From Halorarum halophilum (lineage in GTDB: Archaea; Halobacteriota; Halobacteria; Halobacteriales; Haloferacaceae), in NCBI RefSeq assembly GCF_013401515.1, contig NZ_CP058529.1, positions 186,001 to 250,000 of the forward strand: DNA of 64,000 nucleotides. The letters run 5' to 3'. A model generated the notes under the pieces. The model was not told the DNA's origin, did no database searches, and saw only the letters and a list, made by a program, of their open reading frames with translations. Below, one piece after another: positions 1 to 64,000 of this stretch. The position numbers and the translations under genes are program-made. Numbering within the stretch: position 1 is the first letter of the stretch; each line of letters begins with the position of its first letter.

Positions 1-1030
1 CGATCGGGATCGTGTCGTTCTCCCCGTCCCCGGACCCGTCGACAGGCTCCGCGCCGAGGTAGTACGCGAGGAACTCGACGCCGTCGAGCGCCCAGAACCC
101 CTGCGGGGTGAACGGGTCCTCGTAATACTCGTCGATCGCGTCGACGATGCTGCTCGGGTTCGGCCGATTCCAGAACTGCGCGCCGCCGACGAGGCCGTGG
201 CCGCTCCCGGCCGCCTCGATGTCGCTCACCGTCGCGGTCAGGTTCACCCGGGTGTGCGCGTAGTTCTCCTCGGAGGAGAGCATCGTCCCCCACGGGCTGA
301 GATCGCCGTAGCAGTTGATGCGCGTCCCGCCGAGTTCGCGGAGCGGTCCGGTGTTCGCGAGGTTGATCGCGCCCTCCGGGTCGGCCTCCCACTCGCCGTC
401 GTCCGTGGTGCTGATCGGGATCCGGGAGACGTTCCCGGGGCTGTTCTCCCAGTTTGTGAACAGGTACCCCTCCGTCCCCTCCTCGTCCGTGGGGACGAAC
501 TGGTTGCAGTCCGGGTTGGTCGCCGCGTCGCCGTACATCGTCCCGGCGAAGTTATCCGTGGTGAGGTCGGTGCCGTCGGGCGTCTGAGTGACGCCCAGAA
601 GTTCGGACCCTCCGTTGATCGGCTCACGTCCCTTCGCGAGGAAGACGTACTCGCCGTCGCCGGACCGGACGGCACCCTGTTCCGCGTCGGTCTGGGGGGT
701 CGACACTTCGGAGAAGTCGTCGTTGTCGCCGTCGAGGTCGAACTGGAACCCGCTGAAGTAACCCACTCCCGCGCGGTCGTACGGTTCCGGGTTCTCCTCG
801 CTCGGGTGCTGGAGGCTGTAGAGCAGCGACCCGTCCGCGAACACGAACGGGCCCGTCACCTCCGCGCCGAACGCCGTCGTCGAGAACCGTTTGAGTTCCC
901 CTCTGACGCTCGGCGCGCCCGGCGTGTCGGACTCCTCCACCTCGTCGGCGCTCGCCACCCCGGTCACACTGGCACCGAGCGCGGCGGCTACCGACGTTCC
1001 CATCAGCCGTCGTCGAGACATGTCCACCAT
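1..1030 (-). CDS. Tat-exported PhoX/DUF839 family protein (3' end outside window)
   Basis: The reading frame is open from the ATG at 1030 to the window edge, so 343 codons are visible and the C-terminus is missing. The N-terminus is a twin-arginine signal (SRRRLMGTSVAAALG, then an alanine-rich stretch ending near residue 28), which predicts export in folded form through Tat. The motif SPWGTMLSSEEN around residues 244-255 is the signature of the DUF839/PhoX family. Characterised PhoX enzymes are metal-dependent alkaline phosphatases, but many haloarchaeal DUF839 proteins are untested, so phosphatase activity is inference. A second in-frame ATG lies at 1021. An AT-rich TATA element (1065-1073, read on the minus strand) supports a start just downstream. 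Confidence 0.8.
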   Translation of the reverse strand, partial: MVDMSRRRLMGTSVAAALGASVTGVASADEVEESDTPGAPSVRGELKRFSTTAFGAEVTGPFVFADGSLLYSLQHPSEENPEPYDRAGVGYFSGFQFDLDGDNDDFSEVSTPQTDAEQGAVRSGDGEYVFLAKGREPINGGSELLGVTQTPDGTDLTTDNFAGTMYGDAATNPDCNQFVPTDEEGTEGYLFTNWENSPGNVSRIPISTTDDGEWEADPEGAINLANTGPLRELGGTRINCYGDLSPWGTMLSSEENYAHTRVNLTATVSDIEAAGSGHGLVGGAQFWNRPNPSSIVDAIDEYYEDPFTPQGFWALDGVEFLAYYLGAEPVDGSGDGENDTIPI

Positions 1031-1316
1031 GCGATTGCGGCCTGTTGTGGAGATTAATTGACTGTTTATATTTGGTATATATATTAGAAATAATCTGGGT
1101 GGTGTCGTACGTGGTTCCGTCGAATGTATTGTGGGACCGGAGCGATACGGTACCGGCTGGAGGAAATATATAATAATCGTTCATAAAAGAAACTCCGCCT
1201 TCCACTCCAGCAACTTCGCTGACACGGACCGAAGCCACCGGAACGTCGGCGCCCCCGCCACCGACGGCGGTAGGTATTTGTCACGTCGGCCGAACCGCTG
1301 ATTGGAGGTCTGTATC
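1031..1316. promoter_or_regulatory. AT-rich divergent promoter region
   Basis: This 286-bp gap separates the DUF839 gene (minus strand) from the TRAM gene (plus strand) and contains no convincing ORF. It is much richer in A and T than its surroundings: TTTATATTT at 1065-1073, TATATATATT at 1076-1085 and AAATATATAATAA near 1163-1175. The first element is positioned to serve as the TATA box of the minus-strand gene. The second AT-rich block may serve the plus strand. Confidence 0.5.
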
Positions 1317-1721
1317 GTGAAAATCTCCGACGAACTCCTCTGTCTGTTCAGTGCCGAAGTCCGCGAGGACGACGACCGATTCGTGCTCGAAGTGCCCCGT
1401 CGCGAGGTGGAGACCGGCAGCGTCGCCCCGGGCGAGGTGTACCGCGTCGCGCTCATCTCCCGAACCGAAGATTCCGCCTCCGGCGGGACGTCGGGCACGG
1501 GCGGAAGCGGGGGCGCCCGCGACGGCCCGCAACCCCCGGTCGAGACCGGCGAGATCCGCTACGTCGAGATCGAGGACCTGGGGAAGCAGGGCGACGGCAT
1601 CGCGCGCGTCGAGCGCGGCTACGTCATCATCGTCCCCGGCGCCGAGGTCGGCGAACGGGTGAAGATCGAGGTGACCGAAGTGAAGTCGAACTTCGCTGTC
1701 GGCGAGGTCCTCGAAGAGTAA
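1317..1721 (+). CDS. TRAM domain-containing RNA-binding protein
   Basis: A 134-residue protein. The C-terminal ~60 residues form a TRAM domain (GDGIARVERGYVIIVPGAEV, then a KIEVTEVKSNFAVGEV strand pattern), an OB-like fold that binds RNA or tRNA. The N-terminus (ISDELLCLFSAEV) is typical of haloarchaeal stand-alone TRAM proteins, with a glycine/serine-rich linker around residues 55-75. Single TRAM proteins in other archaea act as cold-shock-like RNA chaperones; the role here is inferred from the family. The GTG at 1317 is chosen because a perfect GGAGGT Shine-Dalgarno lies at 1304-1309, seven bases upstream. The upstream TTG at 1302 would place that sequence inside the gene. Confidence 0.85.
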   Translation: MKISDELLCLFSAEVREDDDRFVLEVPRREVETGSVAPGEVYRVALISRTEDSASGGTSGTGGSGGARDGPQPPVETGEIRYVEIEDLGKQGDGIARVERGYVIIVPGAEVGERVKIEVTEVKSNFAVGEVLEE

Positions 1722-1756
1722 CCGATCCGCCCCCGGACGCGCCCGGGGACCCCCGT

Positions 1757-2461
1757 TCAGACTTCGGCGGTCCAGTACGAGACGGACGCGAGAACGTTGC
1801 CCAGCGGCGTCGCACCCAGTTTCGTGTCCGCGTTCCGGAACGGATCGGCGACCGCGTTCGGCACCTTCCGGTAGAAGCCGTACGGGAGCAGGAAGTCGTG
1901 CGTCTGGTTCGCCAGGTGGAGGCCGGCGTCCGTGACGAGCCGTTCGACCTCGCTGCCGGAGTAGAGCCGGGACCCCATCGGGAGCGCCCAGTTGTACAGC
2001 ACGCGGAGCGAGGCGCCGTTGAACGTGTCGAAGAACACGCGGCGCTTCGAGACGCGCGCCATCTCCGCGAGGAACTTCGCGGGGGTGTCCGCGAGGTGGA
2101 AAAATCGCATCGCGAAGACGATGTCGAAGTGGTCGTCGGGGAATGGCAGGCGAGCGGCGTCACCGCGCATGAACTCGATACGGTTGCTCACGCCAGCACG
2201 GCGGGCCTTCTCCCGGCCCTGCGAGAGCATCGCGTCCGAGATATCGAGGCCGACGATGTCGGCCCCCCGCTCCGCGAGCATGGCGGTGAACCTGCCGGTA
2301 CCGCACGCGATCTCGAGGACGCGTTTGTCCTCGACGGGTGCGACGGCGTCCAGTACGGCCTCCTTCTCCCGGCGGTCGATGAGTCGGCCGCCGCGAGAGA
2401 AGCGCTTGGCGTCGTACTCCTCGGCCACCGAGTCGGCTTGGTACCACTCCTGCCCTTTCAC
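1757..2461 (-). CDS. class I SAM-dependent methyltransferase
   Basis: A 234-residue protein with the Rossmann methyltransferase fold. Motif I is VLEIACGTGRFTAML (SAM-binding glycine loop), motif II IVGLDIS has the acidic residue that contacts the ribose, and a later DHFDIVFAMRFFHL segment matches motif IV. It resembles UbiE/Methyltransf_11 proteins, which methylate small molecules such as quinones or lipids; the substrate is unknown. The GTG at 2461 is taken as start because the methyltransferase-like sequence begins just after it (KGQEWYQADSVAEEYD). The long open frame upstream is a GC-rich shadow running through the next gene. The stop codon is 35 bp from the TRAM gene stop (convergent pair). 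Confidence 0.82.
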   Translation of the reverse strand: MKGQEWYQADSVAEEYDAKRFSRGGRLIDRREKEAVLDAVAPVEDKRVLEIACGTGRFTAMLAERGADIVGLDISDAMLSQGREKARRAGVSNRIEFMRGDAARLPFPDDHFDIVFAMRFFHLADTPAKFLAEMARVSKRRVFFDTFNGASLRVLYNWALPMGSRLYSGSEVERLVTDAGLHLANQTHDFLLPYGFYRKVPNAVADPFRNADTKLGATPLGNVLASVSYWTAEV

Positions 2462-2565
2462 GCTACCACGGCGTGGTTTCCCGAACGGTAAAACCGTACT
2501 GATTGCGCCGTCGGCGTCCGGTTCTCCTCGCCCGGGCACGTCGAATTGGGGGCCGCCCCGTCCGA

Positions 2566-2958
2566 CTACTCGTTCGTCGCGACGTGGTCCGCGGGGATCC
2601 TGACGATGACGCGGGCGCCCGACTCCTCGTCGAGGTTCGGGTACTCGTCGACGCCCATGTACTTTCTGGCCAGCGCGTTGATGTGGTCGACGGCGCCCTC
2701 CTCGGTGAGTTCCGCCTCGCCGCGGACGGAGACGAACCGGTACGGGTCGTCCGGGTCGACGACGGAGATGCCCACCCTGGGATCCCGCTGCATGTTCCGC
2801 TCCTTCCGTCGACCGCGGGCGGTGTTGATCAGGACGGCCTCCCCGTCGTCGTGGTCGACCCAGACCGGCGTCACCTGCGGCGATCCGTCCGGCATCAGGG
2901 TCGAGACGTGGCCGAACGACTCCTTCTCCAGGATGTCGCGGTGGGACTCGGGTATCAC
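2566..2958 (-). CDS. PPOX-class flavin/F420-dependent oxidoreductase
   Basis: A 130-residue split-barrel protein of the pyridoxamine 5'-phosphate oxidase-like superfamily. Diagnostic parts are the N-terminus IPESHRDILEK, the strand HVSTLMPDGSPQVTPVWV and a conserved central GRRKERNMQRDPRVGISV. In this superfamily short proteins of this form bind FMN or F420; in archaea F420-dependent reductases are common, but the cofactor and substrate cannot be read from the sequence. The GTG at 2958 gives the family's usual N-terminus. Upstream ATGs would add a low-complexity extension across the promoter. The gene is divergent from the winged-helix gene at 3085, so the two may share control. Confidence 0.8.
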   Translation of the reverse strand: MIPESHRDILEKESFGHVSTLMPDGSPQVTPVWVDHDDGEAVLINTARGRRKERNMQRDPRVGISVVDPDDPYRFVSVRGEAELTEEGAVDHINALARKYMGVDEYPNLDEESGARVIVRIPADHVATNE

Positions 2959-3002
2959 GCGTCGACGTTCGCGTGCCGACCACTTCAGACCCCGCCCGCC
3001 AT

Positions 3003-3020
3003 GATATAAGGGATATAAGG
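3003..3020 (-). promoter_or_regulatory. tandemly duplicated TATA element
   Basis: The 9-bp unit GATATAAGG occurs twice head to tail (3003-3011 and 3012-3020). On the minus strand this reads CCTTATATC twice, about 45 bases upstream of the PPOX-family start. It gives two equally good TATA boxes 9 bp apart in the intergenic region between divergent genes. Confidence 0.5.
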
Positions 3021-3084
3021 AATACGGACCCTTTGCAGTCATATTGAGGCAACCTTTACCATTGGTCAACGGTTCGCTCGACGT

Positions 3085-3357
3085 ATGAGCACCAGTACCG
3101 CGGACGTGGATGCGAAGGACCGTCTCTCGGAGACCGAGTACCGTGACCGACTGCGCGAACTCCCCCCGAGCGCAAAGCTCGTCGCCAAAGTGCTCGAGGG
3201 CGAAGCGCCGCTCTCGCAGGGCCAGCTCGCGGACGAGTCGCTGCTCCCCGACCGCACGGTTCGCTACGCGCTGAACCGGCTGGAGGAGTGCGGGCTCGTC
3301 GGCTCCCGGTACTCGTTCAAGGACGCGCGCAAGCAGGTGTACTTCCTGAACACCTGA
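3085..3357 (+). CDS. small winged helix-turn-helix transcriptional regulator
   Basis: A 90-residue protein made almost entirely of one winged-helix domain. The recognition region reads SQGQLADESLLPDRTVRYAL (helix-turn-helix), followed by NRLEECGLVGSRYSF and the wing DARKQVYFLNT. The layout is that of MarR/ArsR-like archaeal regulators that bind DNA as dimers. No ligand or metal-binding domain is present, so control is probably by DNA binding alone or by partner proteins. It is divergent from the PPOX flavoprotein, a plausible target or co-regulated partner. A CTTTACC element near 3055 is positioned as its TATA box. Confidence 0.78.
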   Translation: MSTSTADVDAKDRLSETEYRDRLRELPPSAKLVAKVLEGEAPLSQGQLADESLLPDRTVRYALNRLEECGLVGSRYSFKDARKQVYFLNT

Positions 3358-3443
3358 TCGAGGTCGAACACCCCTCGAACGGCTGTCAGCTGGCTGGCGG
3401 TACGAAACCCCTCTTTTAAGTCGCTGACTCGCTATCTACCGAT

Positions 3444-4361
3444 ATGGAGCTCTCGGTGGTCGTCCCGACCCTCAACGGCCGGGACCGCCTCGCGGCGAGC
3501 CTCGACTCGCTCGCCGCACACGCCCCCGACGCCGAGGTGGTCGTGGTCAACGGCCCCTCCGCCGACGGTACCACCGGGATGATTCGCGATCGGGACGACG
3601 TGGACGTGCTCGTGGAGATCTCCGCGCGGAACGTCAACGTCGCCCGCAACGCGGGGATCGAAGTCGCTGACGGCGACGCGATCGCGCTGCTCGGCTACGA
3701 CCATCGGATCGAGGCGGAGTGGAGCGGGACCGTGAGCGACGCGCTCGCCGGCGGAGCGGACGTGGTCACCGGCCCGCTCCGGCGGACGGTGAAGGGCGGC
3801 GCGACCAGCCAGGCCGCCGAGCGCCGATCCATCGCCAACCGGAACGTGACGTACGTCAACGGTCGCAACGCGGCGTTCCGCGCGGACGTGCTCGAGGACC
3901 TGGACGGGTTCGACGAGTACCTCGAGACCGGCGGTTCGCGCGACGCCTCGCACCGGCTCGCGGGCATGGACGTCGAGGTGACGTGGTGCCCGGAGATGGC
4001 CGCGCGGCGCGAGGAGCCGACGGCCGCCGACGGCGGTCGTGACGAGCGCGACTGGGGCTGGAAGTACCGGGCGCTCGCCTACCGGCTGGCGAAGAACTAC
4101 GGGATCCGTCCCACGGTCCTGCGCCGGACGCTGTCCCACGCGGCGGCGGACGCGCGCGGGACGCTGGAGGACGTCGTCCGCGGCGACGTCACGCCGACCT
4201 CGTGGGTCGGAAACGGCCGCGACGTCGTGAAGGGGATCGCGACGGGCGCCTCGGACGGCCTCGTCGCGCGCGCGAAGGATCGGTCGACGACGCGGAACCC
4301 CTACGGGCTGAGCGCGCGGGCGGACCGCGCGGTGGCGAAGTACGACTGGCGCGAACAGTAG
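3444..4361 (+). CDS. family 2 glycosyltransferase
   Basis: A 305-residue GT-A fold protein. The start MELSVVVPTLNGRDRLAASL is the nucleotide-sugar-binding strand and loop of family 2 enzymes. Residues ISARNVNVARNAGIEVADGD match the conserved segment before the metal-binding site. The usual DxD is represented by GYDHRI near residue 92, with only one clear aspartate. These enzymes transfer a sugar from a nucleotide sugar to lipid or glycan acceptors at the cytoplasmic face. No transmembrane segment is evident. A TATA-like TTTTAAGTC at about 3413-3421 is placed for a leaderless transcript starting near the ATG. No sugar-synthesis neighbours are present, so the acceptor is unknown. Confidence 0.82.
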   Translation: MELSVVVPTLNGRDRLAASLDSLAAHAPDAEVVVVNGPSADGTTGMIRDRDDVDVLVEISARNVNVARNAGIEVADGDAIALLGYDHRIEAEWSGTVSDALAGGADVVTGPLRRTVKGGATSQAAERRSIANRNVTYVNGRNAAFRADVLEDLDGFDEYLETGGSRDASHRLAGMDVEVTWCPEMAARREEPTAADGGRDERDWGWKYRALAYRLAKNYGIRPTVLRRTLSHAAADARGTLEDVVRGDVTPTSWVGNGRDVVKGIATGASDGLVARAKDRSTTRNPYGLSARADRAVAKYDWREQ

Positions 4362-4397
4362 TCGACGATTGGAACCGGCCGACGGACCAGCGACGGC

Positions 4398-5228
4398 TCA
4401 GTCGTCCGCGCCGGGCGCGAGTCCGGGGAACAGGCGGGCGGGGTTCTTCGTGAACGCGCGCGTCATCAGGTCCTCGGGCACGTCCAGCGTCAGCACCTCC
4501 ATGACGCCCACGTCCGGGTGCGTGTCCGGCGCGCCGGAGCCGAACAGGACCCTGTCGGGGTGCTCGAGCAGGCCGCGTTCGAGCACGTCGCGATACCGGA
4601 CGAAACTGGTGTCGAGGTACAGGTCGTCGTAGCTGTCGAGCATCGTCAGCGCCTCGGCCATGCGGTCGCGGTCGAGCGGGAACCCCCCGAAACTGGAGAG
4701 CACGACCGGGAAGTCGTACTCCAGCACGTTCTCGGCGACGGCCGCGGGCGGGACGTGCGAGGTACTGTAGAGGAGCACCGGCGAGTCGGTGGCCGCGATC
4801 TGTTCGAGCACGGCCTCGGTCGGGAGGCCGTCGCGCGTGGGGTCGAGCACGAAGCCGTGGAATCGGTGGTTGTACGCGTACTGCTCGACGTCGCCCGGTT
4901 CGGCGTGGTGGTCGGCGGTCGTCGCCGCGACGTTCCGGAGCCTCGCCGCCGTGCCGACGCCGATGTCGCGCGGCCCGTTCAGCCGGGCCATCGCGACGAA
5001 CGGTCGGTCGACCGAGAGCCGGGCGACGGCGTTGTTGGCGCGGAGGTAGCCCTCGCCCGCGGGCCGCGGGCCGGGGGAGACGGCGGCCCGGACGACCCCG
5101 GCCTGGTGCATCTCGCGCTGGAGGCGTTCCGGGGAGATCTCCCTGCCGCGTGTGGCGACGGCCTCCTCGTCGGGATCGAGCCGCGCGTGCACGTCCACCA
5201 CGCGGAAGCCGTGCTCCAGTTCGAGCAT
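4398..5228 (-). CDS. amidohydrolase/TIM-barrel family protein lacking canonical metal ligands
   Basis: A 276-residue protein aligned by eye to the Amidohydrolase_2 (PF04909) barrel from start to end, including the C-terminal AFTKNPARLFPGL. The usual catalytic and metal positions are changed. The N-terminal HxH is H14-A-R16 (VDVHARLDP), the histidine before TG in strand 5 is Tyr (VLLYSTSH), the AHxGG histidine is Ser (LSSFGG), and the FGSDxP aspartate is Gly (FGSGAP). Metal-dependent hydrolysis therefore looks unlikely. It could be a pseudo-enzyme, a binding protein, or a decarboxylase-like member using other residues. It is convergent with the glycosyltransferase (36 bp). Confidence 0.72.
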   Translation of the reverse strand: MLELEHGFRVVDVHARLDPDEEAVATRGREISPERLQREMHQAGVVRAAVSPGPRPAGEGYLRANNAVARLSVDRPFVAMARLNGPRDIGVGTAARLRNVAATTADHHAEPGDVEQYAYNHRFHGFVLDPTRDGLPTEAVLEQIAATDSPVLLYSTSHVPPAAVAENVLEYDFPVVLSSFGGFPLDRDRMAEALTMLDSYDDLYLDTSFVRYRDVLERGLLEHPDRVLFGSGAPDTHPDVGVMEVLTLDVPEDLMTRAFTKNPARLFPGLAPGADD

Positions 5229-5555
5229 TCAGCGGGGGAACGAGAGGACACCCCTTAGTTGTTACAGATGAAATCCGTCCGCGGACGGACCCGCGGACCT
5301 GTTCGCTCGGTGTCCCGGGGGAGCCCGTCGCACCAGTGTTCACCGTCGCTCGACGGAGTGATCCGGGAGGTCAAGTGACATCGGTGACGAACTCGGTACC
5401 CCGTGGGTCGTCCCTGATACATTCCCCGGCCTCCAGCTGGACCGGAGGTCCGGTGAAGAGGCGGTGTTGGGATTCGGCAGCCGGGGCTTTTTCTGTGCTA
5501 TTTTACAGGGTTCGTTCACACAGGTATTTGTGTCCCCAGTGCGGCCAACAACGTC
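5229..5555. other. intergenic region, no gene seen
   Basis: This is 327 bp between the divergent amidohydrolase-like and FkbM genes. Neither strand offers an ORF with haloarchaeal-looking protein sequence. A TATA-like CTATTTTACAG near 5508-5518 lies upstream of the FkbM gene, and TTAGTTGTTAC near 5257-5267 may serve the minus-strand gene. Nothing else could be identified. Confidence 0.4.
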
Positions 5556-6356
5556 ATGGCCAAACTCGCGAACCGGGTACGCGAGGTGTACGCGTCGGAG
5601 GGGGGGATGGAGTTGGCGCGCCGATCCACGTCGTATCTTTCCAGACGCGTCAAACGGAGCTACTGGCAGGCGAGGGGGCAGCGAACGAAGGAGATCCGCG
5701 GCACGGAGGCGACGTTCCTGACGGAGGGTCGATCCGCCCGGTCGCTCGAAATCTTCGATACTGAACGGACGATGGTCGCGGACATGCTCTCGGAATCGCG
5801 TTCCGGCGACGTTCTCGTCGACGTCGGCGCGAATCTCGGGTACCACTCCTGTTTCTTCGGCAACCACGTCGCCGACGGATTCGTCGAGGCGTTCGAGCCC
5901 GCTCCGATCGTTCACCGTCGGCTGGAGCGGAACCTCGATCTGAACGGCGTGGACGGGAACGCGCACCGGCTCGCGCTGTCGGACACGTCGGGGAGCGTGA
6001 CGCTGCCGGCCGACGTCCTGTCGAAGACGGTCGAGTCCGACCGTACCGTCCGAACGGCGACCGCGGACGAACTCGTCGCCGGCGGGGAGATCCGACAGCC
6101 GACGATCGTCAAGATCGACGTCGAGGGCTGCGAACCGATGGTCGTCGAGGGGATGCGGAACACGTTGTCCGACGACCGCTGTCGATTGCTCTACTGCGAG
6201 GTCCACCTCCCCGGGACCGGTCCCTCCATCGAGGACTTCGGATGGACGAGGGAGCGGTTCGAGTCGACGCTCGCGGGGTTCGGGTTCTATCTGCGGACGA
6301 TCAAACGGCGAGGGAACGAACTCCACCTCAAGGGGGCGAAGAACGACACGAGGTGA
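5556..6356 (+). CDS. FkbM family methyltransferase
   Basis: A 266-residue protein. The FkbM fold is visible from DVLVDVGANLGYHSCFFG (SAM-binding loop, near residues 88-105), EAFEPAPIVHRRLERN (acidic strand 2) and IVKIDVEGCEPMVVEGM (the typical KIDVEGxE motif). FkbM enzymes O-methylate small molecules and sugars. In haloarchaea they are often found among surface-glycan genes; a glycosyltransferase lies 1.2 kb upstream, but the link is weak. The first ~75 residues are basic and not conserved in the core family. Codon use contains more A/T-ending codons than the neighbouring genes, which may hint at separate acquisition. Confidence 0.82.
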   Translation: MAKLANRVREVYASEGGMELARRSTSYLSRRVKRSYWQARGQRTKEIRGTEATFLTEGRSARSLEIFDTERTMVADMLSESRSGDVLVDVGANLGYHSCFFGNHVADGFVEAFEPAPIVHRRLERNLDLNGVDGNAHRLALSDTSGSVTLPADVLSKTVESDRTVRTATADELVAGGEIRQPTIVKIDVEGCEPMVVEGMRNTLSDDRCRLLYCEVHLPGTGPSIEDFGWTRERFESTLAGFGFYLRTIKRRGNELHLKGAKNDTR

Positions 6357-6446
6357 GGTCACGGGGACGAACGATGGTTATCGCTTCGGCCGTGAACGCT
6401 GCTATCACGCCTCCTGCTGCCATAATTCGAGACTGAATTCTCGAAA

Positions 6447-6460
6447 ACTTCATATTGAAC
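6447..6460 (+). promoter_or_regulatory. thermosome gene promoter (TATA region)
   Basis: An AT-rich stretch, CGAAAACTTCATATTGAA, ends about 26-30 bases before the thermosome ATG at 6486, the spacing of a haloarchaeal TATA box for a leaderless or nearly leaderless mRNA. Heat-inducible cct promoters of haloarchaea have elements at this place; whether this one responds to heat is not visible. Confidence 0.45.
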
Positions 6461-6485
6461 CACGACCACATTACTGTCGACTCAT

Positions 6486-8051
6486 ATGTCGTACATGCAG
6501 CAACCACTCTACATCCTCGCGGAAGGCAGCCAGCGCACCCGCGGGGGTGACGCACAGACGTCCAACATCGCGGCCGGCCGTGCCGTCGCGGGCGCGGTCC
6601 GAACCACGCTCGGGCCGCGCGGCATGGACAAGATGCTCGTCGATTCGTCGGGCAACGTAGTCATCACGAACGACGGCGCGACCATCCTGACGGAGATGGA
6701 CATCGAGCACCCCGCGGCCCAGATGCTCGTCGAGGTGGCCGAGTCCCAGGAGGACGAGGTCGGCGACGGCACGACCACCGCGGCGGTACTCGCCGGCGAA
6801 CTGCTCGCCCGGGCCGAGGACCTCCTCGAGAACGACGTCCACCCGACCGCCATCGTGGAAGGCTACTACGAGGCGCTCCGGCTCGGCCTCGACGCCGTCG
6901 CAGGCATGGTGGCCGACGGCGAAGTCGACGAGGACGTACTCCTCGCGGTCGCCGAGTCCGCGATGACGGGCAAGGGTACGGGTGACGTGACCGCCGACCG
7001 TCTCGCGGAACTCGTCGTCGACGCGGTGACGCAGGTGGCGACCGACGACCGGATCGACCGCGACGACATCCGGACGTTCACCCGTACGGGCGCCTCGGCG
7101 GCCGCGACGGAACTCGTCCACGGCGTCCTCCTCGAGGAGGGGCCCGCGAACGACAACATGCCCCGGCTCGTCGAGGACGCCTCGGTGGCGGTCCTCGACA
7201 CCAAACTCGACGTCCGGACCGGCGAGATCGACTCGGAGTACACCATCACCTCGGTCGACCAGCTCGACGAGGCGCTCTCGGCCGAGGACGCGGAACGACG
7301 CTCCATCGCGTCCGCGCTCGCCGACGCCGGCGTCGACGTCGTCGTCTGCTCGAAGAAGATCGAGGACCGCGTCGCCGCCCACCTGGCCGACGAGGGTATC
7401 CTCGCCTTCTCCAACGTGAAGAGCGCGGAGGCCCGCGCGTTCGCCCGCGCGACGGGCGCCACTCGGCTCGGTACCGTCGCCGACATCGAGGCGTCCGACC
7501 TGGGAACCGCCCACGAGGTCCGCGTCGAGAAGGTCGGCGAGGACGACGTCGCGTTCGTCGAGGGCGACGAGGGCTCCCGGACCGTCACGCTGTTCGTCCG
7601 CGGCGGCACCGAGCACGTCGTCGACGAACTGGAGCGAGCGCTGGAGGACGCCATCGGCGTCGTCACCGCCGCCTACGAGGACGGCGCGGTCGTCCCCGGC
7701 GCCGGCGCGACCGAGATCGCGATCGCCGACCACGTCCGCTCGGGCGCGAACGCGGTCACCGGCCGCAAGCAGCTCGCGGTCGAGGCGTTCGCTGACGCCG
7801 TGGAGACGCTCCCGCGCACCCTCGCGGAGAACGTCGGCATGGACCCGATCGACGCGCTCGTGGAGCTCCGCGCGACGTTCGACCGCGACGGCGTCGCGGG
7901 CGTCATCGCCGACGGCCAGTCCGGCCGCGTCGGTGACCCGGCCGAGGCCAACGTGTACGACCCGGCCGCCGTGAAGCGCGAGGCGCTTGAGTCCGCCACC
8001 GAAGCGGCGACGATGATCCTCCGCATCGACGACGTCATCGCGGCGAACTGA
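6486..8051 (+). CDS. cct3: thermosome (group II chaperonin) subunit
   Basis: A 521-residue subunit of the ATP-driven double-ring chaperonin that folds cytosolic proteins. Group II signatures are present: [20 protein letters not shown], the nucleotide-binding GDGTTTAAV at residues 93-101, and [13 protein letters not shown] near the C-terminal equatorial domain. In that last motif the central glycine of the usual GGGA is alanine. The protein ends at IDDVIAAN, without the glycine/methionine-rich tail that many haloarchaeal thermosome subunits carry. From memory of Haloferax, the position beside the SAM hydrolase, nadM and lonB fits the third subunit, so the symbol cct3 is a synteny-based inference. 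A T5 tract at 8083-8087 may end transcription. Confidence 0.93.
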
Positions 8052-8082
8052 GCGTTCGACCCTGGAGTTCCATTTTTCTCCG

Positions 8083-8087
8083 CACCG
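8083..8087 (+). terminator. oligo-T terminator after thermosome gene
   Basis: TTTTT occurs 32 bases past the thermosome stop codon, in a short convergent gap before the SAM hydrolase gene. Archaeal transcription commonly terminates at such oligo-T tracts without a strong hairpin. Confidence 0.4.
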
Positions 8088-8134
8088 TCAGATACTATCG
8101 CCGACGCCGAGTCCATTCGACCCAATCGGCCGGT

Positions 8135-8974
8135 TCAGACGACAGTGAGCACGAGTTCGTCACCGGGGCCGACCCCGAACGCCGCTTCACCGCGCCCGCG
8201 GTTCACGTCGCACTCGACGTAGCCGTGGCTCCCGACGGTCACCAGCGGCTGGCCGGGGTCGACGGCGGCGAACGTCTCCACGACTGGCGCGATCACGGTC
8301 CCGTCCGGGGTCTCGACCCGGAGGTCCGCACCGATCCGGCCGTCGAGGAACGCGCCGGGAACGTTCGTCACGGCGTTGCCGAAGTCGTCGACGACGAGCA
8401 CCTCGCCGGTCGCGCGGCCGTCCCCGACGTCGGCCTCGGGGAGGCGGAGATCGACGTGGTCGTCGGTTGGTTCGAGGCGGTCGAGGCCGTTGATGTTCCC
8501 CACGCCCGCGTCGTGTACCGCGGCGGCCACGGGGGCGAACACGTCCCGGCCGTGGAAGGTGCTGCTCCGTGGAACCCCCGCATCGACGGCGAACACCGAC
8601 AGTCCAGCGTCGATTGTGTCGGCGTCGTCGACCTCGCCGGTCTCGCCATCCCCCTCGCCGACCTCATCACCGACGAGCGCGCGGGCGGGCGGGAGGAGCG
8701 AGCCGTTGTCCGGGCCGACGAAGGCGTGGTCGCCGGCCACGACGACCAGGGCGTCCCTGTCGGTGCCGACGCCCGGGTCGACGACCGCGAGGTGGACGGC
8801 GGGCGGGAACTCGGGGAGGACGAACTTGAGCCAGAATGCGGCGGCACGGGGGTCCTGCCTAGGGAGGTCGTGGGCGACGTCGACGAGTCGGGGGTCGCCG
8901 TCCGCGGTCGAGAGGAGGACGCCCTTCATCGCCGCCGGGTAGGGCGAGCCGAAGTCGGAGGCGAGCGTGAACAT
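8135..8974 (-). CDS. SAM hydroxide adenosyltransferase / SAM hydrolase (DUF62)
   Basis: A 279-residue member of the DUF62 (fluorinase/chlorinase-like) family. In prokaryotes these enzymes hydrolyse S-adenosylmethionine to adenosine and methionine using an activated water. Family motifs are visible: the N-terminal TLASDFGSPYPAAMKGVLL, HLAVVDPGVGTDRD, FVGPDNGSLLPPA in the middle, and VVDDFGNAVTNV in the C-terminal half. The family is normally about 260-280 residues, so the gene is complete. The start at 8974 lies seven bases after the nadM stop, which makes the two genes an operon. The shared theme of adenylated metabolites is suggestive but unproven. Confidence 0.86.
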   Translation of the reverse strand: MFTLASDFGSPYPAAMKGVLLSTADGDPRLVDVAHDLPRQDPRAAAFWLKFVLPEFPPAVHLAVVDPGVGTDRDALVVVAGDHAFVGPDNGSLLPPARALVGDEVGEGDGETGEVDDADTIDAGLSVFAVDAGVPRSSTFHGRDVFAPVAAAVHDAGVGNINGLDRLEPTDDHVDLRLPEADVGDGRATGEVLVVDDFGNAVTNVPGAFLDGRIGADLRVETPDGTVIAPVVETFAAVDPGQPLVTVGSHGYVECDVNRGRGEAAFGVGPGDELVLTVV

Positions 8975-8981
8975 CCCCCTC

Positions 8982-9515
8982 CTACTCCGGGTCGGCGTTG
9001 TCGTCGCCGTTGGCGTCCGTATCGGCGACGCGACGGATGCGCTCGACGCCGTCGATCTCCTCGATGACGTCGGTGACGGCGTCGGGCACCAGCGTCTCCC
9101 AGCCGTCCCCGCGGACCATCCGGTCGCGGAGTTCCGCACCTTCGAGCACCTCGCGGCGGAACATCGGCGAGGAGCGGACCTCGACGCCGGCCTCGCGGAA
9201 CAGCTGGACGACGAGGGGGTTGTTCGAGTAGGCGACGTCGAACTGCGGGGACATCGACTGGACGTGGCTCACCCAGACGGAGTTCCGCTCGAGGTCCTCG
9301 ATAGGGACCGGGTACGTCCGCAGGTCGAGTTCGTCGACCGACTTGCTCACCATCATGATGCGCTCGCCGGCCGTGAAGGGGTTCCGCATGGTGTGGGAGT
9401 CCCCGGCCGACCCGATTCCGAGCACGAGCTCGTCGACTTCCTCGGCGATCTCCTCGACCATGTGGTGGTGACCGTTGTGAAACGGCTGGAACCTCCCGAT
9501 GTAGAACCCCCGCAT
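8982..9515 (-). CDS. nadM: nicotinamide-nucleotide adenylyltransferase
   Basis: A 177-residue archaeal-type NMN adenylyltransferase, which joins NMN and ATP to make NAD+ and pyrophosphate in the cytosol. The nucleotidyltransferase signature GRFQPFHNGHHH (residues 7-18) contains the catalytic HxGH-like histidines. A second conserved block, SHTMRNPFTAGER, follows near residue 40. Length agrees with characterised archaeal NadM (about 170-180 residues). The C-terminus carries a short acidic extension (DTDANGDDNADPE), common in halophiles. It is the first gene of a two-gene operon with the SAM hydrolase and is divergent from lonB, with 166 bp between them. Confidence 0.95.
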   Translation of the reverse strand: MRGFYIGRFQPFHNGHHHMVEEIAEEVDELVLGIGSAGDSHTMRNPFTAGERIMMVSKSVDELDLRTYPVPIEDLERNSVWVSHVQSMSPQFDVAYSNNPLVVQLFREAGVEVRSSPMFRREVLEGAELRDRMVRGDGWETLVPDAVTDVIEEIDGVERIRRVADTDANGDDNADPE

Positions 9516-9636
9516 ACTCGGCGGTATCTCGCGCTGAGTTTATAAGCCCGGCGAGACGACCCCGCCCACGGAAACGCCGGCCTGAGGGCGAGTACGGGCC
9601 GTTCGGGTGGGGGCGGTGGTCTCGGGTAAGGGGAGA

Positions 9637-9645
9637 AAGTATATC
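9637..9645 (+). promoter_or_regulatory. lonB TATA box
   Basis: AAGTATATC lies about 40 bases upstream of the lonB ATG at 9682. Initiation would fall near 9665-9670, giving a leader of roughly 15 bases. This also argues against the upstream in-frame start at 9607. Confidence 0.45.
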
Positions 9646-9681
9646 AGTTCACAGGCCTTCGATTTCCCTAGCAACGATTCT

Positions 9682-11778
9682 ATGAGTAACGATTCGAACG
9701 ACGGTCGCGGCGGCGGGCCCGACGAGGAGTTCCCCGTCATCGACGACCCCGGGTCCAACGGAGCTTCGGAGGACGGGACGGTAGGCACGTCGAACGACCC
9801 GTCGGATGAGGACGCCGACATCGACGACCTCGGCAGCGACGTCGAGATCGAGGCCGAGATCGACGAGGAGATGGCCGAGGACGACCTGCTCGGTGGGCTC
9901 GTCATCGACTCCACCGGCGAGATCGAGGTCCCCGAACGCCTCGTCGACCAGGTCATCGGGCAGGAGCACGCCCGGGACGTGGTGATGAAGGCGGCCAAAC
10001 AGCGCCGGCACGTGATGATGATCGGCTCGCCCGGGACGGGTAAGTCGATGCTGGCCAAGGCGATGTCGGAGCTGCTCCCGCCGGAGGAGCTCCAGGACGT
10101 CCTCGTCTACCACAACCCCGACGACGGGAACAACCCGAAGGTCCGGACGGTCCCCGCAGGGAAGGGTGAACAGATCGTGGAGGCCCACAAGGAGGAGGCC
10201 CGCAAGCGCAACCAGATGCGGACGTTCCTCATGTGGATCATCATCGCGGTAGTGCTGGGCTACGCGCTGCTGGCCATCGGGAACATCCTCATCGGCATCA
10301 TCGCCGCGGGTATCATCTACCTCGCGTTCCGCTACAGTTCCCGCGGCTCGGACGCGATGATCCCAAACCTCCTCGTCAACAACGCGGACACGAAGACCGC
10401 GCCGTTCGAGGACGCGACCGGCGCCCACGCCGGCGCGCTGCTGGGCGACGTGCGCCACGACCCGTTCCAGTCCGGCGGGATGGAGACGCCGAGCCACGAC
10501 CGCGTCGAGGCCGGCGCCATCCACAAGTCGAACAAGGGCGTACTGTTCGTCGACGAGATCAACACCCTCGACATCCGGTCCCAGCAGAAGCTGATGACCG
10601 CGATCCAAGAGGGCGCGTTCAGCATCACGGGCCAGTCCGAGCGCTCCTCGGGCGCGATGGTCCAGACGGAGCCGGTGCCGACCGACTTCGTCATGGTCGC
10701 GGCGGGTAACCTCGACGCGATGGAGAACATGCACCCCGCCCTCCGCTCGCGCATCAAGGGGTACGGGTACGAGGTGTACATGGACGATACCATCGAGGAC
10801 ACTCCGGAGATGCGCCGGAAGTACGCCCGCTTCGTGGCCCAGGAGGTCGCGAAGGACGGGCGCCTGCCGGAGTTCGAACGGGAGGCGGTCGAGGAGGTCA
10901 TCCTCGAGGCCCGGCGCCGTGCCGGCCGGAAGGACCACCTCACGCTGAAGATGCGGAACCTCGGCGGCCTGGTCCGCGTCTCGGGCGACATCGCCCGCGG
11001 CGAGGACGCCGACCGCGTCACCCGCGAGCACGTGCTCCTGGCGAAGGGGCGAAGCCGATCCATCGAACAGCAGCTCGCCGACGACTACATCGAGCGCCGG
11101 AAAGACTACGAACTCCAGGTCGCGGAGGGGTTCCAGGTCGGCCGTGTCAACGGGCTCGCCGTCATGGGCGAGGACTCGGGCATCATGCTCCCCGTCATGG
11201 CGGAGGTGACGCCCTCGCAGGGTCCCGGCCAGGTCATCGCCACCGGGCAACTGCAGGAGATGGCCGAGGAGGCCGTCCAGAACGTCTCGGCGATCATCAA
11301 GAAGTTCTCCGACGAGGACATCACGGAGAAGGACATCCACATCCAATTCGTCCAGACCGGTCAGCAGGGCGTCGACGGCGACTCGGCGTCCATCACGGTC
11401 GCCACCGCGGTCATCTCCGCGCTGGAGGGCGTCGGCGTCGACCAGAGCCTCGCCATGACCGGCTCGCTATCGGTCCGCGGCGACGTGCTCCCGGTCGGCG
11501 GCGTGACCCACAAGATCGAGGCGGCCGCGAAGTCCGGCTGCGACCGGGTCATCATCCCGAAGGCGAACGAGCAGGACGTCATGATCGAGGACGAGTATGA
11601 GGAGATGGTCGAGATCATCCCGGTCACACACATATCCGAGGTGCTCGACGTGGCGCTCGAGGGCGAACCCGAGAAGGACTCGCTCGTCGACCGCCTGAAG
11701 AACATCACCGGCTCGGCGCTCGAGAAGGCCGGCGAGGGCCAGGGCACCCGCGGGCCCTCCAGCCCCAGCCCACAGTAG
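9682..11778 (+). CDS. lonB: membrane-anchored ATP-dependent protease LonB
   Basis: A 698-residue archaeal LonB. The order is an acidic N-terminus, then an AAA+ module with Walker A GSPGTGKS at 115-122. A hydrophobic hairpin (about 182-219, starting FLMWIIIAVV) is inserted in the AAA+ module and anchors the protein in the membrane. Walker B is GVLFVDEI at 286-293. The S16 protease domain has the catalytic serine in DGDSAS (Ser568) and lysine in THKIEAA (Lys611), spaced 43 residues apart as in known LonB. The membrane hairpin between Walker A and B is the archaeal hallmark. In haloarchaea LonB is essential and degrades regulatory and carotenoid-pathway proteins (family knowledge). The start at 9682 is preferred to 9607 because of the promoter position. 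A CPBP protease follows after 7 bp. Confidence 0.96.
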   Translation: MSNDSNDGRGGGPDEEFPVIDDPGSNGASEDGTVGTSNDPSDEDADIDDLGSDVEIEAEIDEEMAEDDLLGGLVIDSTGEIEVPERLVDQVIGQEHARDVVMKAAKQRRHVMMIGSPGTGKSMLAKAMSELLPPEELQDVLVYHNPDDGNNPKVRTVPAGKGEQIVEAHKEEARKRNQMRTFLMWIIIAVVLGYALLAIGNILIGIIAAGIIYLAFRYSSRGSDAMIPNLLVNNADTKTAPFEDATGAHAGALLGDVRHDPFQSGGMETPSHDRVEAGAIHKSNKGVLFVDEINTLDIRSQQKLMTAIQEGAFSITGQSERSSGAMVQTEPVPTDFVMVAAGNLDAMENMHPALRSRIKGYGYEVYMDDTIEDTPEMRRKYARFVAQEVAKDGRLPEFEREAVEEVILEARRRAGRKDHLTLKMRNLGGLVRVSGDIARGEDADRVTREHVLLAKGRSRSIEQQLADDYIERRKDYELQVAEGFQVGRVNGLAVMGEDSGIMLPVMAEVTPSQGPGQVIATGQLQEMAEEAVQNVSAIIKKFSDEDITEKDIHIQFVQTGQQGVDGDSASITVATAVISALEGVGVDQSLAMTGSLSVRGDVLPVGGVTHKIEAAAKSGCDRVIIPKANEQDVMIEDEYEEMVEIIPVTHISEVLDVALEGEPEKDSLVDRLKNITGSALEKAGEGQGTRGPSSPSPQ

Positions 11779-11785
11779 CCGACCG

Positions 11786-12700
11786 GTGCCGGACTGGACG
11801 ACGTTCGCTGGCCTCGCGGGCGTCGTCCTCGCTCTCCTACTCGCGCTCGCGCACCTGACACAGTCACAGCTTACCGGCGGGACCGAGCACGTCGACGCGG
11901 CGGCCCCATCCGATTCGGGGGACGCTGCCGACCGTGGTTCCTCCGGCACCTCGACGAGCGCGAGGAACGACTTCTCCCCCGAGGAGTGGCGCTGGGGTAC
12001 GAACGATGTCGCGTCCGCGGAGGTCGCGGAGGTCGACGACTCCGTCGGATCCGTCGAGTCCGAACGTCTCCACGTCTCCCCCGATTCGTCCCCGGAACCG
12101 TCCGTCGCCGACCTGCCGAAGCCGGCGCTGCTGGTCAACGCCGCGCTCTCGCAGGCGCTGTTCGGCGCGGTGCTCGCCGTCGCCGCGTGGTGGACCGGGA
12201 TCCCGCACGCGGCGCTCGGACTCGCGCCGGACGCGACGCCCCGGTTCCTCGGCCTCGGCGTCGTCCTGGGGCTCGCGCTGTGGCTGGCGAACGAACTCGC
12301 CGGCCGGGCCGGCACCCGGTTCGGGTTCGAGGGGGGCGAGGAGCTGCGGGCGCTGCTCGCGCCCGAGACGCCGGGCGAGTGGGTGCTCCTCCTCGCCGGC
12401 GTGCTGCCAGTCGTCGCGCTCGTCGAGGAGTTCCTGTTCCGGGCGGCGCTTGTCGGCGCGCTCGGCGCCGGGTTCGGGGTCCAGCCGTGGCTCCTCGTCG
12501 TCGGCTCCTCGGTCGCGTTCGCGCTCGGTCACGGCGCGCAGGGCCGCGCGGGGATGCTCGTGACGGGTGTGCTGGGGCTGGTGTTCGGGGCCGCGTTCGT
12601 ACTGACGGGGAGCCTCCTCGTCGTCGTCGTCGCGCACTACCTCGTGAACGCGCTGGAGTTCGTCGTTCACGAGGGGCTCGACCGGGGAACCGTCCGATAG
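11786..12700 (+). CDS. CPBP family intramembrane glutamic endopeptidase
   Basis: A 304-residue polytopic membrane protein. The first hydrophobic helix (about residues 8-25) is followed by an acidic soluble loop, then six or so membrane segments from residue 115 on. The CPBP/Abi catalytic set is complete: EEFLFR (Glu214, Glu215, Arg219), FALGHG (His249) and AHYLVNALEF (His284). The family includes CAAX-type prenyl proteases and bacteriocin self-immunity proteins; the substrate here is unknown. The GTG start lies seven bases after the lonB stop, so the two membrane proteases are very likely co-transcribed. Confidence 0.85.
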   Translation: MPDWTTFAGLAGVVLALLLALAHLTQSQLTGGTEHVDAAAPSDSGDAADRGSSGTSTSARNDFSPEEWRWGTNDVASAEVAEVDDSVGSVESERLHVSPDSSPEPSVADLPKPALLVNAALSQALFGAVLAVAAWWTGIPHAALGLAPDATPRFLGLGVVLGLALWLANELAGRAGTRFGFEGGEELRALLAPETPGEWVLLLAGVLPVVALVEEFLFRAALVGALGAGFGVQPWLLVVGSSVAFALGHGAQGRAGMLVTGVLGLVFGAAFVLTGSLLVVVVAHYLVNALEFVVHEGLDRGTVR

Positions 12701-12862
12701 TCCGCCCTCACCCTGGTTCCGTTCGGATTCGCCCGCTCCGACCACCTGGTAGATCGACGGGGCGTCGTCGACGACGGGTCACCGACCCACCGCCGGGAAC
12801 CAGTCGTGTGACGCCCTGTGTGCGGCGATAGCTATTTCGCCGTCCCTCGCCTCTCCCCACGT

Positions 12863-13282
12863 ATGTCAGACGTTCGCAAGCACGCCTGGGACATGGCGGC
12901 CGAGGCGGAGGCCGGGGGCGACGTGGAGGTCCTCGGTATCGAGAAGGCCCACGAGGAGTGGCGCGGCGGCGGGCCTGCCATCTTCCTCGACGTTCGCGAC
13001 GTCCGAGAGCGCTGGCTGGAGGGAGCCATCCCCGGCGACACGCACGCCCCGCGCGGGATGCTGGAGTTCTGGGCCGACCCGGAGACCGAGTACTACCGCG
13101 ACTACTTCCAGACCGACCGCCGGTACGTCTGCTACTGCAACGAGGGCGGGCGCTCGGCGCTCGCCGCGAGGACCCTCCGCGAGATGGGGTTCGAGGACGT
13201 GGCCCACATCGAGGGCGGCTTCTCGGCCTGGCAGGAGTCGAAGTACGAGACGGCAGAGGTCGAACAGAAGGAGTACTCGTAG
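12863..13282 (+). CDS. rhodanese-like sulfurtransferase
   Basis: A 139-residue single-domain rhodanese. CDC25/rhodanese landmarks are AIFLDVRDVRERW, GAIPGDTHAPRG and the active-site loop CNEGGRS with catalytic Cys92. Such proteins carry sulfane sulfur as a cysteine persulfide and pass it to acceptors in thiosulfate detoxification, tRNA thiolation or Fe-S/molybdenum cofactor pathways. The ATG at 12863 is chosen over the in-frame one at 12818 because the extra 15 residues cross the AT-richer promoter zone. A second cysteine pair (VCYC) flanks the active site. No pathway partner lies adjacent. Confidence 0.88.
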   Translation: MSDVRKHAWDMAAEAEAGGDVEVLGIEKAHEEWRGGGPAIFLDVRDVRERWLEGAIPGDTHAPRGMLEFWADPETEYYRDYFQTDRRYVCYCNEGGRSALAARTLREMGFEDVAHIEGGFSAWQESKYETAEVEQKEYS

Positions 13283-13321
13283 GAACCATTTCGGTCGCCC
13301 GGTGACCTACAATGGGGACCG

Positions 13322-13783
13322 CTACGATTCGATCGACCTGAGCGTCTCCGCCACGTCCGCCGGCGTCGCACCCTCGGCGACGGTGACGCGATGGTCAGGG
13401 ACGAACACCGGAACCGGGTTCGCCCGCAGCGCCTCCCGCGCGGTCTCGAGGTCGGCCTCGTCCTCGTGGTCCAGCCCCGAGGTCATCCGTACGACGAGGT
13501 CGAGCGTGACGGTGTCGCCGTACGGCACGGTCCGGACGGAATCGAGCACGTTCCGCTGGGCCGTCGGGACGGTGATGGCTAGGGTCACGTCCGCGAAGTC
13601 GTCCTCGACGCCGTCGACGTAGTCGAACAGCCGGTCGAGGATCGGGTGGTCCGGATCGGCGTCCGACGGGAGGTCCGCCGGGAAGGACACCGACAGCACG
13701 CGTCCGGCGGCGACTCCGAGTTCGACCACGCGCCCGAGTCGGTCCGACTCCCGGGCGTACACGCCCGTGTCCGCGTCGTTCAT
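13322..13783 (-). CDS. MGMT-fold protein with acceptor cysteine replaced by aspartate
   Basis: A 153-residue protein whose second half matches the DNA-binding domain of O6-alkylguanine-DNA alkyltransferase: QRNVLDSVRTVPYGDTVTL, then ETAREALRANPVPVFVP. The invariant PCHRV active-site motif reads PDHRV, with Asp130 where the alkyl-accepting cysteine should be. Suicidal alkyl transfer is therefore impossible. The fold and changed cysteine recall alkyltransferase-like (ATL) proteins, which flag alkylated bases for nucleotide excision repair but usually have Trp at that place. The N-terminal half is divergent. A role in damage sensing is inference. The gene is convergent with the rhodanese and divergent from trpC. 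Confidence 0.7.
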   Translation of the reverse strand: MNDADTGVYARESDRLGRVVELGVAAGRVLSVSFPADLPSDADPDHPILDRLFDYVDGVEDDFADVTLAITVPTAQRNVLDSVRTVPYGDTVTLDLVVRMTSGLDHEDEADLETAREALRANPVPVFVPDHRVTVAEGATPADVAETLRSIES

Positions 13784-13889
13784 ATCCCCGATATCGCCAC
13801 GGTCACGCTTCAACCCACTGGACGGCGTCCCCTCCCCCGGGGAAGGGTAGGTAACCGTAAACTGGATTCCTCGTGCGCGTGTGACGCAA

Positions 13890-13900
13890 TTCTTATGTAC
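13890..13900 (+). promoter_or_regulatory. trp operon TATA box
   Basis: TTCTTATGTAC is centred about 27 bases before the trpC ATG at 13925, the arrangement for a leaderless trpCBA transcript. With so short a leader there is no room for a ribosome-mediated attenuator. Confidence 0.5.
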
Positions 13901-13924
13901 GAAAGAGGCCATCGGTGTACATAG

Positions 13925-14752
13925 ATGAACACAGCTGACGGGGGACTCGCGCCGGCGGTGCGGTCCATCCTCGCCACCGCCGCCGAGCGGCCGGGGGGTG
14001 ACGAGCGACTCGCCGTCGACGCGCGGTCGCTGCCGGACGCGTTCGCCGACGCCGAGGCGGACGGGCGGATCCCGGTGATCGCCGAGGTGAAGCCGACGAG
14101 TCCGACGACCGACGGCGAGCGGACCGACGACCCGGTCGAACTCGCCGAGGAGATGGTCGCCGGCGGCGCGGGCGCGCTCTCCGTGCTGACCGAACCGGAG
14201 CACTTCGGCGGGAGCGCCGAGACGCTGGAACGTGTCCGGGACGCCGTGGACGTGCCGGTCCTCCGCAAGGACTTCCTCCTGCGGGAGGAGCAACTCGACG
14301 CCGTCGCGGCCGACCTCGTCCTCCTCATCGTCCGGTTCGTCGGCGACGACCTGACGAATCTCGTCTCCGCGGCGCGGGAGCGCGGCTTCCAGCCGCTCGT
14401 GGAGGTCCACGACGCGGACGAACTCTCGGCCGCGATCGACGCGGGCGCCGACCTGATCGGCGTGAACAACCGCGACCTCGGGGCGCTCGAGGTCGACCTC
14501 TCCACGTTCGAGCGCGTCGCGCCCGAGGTTCCGGACGACGCGACGCTGATCGCCGAGTCCGGCATCACGACGACCGCCGACGCACGACGGATGCGCGAGG
14601 CGGGCGCCGACGGGTTGCTTATCGGGTCCGCCATCATGGACGCAGAGGGCAGAGGCGAGAGTGGTGACGGTGTGGAAGGCGACGGCGCGGGCGGAGACGT
14701 TCGCGCCAACACGCGGCGCTTTACCCGTGCGGGGACCGAGGGGAAGCCATGA
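13925..14752 (+). CDS. trpC: indole-3-glycerol-phosphate synthase
   Basis: A 275-residue TIM barrel that closes the ring of carboxyphenylaminodeoxyribulose phosphate to indole-3-glycerol phosphate, the step before tryptophan synthase. Catalytic residues known from the family are present in IAEVKPTSP (Glu, Lys), LRKDFLLRE (Lys), LVEVHD (Glu), GVNNRDL (Asn) and AESGI (Ser). The usual KR/K-S-PSxG after strand 1 is altered to KPTSPTTDG. The C-terminus carries a glycine/aspartate-rich extension (about residues 240-258). First gene of trpCBA; its stop overlaps the trpB start by four bases (ATGA). Confidence 0.95.
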
Positions 14753-16020
14753 GCGGGAACCACGCGGGCGCCGATAGGGCGGACGCCGGCGACGGGACCT
14801 TCGGCGGCTACGGGGGGCAGTACGTCCCCGAGGCGCTGATGCCGGCGATCGAGGAACTGACGGACGCCTACGAGCGGTACGTCCTCGGCAACGAGGACGG
14901 GTTCGTGGACGAGTTCCGCGGGAGGATGGCGGACTTCGGCGGGCGACCGACGCCGCTCCAGCGGGCCGACCGCCTCTCCGAGCGATACGGACGGGACGTC
15001 TATCTCAAGCGCGAGGACCTCGTCCACGGCGGCGCGCACAAACTGAACAACGCGCTCGGGCAGGTGCTGCTCGCGAAGTACATGGGCAAGGAGCGCATCG
15101 TCGCAGAGACCGGCGCGGGCCAGCATGGCACGGCGACGGCGATGGCGGCGGCCCACCTCGGGATGCCCTGCGAGGTGTACATGGGCGAGCGCGACATCAA
15201 CCGACAGCGGCCGAACGTGTTCCGGATGCGGCTCAACGGCGCCGACGTCACCCCGGTGACGACCGGCCGCGGGACGCTGAAGGAGGCCATCTCCGAGACG
15301 ATGCGCGACTGGGCGACGAACGTCGAGGACACCCACTACGTCATCGGCTCGGTCGTCGGCCCACACCCGTTCCCGAGCATGGTCCGGGACTTCCAGGCGC
15401 TCATCTCCGAGGAGGCGCGCGGCCAGGCCGAGGGGAAGGAGGGCCGCCTCCCCGACGCCGTCCTGGCTTGCGCGGGCGGCGGGTCGAACACGATGGGTGC
15501 CTTCCACCACTTCGTGGGGGACGAGGACGTGGACCTCTACGCGGTCGAGGCCGGCGGCTCCTCGCTCGACGTCGACGAGGACGAGGGCGTCGCGCCGAAT
15601 TCGGCCTCGCTCTCGACCGGGTCCGAGGGCGTGCTCCACGGCGCGCGGACGAAGCTCCTGCAGGACCGTCACGGCCAGATCGTCGAGTCGCACTCCGTCT
15701 CCTCGGGGCTGGACTACGCGGGCGTCGGCCCGGAACTCGCCCACCTGGTCGACGAGGAGCGGGTGACGCCCGTGACCGTCGACGACGACGCGGCCGTCGA
15801 GGCGTTCCACCGGCTCTCCCAGGAGGAGGGCATCATCCCGGCGCTGGAGACGGCCCACGCGTTCGGCTACCTCCACGAACACCACGATGAACTCGGCGAG
15901 TTCGTCGTCGTCAACGTCTCCGGGCGCGGCGACAAGGACCTGGAGTCGGTCATCGAGGAGACATCCAGACGCGACGTTCCGAACGCGCCCGACATGGACG
16001 TGTTCGGGGGGGACCGATGA
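14749..16020 (+). CDS. trpB: tryptophan synthase beta subunit
   Basis: A 423-residue PLP enzyme joining indole and serine to make tryptophan. The start [20 protein letters not shown], the PLP lysine in [13 protein letters not shown], the phosphate-binding GGGSNTMG and the downstream [14 protein letters not shown] are all canonical for the main TrpB1 type. That type acts in a complex with TrpA. The gene overlaps trpC and trpA by four bases each, so expression is translationally coupled. Nothing in the sequence is missing. The length is slightly above the usual ~400 residues because of a short acidic halophilic N-terminus. Confidence 0.97.
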
Positions 16021-16859
16021 GCGACCTCGCGGCGGCGTTCGCGGACGGCCCGGCGTTCGTCCCCTACCTCGCCGTCGGCGACCCGGACTACGAGTCCTCG
16101 CTCGCGTACGTCGAGGCGCTGGAGCGCGGCGGGGCGGACGTGATCGAACTCGGCCTGCCGTTCTCGGAGCCCATCGCGGAGGGGCCGACGATCCAGGAGG
16201 CGGTCGTGCGCTCGCTTGCGGCGGGGATGACGCCCGAGCGGTTCTTCGAGTTCGTCGAGGACCTCGACGTGGACGTGCCACTCGTCTGCATGACCTACTA
16301 CAACCTGGTCTACCAGTATGGCCGGGAACGAGGTCCCCGGCCGTTCGTCGAGCGTGCGGCCGAGGCGGGCCTCTCGGGGTTCGTCGTCCCGGACCTCCCC
16401 GCCGAGGAGGCCGGACCGCTCCGCGAGGCCTGCGACGAGTTCGGGCTCGACCTGATCGCCATCGTCGCGCCGACGACCGACGAGGACAGGCTGGAGAAGC
16501 TCGTGGCGGTCTCCTCGGGCTACCTCTACGTCCAGGCGCGGCTCGGGGTGACGGGCGCCCAGTCGTCGGTGTCCGGCCAGACCGCCGCGTCGCTGGACCG
16601 GCTCTCGCACGTCGACCTCCCGAAGGCCGTCGGGTTCGGCATCTCCTCGGGCGACCAGGCGGCGACGGTGATAGAGGCGGGCGCCGACGGCGTCATCGTC
16701 GGCTCCGCGCTCGTCGACGTCGTCGCACAGGGCGTCGAGAACGACGACCCGACCGCGGCCGTCGCCGAGCGGCTGGAATCGCTCGCGGCCGAGTTGACGG
16801 CCGGCGTCGAGCGCGGGTTCGCGCAACGAGCACCGCGACCGGAAGGCACATCAGAATGA
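16017..16859 (+). CDS. trpA: tryptophan synthase alpha subunit
   Basis: A 280-residue TIM barrel that cleaves indole-3-glycerol phosphate to indole and glyceraldehyde 3-phosphate and channels indole to TrpB. Landmarks are [14 protein letters not shown], the catalytic Glu44 in [18 protein letters not shown] and GFGISSGDQ. The second catalytic carboxylate, normally Asp in DPLADGPTIQ, is Glu55 here ([11 protein letters not shown]). The motif is otherwise intact, so the enzyme is probably functional with a Glu. Last gene of the trpCBA unit. The ADH synthase gene follows after 49 bp in the same direction. Confidence 0.95.
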
Positions 16860-16908
16860 CCCGTTCGCAAGCCATTTACGCTCCCTTGGAAGAGAGTACC
16901 ACACCCAG

Positions 16909-17694
16909 ATGACGTTCGCAGGATTCGACGCACGACTCGACAGGATCTCGACAGCAGACAGGTTCCTCATCGTCCCGATGGACCACGGCATTACGATGGG
17001 TGCCGTGACGGGCCTGAAGGACATCGAGGCGACCATCGACGGCGTGACGCGCGGCGGCGCGGATGCCGTCCTCACCCAGAAGGGCATCGCCTCCCGCGTC
17101 CACGCCAACACGAACGGCGCGGGCTACATCGTCCACCTGAACGGCTCCACGACCATCGGGCCGGACGAGAACGACAAGCGCGTCACGGGGACCGTGAAGG
17201 GTGCCGTCCGCGCCGGCGCCGACGCCGTCTCGATGCACATCAACGTCGGCTCGACGTACGAGCCCGACCAGATCGAGTTCCTCGCACAGCTCACGGAGGA
17301 CGCCGCGGACTACGGCCTCCCCGTGCTGGCGATGGCGTACGCCCGCGGCCCCGGCGTCGAGGGCGACGACCCCGAGGCGCTCGGCCACGCGGTCAGGCTC
17401 GCCGAGGAGCTCGGCGCCGACGTGGTGAAGACGGGCTACTCGGGCGACGGCGCCAGCTTCCAGCACGTCGTCGAGTCCACCAGACTGCCCGTCGTCATCG
17501 CGGGCGGGAGTCGGGGGACCAACCGGGAGACGGTGGAGATGGTCCGGGGCGCGATGGACGGCGGCGCGGCGGGCGTCTCGATGGGCCGCTCCGTCTTCCA
17601 GCACGACGACCCGGAGGCCATCGCGACGGCCGTCTCGGCGGTCGTCCACGAGGACGCGGACGTGGAGAACGCGCTCGCCGCGGCCGGGCTATAG
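16909..17694 (+). CDS. aroA': 2-amino-3,7-dideoxy-D-threo-hept-6-ulosonate synthase (ADH synthase)
   Basis: A 261-residue class I aldolase of the FbaB/DhnA group. In archaea lacking DAHP synthase it condenses aspartate semialdehyde with a deoxy-hexulose phosphate to start aromatic amino-acid synthesis. Catalytic features are VPMDHGITMG (Asp), AMAYARGPG (Tyr) and the Schiff-base lysine in DVVKTGYSGD. C-terminal phosphate-binding loops are AGGSRG and GVSMGRSVFQ. Fructose-bisphosphate aldolase activity cannot be excluded by reading, but the position beside trpCBA and 1 kb upstream of 3-dehydroquinate synthase II favours the aromatic pathway role. Confidence 0.88.
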   Translation: MTFAGFDARLDRISTADRFLIVPMDHGITMGAVTGLKDIEATIDGVTRGGADAVLTQKGIASRVHANTNGAGYIVHLNGSTTIGPDENDKRVTGTVKGAVRAGADAVSMHINVGSTYEPDQIEFLAQLTEDAADYGLPVLAMAYARGPGVEGDDPEALGHAVRLAEELGADVVKTGYSGDGASFQHVVESTRLPVVIAGGSRGTNRETVEMVRGAMDGGAAGVSMGRSVFQHDDPEAIATAVSAVVHEDADVENALAAAGL

Positions 17695-17783
17695 GGGGGA
17701 GAGGCCGCGGGCCGTCGGAAACCGGGGAACGGAGTACGGTCGTCGGACTGTTTCGGTGGAGTTCTACGCCTACGAGGTGCGTT

Positions 17784-18446
17784 CTACACCAGCGCCGCGA
17801 GCCCCGCCAGCGACGGGAGCGTGTGGTCCGGTTCGGGGTCGTCGGGACCCAGTTCCGTCACGTCGGTCGGCGTCCACACGGTCTCCATGCCGAGGGCGTT
17901 CGCGCCAGCGACGTCCGCCCGGAGCGAGTCCCCGACGTAGGTCGTCGTCGCGGGATCGGCTTCCAGGTTCCCGAGCGCCCGCTCGAAGGGGTACGGCTCG
18001 GGCTTCACGCCGAACTCGGGTTCGGCGTACACGCGCGTCTCGAATCGGTCGGTGATGCCGAGCGCGTCCAGTTTCGTCCGCTGGGTGCCCCTGGCGCCGT
18101 TGGTCACGAGGCCGACCCGCCGACCGGAGTCGATGGCGGCTTCCAGCGCGTCGGCAGCGCCGTCGCGGAAGGAGACGGCTCCGTGGTCGATGGCGTCGTC
18201 GTACGCCAGGGCGATCGAGCCCGCGTCGGCGGGGTCGGCGCCGGCGCGCTCGGCGGCGACGCGGAGACAGCGCCGGTAGAACTCCACGTCGGACTCGGCC
18301 GGTTCGACGGCCGCCGCGGCGCTTCTGAGGTCGGTCGGGCCGCAGTACCGGTCGATACCGACGGCGTCGAACGCCGCGTCGAGGAGGGCGTCGGTGGACT
18401 GGTCGTGGACGCAGAGCGTCCCGTCCAGGTCGAAGAGGACCGTCAC
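17784..18446 (-). CDS. HAD superfamily phosphatase
   Basis: A 220-residue haloacid dehalogenase-like hydrolase. Motif I FDLDGTL (nucleophile Asp6, acid/base Asp8) opens the protein. GLVTNGARG is motif II, the lysine in FGVKPEPYPFERAL is motif III, and TYVGDSLRADVAGA is motif IV. The alpha-helical cap between motifs I and II places it with phosphoglycolate-phosphatase-like (subfamily IA) enzymes; the substrate is unknown. The GTG at 18446 is the only sensible start, since no ATG lies near and motif I begins four codons later. It sits opposite the aromatic genes on the other strand, with no evident tie to them. Confidence 0.85.
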   Translation of the reverse strand: MTVLFDLDGTLCVHDQSTDALLDAAFDAVGIDRYCGPTDLRSAAAAVEPAESDVEFYRRCLRVAAERAGADPADAGSIALAYDDAIDHGAVSFRDGAADALEAAIDSGRRVGLVTNGARGTQRTKLDALGITDRFETRVYAEPEFGVKPEPYPFERALGNLEADPATTTYVGDSLRADVAGANALGMETVWTPTDVTELGPDDPEPDHTLPSLAGLAALV

Positions 18447-18684
18447 TTCTGATCGATGAGAGGTGGTGGTCGGATTTAAACGCACGGTTGCCCCGTTTTC
18501 GTCGCTGCGGTGGCCGATCTCGGTGTCGTCCTGCCGTGACGTTCCCTGCGACGACCGCTCCCGAGGCTGTCTTCGACGGGCCACCGGCCGCCTCGACACC
18601 ATCGAATAGCCGTCGACCACTCCACCCTCCCCGGCGCACCCGTATCCGCCAAGTTCAAGCGGCCCCGATGTGAGCACTTTCCCA

Positions 18685-19872
18685 ATGACACGAAAGCGGA
18701 GCGTTTGGCTTCGCGCCGACGACGGCGTGGGGGAGTGGGAGCGACGGAAACACCGCATCACCGCCGGGCTCGAGGCGGGGGTCGACTGGGTCCTGGTCGA
18801 CGAGCGCGACGTGGCGAAGGTTCGGGAACTCGGGGCGGTGAACGTTGCAGCGTTCCGCTCTGACGCCGACGTCGACCTCATCGGCGACGCCGAGGAGGAG
18901 GGTGCGCTCGCCGACGCTTACGTCGTCGGCAAGGACGGCGAGGGCGACGGCACCGTCGAACTCCCGTCGGATTTCTCCGGCTCCGCGGACCTGACGACGC
19001 TCCGCCGCTCCGACAACCGGGCGCAGGGCGCCTACGTCCGCATCCTCGAGAAGGAGTACGAGGAGTTCGCCGAGGAGGCCGCCCGCGACGCGGAGTTCCT
19101 CGTCGTCGTCGGCGAGGACTGGAAGATCATCCCGCTGGAGAACCTCATCGCCCGCATCGGCGACGAGACGAACCTCATCGCCGGCGTCACCTCCGCCGAC
19201 GAGGCCCGCACCGCGTTCGAGACGCTCGAACTCGGCGCGGAGGGCGTACTGCTCGACACGGAGGACCCCGACGAGATCCGCCGGACCGTCGAGGTGCGCG
19301 ACGAGGCCGAACGGGAGTCGCTTGACCTCCAGCACGCCACCGTCACGGCCGTCGAGCAGACCGGCTCGGCCGACAGGGTCTGCGTCGACACGGGGAGCAT
19401 CATGGCCGACGACGAGGGGATGCTCGTGGGCTCGATGTCGCGCGGGCTGTTCTTCGTCCACGCGGAGACGGCCGACTCGCCGTACGTCGCCTCCCGCCCG
19501 TTCCGCGTCAACGCCGGCGCGGTCCACGCCTACGTCCGCACGCCCGACGGCGGGACGAAGTACCTCTCGGAGCTCCGCAGCGGCGACAAGGTACAGCTCC
19601 TGAACACCGACGGCCGGACCCGCGACGCCATCGTCGGCCGCGTGAAGATCGAGAAGCGCCCGATGTTCCGCGTGCAGGCGGAGGTCGAGACGGACGAGGG
19701 CGTGGACGTCATCGAGACGCTCATCCAGAACGCCGAGACGGTGAAGGTCGCCACCGCGAACGGCCGGATCGCGGTCACGGACCTCGCCGAGGGGGACGAG
19801 GTGCTCGTCTACTACGAGGACGTCGCGCGCCACTTCGGCGAGGAAGTCGAGGAAAGCATCATCGAGCAGTAG
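18685..19872 (+). CDS. aroB': 3-dehydroquinate synthase type II (AroB')
   Basis: A 395-residue archaeal enzyme that oxidises and cyclises the ADH synthase product to 3-dehydroquinate with NAD+. Family features are the N-terminal TRKRSVWLRADDGVGEWE, EDWKIIPLENLIARIG, GSMSRGLFFVHAET, SRPFRVNAGAVHAYV and a C-terminal beta-rich domain with LSELRSGDKV and VEKRPM-like strands. The ATG at 18685 gives the standard N-terminus; a GTG 15 bases upstream would add only STFP-type residues. Together with ADH synthase (16909) and type I dehydroquinase (19965, opposite strand) it makes this segment the entry to the shikimate pathway. Confidence 0.94.
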   Translation: MTRKRSVWLRADDGVGEWERRKHRITAGLEAGVDWVLVDERDVAKVRELGAVNVAAFRSDADVDLIGDAEEEGALADAYVVGKDGEGDGTVELPSDFSGSADLTTLRRSDNRAQGAYVRILEKEYEEFAEEAARDAEFLVVVGEDWKIIPLENLIARIGDETNLIAGVTSADEARTAFETLELGAEGVLLDTEDPDEIRRTVEVRDEAERESLDLQHATVTAVEQTGSADRVCVDTGSIMADDEGMLVGSMSRGLFFVHAETADSPYVASRPFRVNAGAVHAYVRTPDGGTKYLSELRSGDKVQLLNTDGRTRDAIVGRVKIEKRPMFRVQAEVETDEGVDVIETLIQNAETVKVATANGRIAVTDLAEGDEVLVYYEDVARHFGEEVEESIIEQ

Positions 19873-19964
19873 CCGACGCGGTTGCACGGCCGGTCCCCTC
19901 GCGGTTCCTCCTCCGCGCTACCCTTCTGCACTCCTTTATCGTCCCGTACTCGATGTCCGCCCGG

Positions 19965-20654
19965 TCAGCGCAGTTCGTCGACCAGGTCCCGGAGCGTCGC
20001 CAGGTCGTACTGTCCCGGCGCGGTCGCGGCCTCGGCCCTCACGGGCGCGTAGCCGATCCTGGAGCCGTACACCGGCGCCACTGCCCTGGTGTGCTTCCCG
20101 GCCTCACCCATCGCCATCGTCGCGACCGTCTCGCCGCGAGCATCCGCCCGGTGCGTCGCGGAAAGCAGGGCCAGCGCGTCGTCCCTCCCGTGGGCCGTCG
20201 TCGCGAGTTTCCCCACGTCGCCGGCGTCGGCCGCGGCCGAGAGGAGCGCGTCGAGCGTCCCCGGGGCGGGCGTCCCCTCGAAGTCGTGGACGGACGCGAC
20301 GACCGTCACGTCGCGCTCGCGCGCGGCGCCGACCAGGTCCGCGGGCGTCGCGTCGTTCGTCCCGACCGGGCGACCCCGGAGGGTCGCCAGTTCCACGTCG
20401 ACCGCCTCGACGGCGTCGTGTTCGACGGCGGTCGAGAGGGCGTCGAGCCGGCCGTACGGCGGCGCCTCGCCGCCCTCCCACGTCGCCCTGTTGGTCACGA
20501 GCAGCGGGAGTTCGCCGTCGTAGTCGTCGAGCGCGTCCAGCGGCTCGTCGGCCAGGTCCATCCGGAACTCGATGCAGTCGGCGTGGTCCCGGGCATTGGG
20601 TTCCTCGGCGGGGTCGGCGGTGGCCGCCGCGAGCAGGAAGGACTCGACGTTCAT
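19965..20654 (-). CDS. aroD: 3-dehydroquinate dehydratase type I
   Basis: A 229-residue TIM barrel that dehydrates 3-dehydroquinate to 3-dehydroshikimate through a Schiff base. Type I catalytic residues can be placed: Glu in CIEFRMDL, His in ASVHDFEGT and Lys in GKLATTAH. The substrate-loop sequences GEAGKHTRA and GSRIGYAPV follow. The ATG at 20654 removes a short spurious N-terminus. The length is typical of archaeal AroD. It is convergent with 3-dehydroquinate synthase II, whose product it uses, although the two are transcribed in opposite directions. Confidence 0.93.
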   Translation of the reverse strand: MNVESFLLAAATADPAEEPNARDHADCIEFRMDLADEPLDALDDYDGELPLLVTNRATWEGGEAPPYGRLDALSTAVEHDAVEAVDVELATLRGRPVGTNDATPADLVGAARERDVTVVASVHDFEGTPAPGTLDALLSAAADAGDVGKLATTAHGRDDALALLSATHRADARGETVATMAMGEAGKHTRAVAPVYGSRIGYAPVRAEAATAPGQYDLATLRDLVDELR

Positions 20655-20750
20655 GGCTTGGTGTCGCCCCCGCATCGCAAAATGGTTTCCCGACCGTCGG
20701 ACTCTCGGAGCGGGTCGGCCCGGTTGGTTCCGGGAGGTGGTCCCGTGCTC

Positions 20751-21719
20751 TCAGGCGACGAGGCCTTCCTCGGCCTCGAGGAGTTCGTGGTACCGGTTGC
20801 GGATCGTGACCTCGGATATGTCCGCGACGTCCGAGACGGCCGCCTGGGTCGTCTTCTCGTTGCAGAGGAGCGCGGCGGCGTAGACGGCGGCCGCGGCGAG
20901 GCCGACAGGGGACTTCCCGGAGTGGACGCCCTTCTGCTTCGCGTTCCGCAGGAGCTCCTTCGCGCGGCGCTCGGCCTCGTCGGAGAGCCCCAGCGCGGAG
21001 GCGAACCGCGGGACGTACTGCTCGGGGTCGGCGGGCTTCACTTCCAGCTTCAGTTCGCGGACGACGTAGCGGTACGTCCGGGCGACCTCGTCCTTCTCGA
21101 CGCGGGAGACGTCCGAGATCTCGTCGAGCGACCGCGGCACGCCGGCCATCCGCGCGGCGGCGTACGTGCAGGCCGTGGAGACGCCCTCGATGGAGCGCCC
21201 CGGCAGGAGGTCCTCCTCGAGCGCGCGACGGTAGATGACGGAGGCGGTCTCGCGGACGTTGTCGGGGAGGCCGAGCGCGCTCGACATCCGGTCGATCTCG
21301 CCGAGCGCCTGCTTGAGGTTGCGCTCCTTCGAGTCGCGCGTCCGGAACCGCTCGTTCCACTTGCGGAGCCGCCGCATCTTCTGGCGCTGGCGGGAGCCGA
21401 GCGACCGTCCGTAGGCGTCCTGGTCGCGCCAGTCGATGTTGGTCGACAGGCCCTTGTCGTGCATCGTGTTCGTCGTCGGGGCGCCGACGCGGCTCTTCTG
21501 GTCCTTCTCGGCGGCGTCGAACGCGCGCCACTCCGGCCCGCGGTCCACGGAGTCCTCCTCGACGACGAGTCCGCACTCCTCGCAGACGGTCTCGCCGTGC
21601 TCCTCGTCCTGGATGACGTTACCGTTACACTCCGGGCACGATAGCGTCTCGTCGGTCGTCTCTCGTTCGGTCCGCTCCTGTTCGGTCGTCTGTCGACGGG
21701 CGTTTGTTTTCTCGCTCAT
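20751..21719 (-). CDS. tfb: transcription initiation factor IIB
   Basis: A 322-residue TFB. A zinc ribbon with Cys28, Cys31, Cys46 and Cys49 (CPEC...CEEC) recruits RNA polymerase. The following B-reader/linker region includes GAPTTNTMHDKGLSTNIDW. Two cyclin-like repeats (about 125-215 and 220-315) contact TBP and BRE/TATA DNA; the second contains KSPVGLAAAAVYAAALL. The C-terminal helix-turn-helix ISEVTIRNRYHEL reads the BRE. Haloarchaea carry several TFB paralogues, and which one this is cannot be told from the window. The N-terminal ~25 residues are charged and variable. Confidence 0.96.
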   Translation of the reverse strand: MSEKTNARRQTTEQERTERETTDETLSCPECNGNVIQDEEHGETVCEECGLVVEEDSVDRGPEWRAFDAAEKDQKSRVGAPTTNTMHDKGLSTNIDWRDQDAYGRSLGSRQRQKMRRLRKWNERFRTRDSKERNLKQALGEIDRMSSALGLPDNVRETASVIYRRALEEDLLPGRSIEGVSTACTYAAARMAGVPRSLDEISDVSRVEKDEVARTYRYVVRELKLEVKPADPEQYVPRFASALGLSDEAERRAKELLRNAKQKGVHSGKSPVGLAAAAVYAAALLCNEKTTQAAVSDVADISEVTIRNRYHELLEAEEGLVA

Positions 21720-21797
21720 TTGGTAGGGCGAAAGCTCCCGGGTGACTGCCGAAAAAGGCCCGGGCGAGTTCTGTGTACAAAGGAAACGAGTGAGACG

Positions 21798-21806
21798 TTT
21801 AAATCA
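21798..21806 (-). promoter_or_regulatory. probable tfb TATA box
   Basis: GATTTAAAC (minus strand) lies about 80 bases upstream of the tfb ATG and contains a palindromic TTTAAA. A second T-rich candidate (CCTTTTTCGGC, near 21751-21761) is closer to the gene. If the distal element is used, the mRNA has a leader of about 55 bases. Confidence 0.3.
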
Positions 21807-21952
21807 AACGGTGTCGTGCGTGCGTTCCATCCTCCGGTCGAACGCCCGTCGTCCACGACTTCACCGTTCTTGGCGAACACGAACCAAACGGGCGAGCCCG
21901 AACGGGGGCGACCGGACGTGAGGTATTTGAGCCGATGGAGCGACCTCCACCC

Positions 21953-22699
21953 ATGAACGATCCCGCGATCCGCGTCGTCTCGCTCGCCCCGAGCGCCACC
22001 GCCACGGTGACGGCGATGGGTGCGGGCGACGCGGTGGTCGGCGTAACTGCCTACTGCGATCACGACGACGCGGAGATCCTGGGCGGCTGGTTGAACGCTG
22101 ACCCCGACAGGGTCGCCGCCCTCGACCCGGACGTCGTCCTCACGAACGACGCGCTCCAGCGGGACCTCCGGGAGGACCTCCGCGACTGCGGACTCGACGT
22201 TCACCACCGAGAGCCGAGGACGCTCGAGGACGTGTTCGAGTCGATGGCCGCCGTCGGCGACGCGATCGGCCGCCCCGACGCGGGCGAACGCCTCGCCCGG
22301 GAGTGCGAGGAGCGCGTCGAGCGCGTCCGCGATGCGGTCGCCGGTCGCGACCGGCCGGTCGTCTACTGCGAGGAGTGGTCCGACCCGCCGATGGCGGCCG
22401 GGAACTGGGTTCCGGAGGCCGTGGCCGCCGCGGGCGGGCGCTACCCCTTCGTCGATCCGGGCGACCGGTCGCGCGAGGTCGACGACGGGGAGGTGCCCCT
22501 CGCCGACCCGGACTACGTCGTCCTCCACGTCTGCGGCGCCGGCGACCGCTCCGACCCCGCGGTCGTCGACGAGCGCGACTGGGACCTCGACGCGGCGGTC
22601 CACACCTTCGACGACGACCTGCTCAACCAGCCGAGCCCCCGCCTCGTCGACGGCGTCGAGGCGCTCGCCGGGGAACTTCACGGCGTGGACCTCGGCTGA
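21953..22699 (+). CDS. BtuF-like periplasmic-binding-fold protein without signal peptide
   Basis: A 248-residue protein of the PF01497 fold (vitamin B12/iron-siderophore binding proteins): VVSLAPSATATVTAMGAGD, VVGVTAYCDHDD, VAALDPDVVLTN, PVVYCEEWSDPPMAAGNWVP and a C-terminal DGVEALAGELHG. The protein begins directly with the mature fold; neither the ATG at 21953 nor the one at 21935 adds a Tat or Sec signal or lipobox. It is therefore predicted to be cytoplasmic, unlike transport-associated relatives, and no ABC permease or ATPase lies next to it. A role in intracellular corrinoid binding or salvage is possible but unproven. Confidence 0.75.
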   Translation: MNDPAIRVVSLAPSATATVTAMGAGDAVVGVTAYCDHDDAEILGGWLNADPDRVAALDPDVVLTNDALQRDLREDLRDCGLDVHHREPRTLEDVFESMAAVGDAIGRPDAGERLARECEERVERVRDAVAGRDRPVVYCEEWSDPPMAAGNWVPEAVAAAGGRYPFVDPGDRSREVDDGEVPLADPDYVVLHVCGAGDRSDPAVVDERDWDLDAAVHTFDDDLLNQPSPRLVDGVEALAGELHGVDLG

Positions 22700-22837
22700 C
22701 GACGAACGATCCGCCTCGAGAACCCCGGGTGGAGGTGGAGGGGCCGCGGATGCCTTCGTGGTCGTCCGGCAGGTGGCCGTCCGAGGCGATCCCCGAAACC
22801 GCAACACCGACGTGGACGCCGTCGAATCACGTTCGCC

Positions 22838-23362
22838 ATGAGAGTCGGCGTCGGTTCCGGGAACCCGGTCAAGGTCGAGGCGACGAGACGGGCGTTGACG
22901 AGCGAGGCGGACGAGTTCGGCGCCGACGCGACCGTCGAGGCGTGCTCGGTTCCGTCGGGCGTCCCCGAACAGCCGTCGGGCCGCGAGGAGACTCGCCGCG
23001 GCGCTGCGAACCGGGCGGAGGCCGTACTCGCGGAGGGGTACGACCTCGGCGTCGGCATCGAGGGCGGCGTCGCCGACGGCGGTGACGGCCACCTCGTGCT
23101 CGTGATGTGGGCGGTCGTGACAGATGGTGACCTGCGGGGCCGCGGCGCCGGTCCGAGCCTGACCCTCCCGGACGGCATCGCCGACCGCGTCCGTGCCGGC
23201 GAGGAACTCGGGCCGGTGATGGACGACACGCTCGGCGAGGACGACGTGGCGAGGCGACAGGGTGCCGCGGGAGCGCTCACCGCTGGGCGCGTCGACCGGA
23301 CGGACGCCCTTCGGACCGCGGTCGCCGGGGCGCTCGGCCCGTTCGTAAGCTCGCTCTACTGA
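22838..23362 (+). CDS. DUF84 family inosine/xanthosine triphosphatase-like protein
   Basis: A 174-residue protein of the DUF84/YjjX family. These enzymes hydrolyse non-canonical purine NTPs such as ITP and XTP, protecting nucleic acids from deaminated bases. The family opening GVGSGNPVKVEATRRAL, the SGVPEQPSGREETRRGAANRA helix region, DLGVGIEGGV and a C-terminal RQGAAGALTAGRVDR with the catalytic-region acidic cluster are visible. Length is normal. It is the last plus-strand gene before the minus-strand aglD. It may be co-transcribed with the BtuF-like gene, although the 138-bp gap is rather long. Confidence 0.82.
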   Translation: MRVGVGSGNPVKVEATRRALTSEADEFGADATVEACSVPSGVPEQPSGREETRRGAANRAEAVLAEGYDLGVGIEGGVADGGDGHLVLVMWAVVTDGDLRGRGAGPSLTLPDGIADRVRAGEELGPVMDDTLGEDDVARRQGAAGALTAGRVDRTDALRTAVAGALGPFVSSLY

Positions 23363-23535
23363 CCGGACTTCCGATTCCGCGGCGATCGCCGCCGTAGTAG
23401 TGTAAATTATCTAAATATTTGACATTCTCATTTGGCAGACGTACCACCACACGTATCCCCAAGACCTCCGGTTTTCTCGGGCTCGCGACGATGATGTGCG
23501 TCGGACTGCACCAGAAATTCCTGCGGTCCCGGTCT
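23363..23535. other. AT-rich gap between convergent genes
   Basis: This stretch includes GTGTAAATTATCTAAATATTTG near 23399-23421, strikingly AT-rich for the region. It may be a termination zone for the DUF84 gene, or a promoter reading toward the 3' end of aglD. No ORF of convincing composition lies downstream on either strand. Confidence 0.35.
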
Positions 23536-23610
23536 CGGTCGGTTCTCCGGCCTCAGTCGTCGGTCGGTTCTCCGGCCTCAGTCGTCGGTCGGTTCTCCGG
23601 CCTCAGTCGT
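23536..23610. repeat. 3 x 25-bp tandem repeat at 3' end of aglD
   Basis: The unit CGGTCGGTTCTCCGGCCTCA plus GTCGT occurs three times with no mismatch (23536-23560, 23561-23585, 23586-23610). The copy nearest aglD contains its last codons and stop (TCA at 23603-23605 on the plus strand); the other two lie beyond the stop. The pattern indicates duplication of the gene's 3' end by replication slippage. Because 25 is not a multiple of three, each copy is in a different frame. Confidence 0.9.
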
Positions 23611-25492
23611 CGGTCGGGTCGATCTCGTCGGCCGTGTCCACGTCGGTGTCGATCTGTTCCGTCTCGTCCACCGCCGCGGTGAGCGAGACGTTCAGCCCGA
23701 GCATCGAGCCGACGCCGCCGACGACCGTGACGGCGTTCTTCACCGCGTGGTCGAGCACCGCGGCGGCGAACGCGACAGGCGCGGCGACGCCACCGAGCGC
23801 GACGACGAACGCCGTGAACGCGGCCTCGTACAGCCCGATGCCGCCCGGTGAGAGCGGGAGCACCTTCGCGAGGTTGCCGACCGAGACGGCGAAGAAGCCG
23901 ACGGCGACGAGCTGGACGGTGGACATCGACGCGACCGCGTCCGGGAACGCCGCGAGGACGAGCAGCGCCGTCACGACGTCGAGCGTCCAGATGGCGACCG
24001 ACTCGGCGCCGACGAGCAGAAACGACCGGCGCTGGCCGGCGACGGTCTGGACGCCGGCGACGAACTCCTCGAGGACGCCCGCGACGTAGTCGACGTACGA
24101 GTCCGAGGAGAACCGGCCGACGACCTCCCGCACGTAGTTGCGTTCCGTGCGGGCGGAGGCGACGATGACGAGCAGTCCGACGGCGGCGGCGAGCCCGACG
24201 GCGGCGGCGACGCGGACGGCCGTCTGGATCGCGCCCGCCGTCACGACGTCGCCGGAGACGTTGCCCGACACCGCGGCGGCCAGATCGCCCGTGCTCCCCG
24301 TCGCGAGCAGGCCCGCGAGCACTACCCCCGCCATCGCGGTGATGGTGAGCAGGTCGAACACGCGCTCGGCGGCCAGCGAGGCGAACCCCGTCGGATACGG
24401 GATGCCGCGCCGTGCCTTCACGACGTACGCCCTGACGGCGTCACCGGCCCGGGCGGGGAAGACGAGGTTCCCCATCTGGCTGATGAACACCGCCCCGGTG
24501 AGGAATCCGAGCTTCTCGCGATAGCCCAGCTCCGAGAGGATGTCTCGGTACCGCAGCCCGCGGAGCGGCCAGGAGAGGGTGTACACGACCGCCGCCGCGG
24601 CGACGAGCCCCATGTCCGCCTCGCCGAACGCCTCGAACACCTGATCCGGGTCGAGGTACAGCGTCATCAGCGCCAGCGCGGCGAACGTGAGCAGGGCGCC
24701 TGCGCCGACGGTCCGCCGCCGCGTGACGTGCGGAGTGACCGAGAGCTGCCACCACAATCTGAGGATCTGGCTCCCCATCCCGAACACGTCGCGGACGAGG
24801 TCGACCTTCGAGTCGCCCTTCGGCTCCCAGTCGACGGGGAACTCCGCGACGTCCATGCCGGCCCGCTGGGCGCGGACGAGCAGTTCGGTGTCCCAGAACC
24901 AGTGCTCGTCCTCCACCTCGTCGTGTAGCCGGTCGAAGGCGTCGCGGGAGAGGGCCTTGAACCCGCACTGGTGGTCCCGGAGGTCCGAGCGCAGAACCGT
25001 CCGCACGAGGAGGTTGAACCCGCGTGAGGGCACGCCGCGCTCGGGCGGTCGGTCGGCCCGTCGCCCCGGCATCCAGCGCGACCCCGTGGCGACGTCGGCC
25101 TCGCCCGAGCGGACCGTCTCCACGAGTTCCTCCAGGTGGCGCATGTCCGTCGCGAGGTCCGTGTCGAAGTAGACGAGGGTGTCGCCGGCGGCCCGCTCGA
25201 AGGCGAACTCCAGGGCACCACCCCGCCCCAGCCGCTTGTCGCTGTGGAAGTGGCGCACGCGGTCGTCCTCGGCCGCCAGCCGGTCGGCGATCTCCGGCGT
25301 CCTGTCGTCACAGCCGTCCTCGGCGACGATGACCTCGAAGGCGTCGTCCGGGAGGAACCCCGACAGCGTCTCCACGGTCGTTCGCACCGTGGCTTCGATG
25401 GTACGCTCCTCGTTGTAGGCGGGAAGGACGACGCTTACCGCGACAGGGCCGGGGTCCCCGGCCGGGATCGCGTCGCCACCGGCGCGACTCAT
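23603..25492 (-). CDS. aglD: AglD-type glycosyltransferase fused to a UPF0104 membrane domain
   Basis: A 629-residue protein. Residues ~18-250 form a family 2 glycosyltransferase domain (VSVVLPAYNEERTIEATV, AEDGCDDRT, DTD at 110-112, DHQCGFKALSRDAFDRL). From about residue 263 on there are eight or more membrane helices of the lysylphosphatidylglycerol synthetase TM/UPF0104 type (VFPARAGDAVRAYVVK, LSPGGIGLYEAAFTAFV). This architecture and length match Haloferax AglD, which charges dolichol phosphate with the terminal mannose of the S-layer N-glycan. Equivalence is inferred from architecture and neighbourhood. The C-terminal tail is acidic (about 35 residues) and ends inside a minisatellite. 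Confidence 0.9.
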   Translation of the reverse strand: MSRAGGDAIPAGDPGPVAVSVVLPAYNEERTIEATVRTTVETLSGFLPDDAFEVIVAEDGCDDRTPEIADRLAAEDDRVRHFHSDKRLGRGGALEFAFERAAGDTLVYFDTDLATDMRHLEELVETVRSGEADVATGSRWMPGRRADRPPERGVPSRGFNLLVRTVLRSDLRDHQCGFKALSRDAFDRLHDEVEDEHWFWDTELLVRAQRAGMDVAEFPVDWEPKGDSKVDLVRDVFGMGSQILRLWWQLSVTPHVTRRRTVGAGALLTFAALALMTLYLDPDQVFEAFGEADMGLVAAAAVVYTLSWPLRGLRYRDILSELGYREKLGFLTGAVFISQMGNLVFPARAGDAVRAYVVKARRGIPYPTGFASLAAERVFDLLTITAMAGVVLAGLLATGSTGDLAAAVSGNVSGDVVTAGAIQTAVRVAAAVGLAAAVGLLVIVASARTERNYVREVVGRFSSDSYVDYVAGVLEEFVAGVQTVAGQRRSFLLVGAESVAIWTLDVVTALLVLAAFPDAVASMSTVQLVAVGFFAVSVGNLAKVLPLSPGGIGLYEAAFTAFVVALGGVAAPVAFAAAVLDHAVKNAVTVVGGVGSMLGLNVSLTAAVDETEQIDTDVDTADEIDPTDD

Positions 25493-25748
25493 TACCCCAC
25501 TAGTCGGCCTCGGCGGTCAAAGAACCTTCCGTACCCTCCGGACGCGGTCGTACAGTATCGTTCGGCATGATTCGCCTTCTCGATCCGCCGCCCCCGGTGG
25601 TTCCAGGTAGGGTGACGTTTGACGACCGTACCGAGGTGGGGGGTCGCGGCTAGCGAGAACCAACCCGGGGGGAGGAAAACCGAGGGACTGTGCCGTGTTA
25701 AGGTGACGTACCAAATCCCCTATGCCGGAACCGTTCCCACTTTCGTGT

Positions 25749-26009
25749 ATGAGTGCAACCGGCACGCCCGACGCCGCGTCCGCCCCCGCGGTGACCGACC
25801 TGACCGACAAGCAACTCCGCATCCTCGGCTACCTTCGTGACCGCGCCAGCGACCAGACGTACTTCAAGTCGCGGCTCATCGCCGAGGAACTGGGGATGAG
25901 CGCGAAGGAGGTGGGCGCGAACATGCCGGCCATCCGCGAGGCCGAGTTCGACCTCGACATCGAGAAGTGGGGGTACAGTTCCGGCACGACCTGGATGGTC
26001 ACGGCCTGA
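25749..26009 (+). CDS. small haloarchaeal winged-helix protein (DUF7123-like)
   Basis: An 86-residue protein with a conserved haloarchaeal pattern: LTDKQLRILGYLRDRAS, TYFKSRLIAEELGMSAKEVGANM and a terminal DIEKWGYSSGTTWMVTA. The middle reads as a helix-turn-helix, so DNA binding is likely. I associate it with the DUF7123 family from memory; no function is known to me. The ATG at 25749 is favoured over 25722 because the nine extra residues contain no conserved features. The ~250-bp gap before it, shared with the divergent aglD, contains GTGTTAAGG near 25697, a possible TATA element. Confidence 0.75.
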   Translation: MSATGTPDAASAPAVTDLTDKQLRILGYLRDRASDQTYFKSRLIAEELGMSAKEVGANMPAIREAEFDLDIEKWGYSSGTTWMVTA

Positions 26010-26094
26010 GGCCCGACAGACGTCCGCCACGCTGACGCTCGTCCTCCCCTCGCCTCCCCGCGACCGATTGTTCGCCCTCCCGCCGGACCCCGTT

Positions 26095-26703
26095 CTACCC
26101 GTCGTAGCTGATGTACTCGGCCGCGTCGTCGGCGAACGCCGCCGCGTCCGGCCCGAACGAGTCGGCGTAGCGCACCAGCAGGGCGATGACCGTCTCCGGG
26201 TCGGCGACCGCGTAGCCGTCCGAGCGGTCGAGCAGGCCGGCCGTCTCGAGTTCGCCCGCGTAGTTGCTGACGGTCGCCCGCGACACGTCGAGCGCGCGGG
26301 CCACGTCCGCACCGGTCGCCGTCGGGTCGCGGAGGAGTTCGACGAGCATTCCCCGCGGGGTCGGTCGTCGGAGGTAGCCGAGCGCGACCATCTCGAACGA
26401 CGAGAAGCGTCCGGCGGGGTAGTACCGCCGGTAGTCGCCGTCCTTCGTGGAGGTCACCTCGCCCGTCGACTCAAGTCGGCGGAGGTGATGCTGGGTCTCG
26501 CCGGTGCCGAGGCGGAGGTCGTCGCGGAGCTTCGAGAAGTGGGCGCCGGGCGTCGTCGCGAGGTAGCCGCGGATGGCGTCCCGGACGGCCGAGGTGTCCT
26601 CCTCGGCGGCCGCGGTGCCGCTCGCCACCAGCGGCGTCGCCGCCCCCAGGGCGGCGAACCGCCGGAGGGTCGCCCGTTTGTTCGCGTCCACTTCGCGCGT
26701 CAC
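26095..26703 (-). CDS. winged-helix regulator with a Tat-like hydrophobic N-terminus
   Basis: A 202-residue protein. The N-terminus DANKRATLRRFAALGAATPLVASGTAAA resembles a twin-arginine or signal-anchor segment. It is followed by two winged-helix modules: YLATTPGAHFSKLRDDL with QHHLRRLESTGEV near residues 50-95, and ATGADVARALDVSRATVSNYA with ELETAGLLDRSD near 135-175. A DNA-binding protein with an export-like leader is unusual; a membrane-tethered regulator or a non-functional leader are both possible. The GTG at 26703 is chosen because a TTTTG element ends ~28 bases upstream, fitting a leaderless mRNA. The ATG at 26730 lies within that element, and GTG 26691 is a third option. Confidence 0.7.
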   Translation of the reverse strand: MTREVDANKRATLRRFAALGAATPLVASGTAAAEEDTSAVRDAIRGYLATTPGAHFSKLRDDLRLGTGETQHHLRRLESTGEVTSTKDGDYRRYYPAGRFSSFEMVALGYLRRPTPRGMLVELLRDPTATGADVARALDVSRATVSNYAGELETAGLLDRSDGYAVADPETVIALLVRYADSFGPDAAAFADDAAEYISYDG

Positions 26704-26781
26704 ACGCCCTCGTAGAGTGGGGGTCCGCAAAAGGATGTCGTCGCCGGTCCGGGGGCGTCACCACCCGTCCGGGTTCGGTCG

Positions 26782-27969
26782 CTACTCGGTCTCCGACTCG
26801 GGTTCGGCCTCGCCGGCGGCCGATCCGTCGCTCTCGTCGATGACCTCGTCGGCGGGTTTGATGGTGTCCTCGGAGTTCGACTCCGAGATGATCTCGTCGG
26901 CGGACTTGATGTCGCCGGGGATGTCGCCGGACTTCACCGCCGCCGCCTCCTGTTCGAGCGCCTCGGTGTCCATCTCGGCGGCCTCGTCGATCTGGCCGAG
27001 GATCTCCTCGATGTCGTCCAGTCCGAGCATCTCGCGGGTCTCCTCGTCGAACTCCATCGAATCCAGCCCCTCGGAATCCTGGACGTCCGAGCCGGTCAGC
27101 TGCTTGCCGTAGCGGCCGACGAGCGAGGTGAGCTCCTGCGGGAGGACGAACGTCGTGGAGTCGCCCTGCCCGATGTCGACGAGCGCCTCAAGTCCCTTGT
27201 CGATGATGGCGCGCTCGCCCATCGACTCGGCCGACTTGGCGCGCAGCACGGTCGAGATGGCGTCACCCTGCGCCTCGAGGATTTGGCTCTGCTTCTCACC
27301 CTGGGCGCGGATGATGTTCGACTGCTTCTCGCCCTCCGCGGACTCGACGGCGGAGCGCCGTTCACCCTGCGCCTCCAGGATCATGGCGCGGCGACGGCGC
27401 TCGGCGGAGGTCTGCTGCTCCATCGCCTGCTGGACGTCCTTCGAGGGGTTGACCTCGCGGACCTCGACGGACTCGACGCGGATGCCCCACTCGTCGGTGG
27501 GCTCGTCGAGCTCCTTCCGGATGCGCGCGTTGATCTCCTGGCGCTTGTTCAGCGTGTCGTCCAGTTCCATGTCGCCCAGCACCGCACGGAGGGTCGTCTG
27601 GGCGAGGTTGGAGACCGCGGTCTTGTAGTCCTCGACCTCGAGGAACGCCTTCTTCGCGTCCATCACCTTGATGTAGACGACGGCGTCGGCGGTCACCGGC
27701 GAGTTGTCGCGGGTGATCGCCTCCTGGCGCGGCACGTCGAGGGTCTGCGTGCGCATGTCGAAGGTGTACGTCCGGGAGACGAACGGGGGGACGATGTTGA
27801 TACCCGGTTCGAGCAGCTGTCGGTACTCGCCGAACACCGTGAGGGCCTGTTTCTCGTAGGCGTCGACGATGACGATCGCGGAGTACAGCGCCACGACGAC
27901 CACGAGCAGGAACAGCAGCCCGAGGAACGCCGCGGTGAGTCCGGCGAACTGTAACGGAAGCGGGACCAT
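26782..27969 (-). CDS. SPFH/band 7 (stomatin-like) membrane protein
   Basis: A 395-residue protein with one N-terminal membrane helix (about residues 10-35). The SPFH domain (AIVIVDAYEKQALTVFGEYR to about residue 190, with SVEVREVNPSKDVQQAM) follows. A coiled-coil of repeated EAQGE/RAQGEKQS units comes next, then a conserved LVDIGQGDSTTFVLPQEL, and finally a very acidic ~110-residue tail. SPFH proteins form oligomeric membrane scaffolds, often with NfeD partners that stabilise them. Here the NfeD gene lies 39 bp upstream in the same direction, so they form one unit. The acidic tail is probably a halophilic addition. Confidence 0.9.
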   Translation of the reverse strand: MVPLPLQFAGLTAAFLGLLFLLVVVVALYSAIVIVDAYEKQALTVFGEYRQLLEPGINIVPPFVSRTYTFDMRTQTLDVPRQEAITRDNSPVTADAVVYIKVMDAKKAFLEVEDYKTAVSNLAQTTLRAVLGDMELDDTLNKRQEINARIRKELDEPTDEWGIRVESVEVREVNPSKDVQQAMEQQTSAERRRRAMILEAQGERRSAVESAEGEKQSNIIRAQGEKQSQILEAQGDAISTVLRAKSAESMGERAIIDKGLEALVDIGQGDSTTFVLPQELTSLVGRYGKQLTGSDVQDSEGLDSMEFDEETREMLGLDDIEEILGQIDEAAEMDTEALEQEAAAVKSGDIPGDIKSADEIISESNSEDTIKPADEVIDESDGSAAGEAEPESETE

Positions 27970-28008
27970 GTGCGAGCCTTCTCGCCCCGGGGCTTAAGGG
28001 TTCGGCCC

Positions 28009-28599
28009 TCACTCCCGCTCGGTCTCGCGTTCCCGCTCGACGCCCGCCCGTCCGCCGTCGCCGTTCCCGGCCGACCGGGAGCGTCGCCCGCGTGCAAGTT
28101 CCCGGTCGATGTCGTCCATATCGCCCTCGAGCGATTCGACGGTGACGACGTTCCCGCCGCCGGGGTCGACGACCATCACCTCCGTGTCGACGGGAATATC
28201 GCCGTGGACCGACCGCGCCGAGTAGTAGGGGTTGAACCCGCCGCCGTCGAGTTTGATCTGCCCACCGGTAGGCGTCACCGTCTCGGTCACGCGCCCAGTC
28301 TCGCCCCGCAGGGAGGCCGAGTCGGACGTCTGCGCCTGACCCTTCCCACCGTAGATGTCGAACTCGCGGTAGCCGTAGAACGCCAGCGCGCCGAAGAGCA
28401 TGACGAACAGCCCCAGCACGAACGGACCCGCGAGCGGGGGGATGAGCAGCCCCACCAGCCCCGCCGCCAGCAGCGCGATGCCGATGACGATCAGGTGCGC
28501 GCCCGGTGCGAGCGCCTCGAGTATGGAGATGACGAGGCCGGAGGCGACGAGCAACAGCGGGAGCGTGTCGGGCCCCAGGAGGTCGGACTGCAGGAGCAT
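28009..28599 (-). CDS. NfeD-like membrane protein
   Basis: A 196-residue protein. The first ~85 residues hold three to four membrane helices (LPLLLVASGLVISILEALAP, then LIVIGIALLAAGLVGLL). The C-terminal half is an OB-fold domain typical of NfeD (SLRGETGRVTETVTPTGGQI, VMVVDPGGGNVVTVESL). It ends in an arginine/glutamate-rich tail. NfeD proteins pair with SPFH/stomatin proteins; the neighbour at 26782 is one. The ATG at 28599 opens directly on LLQSDLLGPDTLP. It forms a probable three-gene operon with the 66-residue protein upstream (23 bp) and the SPFH gene downstream. Confidence 0.85.
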   Translation of the reverse strand: MLLQSDLLGPDTLPLLLVASGLVISILEALAPGAHLIVIGIALLAAGLVGLLIPPLAGPFVLGLFVMLFGALAFYGYREFDIYGGKGQAQTSDSASLRGETGRVTETVTPTGGQIKLDGGGFNPYYSARSVHGDIPVDTEVMVVDPGGGNVVTVESLEGDMDDIDRELARGRRSRSAGNGDGGRAGVERERETERE

Positions 28600-28622
28600 A
28601 GCGGGGTGTTGGGTGGCTGGTA

Positions 28623-28823
28623 CTAAAGCGCCGCGACGAACACGAGCAGCGTGCCGAGGGCGCCGACGGTGACGAACAGCGCGTTCTCGAGGGTGATCCG
28701 TTCCGGCTCGATGGGTTCGGCCTCCGGCTGGACGATCCCGTTCTCGTCCACCTCGTCGAGCTGGAAGCGCCATCCGTTGTCGGAGTCGGCAGAGTCGTCG
28801 GAGCCGTCGGAGTCGTCAGTCAT
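28623..28823 (-). CDS. small single-pass membrane protein (DUF7312-like)
   Basis: A 66-residue protein: an acidic, serine/aspartate-rich N-terminus of ~17 residues, then WRFQLDEVDENGIVQPEAEP, PERITLENALFVTVGALGTL and a hydrophobic C-terminal helix ending in VFVAAL. The motif around residues 18-45 is recurrent in haloarchaeal small proteins next to NfeD/SPFH genes. I recall it as DUF7312, with moderate certainty. It would place an acidic cytoplasmic or external domain at the membrane beside the SPFH complex. It is the first gene of that operon; function unknown. Confidence 0.7.
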   Translation of the reverse strand: MTDDSDGSDDSADSDNGWRFQLDEVDENGIVQPEAEPIEPERITLENALFVTVGALGTLLVFVAAL

Positions 28824-28941
28824 GTGATGGTGTTCGTCGCGCGGCGATAAAGGGGTGGCGGGCCGTCCTCGGGGTCCCCGGGTCGCCTGGCAGCGTTCCA
28901 GTACGTCGCCAGAATCGGACGTACACCGCCGAAGTAGGCCG

Positions 28942-30708
28942 TCACCGCTCTCCTGCGTGGGCCATGATGTTCCCCTCGTAGACGACGCCGCGTTCGGCGT
29001 CGAGGGTTACGGTGGAGTCGTCGGCGATCTCCGGCGGGATCGGCGCCCCGGAGACCATCGGAATCCCCCGTTCGCGGGCCACGAGCGCGGGGTACCCGGT
29101 CATGCCGGGCCGCGCGTCGACGATGCCGCCGAGCTTGCCCGTGTCGCCGACGAACTCGCCCTCGAAGTCGGCCGAGAGGATCGCGAGGCCGCCGTCGGGG
29201 AACTCTGAGAGGTCGCCGTCGCGGACGCGGCGGATCGGCCCGGCGACGCGACCGCCCACGACGGTCCGGCCGGTCGCCACCGTCTCGGCGGCGACGTGGA
29301 GCTTCAGCGTGTTCGTCGTGTTCGTCCCCTCGAGTTCGGTCATCATCCCGGAGAGCACGACGAGCGTGTCGCCGGACCGGGCGACGCCGGCCTCGAGCGC
29401 GGCCGACACGGCAGAATCCATGATGGACTCCACCCCGGCCGAGTAGTCGGAGTACATCGGCCGGACGCCCCACGAGAGGGCGAGCTGGCGGCGGACGTGG
29501 TCGTTCGGCGTCGTCGCCACGACCGGGACGCCGGGGCGGAACTTCGCCGTCTTCCGGGCGGTGTAGCCGGACTCGGAGGCGGCGACGACCCCTGCGGCGT
29601 CGGTGTCGCGCGCGAGATAGCGGGCAGAGCGGGCGAGCGCCTCCGTCCGGGAGTCGCCTTCGGCGTTCGGGACCCGGGCCTCCCGCGTCTCGGCGTACTC
29701 CTCGCTGTTCTCCACCTGCCTGACGATGCGGTGCATCGTCTCGACGACCCGGACCGGGTGGTCGCCGACGGCGGTCTCCCCCGAGAGCATCACGGCGTCG
29801 GTGCCGTCGAGCACGGCGTTGGCCACGTCGGAGGCCTCCGCGCGGGTCGGTCGCCGGGAGTGGACCATTGAGTCGAGCATCTCGGTCGCCGTGATGACGG
29901 GCGTCCCGGAGTTCACGCAGGTTCGAATGATCCGCTTCTGGATCATGGGGACGTCCTCCAGCGGACACTCGACGCCGAGGTCGCCGCGTGCGACCATCAC
30001 GCCGTAGGACGCCTCGACGATTCCCGCCAGGTTCTCGACGGCCCCGGCCCGTTCGATCTTCGACACGATGGGGATGTCGCCGGCGCCGCGCTCGTCCAGC
30101 GCGTCGCTGACGGCGTACACGTCCTCGGCGTCGCGGACGAACGAGGCGGCGACGAAGTCGACCTCCGCCTCCGCGGCGAGGTCGAGTTCGGCCTCGTCGC
30201 GCTCGGTGATGGTGTCGAGTCCCAGCTCCACGCCGGGGACGTTCACCCCCTTCCGGGAGCTCAACTGGCCGCCCGAGTCGACGCGGGCGATGACGGCGCC
30301 GTCGTCGGTCACCCGGTCGACCGTGGTGTGGATGCGCCCGTCGTCGAGGAGCACGACGTCGCCGGCCTCGGCGCTGGCGATGGAGTAGCTGAGGCCGACC
30401 TCCTCCGGCGTCGCGGTGTCGCCCTCGACGAACCGCACCTGGGAGCCGGTTTCGAGTCGGATCGGCTCGTCGATCTCGGCGGTCCGGACTTCCGGCCCCT
30501 GGAGGTCGAGCATCGCGGCGAGCGGTCGGTCCGTCGCGTCGTCCACCGTCCGGATCGTGTCGATGAGTTCCCCCCGGTCCTCCGTCGTGCCGTGGCTGGC
30601 GTTCAGGCGCGCGACGGACATCCCGGCGTCCGCCAGCGCCCGGACCGTGGCGCGGTCGTCGGAGGCCGGCCCGAGGGTGCAGACGATCTTGGCGCGGCGC
30701 ATGGTCAT
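28942..30708 (-). CDS. pyk: pyruvate kinase with C-terminal swivelling domain
   Basis: A 588-residue enzyme converting phosphoenolpyruvate and ADP to pyruvate and ATP. Canonical parts are RRAKIVCTLGPAS, MSVARLNASHG, the catalytic lysine region SKIERAGAVENL, MVARGDLGVE and TATEMLDSMVHSRRPTRAE, with the barrel ending near residue 470. The last ~110 residues form the extra PEP-utiliser-like domain seen in some bacterial and archaeal pyruvate kinases, ending GGIVDARPGMTGYPALVARE. The phosphohistidine of that fold is replaced (TGYPA in place of TSHAA). The ATG at 30708 fits a leaderless start behind the TATA at 30731-30738; a second ATG is at 30702. iPGM, a glycolytic neighbour, lies beyond dnaG. 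Confidence 0.95.
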   Translation of the reverse strand: MTMRRAKIVCTLGPASDDRATVRALADAGMSVARLNASHGTTEDRGELIDTIRTVDDATDRPLAAMLDLQGPEVRTAEIDEPIRLETGSQVRFVEGDTATPEEVGLSYSIASAEAGDVVLLDDGRIHTTVDRVTDDGAVIARVDSGGQLSSRKGVNVPGVELGLDTITERDEAELDLAAEAEVDFVAASFVRDAEDVYAVSDALDERGAGDIPIVSKIERAGAVENLAGIVEASYGVMVARGDLGVECPLEDVPMIQKRIIRTCVNSGTPVITATEMLDSMVHSRRPTRAEASDVANAVLDGTDAVMLSGETAVGDHPVRVVETMHRIVRQVENSEEYAETREARVPNAEGDSRTEALARSARYLARDTDAAGVVAASESGYTARKTAKFRPGVPVVATTPNDHVRRQLALSWGVRPMYSDYSAGVESIMDSAVSAALEAGVARSGDTLVVLSGMMTELEGTNTTNTLKLHVAAETVATGRTVVGGRVAGPIRRVRDGDLSEFPDGGLAILSADFEGEFVGDTGKLGGIVDARPGMTGYPALVARERGIPMVSGAPIPPEIADDSTVTLDAERGVVYEGNIMAHAGER

Positions 30709-30730
30709 GTCGGGAGTGTTTCGGTGCCGA

Positions 30731-30738
30731 TTTATAAA
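30731..30738 (-). promoter_or_regulatory. pyruvate kinase TATA box
   Basis: TTTATAAA is centred about 27 bases from the ATG at 30708, a near-ideal haloarchaeal TATA box for a leaderless transcript. Confidence 0.6.
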
Positions 30739-31043
30739 GGTGCGACGATGGGAGTCGGAACCGAGTGAACGCTGATCGTGCCGGTGGCTTCCCACGCTTG
30801 TCCGGGAGGTGACGACGATACGATCTCCTCGAACGGCTCCCCGCTGTAGGGTCCCGCGAGTCGCTGCGCGTTTCCCTGGACACGCTGCGCTCGGTAGGTT
30901 GACCGTTCGTCCACATCGCGGCGGGTCGGCCGGCGAGACGGGTTCGATTCGGGGGAATTCGGCGGATGGACTCGGTCACAGCTCTCGCTGAACTGTGCAC
31001 ACGCTGGGGCCGTGGTACGACAGGTATTTCCACGACGGCGAGC

Positions 31044-31072
31044 TTATATATTCAACGGTGACACGCGTCACC
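31044..31072 (+). promoter_or_regulatory. dnaG TATA box with downstream inverted repeat
   Basis: TTATATA at 31044-31050 is followed by GGTGAC-ACGC-GTCACC at 31057-31072, a 6-bp inverted repeat with a 4-base spacer. The repeat lies between the TATA box and the expected start point (about 31073-31078), a position where a bound repressor would block initiation. A Shine-Dalgarno GGAGG sits at 31097-31101, eight bases before the dnaG ATG. Confidence 0.45.
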
Positions 31073-31109
31073 ATCATATCACCATCATCGCCCCGAGGAG
31101 GGGTCTCAC

Positions 31110-32606
31110 ATGGACGACTCAGCAAAATATCTCATCCACGCGCGAATCACGGCCGACGGCGTCGTCGAACGCAGCGACGTCGTGGGCGCGGTGTTCGGCC
31201 AGACCGAGGGCCTGCTCGGCGACGAGCTGGACCTCAGGGACCTCCAGCAGTCCTCCAAGGTCGGCCGCATCGACGTCCACGTCGGCTCGGAGAACGGGCA
31301 GAGCTTCGGACAGATCACCATCTCGTCGAGCCTCGACAAGGTCGAGACATCCATCCTGGCGGCCAGCCTCGAGTCGATCACCCGCGTCGGGCCCTGCGAG
31401 GCCCGCGTCGAGGTGACGAACATCGAGGACATGCGCGCCGCCAAGCGACGCGAGGTCGTCGAACGGGCCAAGGAACTGCTCGCCGACTCCTTCGACGAGT
31501 CCGTCATGGACTCGACGGAGATCCTCGAGGAGGTCCGCGAGGCCCAGCGGGTCGAACGGATCGGCGAGTTCGAGGACCTGCCTGCCGGCCCCCGCGTCCG
31601 CGATTCCGACGCCGTCGTCGTCGTCGAGGGCCGCGCCGACGTGCTCACGCTCCTGAAGTACGGCGTCAAGAACGCCGTCGCCGTCGAGGGGACGAACGTC
31701 CCGGACGCGGTGGCGAGCCTCTCGGCCGAGCGCACGGTCACGGCGTTCCTCGACGGCGACCGCGGCGGCGAACTCATCCTCCGCGAACTCGCGCAGGTCG
31801 GCGACGTCGACTACGTCGCGTTCGCCCCCGAGGGCCGCTCGGTCGAGGACCTCGCCCGACACGAGGTGATGGCCGGGCTCCGCGACAAGGTCCCGTTCGA
31901 CACGCTCGAACTCGACGGGGTCCAGTTCGACGAGTCGGGGGCCGAGCCGTCAGGCCCCGGTGCAGACGCGGGGTCCGTGGCGGCGACCGACGGTAGCGCC
32001 CGACCGGCGCCGGACGCCGACTCCCGCGACTCGGGCGTGGAGCGAACCGAATCGGCTGACGGGACTGCAACCCCGCCCGGACCGAACCTGTCGGAGATCG
32101 ACCCTGACGGTACCGAGGGGGAGTCGAGCGCTACCGACGCCCCGGACAGCGAACCGGCCGTCGCGGACGACGCGGAAGTCGACGCCATCACCGAGGACGA
32201 CGTCGACGCGGACGCCGACGCCACCGCCGACGACGAAGTCGCCGACGGTCCGACCGACCGGGGGCGAGTCGACTCGAACGGCGCCGCCGCGGCGGAGTCC
32301 GCGGGCTCCACGACGACGCTCAAGGACCACGTCCGTGGAGTCATCCGGGACGGTTCGAACCGCGCCCGCGTGCTCGACGCCGACTACGGCGTCCTCGCGG
32401 ACGTCCCGGCAGCGGACGCCTTCGACGCCGTCTCCGGGGTCGAGGGTCGTCCTATCGCGCTCGTCCTCGACGGCGAACTCTCCCAGCGCGTGCTGGACGT
32501 GGCGGCCCAACGCGGCGTCGAACAGATCGTCACGGAGACGGAGGGCGAGTTCGTGAAGCGCCCAACGTCGGTGCGGGTGCTCACCGCCGACGCGCTCTCC
32601 CCCTAG
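31110..32606 (+). CDS. dnaG: archaeal DnaG-type primase/exosome subunit
   Basis: A 498-residue archaeal DnaG. The N-terminal domain (about 1-150, starting DDSAKYLIHARITADGVVER) is the archaea-specific part. A TOPRIM domain follows with VVVEGRADVLTLL (Glu173) and FLDGDRGG (Asp215, Asp217), the metal-binding catalytic residues. A ~120-residue acidic, low-complexity linker (about 278-400) separates TOPRIM from a C-terminal module (HVRGVIRDGSNRARVLDADY to the end). In archaea DnaG is found in the RNA exosome, where it helps bind poly(A), and can make short primers. The long acidic linker looks like a halophilic expansion. Confidence 0.94.
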   Translation: MDDSAKYLIHARITADGVVERSDVVGAVFGQTEGLLGDELDLRDLQQSSKVGRIDVHVGSENGQSFGQITISSSLDKVETSILAASLESITRVGPCEARVEVTNIEDMRAAKRREVVERAKELLADSFDESVMDSTEILEEVREAQRVERIGEFEDLPAGPRVRDSDAVVVVEGRADVLTLLKYGVKNAVAVEGTNVPDAVASLSAERTVTAFLDGDRGGELILRELAQVGDVDYVAFAPEGRSVEDLARHEVMAGLRDKVPFDTLELDGVQFDESGAEPSGPGADAGSVAATDGSARPAPDADSRDSGVERTESADGTATPPGPNLSEIDPDGTEGESSATDAPDSEPAVADDAEVDAITEDDVDADADATADDEVADGPTDRGRVDSNGAAAAESAGSTTTLKDHVRGVIRDGSNRARVLDADYGVLADVPAADAFDAVSGVEGRPIALVLDGELSQRVLDVAAQRGVEQIVTETEGEFVKRPTSVRVLTADALSP

Positions 32607-32657
32607 CTACCGGATCGACCCCCGTCGCGACGGTCCCGTTGCTCCCCCGTCACGCCA

Positions 32658-34193
32658 CTACTCCAGCAGCGACTCGCCCGTCATCGCGGCCGGCTTCTCG
32701 AGACCGACGAGTTCGAAGATCGTCGGCGCGATGTCGGGGAGCGACCCGCCGGTCCGAATCCGGCGGCCGCCGTCGGTCCCATCCGGGCCAACGTAGACGA
32801 AAGGCACCGGCGCAAAAGTGTGGGCAGTGTGCGGGTTCTCGAGGGTACCCATGTCGTCCGCGTTCCCGTGGTCGGCGGTGACGAGCAGGTGGCCGCCGGC
32901 CTCCCGGACCGCCTCCGCGAGTCGGGCCAGTTCGCGGTCGACGACCTCGACGGCCGCGACCGCCGCGTCGAAGTCGCCCGTGTGCCCGACCATGTCGGGG
33001 TTCGCGTAGTTGAGCACGAGTAGGTCGGGGTCGTCCGAGCGGACGATGTCGACCGCCGTGTCGGTCACCTCGACGGCGCTCATCTCTGGGCGCGCGTCGT
33101 AGGTGGGAACGTCGGGCGAGGGGACGATCTCCCGCCGCTCGCCGGGGAACTCCACCTCGCGACCGCCGTTCAGGAAGTAGGTGACGTGGGCGTACTTCTC
33201 GGACTCGGCGATGCGGAGCTGGGTGAGCCCCGCCTCCGAGATCACCTCACCGAGCGTGTTCGCGGGCTGGTGGGGCGGGAACGCGACCGGGAGGTCGAAC
33301 GTCGCGTCGTAGTCGGTCATGGTCGCGACGTGGACGGCGGGCGGACTGGTCACGACGCCCTCTGCCGCCCAGTCCTCCGGGCGGATGTCCGCCAGCATCC
33401 GGGTGAGCTGGCGGGCGCGGTCGGCCCGGAAGTTGAAGAACACGAGCGCGTCGCCGTCGGCGAGGGCCGGCCCGCCCTCGATCACCGTCGCCTCGACGAA
33501 CTCGTCCGTCTCGCCGCGCTCGTAGCTCGCCTCGACGGCCTCGACTGCCGAGGGGGCGACGTGCTCCGCCTCGCGGTTCACGATGGCGTCGTACGCCCGC
33601 TTCGTCCGGTCCCAGTTCTCGTCGCGGTCCATCGCGTAGTAGCGCCCGGTGACCGTCGCGACGTCGCCGGTTCCCCGCGCCTCCACGACGGTTTCGAGAT
33701 CGGCCAGGAAGCCGGCGCCGGATTTGGGCGCCGTGTCGCGGCCGTCCGTGAAGGCGTGGGTCACGGCCTCCACCCCGCGGTCGGCGGCGGCCTCGACGAG
33801 CGCGTACAGGTGTTCCTCGTCGGAGTGGACGCCGCCGTCGCTGACGAGTCCGGCGAAGTGGACGCGGCCGCCGGTGGCCTCGACGTGGTCGAACGCGCCG
33901 GCGATCGCCTCGTTGGTCGGGAGGTCGCCGGCCTCGATGGCGTCGTTGATGCGGGTGTACTCCTGGTACACCGTGCGTCCGGCGCCGATGTTCACGTGGC
34001 CGACCTCGCTGTTACCCATCTGGTCGTTCGGGAGCCCCACGTTCCGCCCGTACGACCCGAGCGTCCCGAACGCGCCTACCGAACGGAGCCGGTCGAACGT
34101 CGGGGTGTCGGCGGCCCGCACGGCGTCCCTGTGCTCGGGGGACTCCCGCTCCGAGAGCCCCCAGCCGTCGAGAATCACGAGCGCGGCCTGCAT
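32658..34193 (-). CDS. gpmI: 2,3-bisphosphoglycerate-independent phosphoglycerate mutase
   Basis: A 511-residue iPGM of the alkaline phosphatase superfamily, interconverting 3- and 2-phosphoglycerate with two metal ions and a phosphoserine. The N-terminal ALVILDGWGL carries a metal-binding Asp9. DQMGNSEVGHVNIGAG contains the nucleophile Ser62. HAFTDGRDT, GRYYAMDRDENWDR, FFNFRADRARQLT and LVTADHGNADDM are also canonical. Length equals that of bacterial GpmI. The ATG at 34193 is at the conserved N-terminus; an upstream in-frame ATG adds ten residues only. It is convergent with dnaG, 51 bp apart. Confidence 0.96.
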   Translation of the reverse strand: MQAALVILDGWGLSERESPEHRDAVRAADTPTFDRLRSVGAFGTLGSYGRNVGLPNDQMGNSEVGHVNIGAGRTVYQEYTRINDAIEAGDLPTNEAIAGAFDHVEATGGRVHFAGLVSDGGVHSDEEHLYALVEAAADRGVEAVTHAFTDGRDTAPKSGAGFLADLETVVEARGTGDVATVTGRYYAMDRDENWDRTKRAYDAIVNREAEHVAPSAVEAVEASYERGETDEFVEATVIEGGPALADGDALVFFNFRADRARQLTRMLADIRPEDWAAEGVVTSPPAVHVATMTDYDATFDLPVAFPPHQPANTLGEVISEAGLTQLRIAESEKYAHVTYFLNGGREVEFPGERREIVPSPDVPTYDARPEMSAVEVTDTAVDIVRSDDPDLLVLNYANPDMVGHTGDFDAAVAAVEVVDRELARLAEAVREAGGHLLVTADHGNADDMGTLENPHTAHTFAPVPFVYVGPDGTDGGRRIRTGGSLPDIAPTIFELVGLEKPAAMTGESLLE

Positions 34194-34298
34194 GTGAACT
34201 ACCACCGCCCCGCGCGGTATCACTTCGTCGGTGTCCTGACGGCGACGGACCTTTCATCCCGGAGCGGGTAAGCCGTGACTAGACGGGGGGAGACGACC

Positions 34299-36854
34299 GT
34301 GCAACTCACGCGACGCAAGCTACTGGTAGGGGGGGCGACGGGAGCGGCGGCCATCGGCGCCGCCGCTCTTCTCTCCGAAAGGGGGTCGCCGACCCCGCCA
34401 CCGACGAAACAGATGGAGGAGGATCGCGAGCGACGGCTCGCCGAACTGTTCGCGCCGGATCTCTACTTCGGCGCCGCCGAGGCGTGGTACCCGACCGACC
34501 CGCGGAACTACGAGTCGGAGACCGACGACGGGAGGACCATCGTGGACGGGTTCGACGCCCTCGACGGCTACGCGAGGGAGGTCACGGAGGCGGATGGCCT
34601 GCCCGCGCCGATCGCGTTCTACCACGGCCGGTTCTACGAGGGGACCGACCTCGGCGTGATCCAGTTCTGGTTCTACTCCGCGTTCGACCAGTTCTCCGTG
34701 AACTTCCACTGGCACGACTGGGAGGTGCTCCACGTGTTCTTCGACCTCGAGAGCGAGGAGCCCGAACTGTTCGTCGCCAGTTCCCACTCGCGGAAGGTGC
34801 CCAACAACGAGTTCCTCGACCCCGACGAGACGCGGCCGGCCGTCATCTCGGAGGTGGGGAGCCACTCGAGCGCGCTGGGGATGAACCAAGAGCGCGACAC
34901 GTTCCAGCGTTTCCCCCTCGGCGGCGACATCGCCGACATCACGAACAGCGTCCTCGACCTGATCGACATCCCCGCGGCGTACGGGCTCCCCCGGGACGAG
35001 GGGTTCGCGCTGCCCTACGCCGTCCCGGAACTGGACGGAACGCCGGTGTACGACCTCCCAGAACTGCCGAACGTCACCGCCGAGCACCTCGTCCCGGCGG
35101 AGCTGACGATCGACCCGTTCGACGAGTACGACTCGCCGCCGACCGAACTGCCGACCAGGGAGCGCGGGCTCCACCTGCGGTCGGAGAACCACCCGGACGC
35201 GGACGGAGCCGACGGCACCTACGCGCTCGAACACACCGACGCCGTGAACCACATCGAGGCGTTCACCGGTCCGCAACTGAGCTTCCAGTTCGCGGTCCCC
35301 CGGTTCGCCGAGGACGCGATCGCCGGCCACATCACCACCACGGGCGTCCCGTGGCACCAGCCGCGGTTCACGAACCCCGCCGCGGACGTGACCGACCCCA
35401 TCCACCGGAGCGCCCTCTCGGACCGGTACGAACTCGACATCAGCGGCACGCTCGGCGACGTCGTCGGCGTCCTCCGCGAGGCGACGACGTCCGACGAGGC
35501 GCCGGGGAGCAACGGCATCGACACCCGGAGCGTCCGCGTCGAAGGGGTCGCTCGGCTGGAGTCGGTGCCCGAAGCCGTGCCGACGTGGCACGGCGTCGCC
35601 GCGTTCCGCGACGTGCCGGAGGGTGGCCACCGCCTGACGGTGAACGGCGCCGGCCTGGCCCCCTACGCCGAACGCCTCGACCACGAGGAGGACGGGACGC
35701 CGACCGCGGCCGGTGCGGACGGCGCGGTGATCTCCCCGCCCAACGAGGACGCCGTGAAGGTCCGGGCGGGTGCCGGGTCGGACGGACCATCGGTCGCCGA
35801 CGTGACCGTCGAGGACGACTTCGCCGGAGCCGTCTACGCCGGTCGCCCCATCGTGGGGGAGGAGGGCGGCTTCGGGACGTACGTCCACCGGAACGGGGCG
35901 TTCACCGCCGAGATCACCGACGAGGAGGGGGAGGCCGGTGCGTTCCGGGTCAACCCCGACGCCGACCAGACGACCGCGACGGTGGCCGACCTCCGAACGG
36001 GGAAGGCGGCGCTCGCCGGCTTCGTCGACACGCTCCTCTCGGAGACGCTCGTCCAGACCGACTCCGTCGCGGAGAACGGCATCGACGCCATCGACGATGT
36101 GCCGACGCCGGACGACACGGTCGAACGCGGGGACGAGGCGGCGGCCGCCGTCGATGAGGCGGCTTCGAGGGTGGAGGCGGCGACGAACGGGACCGTCGAC
36201 GACGTCCGGAACGGAACCGGTGACGGCGTTCCGAACGGGACCGACGGCGACGTGGTGAACGGAAGCACCGGACCGAACTGTCCGTCCGACGGGAGCGCCA
36301 CCGGCGACGTCCTCACGGCCGCGAACGACACGGGCGACGACGTGCTCACGAGCGCGGACGGGACGACCGACGACGTCCTGAACGGGACCGTCACGGACGA
36401 CGGTACGACTGCCACCCCGACCGAGACCGACGACGGCCTGCTCGACGACGTCGACGACGACGGCGAGGAGGACCCCTTCCGCGACGAGTCGACGACCGCG
36501 AGCCCGGAGGACGGCGACGGGACGGACGACGCCGGCGACGGAACAGGGACGGAGGGCGGGAGGAACGGTGGTGGAAACGGTCCGGGAAGCGACCTCCCTC
36601 CCGGTTTCCCCGGGCTCCTCCGCGCGCTGGAGGCGTCGAGGCGGCAGGCGTCCCGCGCGGCCGAAGCTGCGGAGAACGGGAACGCGGAGGCTGCGGACCG
36701 GCGGCTTCACGGACTCCGGACGAGGCTCTCGGCGATCCTCGACGTGATCCACCGGGACCGCGGGCGGTTCCCGGAGACGTTCCCTGCGCTCGTGGAAAAG
36801 CGGGTCGCCCAGGCCGATCGTCGGATCGAGCAGGCGCTCGACTCGTCGTCCTGA
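34299..36854 (+). CDS. Tat-exported Vps62-like protein with sequon-rich acidic tail
   Basis: An 851-residue protein. The leader QLTRRKLLVGGATGAAAIGAAALL is a twin-arginine signal. Residues ~40-185 resemble the Vps62/DUF946 fold (LFAPDLYFGAAEAWYPTD, VIQFWFYSAFDQF, HWHDWEVLHVFFDL, VISEVGSHSS), a domain of unclear function in eukaryotic, bacterial and archaeal secreted proteins. A long beta-rich middle (~190-600) follows. A ~150-residue acidic region (~620-770) has at least six N-glycosylation sequons and repeated DDVLNGT-like units. A C-terminal helical bundle (~780-850) ends the protein. The GTG at 34299 is preferred because a GGGGGAG Shine-Dalgarno precedes it; a GTG at 34275 is the alternative. 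No function can be assigned. Confidence 0.7.
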   Translation: MQLTRRKLLVGGATGAAAIGAAALLSERGSPTPPPTKQMEEDRERRLAELFAPDLYFGAAEAWYPTDPRNYESETDDGRTIVDGFDALDGYAREVTEADGLPAPIAFYHGRFYEGTDLGVIQFWFYSAFDQFSVNFHWHDWEVLHVFFDLESEEPELFVASSHSRKVPNNEFLDPDETRPAVISEVGSHSSALGMNQERDTFQRFPLGGDIADITNSVLDLIDIPAAYGLPRDEGFALPYAVPELDGTPVYDLPELPNVTAEHLVPAELTIDPFDEYDSPPTELPTRERGLHLRSENHPDADGADGTYALEHTDAVNHIEAFTGPQLSFQFAVPRFAEDAIAGHITTTGVPWHQPRFTNPAADVTDPIHRSALSDRYELDISGTLGDVVGVLREATTSDEAPGSNGIDTRSVRVEGVARLESVPEAVPTWHGVAAFRDVPEGGHRLTVNGAGLAPYAERLDHEEDGTPTAAGADGAVISPPNEDAVKVRAGAGSDGPSVADVTVEDDFAGAVYAGRPIVGEEGGFGTYVHRNGAFTAEITDEEGEAGAFRVNPDADQTTATVADLRTGKAALAGFVDTLLSETLVQTDSVAENGIDAIDDVPTPDDTVERGDEAAAAVDEAASRVEAATNGTVDDVRNGTGDGVPNGTDGDVVNGSTGPNCPSDGSATGDVLTAANDTGDDVLTSADGTTDDVLNGTVTDDGTTATPTETDDGLLDDVDDDGEEDPFRDESTTASPEDGDGTDDAGDGTGTEGGRNGGGNGPGSDLPPGFPGLLRALEASRRQASRAAEAAENGNAEAADRRLHGLRTRLSAILDVIHRDRGRFPETFPALVEKRVAQADRRIEQALDSSS

Positions 36855-36974
36855 GGCCCGGTCTGGCGCCGCCCGGTTCCGCGGAGAACGACCGGCTACT
36901 GGTTGCACGACTCGGGGTGAGGGACGTTCCCGGTGAAGGGCACTCGTTAAGTGTGCGTACCCGTACCTCAACGT

Positions 36975-37880
36975 ATGAGCGAGACGGACCTCGAAGACCT
37001 CAAGCGCGGAACCGACCTCGTGAAGCGCGGTTTCGCGCGGATGCAGAAGGGCGGCGTCATCATGGACGTCGTCGATCCCGAGCAGGCGCGTATCGCGGAG
37101 GACGCGGGCGCTGTGGCGGTCATGTCCCTGGAGGCGGTCCCGGCGGACATCCGCAAGCGCGGCGGCGTCGCGCGGATGGCCGACCCCGGAAAGCTCGAGG
37201 AGATCATCGACGAGGTGTCCATCCCGGTGATGGGCAAGTGCCGCATCGGCCACACGGCCGAGGCGCAGATCCTCGAGGCGACGGGCGCCGACATGGTGGA
37301 CGAGTCCGAGGTGCTCACCACGGCGGACGAGCGCTACCACATCGACAAGCGCGAGTTCACCGCGCCGTTCGTCTGCGGCGCCCGGAACCTCGGCGAGGCG
37401 CTCCGGCGCATCGACGAGGGCGCGGCGATGATCCGCACGAAGGGCGAGGCCGGCACTGGCGACGTGAACCAGGCCGTGACCCACCAGCGCTCCATCCAGC
37501 GCTCCATCCGCCAGCTTTCGGGCATGGCGTTCGAGGAGCGCGACGAGTGGGCGCGGAAGAACGAGGCGCCGCGCGACCTCGTCCACGAGACGGCCGAGAT
37601 GGGCCGGCTCCCGGTCGTAAACTTCGCGGCCGGCGGCATCGCCACGCCGGCCGACGCCGCGCTGATGATGCAGCACGGCTGCGACGGCATCTTCGTCGGC
37701 TCGGGGATCTTCGGCGCGCAGGACCCCGCGAAGATGGGTTCGGCCATCGTCAGGGCCGTCAACAACTACGACGACCCTGAGACCCTGAAGGAGATCGCCA
37801 AGGGGATCGGCCGCGGCATGAAGGGCCAGGCGAACGAGACGATGCCCGAGGAGGAGAAGCTCCAGGGTCGCGGCGTCTGA
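36975..37880 (+). CDS. pdxS: pyridoxal 5'-phosphate synthase subunit PdxS
   Basis: A 301-residue TIM barrel that builds PLP from ribose 5-phosphate, glyceraldehyde 3-phosphate and ammonia supplied by the PdxT glutaminase. Catalytic residues can be placed by motif: Asp31 in [11 protein letters not shown], Lys88 in [10 protein letters not shown] and Lys156 in [11 protein letters not shown]. The phosphate sites [16 protein letters not shown] and [10 protein letters not shown] are intact. The ATG at 36975 gives the conserved N-terminus ([18 protein letters not shown]). The partner pdxT is not in this window. A T5 tract at 37921-37925 may terminate the transcript. Confidence 0.96.
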
Positions 37881-38062
37881 GCGGGTCGAGTAGACCGAAC
37901 ACACCACCGCACGACGAACCTTTTTGAACGATGACGGGGCCACACGCCCCGTGACCTGACGAGTCGCCGCAGGGCAGCGAGCGATCGCGCGGCGGACTGC
38001 CCAGCAGACGAACGCGCCGCCTGTCAGCCAGGTTCATCCATCGCGGGCACGTACGTCGGCAC
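37881..38062. other. intergenic stretch with two potential stem-loops
   Basis: After pdxS there is a T5 tract (37921-37925), then ACGGGGC-CACAC-GCCCCGT (37934-37952), a 7-bp perfect stem with a 5-base loop. A second stem pairs GGGCAG (37972-37977) with CTGCCC (37997-38002). This could be a terminator region or a small structured RNA. No C/D or H/ACA box set was convincing. Confidence 0.3.
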
Positions 38063-38542
38063 ATGAGCGACGAGGGTTCCGCCGCGGACGACCCGCTCGC
38101 CGGACTCGACACCACAGAGCACCCCGTCCTCCTCTTCGATGGCGTCTGTAACCTCTGCAACGGCGTCGTTCGAAACGTCGTCCGGTTCGACGCGGCCGGG
38201 ACGTTCCGGTTCGCCCCGCTCCAGTCGGAGGTCGGACGGGCGCTGCAGGAGCGACACGGCCTCGACGCCGACGAATTCGACTCGTTCGTGCTCGTCGAGG
38301 GCGGTCGCGCCTTCGAGAAGTCCACCGCTGCGCTCCGGGTCGCGCGCCGCCTCGACGGCCCGTGGCCGCTCCTCTGGCCGCTCGTGTACAGCCCCGAACG
38401 ACTGCGCGACGCGGGCTACGACCTCGTCGCGTCCCGCCGCTACCGGCTGTTCGGACGGACCGACGAGTGCCAGCTCCCGCCGCCAGAGCTCCGCGAACGG
38501 TTCGCCGACCGGGCGCTGGACGACGTGAGCGGGACCCAGTAG
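38063..38542 (+). CDS. DCC family thiol-disulfide oxidoreductase (DUF393)
   Basis: A 159-residue protein with the thioredoxin-like DCC motif FDGVCNLCNGVVR (Cys29, Cys32), followed by FRFAPLQSEVGRAL and a C-terminal region YRLFGRTDECQLPP. DUF393 proteins are predicted thiol-disulfide oxidoreductases; substrates are not established. The N-terminal ~18 residues are an acidic halophilic extension. Its stop codon abuts the thrB stop codon with no intervening base (tail to tail). This suggests overlapping 3' UTRs and mutual antisense transcription at the ends. Confidence 0.85.
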   Translation: MSDEGSAADDPLAGLDTTEHPVLLFDGVCNLCNGVVRNVVRFDAAGTFRFAPLQSEVGRALQERHGLDADEFDSFVLVEGGRAFEKSTAALRVARRLDGPWPLLWPLVYSPERLRDAGYDLVASRRYRLFGRTDECQLPPPELRERFADRALDDVSGTQ

Positions 38543-39418
38543 CTACAGTATCGTCGCGCCCCGCCCGACCCGGGTCTGGTAGGCCCGCGCCCCGACGCCG
38601 GCGTCGGCGAACGCTTCGACCATCGCTCCGGCGACCGCGCGGCGCTTCTCGGGGTAACACACCGCGAGCAGCGACGGTCCGGCGCCACTCACCGTGACGC
38701 CGGTCGCGCCGGTGTCGAAGGCCGCGTCCCGGACGGCGTGGTAGCCGGTGATGAGCTCCGCGCGCGCCGGGGTCACGACCGGGTCGTCCATCCCCTCGCC
38801 GACGAGCGTCGGGTCCGACCGGCACATCCCGGCGGTGAGCGTCGCGGCGTTCCCGACCGTCTCGACGTGGTCGGCCATCGAGAGCGACTCGGGGACCACC
38901 TCGCGCGCGTCGCGGGTCGAGACTGCCACCTCGGGCAGGCAGGCGACGAGCGAGACGTCCGCGTCGACGCGGGTGACGTCGTCGCCGCGGATGATCGTGA
39001 AGCCGCCGAGCAGCGACGGGGCCACGTTGTCCGCGTGCGCGGTGCCGGAGACGACGGCCTCGCCCTTCGCGGCGACCGACACGAGCTCCTTCGGGGTGTG
39101 GCCGCGGTCGTAGAGTTCGTTCAGGGCGAGCGCGGCTGCGGCCGCGGAGGCGGCAGAGGAACCGAGTCCCGAGGCCGGGCGGACGCCCTTGTCGATGCTG
39201 ATGTGTGCGGGCGCCTCGAGCGCCTCGGCGACAGCGCCGACGGTGTTACCGTCCGGATCCTCGGGGATGTACTGTGCACCCGCGCCGGTGACGTCGATCG
39301 ACGTCTCGCTCGCGCGCTCGACGGTGACGGTGTCCGCTGGGCGTTCGAGGGCGACGCCGAAGGTGTCGTACCCACTCCCGAGGTTAGCGCTCGTCGCCGG
39401 GGCGCGGGCGGTGACCAT
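38543..39418 (-). CDS. thrB: homoserine kinase
   Basis: A 291-residue GHMP kinase that phosphorylates homoserine on the way to threonine. Motif 1 is ARAPATSANLGSGYDTFGVAL. Motif 2, GVRPASGLGSSAASAAAAA, is the ATP phosphate loop. Motif 3 is TGVTVSGAGPSLLAVC. Length agrees with ThrB. The ATG at 39418 gives the family's N-terminus; the longer frame adds nine unconserved residues. No other threonine genes are adjacent. A small membrane protein gene lies 56 bp upstream in the same direction and might share its transcript. Confidence 0.93.
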   Translation of the reverse strand: MVTARAPATSANLGSGYDTFGVALERPADTVTVERASETSIDVTGAGAQYIPEDPDGNTVGAVAEALEAPAHISIDKGVRPASGLGSSAASAAAAALALNELYDRGHTPKELVSVAAKGEAVVSGTAHADNVAPSLLGGFTIIRGDDVTRVDADVSLVACLPEVAVSTRDAREVVPESLSMADHVETVGNAATLTAGMCRSDPTLVGEGMDDPVVTPARAELITGYHAVRDAAFDTGATGVTVSGAGPSLLAVCYPEKRRAVAGAMVEAFADAGVGARAYQTRVGRGATIL

Positions 39419-39474
39419 GGCGAATCGGTGTGATGGGGTGGGCAAAAGGGTTCGCGTTCGACCGAACAGTTCCG

Positions 39475-39723
39475 CTAGTCCCGCGCCGTCACGAACAGCA
39501 GCGGCCCGACCACCAGGAGGACGATGCCGAGGAACAGGTAGTGGACCGGCACGAGGTTCTGGGGCGTGAGCATGAACACGATTCCGAAGAGGATCGTGTT
39601 GAGCGCGAGCACCTTACGCGAGAGCAGCAACGTCGCCACCGTCGTGAGGATGAACCCGAGCAGGATCGCCTGCCCCACGTTGTAATCGAGCAGGAAACTG
39701 TCGATGACCTGTAGCGGCAGCAT
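39475..39723 (-). CDS. small membrane protein with three helices
   Basis: An 82-residue, very hydrophobic protein. Predicted helices fall at about residues 17-33 (GQAILLGFILTTVATLLL), 38-53 (LALNTILFGIVFMLTP) and 59-78 (VHYLFLGIVLLVVGPLLFVT). No enzymatic motif is visible. The gene belongs to small haloarchaeal membrane proteins of unknown role. It lies upstream of thrB on the same strand, separated by 56 bp. A start at 39723 is the only ATG. Confidence 0.65.
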   Translation of the reverse strand: MLPLQVIDSFLLDYNVGQAILLGFILTTVATLLLSRKVLALNTILFGIVFMLTPQNLVPVHYLFLGIVLLVVGPLLFVTARD

Positions 39724-39820
39724 TCTTACACCGAGTTGGCTTCGGGGCCCGCATTAACGTTCCGTTCTTCCCGTCGAATTCCGGTGGATGGGCGACGCGG
39801 CCGGACGCCGTCCGCCGACC

Positions 39821-40075
39821 TCACTCCTTCCCGTCGCGGCCCGACTCGTCGGTCGGCCCGGTGATGTCCAGCGGGCGGATCCAGCCGTACCAGAGGACGA
39901 AGACGGTGCCGCCGTAACCGAGGATGAACACGATGCGGCCGAGTTCGTTGTAGCCGAGCAGGCCCAGTTGGCGGCGGACAATCCCGGTCCCGGCGATACC
40001 GACGACCAGCACGACCGCGAGCAGGATGCGATCGCGCGTGACGAGCGTCCGCCAGTTCCCGTCGGAGTCGGTCAT
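39821..40075 (-). CDS. small two-helix membrane protein
   Basis: An 84-residue protein with two membrane segments, about residues 17-32 (ILLAVVLVVGIAGTGIV) and 48-66 (IVFILGYGGTVFVLWYGWI), a polar N-terminus and an acidic C-terminal tail. No family could be recognised with certainty. The ATG at 40075 is clear. It is divergent from the acetyltransferase gene, with 108 bp between the starts. Confidence 0.6.
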   Translation of the reverse strand: MTDSDGNWRTLVTRDRILLAVVLVVGIAGTGIVRRQLGLLGYNELGRIVFILGYGGTVFVLWYGWIRPLDITGPTDESGRDGKE

Positions 40076-40183
40076 GGTCCTGCTCGGTTCGCCCGGCAGG
40101 TGAACCCCCCGATTCCGACCGCGCCGTGGCACCACGCGGCAGGGCGACGCAAGGGCTATACGGTACCCGTCTCGACGCCTGCC

Positions 40184-41410
40184 ATGGAGTACGCCGCGGT
40201 CCCCGACGACCACGAGGAGACCTACGACCGGGTTCTCCTGCACGCGTTCGCCCCCGAACGCGGACCGGACCCCGACCGCGACGGTCCGGACCGCCCCGCG
40301 TCCTTCCACCGTCGCGGGATGTACGAGGTTCCCGCCGGCACGCCGTCGGCGGAACGATCGGCCGAGGACCTGGTCACGGTGTGTGGATACTACGACTTCT
40401 CGGCCAGGATCCGGGGGGCGTTCCACCCGGTCGGCGGCGTCGCCGCGGTCGCGTCCCCGCCCGAGCACCGACGCCGCGGCATCGTCCGCGAGATGCTCGC
40501 GGAGCTGCACGACGAGTTCAGGTCGGACGGCGTCGCCTTCGCCGCGCTCTGGCCGTTCGAGTACTCGTTCTACCGCCGCCTCGGGTACGCCCGCGTGAAC
40601 GACTACGCGCGCCTGACGGTTCCCCCAGCGGAACTCGAGGGCGCCGTCCCCCCACCCGACGGCGAGTTCGTGCGGCTCTCGGCGGACGACTGGGAGCGGC
40701 TCGACGGCGTGTACGCCGCAGCCGCGACCGAGCCGCTCGGCCTCGACAGGACCGAGGACTGGTGGCGCTATCGCGTGTTCCGGTCCTGGGAGACGGACCC
40801 GTTCGTCTACGGCTGGGAGCGTGATGGCGAACTCCGGGGGTACGTGGTGTACTCCGTATCGGACGACGAGGGAGAGCACGGCAGGACGCTCGTCGCCCGT
40901 GAACTGGTCGGCGTCGACCGGGAGGCGCGCGGGCACCTCCTGCGCTTCTGCCGGAACCACGACTCGCAGGTCGAGCGCGTCCGGCTGATCGGCCGGGACG
41001 ACGCTCGGCTGTTCGACCGCCTCACCGACCCGTCGGCGGTCGAGACCGAGGTGGAGCCCGGTCCGATGTTCCGTCTCGTGGACGTGTCCGCGGGGTTGTC
41101 GTCGCTCTCGTACCCCGACGGTGTCTCTGGGGAGGTGGTCCTCGGGGTGACGGACGACCACTGCGAGTGGAACGACGGAACCGTCGAACTGCGCGTCGAC
41201 GGCGGGTCGGCGACGTGCGAGCCGACGGACGCGGAGCCGGACGTCTCACTCGACGTCGGCGCGCTCTCCCGGCTCGCGGTCGGTTCGCACACGGTAGGTC
41301 GGCTGGAGGAACTGGGCCACGCCACCGTCACGTCCGGGGGCGGGGACGGACTGGAGACGCTCGAAGCCGCGTTCCCGGGGACGAGGCCGTTCCTCCGCGA
41401 GGGGTTCTGA
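40184..41410 (+). CDS. Eis-like GNAT N-acetyltransferase
   Basis: A 408-residue protein with the tripartite layout of Eis-type acetyltransferases. An N-terminal GNAT domain has the acetyl-CoA loop (VGGVAAVASPPEHRRRGIVR, about residues 82-105) and ALWPFEYSFYRRLGY. A second degenerate GNAT domain (about 170-285) and a C-terminal SCP2-like domain (VVLGVTDDHCEWNDGTVEL, about 310-405) follow. Eis proteins acetylate amines such as aminoglycosides or protein lysines; the haloarchaeal substrate is unknown. An upstream TATA-like GGGCTATACGG at 40153-40163 fits a short leader. The start at 40184 is the first ATG after it. Confidence 0.82.
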   Translation: MEYAAVPDDHEETYDRVLLHAFAPERGPDPDRDGPDRPASFHRRGMYEVPAGTPSAERSAEDLVTVCGYYDFSARIRGAFHPVGGVAAVASPPEHRRRGIVREMLAELHDEFRSDGVAFAALWPFEYSFYRRLGYARVNDYARLTVPPAELEGAVPPPDGEFVRLSADDWERLDGVYAAAATEPLGLDRTEDWWRYRVFRSWETDPFVYGWERDGELRGYVVYSVSDDEGEHGRTLVARELVGVDREARGHLLRFCRNHDSQVERVRLIGRDDARLFDRLTDPSAVETEVEPGPMFRLVDVSAGLSSLSYPDGVSGEVVLGVTDDHCEWNDGTVELRVDGGSATCEPTDAEPDVSLDVGALSRLAVGSHTVGRLEELGHATVTSGGGDGLETLEAAFPGTRPFLREGF

Positions 41411-41463
41411 GCGGCGACGGTAGGTCGCTCGCGACCGAAGGCGAGACCTGGACGACGGGCCAC

Positions 41464-42282
41464 TCACTCCGCGACGCTCGCGAAGAAGGAGGTCGCCGCA
41501 CCGGCGAGCACGGCACCGACGGGCGCCGCCACGACGGCGGCCAGGAGGACGCCTGGAACGCCGTCCGCGTACGCCAATGCACTTACGAACGGTGAGCAAA
41601 CGAGAACCGTCAGCGCGTAGCCGACGGTGAACCCGACGTACGGACCAGTCGTGGAGAGCGAGACGCTACGGTCGAGCGCTCGGCGGAAGCCGTAGTCGTG
41701 CGTGACGGCGATGAAGGGGGTCCCGTACGCGACGTAGAGCACGGCGAGTCCCACGAGGATGCCGACGAGTACGAGGCCGACGCTCCCGCCGCTCGCGAGC
41801 GCCAGGAGCGCGAGGAGGAGCGCCCAGAGCGCGACAGCAGCCTCGAAGAGGAACACGGGGACGAAGTACCGGCGGGCGGCCGTGGCGAACGACGGTCGGT
41901 CACCTCCGCCGACGAGTCCGGCGAGGACGCCGAGGATGCCGGCGCCGAGGACGGCCCGGATGACGGTGCCGACCACCAGTAGCGCCGCCCCCTCCGGCCC
42001 GAAAGCTCGGACGACGCCGTCGGTCACGCTCACCTGCCCCGTCGTGTTGAGGAACGACCAGAGGTCGGGCGTGGGGGAGGGGAGGCCGAGCGTTACCGAG
42101 AGCATCTCGTTACTGGCGAGCACGTCGTCGAATCTGTCGACCCCGAGCAGCGCCGTCAGCAGCGTCACGAGCGCGAGCGACGGTGCCCTCGAGACAGCGT
42201 CGACGCCGCGTTCGAGGTGGTCGAGATAGGAGTAGCTCCGATCGGCGGTGTCCGTCGGTTCGGAGGGTGCGGACGGGGACAT
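41464..42282 (-). CDS. multi-pass membrane protein (DUF7847-like)
   Basis: A 272-residue protein with about six membrane helices: LALVTLLTALLG, GAALLVVGTVIRAVLGAGIL, PVFLFEAAVALWALLLALLA, VGLVLVGILVGLAVLYVAYG, FTVGYALTVLVCSPFVSALA and LLAAVVAAPVGAVLAGAA. The segment YGTPFIAVTHDYGFRRALDRS between helices 4 and 5 is a recurrent pattern in haloarchaeal DUF7847-type proteins. That assignment is from memory and tentative. No catalytic residues are evident. It is convergent with the acetyltransferase, 53 bp apart. Confidence 0.65.
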   Translation of the reverse strand: MSPSAPSEPTDTADRSYSYLDHLERGVDAVSRAPSLALVTLLTALLGVDRFDDVLASNEMLSVTLGLPSPTPDLWSFLNTTGQVSVTDGVVRAFGPEGAALLVVGTVIRAVLGAGILGVLAGLVGGGDRPSFATAARRYFVPVFLFEAAVALWALLLALLALASGGSVGLVLVGILVGLAVLYVAYGTPFIAVTHDYGFRRALDRSVSLSTTGPYVGFTVGYALTVLVCSPFVSALAYADGVPGVLLAAVVAAPVGAVLAGAATSFFASVAE

Positions 42283-42386
42283 ACGTCCCGACGTCGGCGA
42301 GCGGTGAGGTAAGTGTCACGGAGTAGTGGAGTTCGAACGAACCCCGTCCCGGCCCTCCGGATTCGCCGAACATGGATTCGAGCGCC

Positions 42387-43109
42387 TCACGGATACTCGC
42401 TCAGCGCCTCGAACGCCCTGTCGACGATCGCCGGGTCGTACGTCCAGAAGCCGTAGAACGTGCCGGCCTCCTGCTCCTCGGCGACGAGCGCGCACTTCCA
42501 CTCGTCGTTCCCGTCCCCGTCGAACAGGAGGAACCAGTAGCGTCCGATCTGGTCGGACGGCTCGCTGTGGAAGGTCAGCGGCCAGTCCGAGGTGTCCTCC
42601 GTCGGCGCCTCGGGGACTGCGTAGACGTGGACGTCGAGTTCGGTCTCCTCGGCGAGTCGTCGGTAGATCCGCTCCTGGGAACGGAACGCGGACAGGGACT
42701 GGAACCCGACTCGGAACGTCCCCCGACCCAGCCGGTAGGCTCGCTCCTCGAGTTCCCGTGCGGTCGCCAGGAGCTGTCTCCGGTTCAGCGAGCCGAAGAC
42801 GGTGTCGTCGAGCAGTTCGAAGAGACTCCGGTACTCGGGGGGGAGCAGACCGAGATCCCAGGGCTGACGGATCGGCGGCGAGAGGAACGCCTGGAGGTCC
42901 TCGCGTCCGATAGCACAGCGGAACTCGTCGCCGTCGCGAACGATGACGAACTCGTCGGGGCCCCCGTCGGGAAGCGATCGGTGCTCGACGGCCACGTTTC
43001 GGGCACCGAACTGGGTGACAATGTCCGACTCCGTCGGTCCGTACACGACCAGCGACTTTCGCGTTCGTTCCGCCTCCTCGAGAAGTGTCGCGAGGGTCGG
43101 TTCGCTCAT
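42387..43109 (-). CDS. DICT sensory domain protein
   Basis: A 240-residue protein resembling the DICT domain, a sensor module linked to bacterial diguanylate cyclases and histidine kinases and common in haloarchaea. Supporting segments are the N-terminal LATLLEEAERTRKSLVVYGP and the central FRVGFQSLSAFRSQERIYRRLAEET. DVHVYAVPEAP and RYWFLLFDGDGNDEWKCALVAEE follow. No output domain is attached, so it probably acts through a partner. The winged-helix gene 46 bp upstream in the same direction is the obvious candidate, making a sensor-regulator pair. Confidence 0.75.
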   Translation of the reverse strand: MSEPTLATLLEEAERTRKSLVVYGPTESDIVTQFGARNVAVEHRSLPDGGPDEFVIVRDGDEFRCAIGREDLQAFLSPPIRQPWDLGLLPPEYRSLFELLDDTVFGSLNRRQLLATARELEERAYRLGRGTFRVGFQSLSAFRSQERIYRRLAEETELDVHVYAVPEAPTEDTSDWPLTFHSEPSDQIGRYWFLLFDGDGNDEWKCALVAEEQEAGTFYGFWTYDPAIVDRAFEALSEYP

Positions 43110-43155
43110 CCGCGGACGGCCCCCGGAAGCGGCCGTCTCCCTACCGACACGGGTC

Positions 43156-43572
43156 TCATCGGGTGGGGACGGAGCCGCGAGCCTCCTCGTACTCGATCGC
43201 GGATCGGATGGTCTCCCGAACCGGATCGGCGACAGTGACGAGCCGTATCCCGTCCGACCCCTCCTCAACGGTGACGAGCCCCATGTCCTGGAGTACCGGG
43301 ACGTCCGTGTGGTAGAGGCGCGTCCGAGTGCGGCGCCGCTCCTCGGGTCCGACCGGTCCCGCCGCGGTCGCCGCCTTCCACCCGGACAGGAAATCGGATA
43401 GCTCCTCCATGGAGGCGGCCTGCCGGTCGAGGAGGTAGTACAGGACGCGACGCCTGTTCGCGGTACCCAACGCCCTGTACAGTTCGTCCGCGGGAGGGAA
43501 GACGGCGGCCGTGCTCGTGTCGGTCGATCCGTCCTCTCCCGTCGGATCCGGCGATGTGTTGTCCCTGTCCAT
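43156..43572 (-). CDS. winged-helix regulator (DUF7344-like)
   Basis: A 138-residue protein with an acidic N-terminus and a winged-helix domain: FPPADELYRALGTANRRRVL, YYLLDRQAASMEELSDFLSG, then RTRTRLYHTDVPVLQDMGLV and a wing ending GIRLVTVADP. This is the haloarchaeal DUF7344 pattern (name from memory). Members often sit beside DICT genes or within signal-transduction clusters, as here. It likely forms an operon with the DICT gene and lies at the left edge of the low-GC island, its promoter reaching into it. Confidence 0.75.
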   Translation of the reverse strand: MDRDNTSPDPTGEDGSTDTSTAAVFPPADELYRALGTANRRRVLYYLLDRQAASMEELSDFLSGWKAATAAGPVGPEERRRTRTRLYHTDVPVLQDMGLVTVEEGSDGIRLVTVADPVRETIRSAIEYEEARGSVPTR

Positions 43573-44083
43573 AGTTGCCTCCCTCGATCGCCGCTAGTGT
43601 ACCCAGACAGGCGAGTTCAATAGTGGTACTTACCATATTGTTCGTCCGCTGTGCTCGGAGGCGAATATCGCTCGCTCCGTGGATCGACGTGGCTATTGGG
43701 TGGGCTCTTGTGAGATTTTGGCTCGCAAAAAACGAGGTCTTCAGATGGCGGTTTCGGCCACTGCGAACGCCGACTCTTTCTGGCATGATAGTTCATCATC
43801 ACCGGCGCGATTAGGTCGATCTAGTGGGGGATCGGTCGTCGATGGCACCCGCGAGCCAATTGGTTGCCGAGACTACCCGATTCCCGGAAGTAATCCCTGT
43901 ACGGCTGACTGATGTAACGCTAAGTACAGTGTCCGGGATTAGCGAGCTCCTCCATCGGTGATGTCGAGAAATATGCAATCCGTGTTGTCTGGGATGGGCG
44001 CCTTAGCAACTCAAGAGTAGGTAAGATCCCCTTCAGTGGCAGGCAGATCGTTTACGCAGTTGCCGGATGCCACCTAGGATGGT
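43573..44083. other. low-GC gene-free stretch at the left edge of the island
   Basis: This is 511 bp in which GC falls well below the flanks. It holds the promoter of the DUF7344 gene and, at 43880-43929, one copy of an imperfect repeat found again at 46488-46537. Short open frames exist but look random. It ends at the DUF326 gene. The stretch is most simply read as decayed mobile DNA. Confidence 0.45.
43880..43929 (+). repeat. imperfect direct repeat, left copy
   Basis: These 50 bases align without gaps to 46488-46537 with 40 identities. Shared landmarks are CGGAAGT, AGTACAG and an ATGT-ACGC core. The two copies bracket the DUF326, membrane protein and antiporter genes, as expected for remnants of flanking insertion sequences or target-site duplications that have since diverged. 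Confidence 0.6.
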
Positions 44084-44440
44084 ATGTCCCTTTCAGACAC
44101 CATCTCGAAAATCGACAGCCTGAGCGACGAGCAACGCGAATGCATCGAGAACTGTAACGAGGCCGCCGCGGTCTGTGAATGGTGTGCCGACGAGTGCCTC
44201 GGCGAGGAAGGGATGGAGAAGTGTGCCCGACTCTGCCGGGACGTGGCTGACCTCACGTCGCTGCACGCCCGCTTTATAGCCCGGAGTTCGAACTATAGCA
44301 CCCAGCTCGCACAGGCTTGTGCCGGCGCGTGCGAGGAGTGCGCCGAGGAGTGCGAGCGCCACGACGCCGACCACTGTCAGGTCTGCGCGGACGTCCTCCG
44401 GGAGTGCGCCGAATCCTGTCGGAGTATGGCCAACAGCTAA
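44084..44440 (+). CDS. cysteine-rich four-helix protein (DUF326, copper-binding type)
   Basis: A 118-residue helical protein with 15 cysteines spaced as CxxxC and CxxC pairs along helices (CIENC, CEWCADEC, CARLC, CAGACEECAEEC, CQVC, CAESC). This is the DUF326 / four-helix-bundle copper-storage pattern, where cysteines lining the bundle bind many Cu(I) ions. No signal peptide is present, so it would act in the cytosol. Copper binding is inferred from the family. A His/Met-rich membrane protein is encoded 77 bp downstream. Cysteine-rich proteins are otherwise rare in this window. Confidence 0.8.
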   Translation: MSLSDTISKIDSLSDEQRECIENCNEAAAVCEWCADECLGEEGMEKCARLCRDVADLTSLHARFIARSSNYSTQLAQACAGACEECAEECERHDADHCQVCADVLRECAESCRSMANS

Positions 44441-44517
44441 GTGACGACCACGAACACACCCACCGCTTCCTTCGCTACTGCTCGGACGGTGAAGACCTCG
44501 TAACTCTATTCAAAAAG

Positions 44518-44844
44518 ATGGCTTCAGATGACGGTGGAATGGACGCAAGGCGAATCGAAGAACGCCTGCAGCAGCTCGGACACTACTCCCGATTCGTCAG
44601 AGCAGGTCTCGGTGTCATCCTCGTCACGTTCGTCCTCGCGGCCGTCGTTCTCTTGCCCGAGAACACTGACTCACCCGCGAGCGCTGTCGAGACGTTACTC
44701 ATGCCGCTCATCTTCGTCGGTATGGGGCTATTGCTGTTCGGCATTGGGATGCACCTCCACCTCATGCATATGAATCTAGTCCGACAACTACGGAACGACC
44801 CAGATACGGACGAGACGTCCGCTAACAGAGGCGGGGATTCGTAA
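44518..44844 (+). CDS. two-helix membrane protein with a His/Met-rich motif
   Basis: A 108-residue protein. An N-terminal amphipathic region is followed by membrane helices at about residues 29-46 (AGLGVILVTFVLAAVVLLP) and 61-80 (ETLLMPLIFVGMGLLLFGIG). The second helix runs straight into GMHLHLMHMNLV, where His and Met alternate, and then an acidic tail. His/Met clusters at a membrane interface are typical metal-handling features, in keeping with the Cys-rich neighbour upstream. Family unrecognised. The ATG at 44518 is the first usable start; the open frame upstream overlaps the DUF326 gene in another frame. Confidence 0.6.
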   Translation: MASDDGGMDARRIEERLQQLGHYSRFVRAGLGVILVTFVLAAVVLLPENTDSPASAVETLLMPLIFVGMGLLLFGIGMHLHLMHMNLVRQLRNDPDTDETSANRGGDS

Positions 44845-44879
44845 GCAGGTCTACGTAGCAGTTGATTCAGACTCAGCCG

Positions 44880-44995
44880 ATTTGAACAACTTCTTCCCTG
44901 TGTGTGGGCGCTGTGAGTGACAGTCGATCCTCGAGGAAGAGTTACCGAAACTAAGCTATTCTGGCTCTGTTGAGACCCTCCTCTTGAGACAGCTA
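44880..44995. other. insertion-sequence-like relic, copy A
   Basis: No intact gene is present. The stretch has CCTGTGTGTGGGCGCTGTGA (a broken zinc-finger-like coding fragment), then AGCTATTCT at 44954-44962 and GGCTCTGTTGAGACCCTC at 44963-44980. The last element recurs at 46351 with 16 of 18 identities, and AGCTATTCT recurs at 46484. I associate GGCTCTGTTGA-type ends with haloarchaeal insertion sequences, from memory. Confidence 0.4.
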
Positions 44996-45102
44996 TTCCA
45001 GTAGAACGGCCGGCCACTACAGATGCGCCCCTCCCATTCCTTCTTGGCCATGCCATTCAAGCGAATCGAGACTCCAGTGGTACAATAGCGTTCAAATACT
45101 GC

Positions 45103-46347
45103 ATGGTCGAGACAACCGCTGTCGTCTTGGGAGTGCTTGTCTCCTTCGCCATTGCTATCGGCGTTCGGGTTCTGTCAAACCGAACCCTGCTCCCATACAC
45201 CGTTTTACTTGTCACTGTCGGATTCATGTTGTCGGTTTTTCCCCTTCAGACGTACCTCGGGTTCAACCTCGACCCCCTCTTTACGCATGACGCGATTCTC
45301 TTCATATTTCTGCCCGCGATTCTGTTCCTTGGCGCTGCGGAGATCGACCACGAGAGATTTCGACAAAACTTGCTGATCACTGTAATAACCGTTCTTGTCG
45401 GGCTCCCCGTCGCCATCACAGCGATCGGCTGGCTCGGGACGAAGCTCTTCGAAATGCCGCTGTTGATCATGCTCCTGTTCGGAGCGATGGCCTATCCGAT
45501 CGATCCCGTTGCCGTCCTCTCACTGTTTGAGAAAGCGGGAGCTCCACCACGACTGGCAGTTCTTGTCGAGGGGGAGAGCCTTCTCGATGATGGTCTTGCG
45601 ATCGTTGTGTTCTCGGCGTTGTTAGCACTCGTACGAGATGCTAGCCCCACGGAACTTACCGGAACGGGACTCTTCTCGTTAGACCAGTTGGGAGCGTTCG
45701 TGATCGACTTCCTCATTGTGAGTCTGGGCGGAACTCTCGTCGGAATCGGTATTGGATACGCCACGTACCGAATGCAACGGGCAACGAATGACCAAGCGAA
45801 TCTTTTCATGATATCGTTCATCGCGGTCTACGGGGGGTTTTACGTCGCGGAACACGTGCTCCACGTAAGTGGAATTCTCGCCACGGTAGTTACAGGCCTC
45901 ATCTTGGGGACGTTGTCCAGAAAGTACGCACTGAGCGAGGAGAATCTCGAGTTTCTGGTGGGGATTTGGGAGAGCATCGTCTTCCTGCTCGAAACGATGT
46001 TGTTCGTCGCCATCGGCATCGAGGTATCGTCGAGGCAAGTGCTCAGTACACTTCCGATCGTGCTAACTACGCTTGTCCTCCTGATCGGTGTCCGTGCTGG
46101 CGTAATCTACGGGATTATGAATCTCCTGAACCAGGTGATCGAGGACCCCGTTCCCGTAAGCTACCAGCACGTCATAATCTGGGGTGGAATGCACGGCGTG
46201 ATACCGATCGCTCTCGCGCTCAGTCTCGGACCGGCCATCCCCTTCGGAGGTCAGCTCAAAACGGCGGTGTTTGGTGTTGTCGTCGCAAGCATGATCCTCC
46301 AAGGACTGTCGATGACAAGCGTGCTCGAAGCGACCGGTGTAACCTAA
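45103..46347 (+). CDS. CPA1-family Na+(K+)/H+ antiporter
   Basis: A 414-residue protein with about twelve membrane helices throughout. The ion-binding region AYPIDPVAVLSLF corresponds to the (A/P)TDPVA motif of CPA1/NhaP exchangers, and VEGESLLDDGLAIVVF corresponds to the EGESLLND signature. GIEVSSRQV and WGGMHGVIPIALALSLG in the second half match the family's later conserved helices. It would exchange Na+ (or K+) for H+ and help keep cytoplasmic pH and ion balance. Codon use is less GC-rich than chromosome-average here, and it lies within the repeat-bounded island, so horizontal acquisition is likely. No CNBD or RCK regulatory tail is present. Confidence 0.88.
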   Translation: MVETTAVVLGVLVSFAIAIGVRVLSNRTLLPYTVLLVTVGFMLSVFPLQTYLGFNLDPLFTHDAILFIFLPAILFLGAAEIDHERFRQNLLITVITVLVGLPVAITAIGWLGTKLFEMPLLIMLLFGAMAYPIDPVAVLSLFEKAGAPPRLAVLVEGESLLDDGLAIVVFSALLALVRDASPTELTGTGLFSLDQLGAFVIDFLIVSLGGTLVGIGIGYATYRMQRATNDQANLFMISFIAVYGGFYVAEHVLHVSGILATVVTGLILGTLSRKYALSEENLEFLVGIWESIVFLLETMLFVAIGIEVSSRQVLSTLPIVLTTLVLLIGVRAGVIYGIMNLLNQVIEDPVPVSYQHVIIWGGMHGVIPIALALSLGPAIPFGGQLKTAVFGVVVASMILQGLSMTSVLEATGVT

Positions 46348-46684
46348 TCCGGCTCTGTTGATATCCTCTTTGCGTCAGACGACAGGTTTCTTAGCAGCCT
46401 CCGGGCAGACGAAATCCTCACACCGGTTCCATACGTCTGTCCCGAGTGCCGACGAACTTACAGAAGGAGGACTGCCGAGAATTAGCTATTCTCGGAAGTG
46501 ACCCCTAAACAGCTAACTAATGTGACGCAAAGTACAGGTGAAGCAGTTACCGGAGCGACTACCGATCCCTCCGGGATCTGCTAAACGTCGCCTGCTGAAT
46601 ACAGAGGGTGTATACAGTAGACGGTTATCGTTCGTTTTCCGGCCATCAGCGACAAATCAGCCGCTAAGTGGGCTTGCGAACCGA
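46348..46684. other. insertion-sequence-like relic, copy B, and gene-free DNA
   Basis: This is 337 bp without a plausible gene. GGCTCTGTTGATATCCTC at 46351-46368 is followed by an open fragment translating to VPYVCPECRRTYRRRTAEN, a zinc-finger-like peptide ended by TAG. AGCTATTCT follows at 46484-46492, then the 50-bp repeat copy. The order of elements partly mirrors copy A near 44.9 kb. This looks like a decayed element or its gene tail. Confidence 0.4.
46488..46537 (+). repeat. imperfect direct repeat, right copy
   Basis: This is the partner of 43880-43929: 40 of 50 bases are identical without gaps. It sits just after the zinc-finger-like relic and before the 115-residue membrane protein gene, closing the interval that holds the three island genes. 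Confidence 0.6.
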
Positions 46685-47032
46685 TCAGCGATATCGACGG
46701 TAGAGCGTCAAAACTGATCCTCCAGCACCAATGGCGATACAGAGTATCGATAGAAAGGTGGTAATCTGCACGGAGGGATCCTCACACTCTACGGCTACCC
46801 CCGGATCATCATCATACTCTGCGTGACACTGGTGAATCTGGTGTTGATTCCAGATTCCTGTACCTCCCCCAATGAGGACCAACCCGAGCAGGACAATCGA
46901 AATTACAGCCAACCAGAAGTCGACTGAGGCTCCTGTTAGTACGAACGAATATCCGACTGTGAGAACCGGCAACCAAAGGATTCTCTCGGTCTTGTCCTCG
47001 AAGATCCGAATCGTATCTGCTACCGGCGCCAT
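46685..47032 (-). CDS. hypothetical membrane protein
   Basis: A 115-residue protein with three predicted membrane helices: WLPVLTVGYSFVLTGASV, FWLAVISIVLLGLVLIGGGT and FLSILCIAIGAGGSVLTLY. A polar loop containing HQIHQCHAEYDDDPG and a second cysteine (VECED) lies between helices 2 and 3. I do not recognise a family. Low GC and isolation within the island suggest recent acquisition. A cysteine/histidine-bearing external loop is the only notable feature. Confidence 0.5.
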   Translation of the reverse strand: MAPVADTIRIFEDKTERILWLPVLTVGYSFVLTGASVDFWLAVISIVLLGLVLIGGGTGIWNQHQIHQCHAEYDDDPGVAVECEDPSVQITTFLSILCIAIGAGGSVLTLYRRYR

Positions 47033-47260
47033 TGAATCTATACTTCGTCTCTCAGGCGTCAGGTGTCAAATCCCAGGGTACTGCTACCAGTATACCGAAC
47101 GCCCATTCTTTTCACTCAGATTCAGTATTTCTTCCGTTCAGCGCACCTACCGAGATTCCGAGCTGCATGGCTATTGAGAGTGCCAGCAAGCTCTGTGGGG
47201 CGTCGAGAACCATGCTTCCACGGAGACCCATAAGTACCCTAAGTAGGATTGAGAACGCGG

Positions 47261-47295
47261 AAATTGGGTGGCTGGGGAGCCAATGGCCCCAATTT
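47261..47295. repeat. long two-part hairpin next to tRNA-Ile
   Basis: AAATTGGG (47261-47268) pairs with CCCAATTT (47288-47295). Inside it TGGCT (47269-47273) pairs with AGCCA (47278-47282) around a GGGG loop, leaving one ATGGC bulge. The element lies 32 bases beyond the 3' end of the tRNA, on the island side. It could terminate tRNA transcription or be an integration-associated structure. Confidence 0.5.
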
Positions 47296-47326
47296 CCCCC
47301 GACCCAACGACGGGCCGGGGTCGATA

Positions 47327-47400
47327 TGGGCCAACGCGGATTTGAACCGCGGACCTCCCGGTTATCAGCCGAGCGCTCAACCTAACTGAGCTATTGGCCC
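47327..47400 (-). tRNA. tRNA-Ile (anticodon GAT)
   Basis: A complete 74-base cloverleaf on the minus strand. The acceptor stem GGGCCAA pairs with TTGGCCC and the discriminator is A. The D-arm is GCTC/GAGC, the anticodon stem CTCGG/CCGGG encloses the loop CTGATAA (anticodon GAT), and the T-arm CGCGG/CCGCG has the loop TTCAAAT. CCA is not encoded. It decodes ATC/ATT. Its 3' end faces the low-GC island, the usual orientation for integration into tRNA genes. Confidence 0.95.
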
Positions 47401-47476
47401 AGGTGAGCGCAATCAGAGGTTGCGGGGGGAGTAGTTTAAGCGTTTCCGTTCGACAACGCCGTCACGTCGTGCGTTC

Positions 47477-48076
47477 TCACCCCTCATCGACCGTATAGTC
47501 GTCGGGGTCCACGTCGACCACGTCCTCGCCCGACCCGTCCGTCCGGCCGCCCCCCGCCCCTCCGCTCGCTGCCCCGCCGGACCCGCCGCGATCCGGTCCA
47601 CCGGCACCCGAGCCGGCTGCTCCGCCGACGCCGCCTGTCCTGTCGTCCCCGGGGAACCCGCCCGTCCACGCCACCCCCGTGGCGAGGCCGCCGGTCTTGC
47701 GGTCGATGTACGGCGTGAGCACGTACCGGTCGAGCAGGGCCCGAACGGGATAGCGCGTCGGCGGCACCGCGAGCAGGAAGCCGATGGCGTCCGTCACCAG
47801 CCCCGGCGTGAGCAGGAACGCGCCCGCGGCGATGAGCAGGCCGCCGTCGAGGAGCTCCGCGGTCGGGATCTGCGCGCTCGCCAGTTTCTCCTGGAGCCGA
47901 CGGACGGTGTGTCTGCCCTCGGCCCGCACGAGTAGCATCCCGATCAGCCCCGTCAGTACCACCAGCGCGACCGTCGTCACCCCGCCGATCCGGTCGGCGA
48001 CGAAGACGAGGAACACGGCGTCCGCGAGGGGGATGAGCAGCAACAGCGCGATGACGTAGCGTGCGCGGATGCGCAT
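47477..48076 (-). CDS. FxsA family membrane protein
   Basis: A 199-residue protein. The first ~125 residues contain the FxsA region: RIRARYVIALLLLIPLADAV, then IGGVTTVALVVLTGLIGMLL, the cytoplasmic RRLQEKLASAQIPTAELLDG and LLIAAGAFLLTPGLVTDAIG. The last ~60 residues are a glycine-rich, low-complexity tail ending in acidic residues. FxsA was named for suppressing F-plasmid exclusion of phage T7 in E. coli; its cellular role is unclear. The ATG at 48076 opens on the conserved N-terminus. It is divergent from the DUF255 gene. Confidence 0.82.
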   Translation of the reverse strand: MRIRARYVIALLLLIPLADAVFLVFVADRIGGVTTVALVVLTGLIGMLLVRAEGRHTVRRLQEKLASAQIPTAELLDGGLLIAAGAFLLTPGLVTDAIGFLLAVPPTRYPVRALLDRYVLTPYIDRKTGGLATGVAWTGGFPGDDRTGGVGGAAGSGAGGPDRGGSGGAASGGAGGGRTDGSGEDVVDVDPDDYTVDEG

Positions 48077-48206
48077 ACGGAGCGTTCCCGAGGGTCGCGT
48101 ATATCCCTTGCGGGTGCTCGAACCGGAATCGGCGGTGCGGACGGCCACGGGGGCAACCGCCTGCCCGGAACGCCGACTTTACGCACACCCGACCCCGAGT
48201 CGTGGT

Positions 48207-49781
48207 ATGAACGAGGAGACCCGCGTCGAGTGGCACGAGTGGGGCGCGGACGCCTTCGACGCCGCCGAACGGACGGGCAAACCCGTGCTGCTCTGGCTCA
48301 CGGCGACGTGGTGTGACGACTGTCACGAGATGGCCGTCGAGACGTTCGGCGACCCCCGGATCGCGGCCAACGTCAACGACGGCTTCGTCCCCGTGCTCGT
48401 CGACGTGGACCGCCACCCGCGGGTCCGCGAGCGGTACAACATGGGCGGGTTCCCCTCGACCGTGTTCACCACGCCCGCGGGCGAACTCCTTACGGGCGCG
48501 ACGTACCTCGGCCCGACCGGGTTCCGACAGGTGCTCGACAGCGTCCGCGAGTCGTGGGACGCGAAGGGCGAGGCGGCGGGCCGCGTCCCCCGCGCGCTGG
48601 CCGACGATCCGACCCCCTCCGGACCGGTCGACGAGCGGATCGACGAGCATCTGGCCGGCCAGCTGGACGCCCAATGGGACCCCGAGTTCGCGGGGTGGGG
48701 CACCGACGCGAAGTTCCCCCTCCCGCACACGATCGAGTTCGCGCTCAAGCGCGACCGGTACAAGGCGACCCAGACGCTCGACGCGATCGAGCGCAACCTC
48801 CGCGACGACGACGGCGGCTTCTTCCGGTACGCCGGCGCCCGCGACTGGAGCGACCCCCACCGCGAGAAACTGCTCGACGACAACGCCGCGCTCCTGCGGG
48901 CGTACGCGAACGCCTACCTCTACACGGGCGACGGGACGTACCGCGACGTCGCGGTCGACGCCGCCGACTTCCTCCGAGAGGAGCTCTGGTCCGGGTTCGC
49001 CTTCGGCGGCAGCATCGACCCCGCGGGCGACCGTCGGGACCTCACCGCGTACGCCGGCGGCAACGCGCTCGCCGCGGACGCGCTGTCGACGCTGTACGCG
49101 TACACCGACGACGCCGACGCCCGGGCGTCGGCCGAGGACGCGCTGGCGTACCTGCGGTCGGACCTGGTCGACGAGGATGGCCGCGTCCTCCACTTCGCCG
49201 ACCGCGAGGAGGCGGGCGAGGTCGACGTTCTGTCGGACTGTGCCCGCGTCGTCGGCGCGTTCGCCACCGCCGCCCAGACGTTCGGCGACGAGGTGGAGAC
49301 GGCCCGGACAGTCGCCGACCGCGCGCTCGACGTGCTCGGCGACGAGTCGGCCCTCCGCGACGGCCGCGCCAGCGGGCCGGGACTGCTCGACAGGCCCCTC
49401 CGACCGATCGACGACAACGTCGAGTTCGCGGACGCGCTGTGCGATCTCGCGGCGCTCACGGGGGACGACGCCTACCGGGAGCGCGCCCGGGAAATCGTCG
49501 GCGCGTTCGCGGGCGCGGCCGACCGGATGGGTACCCAGGTGGCCGGCTACGGCGGCGTCGCTGCCAGACTCACCCGCGACCCGTTCGTCGTCGACGTCGG
49601 TGCGCCCCCCGGGTCGGACCTCCACCGGGCGGCCCTCCGGATCGCGGACCACGAGAAGGTCGTCGTCCCCGGCGCGGACGAACCGCCCGAGGGGACCGCG
49701 GTCATCCGTGGGCGCGACCACCCCCCGGCGGCGGACCCGGAGGAGCTGATGGCCCTCGTCGCGTCGACCGCCGACGAATAA
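48207..49781 (+). CDS. thioredoxin domain protein of the DUF255/YyaL family
   Basis: A 524-residue protein. The N-terminal ~115 residues form a DUF255 thioredoxin-like domain (VEWHEWGADAFDAAERTGKP, LWLTATWCDDCHEMAVETF with a CxxC). It is followed by an alpha/alpha toroid (about 150-500) with FPLPHTIEFALKRDRYKATQ, GGFFRYAGARDWSDPH and HREKLLDDNAALLRAY. Bacterial YyaL relatives are near 680 residues; this shorter type is usual in haloarchaea. Proposed roles include redox or carbohydrate-linked functions, none proven. A T5-containing stretch between it and the TrmB-like gene (49793-49803) may serve both as terminator and promoter. Confidence 0.82.
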   Translation: MNEETRVEWHEWGADAFDAAERTGKPVLLWLTATWCDDCHEMAVETFGDPRIAANVNDGFVPVLVDVDRHPRVRERYNMGGFPSTVFTTPAGELLTGATYLGPTGFRQVLDSVRESWDAKGEAAGRVPRALADDPTPSGPVDERIDEHLAGQLDAQWDPEFAGWGTDAKFPLPHTIEFALKRDRYKATQTLDAIERNLRDDDGGFFRYAGARDWSDPHREKLLDDNAALLRAYANAYLYTGDGTYRDVAVDAADFLREELWSGFAFGGSIDPAGDRRDLTAYAGGNALAADALSTLYAYTDDADARASAEDALAYLRSDLVDEDGRVLHFADREEAGEVDVLSDCARVVGAFATAAQTFGDEVETARTVADRALDVLGDESALRDGRASGPGLLDRPLRPIDDNVEFADALCDLAALTGDDAYRERAREIVGAFAGAADRMGTQVAGYGGVAARLTRDPFVVDVGAPPGSDLHRAALRIADHEKVVVPGADEPPEGTAVIRGRDHPPAADPEELMALVASTADE

Positions 49782-49823
49782 ACCGCCGATGCGTTTTTGG
49801 TAAGGCGGTCCTACCCGTGGGCT

Positions 49824-50627
49824 ATGGCTACCCTTCGTGACCTCGGCCTCTCGGAGTACGAGGCCCGCGCGTACCGGGCGCTCCTGGACGCCGGGCCGGC
49901 AACCGCCAAGGAGTTGTCTGACGCCAGTGGCGTGCCGATGGGCCGCGTGTACGACGTGCTCAACAGCCTGGAGCGCCACCGGCTCGCCCGGAGCCAGGCC
50001 GCGAGCAGGCCGAAGAAGTACGTCGCGGTCGAGCCCGACGCCGCGCTCGACAGGCTGCTCGAGGAGAAGAAGCGGGAACTCGACGAGACGGCCAAGCAGT
50101 ACGAGCAGGTCGTCGGGGAGCTCTCGACGGAGCTCGAGGCGGGCGAACCGCCCGACGAGCAGTTCTGGACCGCGGCCGTCGGCCCCGAGGAGACCGCCGA
50201 CCTCCTCCTCGAACGGCTCGCCGCGGCCGACGACCGCGTCGCCATGATCGCCTCGGCGCCCGCGTCGGGGCTCGACCTCGGCGACATCGGCGAGTCGGTG
50301 ATGGAGGAACTCGAGGCCGCGCTCGACCGCGGCGTCGACGTGTCGGTGCTGATGGAGCAGGACCTTCCCGCACGCCTCCCGGAGAGCGTCGGGCGCCAGT
50401 ACGCCGAACGGGTGGCCGCCCACCCCAACTTCGAGGTTCGGACCGCCGAGGGCGTCCGCGGGACGTTCACCCTCGTCGACGACGCCGAGGTCTGTCTCGA
50501 GGTCCCGAGCCCGGTCGACCCGGAGAAGTCGTTCGCGATGATCGACCTGAAGGACCCCGAGTTCGCGGGCGACGCCCGCGAGCGGTTCCAGAGTCGCTGG
50601 GCCGAGGCTGAGCCGTTGCGCCTCTAG
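49824..50627 (+). CDS. TrmB-family transcriptional regulator
   Basis: A 267-residue protein. The N-terminal winged helix (TLRDLGLSEYEARAYRALLD, PATAKELSDASGVPMGRVYD, LNSLERHRLARSQ) is the TrmB DNA-binding domain. A short coiled-coil (about 85-110, EEKKRELDETAKQYEQVVGE) follows. The C-terminal region resembles the phospholipase-D-like TrmB effector domain in reduced form. TrmB proteins regulate sugar transport and central metabolism; the ligand here is unknown and the sugar-binding extension of full TrmB is absent. The ATG at 49824 starts at the domain, while an ATG at 49797 adds nine residues over the promoter. Confidence 0.85.
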   Translation: MATLRDLGLSEYEARAYRALLDAGPATAKELSDASGVPMGRVYDVLNSLERHRLARSQAASRPKKYVAVEPDAALDRLLEEKKRELDETAKQYEQVVGELSTELEAGEPPDEQFWTAAVGPEETADLLLERLAAADDRVAMIASAPASGLDLGDIGESVMEELEAALDRGVDVSVLMEQDLPARLPESVGRQYAERVAAHPNFEVRTAEGVRGTFTLVDDAEVCLEVPSPVDPEKSFAMIDLKDPEFAGDARERFQSRWAEAEPLRL

Positions 50628-50660
50628 GCGGTACGGGACGAGAAGAGTGTGGCCGGCCCC

Positions 50661-51584
50661 CTACGCCAGCTCCTCGCGGAGCAGCCCCATCGGGACCTCG
50701 CGTTCGGCGTGGGCGTTGTGCTGGTGGATGGACTCGTCGTTCGACTGCTTCATGTACACGGTGACGTCGTCCGCCAGATGCGAGAACTCCTCGACGACGT
50801 CCTCGGCCATCGTCCGCACGCAGTCCTCAACGAACTTCGCGTTCATGTGGGCGTGGTAGGTCATGTGGTCCTCGTCCGGCCGCTTCGCGTAGTTGTAGAT
50901 GCGCGCGCTCATGGAGTCCCGCGCGGTGTCGATGACGTCGAGCAGGTCGACCTCCGGAGCGCCCTCGGCGGTGAACGTCAGCGTCGCGTGCCCGCGCTGC
51001 GAGTGGCCCGGCTGGGGGACCGCCTCGAGGAACTCCTCGACGGTCCCGTCGTCGACGCCGAGTTCAGCGAGTTTGTCGCGTGCGCGAGATTCGGACATCC
51101 CCTGCGAGCAGGGGCAGACGGTCATCCCGGTGACCCGGGCGCCGATCTCCTCGCGCGTCCCAGCCTCGGTCGCGGTCGCGGAGGCGATGACCTCCACCGT
51201 GCTCTGGGTCTGGTGGTCGCTCGCGGGGGTGTTCTCGCGCTGCACCAGTTCCGCGGTCATCTCGACCACGGCCGTCGACGTGTACTCGTGTTTCGCGAGG
51301 AGTCGATCTGCGGCGTCCCCGCAGACGTCCTCGACGCGGTAGGCCTCCTCGCGAGTCGTCGCCTCGAGCACCTCGTCGATGACCTCCATGTTCCGGCTCA
51401 TGTCGATGCCCTTCCGCTCGCCTGGCAGGTCGACGAAGACCGAGAAGTCGGCCATCAGGATCCACGGCCGGTCGCCGTTCCGGCTGATCTTCACCAGCTT
51501 CTCGACGCCGGTCACCCCGACCTGGCTGAGTCCGACCGTGACGTCGGGCCGGCTCGCCTGCACGTCGGGCAAGTTGTGACTCAT
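50661..51584 (-). CDS. mptA: GTP cyclohydrolase MptA (FolE2 type)
   Basis: A 307-residue GTP cyclohydrolase IB-type enzyme. In archaea MptA opens GTP to 7,8-dihydroneopterin 2',3'-cyclic phosphate, the first step toward methanopterin- or folate-type cofactors. Conserved parts are [20 protein letters not shown], the metal site [14 protein letters not shown] (Cys), [12 protein letters not shown] and [19 protein letters not shown]. Length agrees with FolE2/MptA. The ATG at 51584 is unambiguous. It is convergent with the TrmB-like gene (33 bp) and stands alone in its direction. Confidence 0.94.
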
Positions 51585-51731
51585 TGGCAGGTACCACGGG
51601 TGGCCGGCGATTATGGCTTTCGAAAGGGGTATGCCGGTTTCCGAGAACCGACGGAGACGTCTCCGAAACGTCGGAAGCTGTTCACGCCGAGCAATACAGG
51701 ATCCGCAGTTTTCGCCCCCGTCGTCCCCGGT

Positions 51732-52148
51732 TTACGGCCAGTCGTCGCGTCCCTCGTCGTCGAACGGGTCCGCGGCCTCATCCTCGTCGCCGAGCGTCCA
51801 GCCGGCGGCCTCGGCGGCCGCCTCCAGCGGGAGGAACTCCCACCCGGCCGCCTCGGCGACGGCCTCGTCCTCGTCGGTCGTCCCGACGAACACGTGCCGG
51901 TCGGTCTCGAACTGTCCCTTGACGTTCTCCAGCGACTCCCGCACCCCGCGCGGACCCGAGAAGAAGTCCTGGCGCACGCGGTGCTTCCGGGTGAAGTTCG
52001 TCACGACGTACGTCGGTTTCTCGGAGACCACGCCGACGTACTCGGTCCACCCCCGGGCGTCGTTGAACACGGCGTTCGGGTCGGCGAGGCGTTTGAGCGC
52101 CGCCAGTTCGAACGCGAGCGTCATGTCGGTTGAGCCGCCGCCGTCCAT
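51732..52148 (-). CDS. conserved haloarchaeal protein (DUF7124-like)
   Basis: A 138-residue soluble acidic protein. Conserved-looking segments are MTLAFELAALKRLADPNAVF, WTEYVGVVSEKPTYVVTNFT, RKHRVRQDFFSGPRGVRESL and HVFVGTTDEDEAVAEAAGWE, followed by a strongly acidic tail. I associate it with DUF7124 from memory. The arginine-rich centre within an acidic protein suggests a nucleic-acid or nucleotide contact, but this is speculation. An alternative start is the ATG at 52124. Confidence 0.65.
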   Translation of the reverse strand: MDGGGSTDMTLAFELAALKRLADPNAVFNDARGWTEYVGVVSEKPTYVVTNFTRKHRVRQDFFSGPRGVRESLENVKGQFETDRHVFVGTTDEDEAVAEAAGWEFLPLEAAAEAAGWTLGDEDEAADPFDDEGRDDWP

Positions 52149-52244
52149 ACCGTGAGTGGGGGGGAACCGCCGAAAACGGTGTCGGTCGCGGGTTCGACCC
52201 GACGGCGGGTCGCTCGCTCCGGGCCCGACCGCTACTCCGTCGAG

Positions 52245-52517
52245 TTACCGCCGCTCCACGACGACCGCGCCGCCGTCCGTCGCGGCCTCGGCGCTGCCGC
52301 TCACCTTCCCCTGTTCGGTCCGGGCGATCCGGTAGTACCCCGCGAACACGATGACGTCGTCCGGGTTGAGCCCGGACGCCCGAACAGGTTCGCCCGCCGT
52401 CATCCGCACGAACGCCTCCAGGTCGTCCTCGGAGAGCTGGTCCACGTGTCGGACCGTCGCGTCCTCCGGGACCGGTCCGGCACGGTGAGCTGTCAGGGTC
52501 GGCCCGCGCTGTGTCAT
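52245..52517 (-). CDS. small hypothetical protein
   Basis: A 90-residue acidic protein: an N-terminal loop, then VRHVDQLSEDDLEAFVRMTA, PDDVIVFAGYYRIARTEQGK and a C-terminal beta strand pair. No family is recognised. Codon use and amino-acid composition look coding (acidic, few cysteines). The start is a clear ATG preceded on its strand by an AT-rich stretch (near 52525-52550) that could hold the promoter. Confidence 0.5.
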   Translation of the reverse strand: MTQRGPTLTAHRAGPVPEDATVRHVDQLSEDDLEAFVRMTAGEPVRASGLNPDDVIVFAGYYRIARTEQGKVSGSAEAATDGGAVVVERR

Positions 52518-52724
52518 GTGCTACCGTACAACATTATTCACCTTAAACCTTGCTACAGTATCCAATGGTCTGAAAAGATGGTGGCCGGTGGTACTCTCGC
52601 CGCGGCCGAGGGATCCACTGGACGGATCGCAACTCTGGCCTCTCTCGGACTCGGGTGCTATCGCTGATGGTCCGTCGTCTCCCGTCGGATCCGTCCTGTT
52701 CCGCGAAAACCGGGTTCGTGGCGT
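52518..52724. other. intergenic, no gene seen
   Basis: This is 207 bp between two minus-strand genes. It begins with an AT-rich patch (CAACATTATTCACCTTAAACC, partly promoter for the 90-residue protein). The remainder contains only shadow reading frames. Confidence 0.35.
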
Positions 52725-53969
52725 CTACTCGCCGGCGGCCGCTTCCTGTTCGAGGTCCTCTACCGAGAACTCCTCGTTCATCAGGACCTCCTTCTGGGCG
52801 CCGACGTCGACCTGTTCGCGCATGAGTTGTTTGTACGCGGACTGCGGGGCGAGGTTGCCGATGAGCACGCCGCCGACGATCTTGCCGTCCTTCAGCGCGA
52901 GGCGGCGCCACTCGTCGTCGCCGAACTTGCGCTCCACCTCGTCGTCGCCGAGCGTCGGGTGGCCGAACGAGAGGAACGGGAAGTCGAAGTGGGTGATGGA
53001 GTACGAGGAGACCCACTTGAACCCCTCCGACTCGTACTCGAGCATGTTCCTGGCGGCGATGGTGCCCTGCTCCTTCGCCGACCCCCACGCGCCGTTCTGG
53101 GCGCGATCGCCGAGGATGACGTCGTGGAACTGGGTGATGTCGCCCGCCGCGAACACTTCGTCGAGGTTCGTCCGCATGTACTCGTCGACGACGATGCCGT
53201 TGTCCGTCTCGATCGGTGTGTCCTCGACGAGTTCCGTGTTGAAGTTCAGCCCGATGGCGACGCCGGCGAAGTCCGCGGGGTAGCGCTCGCCGTTCGGGTC
53301 GACGGCGGCCTCGATGTGGCCCTCGTCGTCCACCTCGAAGCGGTCGACGCCCGAGTCGAACACGGGCTCGACCCCGCGCTCGCGCATGGCCTCGTGCATG
53401 ATCTCGGCGCCGTCCGTCGAGAGTGCGTAGCGCCACCAGCACTCGCCGCGCATCAGGTACTTGGCCTCGACCTCCTGTGCGCCGCAGATCGCGGCGAAGT
53501 CGATGCCGAGCAGGCCGGCGCCGACGATGACGCCGTTCTCGGCGCCCTCGACGGCCTCCCTGATTCCGCGGGCGTCCTGGAACGTCCAGAAGTGGTGGAC
53601 GCCGTCGGCGTCGGAGTTCTCGACGGGGAGCTGCTGGGGCGTGCCGCCCACGGAGAGGAGGAGCTTGTCGTACTCGAACACCTCGCCCTCGTGGGTCTCG
53701 ACCTCGTGGGCGTCCGTCCGGATGTCGACCACGAGCGTGTTGAGCCGGAGGTCGATGTCTCGCTCCTCGTACCACTCGGCGTCGTGGATGGAGATGGGTG
53801 CCTCGGGAAGCTTCCCCTTGGCGAACTCCTTGATGAGGATGCGGTTGTAGAGGGCCTCGCCCTCCTCTGTGAGCACCGTGATGTCGGCGTCGGGCGCCTC
53901 CTCCCGGAGGGTCTCGGCGGCGGACGACCCCGCAACTCCGTCGCCGATGATGACGAACGACTCGGTCAT
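52725..53969 (-). CDS. FAD-dependent pyridine nucleotide-disulfide-type oxidoreductase
   Basis: A 414-residue flavoprotein. An N-terminal FAD-binding loop, IIGDGVAGSSAAETL, is followed by ALYNRILIKEFAKGKLPE and a second dinucleotide site NGVIVGAGLLGIDFAA (near residue 145). NLDEVFAAGDITQFHD is the family's FAD-phosphate motif. There is no CxxxxC redox-active disulfide, so it belongs with NirB-N/ferredoxin- or rubredoxin-reductase-like members. The electron acceptor is unknown. The C-terminal ~100 residues include SSYSITHFDFPFLSFGHPTL, seen in nitrite-reductase-associated relatives. Confidence 0.85.
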   Translation of the reverse strand: MTESFVIIGDGVAGSSAAETLREEAPDADITVLTEEGEALYNRILIKEFAKGKLPEAPISIHDAEWYEERDIDLRLNTLVVDIRTDAHEVETHEGEVFEYDKLLLSVGGTPQQLPVENSDADGVHHFWTFQDARGIREAVEGAENGVIVGAGLLGIDFAAICGAQEVEAKYLMRGECWWRYALSTDGAEIMHEAMRERGVEPVFDSGVDRFEVDDEGHIEAAVDPNGERYPADFAGVAIGLNFNTELVEDTPIETDNGIVVDEYMRTNLDEVFAAGDITQFHDVILGDRAQNGAWGSAKEQGTIAARNMLEYESEGFKWVSSYSITHFDFPFLSFGHPTLGDDEVERKFGDDEWRRLALKDGKIVGGVLIGNLAPQSAYKQLMREQVDVGAQKEVLMNEEFSVEDLEQEAAAGE

Positions 53970-54133
53970 ACCCCGCGATTCGGCTTCGGGGTTAATGTGG
54001 GTTGCTATCCGCGCATTCCGTGGGTTTGCACGGAACCGAAAGACCCCACCGGGTTCGTCCCGTTCCCGACGGCCCGTCGCGGACCGTTCGCGCGGCCGAC
54101 CGTTTATGTCCCGCCGGACCCAACGCGACCCCG

Positions 54134-54730
54134 ATGAAGATCCGCCAGAACCCTCGCCACTGGGCCGCGAAGAAGGCGCTCACCACACCCGGCGTCAGCA
54201 ACGTGGCGACCTACGGACTCGTGAAGCTCCACACCCGAATCTTCCTCGGGAAGGCTGACGAGGCTCGCAGGGAGGAGCGGCGCGACCACCTCGACGACTT
54301 CTTCGAGGCGACGATGGACGCGTACGTCGCGGCGCTCGAAGCCGGCTACTCCGAGGCCGAGGCGCGCGAGATTACGCACGCGCAGGGCAACTTCGACTTC
54401 TTCAACCACGGCTGGACGGAGATGATGGAGATCCCGGCCGACGAACTCGAACCCCACTACCGCCGCTACGAGGAGTTCTTCTCGGCCCACGGCATCACCA
54501 TCGACAACCCGCTCGGGGAGTTCCGTCCGGCGGACGGCATCGCCGAGGCGCCGTCCACGCCCGAGAAGCTCGAGGAGGGCGAGTACGCCAACGCGGTCGC
54601 GGGCTTCGCCGACGACGTGTACGTCGAGGACGAGACCGGCGAGGTGACGGCCGGCGGCGGCGGGGAGCCCGAGGACGTGGACGTCTCCGACGTGCCCGGC
54701 GTCGACGACGACGGCGTGAACGCGGACTAG
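54134..54730 (+). CDS. DUF6149 family protein
   Basis: A 198-residue haloarchaeal protein. The basic N-terminus KIRQNPRHWAAKKALTTPGV is followed by ATYGLVKLHTRIFLGKADEA, a helical region DFFEATMDAYVAALEAGYSE, AQGNFDFFNHGWTEMMEIPA and an acidic C-terminal tail. These blocks agree with my recollection of DUF6149. Function unknown; the basic N-terminus preceding acidic helices suggests a peripheral membrane or nucleic-acid contact. The ATG at 54134 removes a 44-residue translated-leader artefact. Confidence 0.75.
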   Translation: MKIRQNPRHWAAKKALTTPGVSNVATYGLVKLHTRIFLGKADEARREERRDHLDDFFEATMDAYVAALEAGYSEAEAREITHAQGNFDFFNHGWTEMMEIPADELEPHYRRYEEFFSAHGITIDNPLGEFRPADGIAEAPSTPEKLEEGEYANAVAGFADDVYVEDETGEVTAGGGGEPEDVDVSDVPGVDDDGVNAD

Positions 54731-54822
54731 TCGGGCATCGATACATCGTCGACGAGGCCTACCCGACTGCCGACAGACGGACGGACGACGGTGAACACCC
54801 CCGACACCCCCACCCGGGGTAC

Positions 54823-56742
54823 TCAGCGGTCGTCCACTGTGGGCAGCGTGAAGGAGAACGTCGCGCCCTCGCCGGGTTCGGAGTCGACCCAGATCTCGCC
54901 GTCGTGTCGCTCGAGGATGCGCTGACAGAGCGCGAGGCCGATGCCCGCGCCGGGGTAGTCGTCGCGGCTGTGGAGCCGTTCGAACACCTCGAAGATGCGC
55001 TCGTGGTCGTCGGGGTCGACGCCGATCCCCTCGTCCCGCACGGAGACGATCCACTCGTCGCTGTCGCGCTCGGCCGAGACGTGGACCCGCGGCGGCCCCT
55101 CGTCGCTGTACTCGAGTGCGTTGCTCAGCAGGTTCTGGAGCACCTGCCGGAGCTGGTCGGGGTCCCCCTCGACGCGCGGCAGGTTCTCGGTCGTGATCTC
55201 GGCGTCGGTCCCCGTGACCTGCACCGTGAGGTCCTCCCGGACGTGCTCGAACACGTCGTCGAGGTCGACCGGCTCGAACGAGTCCCCCTGCGTATCGATG
55301 CGGGAGTACCGGAGCAACCCGTCGATCATCTCGCGCATCCGGTCGGCGCCGTCCACGGCGAACTCGAGGAACTCCCGGCCGTCCTCGTCGAACTCGTCCT
55401 CGTACCGGTGCTCGATCAGTTGCAGGTAGCTCGACACCATCCGGAGGGGTTCCTGGAGATCGTGGGAGGCGGCGTACGCGAACTGCTCGAGCCGCTCGTT
55501 CGACGCCTCGAGCCGACGCTGGGTCTCATTTCGCTCGGTGATGTCCTGGGCCATCGTCATGCCGCCGAACACGGTCCCGGTCTCGTCCCCGACCGGCACT
55601 ACGTGGATGATCCACTCCCGACCGGCGTACGCCACCTCGATCGCTCGTTCCTCCCCGGCGAGTGCGGCCCGCATCGCGGGTTCGAGGTCCGCCGCCACCT
55701 CCTCGCCCCACACCTCCGCGACCGGCTGCCCCTCGACGTCCTCCGCGGACACCGGCAGGTCCTCGAACGCGCGGCCCGCCGAGAGCGTGTACCGGAGGTC
55801 CTCGTCGAACAGGGTGACGATGCCGTTCGGGAACTGCTCGGCCAGCGTCCGGTACCGGTGTTCGCTCCGTTCGAGCGCCCGCTCGCGCTCCTTGCGCTCC
55901 GTGACGTCCCGGAAGTACACCGAGAGGCCGGTCTCGGACGGGTAGGCCCGCACCTCGAACCACGCGTCGAGCGGTTCGGGGTAGTACTCCTCGAACGACA
56001 CGGTCTCCTGCTCGTACATCGCGCGCTCGTACTTCGACTTGAACTGCCGGCCGATGGCGGCCGGGAACTGGTCCCACACGTGCGACCCGACCAGTTCCCG
56101 GTCCCCCGGGTTGATGAGTTCGTGGGCCCGCTCGTTGAGGTACGCGAAGTTCCACTCCTCGTCCAGCGCGAAGAACGCGTCCGAGATACGCCCGTAAATC
56201 TCCTTGAGTTCGTTCCGCGCGCGGTAGTTCTCGACGGCCGACGCAAGGACGTTCGCGACGCTCCTGACGAAGTTGGCGTCGTACTCGGAGAACGCCCGTT
56301 CCTCGGGCGTATGCACCCCCAGGACGCCCCAGGGGTCCTCGAGCGAGCCGACGACGACGCTGATGCCGCTGACGACGTCGTGGTCGACGAGCAGGGCCGG
56401 CCCGGAGAATCGCTCTTCGGTCCCGAGGTCGTCGACGATGACGGGGTCCTCGGAGAGCAGGGTGTAACCCGCCTGCGAGTCCCGATCCGTGGGGACCGTC
56501 GCGGACCCCACGAGTCCGTCCTGCCAGCCGACCCCCTGGCGAAGGAGGACCTCGTCCCCGCCGGGCAGCAGTTCGAGCACCTTGCAGTAGTCAGCGTCGA
56601 GCGTCTCGGCGACGGCCGCCACCGCGTCGTGCATCAACCGGTCGAGGTCGTCCGTCTCGAGCGCCTGCTGGCCCAGTTCGGCGACGACCTTCTGTTGCCG
56701 GATCCGCGTCTCGAGTTCAGCGGGTGGGGAGGACGAACGCAC
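54823..56742 (-). CDS. sensor histidine kinase with GAF and two PAS domains
   Basis: A 639-residue soluble kinase. A GAF domain (about 20-165, with DADYCKVLELLPGGDEVLLR and PWGVLGVHTPEERAFS) precedes PAS domain 1 (about 172-295, with DAFFALDEEWNFAYLNERAH) and PAS domain 2 (about 300-415, with NGIVTLFDEDLRYTLSAG). HisKA carries the phospho-accepting His427 in ASHDLQEPLRMV. The HATPase domain has NLLSNALEYSDEG (N box), RDEGIGVDPDDHERIF (G1) and GAGIGLALCQRI (G2). No membrane segment is present, so it senses cytosolic signals, possibly small ligands, redox or light through GAF/PAS. No response regulator is adjacent. The GTG at 56742 with a GGGGAG upstream is preferred to the longer frame, which crosses the promoter. 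Confidence 0.88.
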   Translation of the reverse strand: MRSSSPPAELETRIRQQKVVAELGQQALETDDLDRLMHDAVAAVAETLDADYCKVLELLPGGDEVLLRQGVGWQDGLVGSATVPTDRDSQAGYTLLSEDPVIVDDLGTEERFSGPALLVDHDVVSGISVVVGSLEDPWGVLGVHTPEERAFSEYDANFVRSVANVLASAVENYRARNELKEIYGRISDAFFALDEEWNFAYLNERAHELINPGDRELVGSHVWDQFPAAIGRQFKSKYERAMYEQETVSFEEYYPEPLDAWFEVRAYPSETGLSVYFRDVTERKERERALERSEHRYRTLAEQFPNGIVTLFDEDLRYTLSAGRAFEDLPVSAEDVEGQPVAEVWGEEVAADLEPAMRAALAGEERAIEVAYAGREWIIHVVPVGDETGTVFGGMTMAQDITERNETQRRLEASNERLEQFAYAASHDLQEPLRMVSSYLQLIEHRYEDEFDEDGREFLEFAVDGADRMREMIDGLLRYSRIDTQGDSFEPVDLDDVFEHVREDLTVQVTGTDAEITTENLPRVEGDPDQLRQVLQNLLSNALEYSDEGPPRVHVSAERDSDEWIVSVRDEGIGVDPDDHERIFEVFERLHSRDDYPGAGIGLALCQRILERHDGEIWVDSEPGEGATFSFTLPTVDDR

Positions 56743-57034
56743 GCTGGCTCCCCTAGTCAATCGGTCGACGTAAAGTTTCGTTTCACACGCGCCCCCGACG
56801 CGAGGAGCACAGGTGTCACCCGCAGTCGGACCGGTCCGCACGAACGCCGTCGGCCTCGGGACCGCGTGCACGTACGTCCCAGCAGGGAGAAGGGTTCGGA
56901 GAACGGTATCCGAGAAGGGTCGGCGGGAACGGAACGAGGTCGGGCTATTGCGATCGTCGCCGATCGTCCGTCGACGAACCAGGCGCCGAACTCGCCCCGA
57001 ACGGGGCTTCGGCTCTTCGGGAACCGACGCGCGA

Positions 57035-57568
57035 TCAGACGTACACGTCGTCGGCGTCGAGGTCGCGTTCCGACCGGTACTGCTCGACGAACTCGCTCAC
57101 GTCGAACGCGAGCATCTGCTCCTCGAACTCCGTCATCGCGCTCTCGTCGTCGCTGTGGGAGACCGCGTGCTCCATCAGTTCGATCACCAGTTCGACGATG
57201 ATCTCGTGGAGGCGCCGGGAGTCGAACTCCGTCACCCACAGCATCGTGTAGCCGACGTCCTGGTCCTCGCTCACGTCCTCCGCGACGACCGCCTCGGGGA
57301 ACTCCTCCAGCACGATGCCAAGCAGGTGCGGGGTGCCGAACTCCGGCATCTCCTCGCTCGTCGTCTCGACGGTGTCCCGGAGTAGCGAGACGAGGAACTC
57401 GGGGAGGAAGCGGTCCGGGGGGTTCACGTCGGTGACGACGGCGTGGGTCGCCCCGCAGTCGCACTCGAACTCCCGCATCCCCATGTCGAACTCGCGGACC
57501 CGGGCGGTCTCCCCGCACGGGAGCTCGAACTCCTCGCCCCCGCCGCCGGGGACGCGCGGTTGTGCCAT
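57035..57568 (-). CDS. DUF5815-like zinc-binding-type protein
   Basis: A 177-residue protein. The N-terminus has a likely zinc site (LPCGE, then FECDCGATH), followed by TDVNPPDRFLPEFLVSLLRD, FGTPHLLGIVLEEFPEAVVA, DVGYTMLWVTEFDSRRLHEI and an acidic C-terminus. I recall this arrangement as DUF5815, a haloarchaeal family; function unknown. It stands alone between the histidine kinase and the acidic 104-residue protein, with 292 and 93 bp gaps. The large upstream gap of the kinase (56743-57034) holds no gene. Confidence 0.7.
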   Translation of the reverse strand: MAQPRVPGGGGEEFELPCGETARVREFDMGMREFECDCGATHAVVTDVNPPDRFLPEFLVSLLRDTVETTSEEMPEFGTPHLLGIVLEEFPEAVVAEDVSEDQDVGYTMLWVTEFDSRRLHEIIVELVIELMEHAVSHSDDESAMTEFEEQMLAFDVSEFVEQYRSERDLDADDVYV

Positions 57569-57661
57569 ACCCGTCGCTAGCGTCCCGGGTCGGTTAAAAA
57601 GCGCGTTCGACGGCGGCGGAGCGGATCGGCCCGTCGGACCGGCCGTACCGCGGGCGCTCGG

Positions 57662-57976
57662 CTACTCGTAGTCCTCGTACGGGGGTTCCTCGCCCTCCGG
57701 CACGGCGTCCGTCTCGCCGGTCGGTTCGTCCAGGTCCTCGGCGTCGCTTCCGGGGTCCTCGCTCCCCTCGCCCTCCTCCCAGTCGTCCTCGTCCCGACCG
57801 TCCGTGTCGGCCCCCTCGTCGCCCTCCCGCTCCACCTCGACTTCGATCTCGATCTCGACGCCCTCCTTCTCGAGCTCGGACTCGGCCTCGACCACGTCGC
57901 CGACCTCGATCTCGAGTTCGTCGCTGTCCACCTCTACCTCGACCTCCACGTCGACGCGTATCTCGTCATCGGACAT
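57662..57976 (-). CDS. extremely acidic low-complexity protein
   Basis: A 104-residue protein in which well over a third of residues are Asp or Glu. The first half alternates hydrophobic and acidic residues (VDVEVEVEVDSDELEIEVGD, then VEIEIEVEVERE), a pattern of amphipathic beta strands. The second half is disordered and acidic. No domain is recognised. It could be a scaffold, a histone-like antagonist, or a chaperone-like polyanion, or it might not be expressed. A proper ATG and coding-like composition favour a real gene. Confidence 0.5.
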   Translation of the reverse strand: MSDDEIRVDVEVEVEVDSDELEIEVGDVVEAESELEKEGVEIEIEVEVEREGDEGADTDGRDEDDWEEGEGSEDPGSDAEDLDEPTGETDAVPEGEEPPYEDYE

Positions 57977-58181
57977 ACCCGTGGGTACGCGCCCGCCACT
58001 TTTCAGCGTTGTCGCCGATCACCCGAACCGAGTTCGACGGGGAACGGGTCGAACGGGACGGATGAAATCTCCGGTCCGAGTCCCCTCGAACCGGAGCCTA
58101 TCCGAACACCAACTTCCACTTCGTTGCGAGTTCTCACCGGCATCCACAAGCGACTTAGCCCGTCCGCGACGATTCGGGTGC

Positions 58182-59582
58182 ATGATCGCCATCGTCGGCG
58201 GCGGGATCGCGGGGCTGTCAGCCGCCTATCGACTCCGGGAGCGCGGCCACGACGTCCGCGTGTTCGAGGCGGGCGGGCCGGACGCGCTGGGCGGACTCGC
58301 CCGGACGTACGCCACCGCCGGCGACGACCTCGAACAGTTCTACCACCACCTCTCGAAGTCCGAGGAGACCATCGTCGAACTCGCGGAGGAACTGGGCGTC
58401 GGCGACGACCTGGAGTGGCTCGTCGGGAAGAACGCCTACTACGTCGATGGCGTCGTCCACCCGATGGACACGCCCTGGGAGATCCTCGCGTTCCCCCACT
58501 GGAGCGTCTACGACAAGTTCCGGCTGGGCATGCTCACCCTCGACATCGACGTGCGGGGCGGCGTTCCCTCGTTCGACACCTACGAGAACCTGGAGGACTT
58601 CGAGCACCAGTCGGCCGTCGACTTCGCGAAGGAGCACACGACCGAGAACGTGTACGAGACGTTCTTCGACCCGCTGCTCGACGCGAAGTTCGGCTCCAGG
58701 AAGGACGAGGTGAGCGCCGCGTGGCTGCTCGGGCGCATCAAGTTCCGCGGCGAGCGCGACCTGTTGCGCGGGGAGATCCTCGGCTACTTCGACGGCGGCT
58801 TCCGGGTCCTGCTCGACGCGCTCGTCGACGCCGTGGGGCGGGAGAACATCGAGACGAACGCCCGGGTCACCCGGTTGGCCACCGAGGACGGCGCCGTCTC
58901 GGAGATCACGGTCGAATCGGAGGGCGAGGGCACCGGAGCGGGGACCGAGACGAGGGTCGAGTCGGTCGACGACGTGGTCGTCGCGACGATGCCGAACGTG
59001 CTGGAGGACCTCACCGGCTACGCCTGCGAGATCGACTTCCAGGGCGCGGTGTGCGCGGTCGTGACGATGGAGGAGTCGCTGACGGACATCTACTGGCTCA
59101 ACGTCGCCGACGAGGCGCCGTTCGGCGCGCTCATCGAGCACACGAACTTCGTCCCACCCGAGCGCTACGGCGGCGACCACCTGCTGTACGTCGCCAGCTA
59201 CGTCCAGTCGCCCGACGAGTGGCTCTGGGACGCGACCGACGGGGAGATCGAGGAGCGCTGGCTCGCCGGCATCGAGGACCTGTTCCCGGCGTTCGACCCG
59301 GACGGCGTCTCCGACTTCAGGCTCGCCCGCGCTCCGCGCGCGGCGCCGATCTACGAGCAGGGCTACCTCGACCTGGTCGTCCCGTACGACCTCGGCGACG
59401 AGGTGACCGAGGGGCTCTACTACGCAGGCATGGCCTCCCGCGCGCAGTACCCCGAGCGGAGCCTGAATGGCGGCGTCGTCGCCGGCTACGAGGTCGCCGA
59501 CCGCATCGACGGGGCGCGCACTCGCCGTTCGGCTGGGGCCGAACAGGACGGCGAGGTGCTCGCGACCGAGGGCGACCGGTAA
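58182..59582 (+). CDS. NAD(P)/FAD-dependent amine oxidase-like oxidoreductase
   Basis: A 466-residue flavoprotein. The N-terminal Rossmann loop IVGGGIAGLSAAYRLRERGH, followed by DVRVFEAG and GGLARTYATAG, binds FAD. The C-terminal GLYYAGMASRAQYPERSLNG plus VAGYEVADRI is the second FAD motif. The arrangement is that of the protoporphyrinogen oxidase / phytoene desaturase / UDP-galactopyranose mutase-like group, with substrate domain VYDKFRLGMLTLDIDVRGG. No carotenoid or haem gene lies next to it, so the substrate is unassigned. The ATG at 58182 starts the Rossmann fold directly. Confidence 0.85.
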   Translation: MIAIVGGGIAGLSAAYRLRERGHDVRVFEAGGPDALGGLARTYATAGDDLEQFYHHLSKSEETIVELAEELGVGDDLEWLVGKNAYYVDGVVHPMDTPWEILAFPHWSVYDKFRLGMLTLDIDVRGGVPSFDTYENLEDFEHQSAVDFAKEHTTENVYETFFDPLLDAKFGSRKDEVSAAWLLGRIKFRGERDLLRGEILGYFDGGFRVLLDALVDAVGRENIETNARVTRLATEDGAVSEITVESEGEGTGAGTETRVESVDDVVVATMPNVLEDLTGYACEIDFQGAVCAVVTMEESLTDIYWLNVADEAPFGALIEHTNFVPPERYGGDHLLYVASYVQSPDEWLWDATDGEIEERWLAGIEDLFPAFDPDGVSDFRLARAPRAAPIYEQGYLDLVVPYDLGDEVTEGLYYAGMASRAQYPERSLNGGVVAGYEVADRIDGARTRRSAGAEQDGEVLATEGDR

Positions 59583-59700
59583 CCGTCGAGCGCGACCCGT
59601 ACCGACCGGTTCCGACGTACGGCGACCGGTAGTTGATCGGGAGTAACTGAGGATGACGGATAGCGACGGATGGCGACCGATAGTGGCGCGTTAGTTTCAC
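59573..59700. repeat. degenerate GCGACCGGTA-type repeats past the oxidoreductase gene
   Basis: GGCGACCGGTA including the gene's stop context occurs at about 59573-59583, again near 59621-59631, and degenerate GCGACGGATGGCGACCGATA copies continue to about 59685. Read on the minus strand the repeats give recurrent YRSPSVA-type peptides in shadow frames. It appears to be a slippage-derived minisatellite at a gene end, as at aglD. Confidence 0.5.
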
Positions 59701-59828
59701 CCGCGGAATCGGGGCGCTGACGGCGCAAAATCGGGAGACGAGAGCGGCTCCGGTGTCGTCACCGCCGTTTCACTTCCGTCGCGGGGGTACGGGTCGGGGT
59801 TTTCCCGGAAGCCGTCGAACCCGGTGAC

Positions 59829-60500
59829 ATGTTCGATCAGACACCGAACCGACCCGAGCCGGCGAGCGACCTGCCGACCCTGGAGCCTGGGGTGACGGTC
59901 CTGCGCCCGCCCGCCCCGCGCTCGACGGCGCTCCACCGACTCGTCGCGGACGCCCTCCTCGGGGAGTCCGGGCCGGTCTACTGGGTGGACGCGCGAAACG
60001 CGGCGAACACGCACGCGCTGTACGACGCCGCGCCGTCCCGCCGGTCGCTCGCCGGACTCATGGTGGCCCGGGCGTTCACCGCCTACCAGCACCACGAACT
60101 GGTCCGCGGGCTCCCGCGGAACGCGCGGCCGGGAACGCGCCTCGTCGTCGTCCCGAACGCCGCCGCGCTGTACCGTGACGGCGACGTGCCCGGGGCCGAG
60201 GCCGCACGCCTGCTCGACGCGAGCCTGAGCGTCCTGACGGAACTTGCGGACGCGCTCGACTGCCCCGTACTGCTCACCGCGACCGGCGACGACGAGCGCG
60301 CCGAGCGCGTCGTCGACGCCGCGGACGTCGTGGTCGACTGCGAACGGACCCGCCTCGGGCTGACGTTCGACGCGCCGGGCTTCACGCACTCCGGCTACTA
60401 CCGAGACGGCTACTGGCAGACGACGGTGCCGTACTGGGTGGACCTGCTCGGCCGCGTCGTCCTGCGAGACCCCGAGGTGGCGACGGAGGTGCACGCGTGA
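59829..60500 (+). CDS. RadA/RecA-fold protein lacking both Walker motifs
   Basis: A 223-residue protein that follows the RadA/RecA ATPase core. GVTVLRPPAPRST (residues 21-33) stands where Walker A (GPPGSGKT) belongs, PVYWVDARNAANTHALYD follows the next strand, and VARAFTAYQHHEL (79-91) equals the conserved RadA segment. RLVVVPN (104-110) replaces Walker B (LLVVDS), and ADALDCPVLLTATGDD matches the sensor strand. Nucleotide-binding lysine and the Walker B aspartate are absent, so it should not hydrolyse ATP. It begins the cassette ending in polB. The analogy to ImuA is an inference. Confidence 0.75.
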   Translation: MFDQTPNRPEPASDLPTLEPGVTVLRPPAPRSTALHRLVADALLGESGPVYWVDARNAANTHALYDAAPSRRSLAGLMVARAFTAYQHHELVRGLPRNARPGTRLVVVPNAAALYRDGDVPGAEAARLLDASLSVLTELADALDCPVLLTATGDDERAERVVDAADVVVDCERTRLGLTFDAPGFTHSGYYRDGYWQTTVPYWVDLLGRVVLRDPEVATEVHA

Positions 60501-60546
60501 GCCCGGATCGGGAGTCGTTCGGCTCGCTCGGGGAGGTGCGCCGCTG

Positions 60547-60846
60547 ATGGGTCGGACGAACCCCACCTACCGGAACTTCCTCGAATCGTACGAGTCCGAC
60601 TGGGCGCCGTTCCGTCGCGCGCTCCGCCGGCAGTACCGGGGCGACTTCGACCGGCTGTTCGAGCGGGCGGCCGAGCACGCCGCGGCCGCCGGGGTACAGA
60701 ACCCCCCCGACCCGACGGAGTCGCTCCTGCTCTCGCTGCTGGTCGCCCACGAGGCCGAACTCCGGCGGCTCCGCGAGCGGGTGGAGTCGCTCGAATCCGC
60801 CGCGGAACCGGCCCCCGCGTCGGCGCCGGAGACCGACCGGACGTGA
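60547..60846 (+). CDS. small charged helical protein of the polB cassette
   Basis: A 99-residue protein. The N-terminal part is rich in aromatic and basic residues (RTNPTYRNFLESYESDWAPF, then RRALRRQYRGDFDRLFERAA). A central helix SLLLSLLVAHEAELRRLRER has a coiled-coil-like heptad pattern, and a short proline/alanine tail ends the protein. No known domain. Its stop overlaps the polB start by four bases (ATGA), implying translational coupling, and it follows the RadA-like gene by 46 bp. A linker or adaptor between the RadA-like protein and the polymerase is a reasonable guess. Confidence 0.7.
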   Translation: MGRTNPTYRNFLESYESDWAPFRRALRRQYRGDFDRLFERAAEHAAAAGVQNPPDPTESLLLSLLVAHEAELRRLRERVESLESAAEPAPASAPETDRT

Positions 60847-63002
60847 CCGTCACCGTCGACTTCCGCGACGGCGACGCCGTCGTCTGGACGCGGAGCCCAA
60901 ACGGCCTCGAACGGGAGCGGGTGGCCGACTACGAGCCGTCGCTGTTCGTCGCCGGGCCCGCGGACGCCCGCGACCACCTCGCGACGTGGCTCGGCGGCGA
61001 CGACCGGGTGACCGGGACCGGGACGGCCGAGCGATACCGCTCGCTCGCGGCGCGCGAACCGACGTCGATGCTCCGGGTCGACCTCGGGCACCCCGAGTCC
61101 GCCGGCCCGGTCGCGCGGCGGGTTCGGCGGGAGTTCGAGGCGGCCAACCACCCGCCGGGGACGCTCCGACTGTACGACGTCGACCTCTCCCCCGGGTTCC
61201 GCTTCCACCTCGACACCGGACGGAACCCCTCCCCCGAGGGGGACCTCGTGTCGCTCCGCGTCGACCTGGCCGAACCGGCGCTCTCCGCCGAAGACGCCAG
61301 CGGCCTGCGGGTCGGGGGCGAACCCCTCGCGGACGACGAGCGGGACGCCGTCGAGGCCCTGTCGGCCCGCCTGGCCGCGACCGACCCGGACCTGCTCGTC
61401 CTGTCGAGCGCGGACGCCGTCCCGGTCGTGAGCGGGCGGGCCGAGGCGCTCGGGGTGCCGTTCTCGTGGGGACGGGACCTGGACGGAGACGTACCGGGTC
61501 CGAGAGAACCGGACGTGGACGGACCGGACACGGACGGGCGCGACTGGCGGAAGTTGGCTGGGGAGAACACCTTCGAGAGCTACGGTCGGGTCGGTCACTC
61601 GCCGGCCCGGTACTCGATCCCCGGACGGGCCATCCTCGACTGCTCGAACAGTTTCATGTGGGGAAAGGCGGGGCTGGAGGGACTGCTGTACCTCGTCGAG
61701 CGGTCGTGGCGACCCGTCCAGGAGGCCGGCAGGGCGAGCATCGGGAGCATCCTCACGTCGATGCAGATCCGGCACGCCCGGGCGCGGTACGTCCCCGCGC
61801 CGTGGCGACCGTGGGAGCCGGAGCAGTTCAAGCCGATGCGGACGCTCCACGACGCCGACCGCGGCGGGGTGACGCTCGGCCCCCGCGTCGGCTACTACGA
61901 GGACGTCGTCGAACTCGACTTCGCCTCGCTGTACCCGGCGATCATCTGCGAGCACAACATAAGCGCGGAGACGGTGCGGTGCGACTGCTGCGACCGGGCG
62001 GACGTGCCGGGGATCGGTTACAGCATCTGCGACCGCGAGGGGTTCCTCCCGAACGTCCTCGACCGGCTCCTCCGTGACCGCGCGGGCTTCAAGGAGGACG
62101 CGGCCGGGGGCGACGAGGCGGCCGCCGCAAGGTCGGACGCCATCAAGTGGGTGCTCGTCTCGTGTTTCGGCTACCAGGGCTATCGGAACGCGAAGTTCGG
62201 CCGCATCGAGTGCCACGAGGCCATCAACGCCATCGCGCGTGACACCCTGCTCGACGCCAAGGAGGCGTTGGGGACCGGCGGCTGGGAGGTGCTTCACGCC
62301 ATCGTCGACAGCGTCTGGGTGCGGGAGCGGGCCGCCGACTCGACGCCGCCCGAGGAGCTGGCCGCGGACGTGACCGCGATCGCGGACATCCCGCTGGAAC
62401 TGGAGGCGACGTACGACTGGGTGTGTTTCGTCCCGAAGCGCGACTCGAACGCCGGCGCGCTGACGAAGTACTTCGGGCGGCGGCGGGACGGCTCGTACAA
62501 GTTCCGCGGCATCGAGTGCCGCCAGCGGAGCACGCCCGCGTTCGTCGCGGACGCCCAGCGCGACCTGATCGAGGCGTTCGACGCCGACCGGTCGCCCGAG
62601 ACCGTCCGCGACCGCCTCGCCGGGCACCTCCGGCGACTCGAACGGGGGGACGTGGACCCCGCGGACCTCGTCGTCACGACGCGCGCCACGAAGGCGCCCG
62701 GGGAGTACCGGCGGGACACCCTCACCGCCGCCGCGCTCGACCGCTCTTCGGCTGCCGGCGTGGAGCGTTCGGCCGGCCAGTCGGTCCAGTACGTCGTGGT
62801 CGACGACGCCGCGCGCGGGCGCGGTCGGGTTCGACTGCCGTTCGAGGAGTTCGACGGCTACGACGAGGGGTACTACCGCGACCTGCTGGTCCGGGCGGCC
62901 GTGAGCGTGGTCTCCCCGCTCGGCTGGGACCGGTCTCGACTGGAACGTGAGCTCTCCGCCGAACGGGACGCGAGGCTCGGATCGTTCGGCGTTCGCGGGT
63001 AG
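60843..63002 (+). CDS. polB2: B-family DNA polymerase (PolB2-like) without proofreading motifs
   Basis: A 719-residue polymerase. Motif A is ELDFASLYPAIICEHNIS with metal-binding Asp359. Motif B is KWVLVSCFGYQGYRNAKFG from Lys435, with the usual NSxYG altered. Motif C reads HAIVDSVWV in place of YGDTDSLFV, keeping one aspartate (Asp489). A KxY-like LTKYFGRRRDGSYKFRG is present. In the N-terminal part, the exonuclease positions that should carry DxE and NxxxFD acidic residues read LSSADAVPVV and similar, so 3'-5' proofreading looks lost. The length is shorter than PolB1 (about 900+). Activity is uncertain: either an error-prone polymerase or a structural homologue. PolB2 is the family name used from memory. 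Confidence 0.85.
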   Translation: MTVTVDFRDGDAVVWTRSPNGLERERVADYEPSLFVAGPADARDHLATWLGGDDRVTGTGTAERYRSLAAREPTSMLRVDLGHPESAGPVARRVRREFEAANHPPGTLRLYDVDLSPGFRFHLDTGRNPSPEGDLVSLRVDLAEPALSAEDASGLRVGGEPLADDERDAVEALSARLAATDPDLLVLSSADAVPVVSGRAEALGVPFSWGRDLDGDVPGPREPDVDGPDTDGRDWRKLAGENTFESYGRVGHSPARYSIPGRAILDCSNSFMWGKAGLEGLLYLVERSWRPVQEAGRASIGSILTSMQIRHARARYVPAPWRPWEPEQFKPMRTLHDADRGGVTLGPRVGYYEDVVELDFASLYPAIICEHNISAETVRCDCCDRADVPGIGYSICDREGFLPNVLDRLLRDRAGFKEDAAGGDEAAAARSDAIKWVLVSCFGYQGYRNAKFGRIECHEAINAIARDTLLDAKEALGTGGWEVLHAIVDSVWVRERAADSTPPEELAADVTAIADIPLELEATYDWVCFVPKRDSNAGALTKYFGRRRDGSYKFRGIECRQRSTPAFVADAQRDLIEAFDADRSPETVRDRLAGHLRRLERGDVDPADLVVTTRATKAPGEYRRDTLTAAALDRSSAAGVERSAGQSVQYVVVDDAARGRGRVRLPFEEFDGYDEGYYRDLLVRAAVSVVSPLGWDRSRLERELSAERDARLGSFGVRG

Positions 63003-63156
63003 AGTACAGCTACTATCGCGAACGCTCCCCTCGTTGTCGAACTCGGGGGGACGTCCGACAGCAAGTTATCGTGTCCCCCCGTCCGGCGGTGTCGGAAGCT
63101 AACCGGAAACCTCGATTCACCAAGTGCTTATTATCCCTCGCTTTATGGGAAGGCCA
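63003..63156. other. promoter region of the PAS sensor gene
   Basis: This is 154 bp after polB without a gene. CTTATTAT near 63127-63134 is centred about 27 bases before the ATG at 63157, consistent with a leaderless mRNA. Confidence 0.4.
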
Positions 63157-64000
63157 ATGGGAACCTCGGATTCGCCTTCAGGTGTAACTATCGACGATCT
63201 TCGGGGGTTCTTCGGCCGATTGGAGCAGCCGACGAAGCCGGTGGCGATCACGGACGTCACGGAGTTCCTGAACTGTCCGCCGCAGACGGCGCACCGTTAC
63301 CTGGAAGAGCTCACCGAGCGGGGTGAACTTCGAACCAGACAGATCGACGGGTCGACGCGGGTCTGGTGGGCTACTGGGGGAGGTAGTACTGATCGTCAGG
63401 GCACGGACGACGAACAGTTCGCGGCCTTCGTGAGCGCGGTCAAGGACTACGCCATCTTCATGCTCGATCCCGAGGGCCGGGTCGTCAGCTGGAACGACGG
63501 CGCCGAGCGGATCAAGGGCTACGACAAGGCGGAGATCGTCGGCGAACACTTCTCGACGTTCTACACCGACGACGACGTCGACGACGGCGTCCCCGTTCGA
63601 AACCTCGAAACCGCCGCGACCGAGGGCCGCATCGAGGACGAAGGGTGGCGGGTCAGGGAGGACGGCTCGCGTTTCTGGGCGAACGTCACGATCACCGCCA
63701 TCCGGGACGACGGGGCGCTCCAGGGGTTCACCAAAGTCACCCGGGACATGACCGAGCGGCGCGAGTACGAGCAGCGGCTCGAAGGACAGGCGGAACGGCT
63801 CGAACGCCAGCGGGACGAGCTCGAACGGGAACTCGACGACGTGTTCGAGCGGATCGACGACGCGTTCTACGCGCTCGACGACGAGTTCCGGTACGAGTAC
63901 GTGAACGATCACGCCGAGGCGCACCTCGGCGAGCCGGAACGGACCCTCATCGGGCGGAGGCCGTGGGAGGTGTTCGACGTCGACGAATCGGCCCCGCTCT
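63157..64000 (+). CDS. PAS-domain sensor protein with winged-helix-like N-terminus (3' end outside window)
   Basis: Open from the ATG at 63157 to the window edge (281 codons visible). Residues ~10-70 look like a winged helix (ITDVTEFLNCPPQTAHRYLE, ELTERGELRTRQIDG). A PAS domain follows (about 85-200, AFVSAVKDYAIFMLDPEGRV, GYDKAEIVGEHFSTFYTDDD, GFTKVTRDMTERREYEQRLE), then a coiled-coil linker and the start of a second PAS (IDDAFYALDDEFRYEYVNDH). The sequence continues beyond 64000, where a kinase or other output domain is expected. An alternative ATG lies at 63145. A DNA-binding-like domain at the front of a PAS sensor is characteristic of some haloarchaeal regulators. Confidence 0.8.
   Translation, partial: MGTSDSPSGVTIDDLRGFFGRLEQPTKPVAITDVTEFLNCPPQTAHRYLEELTERGELRTRQIDGSTRVWWATGGGSTDRQGTDDEQFAAFVSAVKDYAIFMLDPEGRVVSWNDGAERIKGYDKAEIVGEHFSTFYTDDDVDDGVPVRNLETAATEGRIEDEGWRVREDGSRFWANVTITAIRDDGALQGFTKVTRDMTERREYEQRLEGQAERLERQRDELERELDDVFERIDDAFYALDDEFRYEYVNDHAEAHLGEPERTLIGRRPWEVFDVDESAPL

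Follow-up and report, generated by a model that had tools for sequence, protein, structure and literature searches.

In the genome of Halorarum halophilum, a gene for a small protein with 15 cysteines is followed by a gene for an equally small membrane protein with a conspicuous cluster of histidines, which raises the question whether the two form a copper-handling pair. This was proposed in an earlier note made from the DNA letters, which envisaged storage by the first protein combined with sequestration or transfer at the membrane by the second. In the following, the two are called P1 and P2, while "the window" denotes the whole stretch of DNA that was analysed (64,000 nucleotides). The host genome (G000) is haloarchaeal and comprises 4.28 Mb. 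The features of the locus are compiled in Table 1.

Table 1. Features at and around the P1–P2 locus, given in window coordinates.
Feature	Position	Strand	Basis and remarks
Low-GC segment carrying the P1–P2 pair, 3,624 bp	43628..47251	.	GC profile and congener alignment
Possible TATA-like element (TTTACG), 28-33 bp ahead of the start of P1	44051..44056	+	By eye; some of the other pairs have comparable letters ahead of P1
P1, Csp3-type (DUF326) cytosolic copper storage protein (probable), haloarchaeal subtype with Cys51 and His61	44084..44440	+	Homology, predicted fold
P1–P2 intergenic stretch, 77 bp (72-169 bp in other intact pairs)	44441..44517	+	
P2, two-helix membrane protein, 108 aa, unnamed family, nearly all haloarchaeal	44518..44844	+	ORF (ATG to stop codon), searches, model
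Codons of H79-N86, HLHxxHxN signature where membrane helix 2 ends	44752..44775	+	Alignment; metal binding putative

The identity of P1 can be addressed most directly. It had been described as a DUF326 protein with helix-spaced cysteines, and the coordinates, the cysteine count, and the family match all agree with this: the ORF codes for a protein of 118 aa whose 15 Cys follow a CxxxC/CxxC spacing, and this protein matches the Pfam DUF326 model above its cut-off (E 2.3e-9). The closest solved structures are BsCsp3 (E 9.4e-13), MtCsp3 (1.1e-11), and Streptomyces proteins (5e-11 to 1e-9); the Csp1 model TIGR04401 scored 31.7 bits and thus remained below its curated cut-off of 100. An AlphaFold2 model computed from a four-sequence input reached a pLDDT of 90, and all 20 Foldseek matches of this model at E<=0.001 were chains of cytosolic copper storage proteins, the predicted fold being a four-helix bundle. 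Judged by eye, the N-terminus (MSLSDTISKIDSL) is devoid of a hydrophobic or Tat-like stretch. Csp3 homology, the predicted Csp3 fold, the conserved Cys and His residues of the mouth, and the P1B ATPases among the neighbours (see below) support the earlier suggestion well, and P1 is very probably a cytosolic Cu(I) store, with copper binding deduced from fold and homology. A search of the accessible literature yielded no paper on haloarchaea featuring "four-helix bundle copper-binding" and none on halophilic archaea featuring "DUF326"; "DUF326" and "four-helix" are likewise absent from the main texts of a copper survey of Haloferax mediterranei and of a copper/nickel proteome of Halobacterium.

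Bacterial Csp3s, according to the accessible parts of two reports (PMC5171941, PMC10155185), bind Cu(I) tightly and release it slowly in vitro, and bound ions "appear to be trapped". For comparison, 48 haloarchaeal P1 sequences were aligned with the stretches of BsCsp3 and MtCsp3 from the structure-database match; the 40 P1 loci that feed this alignment and the context counts stem mostly from the best-scoring end of the P1 match list and are not a random sample. With the classical Csp3s (MtCsp3, BsCsp3, and SlCsp3, as portrayed in the accessible parts of PMC5171941 and PMC10155185), P1 shares the predicted fold and 14 of its 15 Cys columns, all 15 being 90-100% Cys (n=48) and these 14 being Cys in BsCsp3 and MtCsp3 alike. 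It also keeps the classical mouth motif of three Cys (C34, C47, C98) and two His (H93, H97), each present in 48/48 sequences. The differences from the classical proteins are, however, equally uniform. P1 possesses 15 instead of 18-19 Cys, and four core columns with Cys in BsCsp3 as well as in MtCsp3 (C31, C61, C65, and C118 of MtCsp3, named after the numbering of the match alignment) hold Cys in only 1, 0, 0, and 0 of the 48 sequences. Conversely, His61 is gained (47/48), the middle mouth His of BsCsp3 is replaced by Ala95, and Cys51 (48/48) occupies the position of Asn58 in MtCsp3 and of an Asp in BsCsp3. In the accessible part of PMC10155185, the Asn58 position is portrayed as a copper ligand at the border between core and mouth that influences the uptake rate.

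Since P1 lacks the full set of core cluster Cys (four columns lost in all, or all but one, of the 48 sequences), it is classed as a variant of Csp3 that, judged from the alignment, is uniform among haloarchaea. A certain parallel is offered by the non-classical RkCsp3, which also contains fewer Cys than the classical proteins (16) and likewise places a sulfur residue at the Asn58 position, that is, Met46 in RkCsp3 and Cys51 in P1 (PMC10155185, accessible part). In contrast to P1, however, RkCsp3 appears in that part of the report without the Cys/His motif of the mouth, whereas P1 retains the mouth and instead loses Cys of the core. With its rearranged core and classical mouth, the haloarchaeal subtype may be regarded as a natural experiment on the residues that control loading and release.

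P2 is less easily placed. Hydropathy indicates two membrane segments (approximately residues 24-51 and 54-83), and AlphaFold2 predicts helices 9-45 and 53-92, albeit with moderate confidence (mean pLDDT 69, pTM 0.43); ORF positions, hydropathy, and predicted helices thus agree with the two-helix membrane protein that had been noticed 77 bases downstream of P1. A fold search with this model gave no structural match (best E 1.4). Likewise, window P2 stayed below every family cut-off that was checked (Pfam, NCBIfam, and PHROG, with a single PHROG match at chance level, E 0.41), in line with the remark of the earlier note that it matches no family known to its author. An assignment as CopD (PF05425) was rejected, as the score of 15.7 bits compares with a Pfam gathering cut-off of 32.1. 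For 25 other P2 members, the best Pfam match was DUF2721 at E 8e-4, in a search that displayed no cut-offs.

Strong relatives of P2 occur in 45/293 genomes of the order and in 5/170 genomes of the family, and a profile search across the phylum matched 11/294 genomes, 10 of them from the same order. A scan of named genomes returned 33 loci, that is, 31 haloarchaeal ones, one from an Acidimicrobiia MAG, and one weak match in Lactococcus (L125); the latter and a match in G546 were excluded from the members. No match was found among 50,697 phage records. Of 17 plasmid records with a P2 match, 11 label it "hypothetical protein" and six carry no annotation at the site. P2 thus forms an almost purely haloarchaeal group that belongs to no named family. 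The only bacterial candidate member, from the Acidimicrobiia MAG (L117 8007-8216, 41% identity), keeps HLH and Asn, has lost the third His, and may represent contamination.

The most striking feature of P2 lies at the end of its second helix (GMHLHLMHMNLVRQ). The pattern HxHxxHxN occurs only once among the window ORFs of at least 30 aa, and in an alignment of 48 homologues, from which frame-disrupted copies (e.g., in L092) were excluded, the H, L, H, and N of HLHxxHxN are present in 48/48 and the third His in 47/48. On account of this near-invariance, the His motif is more than a chance occurrence. The earlier note had pointed to an alternating His/Met stretch at the membrane interface; its His half stands, at the end of helix 2, while its Met half does not, and Met residues were rejected as conserved ligands because most copies have either M or L at the first of these positions, and 45/48 have Leu at the second. 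The loop between the helices is nearly devoid of K/R, and the stretch of nine residues starting at the motif end is positive on average, which suggests that both termini reside in the cytosol, although this argument is weakened by an N-terminal part that is near neutral.

Does the combination of the two genes extend beyond the window? In nine genomes with an intact P1, this gene precedes P2 on the same strand at a distance of 72-169 bp; one genome with a truncated and one with a decayed P1 can be added. The spacing amounts to 77 bp in the window, 76 in G083, 75 in G265, 72 in G257, 101 in both G359 and G398 (a Halopiger xanaduensis plasmid), 169 on the Natrinema zhouii chromosome, 97 in Natronosalvus rutilus, and 154 in Haloterrigena alkaliphila; two named plasmids and the N. 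zhouii chromosome come in addition to the P2 genomes of the adjacency count given below. In G273 the truncated P1 is found 102 bp from P2, and in G215 only a decayed remnant of P1 is left. In these two cases (loci L056 and L060) P2 itself is intact, so that it can outlive its neighbour. The order spans four families with an intact P1 (five if a remnant is included), and the surrounding genes differ.

Of 47 P2 genomes, 8 have P1 at no more than 1 kb from P2 (truncated in one, a remnant in another), about 140 times the 0.06 expected for random placement of the 104 P1 matches in the 188 Mb of these 47 genomes relative to about 50 P2 copies. The co-occurrence that was to be looked for elsewhere is therefore present, order, strand, and short spacing recurring in four families far above random placement. 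On a tree of 65 P2 proteins built from few columns, the paired label must change 6 times, and supported branches force no fewer than 3 of these changes. At the level of whole genomes, P1 is present in 43/45 P2 carriers as compared to 112/248 genomes without P2 (p 2e-11, a value inflated by relatedness), after 12 of 57 initially matching order genomes (E 0.002-0.01) had been dropped; split by family, with inferred per-family numbers, the test gave p 4e-8 outside family f1 and 0.014 inside it. The majority of P2 copies, however, are solitary and do not adjoin P1.

Further observations bear on the origin of the window copy itself. The pair region has a GC content of 0.54-0.62 against a background of about 0.69, and the alignment with the congener G102 extends on the left to window position 43627 (with only 66% identity) and resumes at 47252 (87%), the two flanks being separated by 317 bp in G102 as compared to 3,624 bp in the window. 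P1 and P2 of the window share 90 and 89% identity with their counterparts in G083 (same family), and 88 and 81% with those in G265, which belongs to another family. This high identity across families among different genes suggests that the pair was transferred as a unit.

A possible link to copper also emerges from the genes around P2. Among 47 P2 loci from whole genomes other than the window (three of them short; the G234 loci and the second G383 copy were not included as long stretches), seven have a P1B ATPase within 8 kb as compared to 1.35 expected (p 5e-4, or p 0.003 without L088, which contains fragments only). In this and the following tests, densities derive from per-genome counts and rounded genome sizes, and the Poisson statistics ignore relatedness. 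PF00999 cation/proton antiporters, examined as control, were also enriched (4/47 vs 1.1 expected, p 0.025); part of the ATPase excess may therefore reflect transporter-rich islands, which somewhat lowers the odds for a copper role of P2. All nine ATPases that were typed (eight in the vicinity of P2 and one close to a host P1) pass the cut-offs of both the copper and the cadmium subfamily, with the copper model scoring higher in 9/9. P1B ATPases are also located within 8 kb of P2 in 6/12 loci of the short P2 subfamily, among which are some close relatives.

Individual loci illustrate these surroundings. In Natronosalvus rutilus, the P1–P2 pair is accompanied by a copper ATPase and a multicopper oxidase, and in Halomontanus rarus P2 is flanked by P-type ATPases, with a multicopper oxidase and a plastocyanin/azurin-type protein among the neighbours and P1 about 7 kb away. 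On a plasmid of Natrinema zhouii, an HMA-domain protein and a copper ATPase flank P2. Of 13 plasmid stretches examined from the 17 P2 records, eight contain a gene for a Csp3, a P-type ATPase, a multicopper oxidase, or an HMA-domain protein, a raw count without background control; the P2 stretches of Natronorubrum aibiense, Haladaptatus caseinilyticus, and Haloterrigena sp. KLK7 plasmids contain no metal genes. Many P2 copies are located in housekeeping surroundings, for example by a proteasome subunit gene in Halorussus-type genomes. P1 has similar neighbours of its own, as 7/40 P1 loci include a P1B ATPase in their 8-kb stretch (0.63 expected), three of them at 107-132 bp.

Several further neighbours deserve mention. 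The host genome encodes three more P1 paralogues (L083, L084, and L085), one of which is divergent (50% identity); a shortened one (C1:514877) is located directly 5' of a P1B ATPase gene on the same strand. Small Met/Gly-rich proteins with a SHOCT domain recur by P2 (L051 6773-7129, L120 7603-7947, and L105 7037-7288), the gene in L120 ending 2 bp before P2. In Natrialbaceae plasmids (L138, L140, L142, and L149), P2 is embedded in a block with TauE/SafE exporters, universal stress protein, thioredoxin, TusA, YeeE/YedE, and sometimes a multicopper oxidase.

We tentatively propose, at somewhat less than even confidence in the explanation as a whole, that P1 and P2 constitute a transferable copper-handling unit of haloarchaea in which P2 would act in docking or relay. 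Therein, P1 as a cytosolic Csp3-type four-helix bundle would take up Cu(I) on its Cys thiolates, while P2 would form a small helical hairpin in the cell membrane. As both of its ends are probably cytosolic, the His/His/His/Asn motif would face the side of P1, where it would most likely bind Cu(I) or a similar metal, and copper could then be passed between the P1-buffered pool and exporting ATPases or membrane copper enzymes. The recurrent pairing, the conserved motif, and the excess of P1B ATPases near P2 are what the data provide; metal binding by P2, its topology, the contact with P1, and the relay, like the membrane sequestration or transfer envisaged at the outset, are what we infer. Against the proposal speak the many P2 copies without an adjoining P1, the two intact ones next to a damaged P1, and the enriched antiporter control. 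For P2, a function in the handling of copper or a related metal is an evenly balanced proposition, whereas a direct docking or relay site for P1 copper seems unlikely. Equally improbable is that P2 represents an undescribed haloarchaeal family of membrane copper-docking proteins whose cytosol-facing HLHxxHxN exchanges Cu(I) directly with the 15-Cys Csp3 subtype. If true, a cytosolic copper store would have a dedicated membrane acceptor or donor. Being genetically linked to P1 and bearing a near-invariant His motif, P2 is a concrete candidate partner.

Alternatively, P2 might be a haloarchaeal membrane protein of a more general kind (respiratory, linked to heme or quinones, or involved in envelope stress) that meets copper genes by way of shared stress or transport islands and plasmids. 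Such a role would agree with the solitary copies in housekeeping surroundings, the likewise enriched antiporter control, and the decayed P1 next to an intact P2, as well as with a cbb3-type oxidase gene in the P2 neighbourhood of Halorussus salilacus and a gene for a 4Fe-4S/CCG-domain protein that adjoins P2 in L048. It fits poorly, however, with an order, strand, and short spacing that stay constant in four families while the flanks differ, and with an adjacency so far above random expectation, and we consider it possible but rather doubtful. The pairing would also be explained if P2 bound no metal but served as an anchor or adaptor, keeping P1 close to the membrane or to an ATPase. The His/Asn motif would then be structural, and the conserved Gly-rich helix beside it could be a packing surface. 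Yet invariant His, His, and Asn separated by variable letters are more easily reconciled with ligation or catalysis, and most P2 copies have no adjoining P1 to hold, so that this role is quite unlikely.

Doubts may also be directed at P1, which could be a broad thiol buffer for soft metals (Cd, Zn, Hg, Ag) instead of a copper store, with the unit serving general metal stress. With four core Cys columns of bacterial Csp3s lost and Cys51 and His61 gained, P1 cannot be an unchanged copy of the bacterial copper core, and the neighbouring ATPases pass the cadmium model, too. Nevertheless, all 48 sequences keep the Cys and the two His of the classical Csp3 mouth, and the copper model ranks top among the metal-specific subfamily models for every typed ATPase, which renders a soft-metal buffer very unlikely.

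For the proposed relay by P2, the membrane copper chaperone PpoB2 (COG5486, PF09948) offers a functional comparison only: as stated in the accessible part of PMC2855505, its gene adjoins that of a copper protein, which depends on PpoB2 for the transfer of copper. P2, however, has no PF09948 match and half the size. In L052, a DUF1326 gene and a PpoB2 gene annotated as "Copper chaperone" precede P2 on the same strand, the latter adjoining it. CopM (DUF305) is another small His-bearing protein near copper genes (PMC4335983, accessible part), and DUF305 genes are found near P2 of the short subfamily (L089, L090, L116, and L118). Unlike P2, to which it has no sequence match, CopM is described in that part as periplasmic or secreted in Synechocystis.

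Finally, some observations concern the low-GC segment of the window. Its right edge is marked by a tRNA-Ile gene (47326-47401, minus strand), the only element to reach the cut-off in a search for RNA elements. Integration at this tRNA by way of att repeats was rejected, as no direct repeat of at least 16 nt joins the tRNA end to the left boundary. Downstream of the pair, a PF00999 cation/proton antiporter gene is located at 45103-46347. It is not supported as a fixed third member of the unit, since it sits between the halves of a dispersed repeat and, of the remaining paired loci that were scanned, L044 is the only one with an antiporter gene, which differs from that of the window and lies 1.4 kb downstream. 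The repeat halves (44845-44962 and 46473-46620) are contiguous elsewhere in the genome (L191 and L192), and the antiporter stretch between them is bounded by imperfect direct repeats of 29 nt at 44952 and 46340. A third piece of the repeat is present to the left of the pair, at about 43863-43932.
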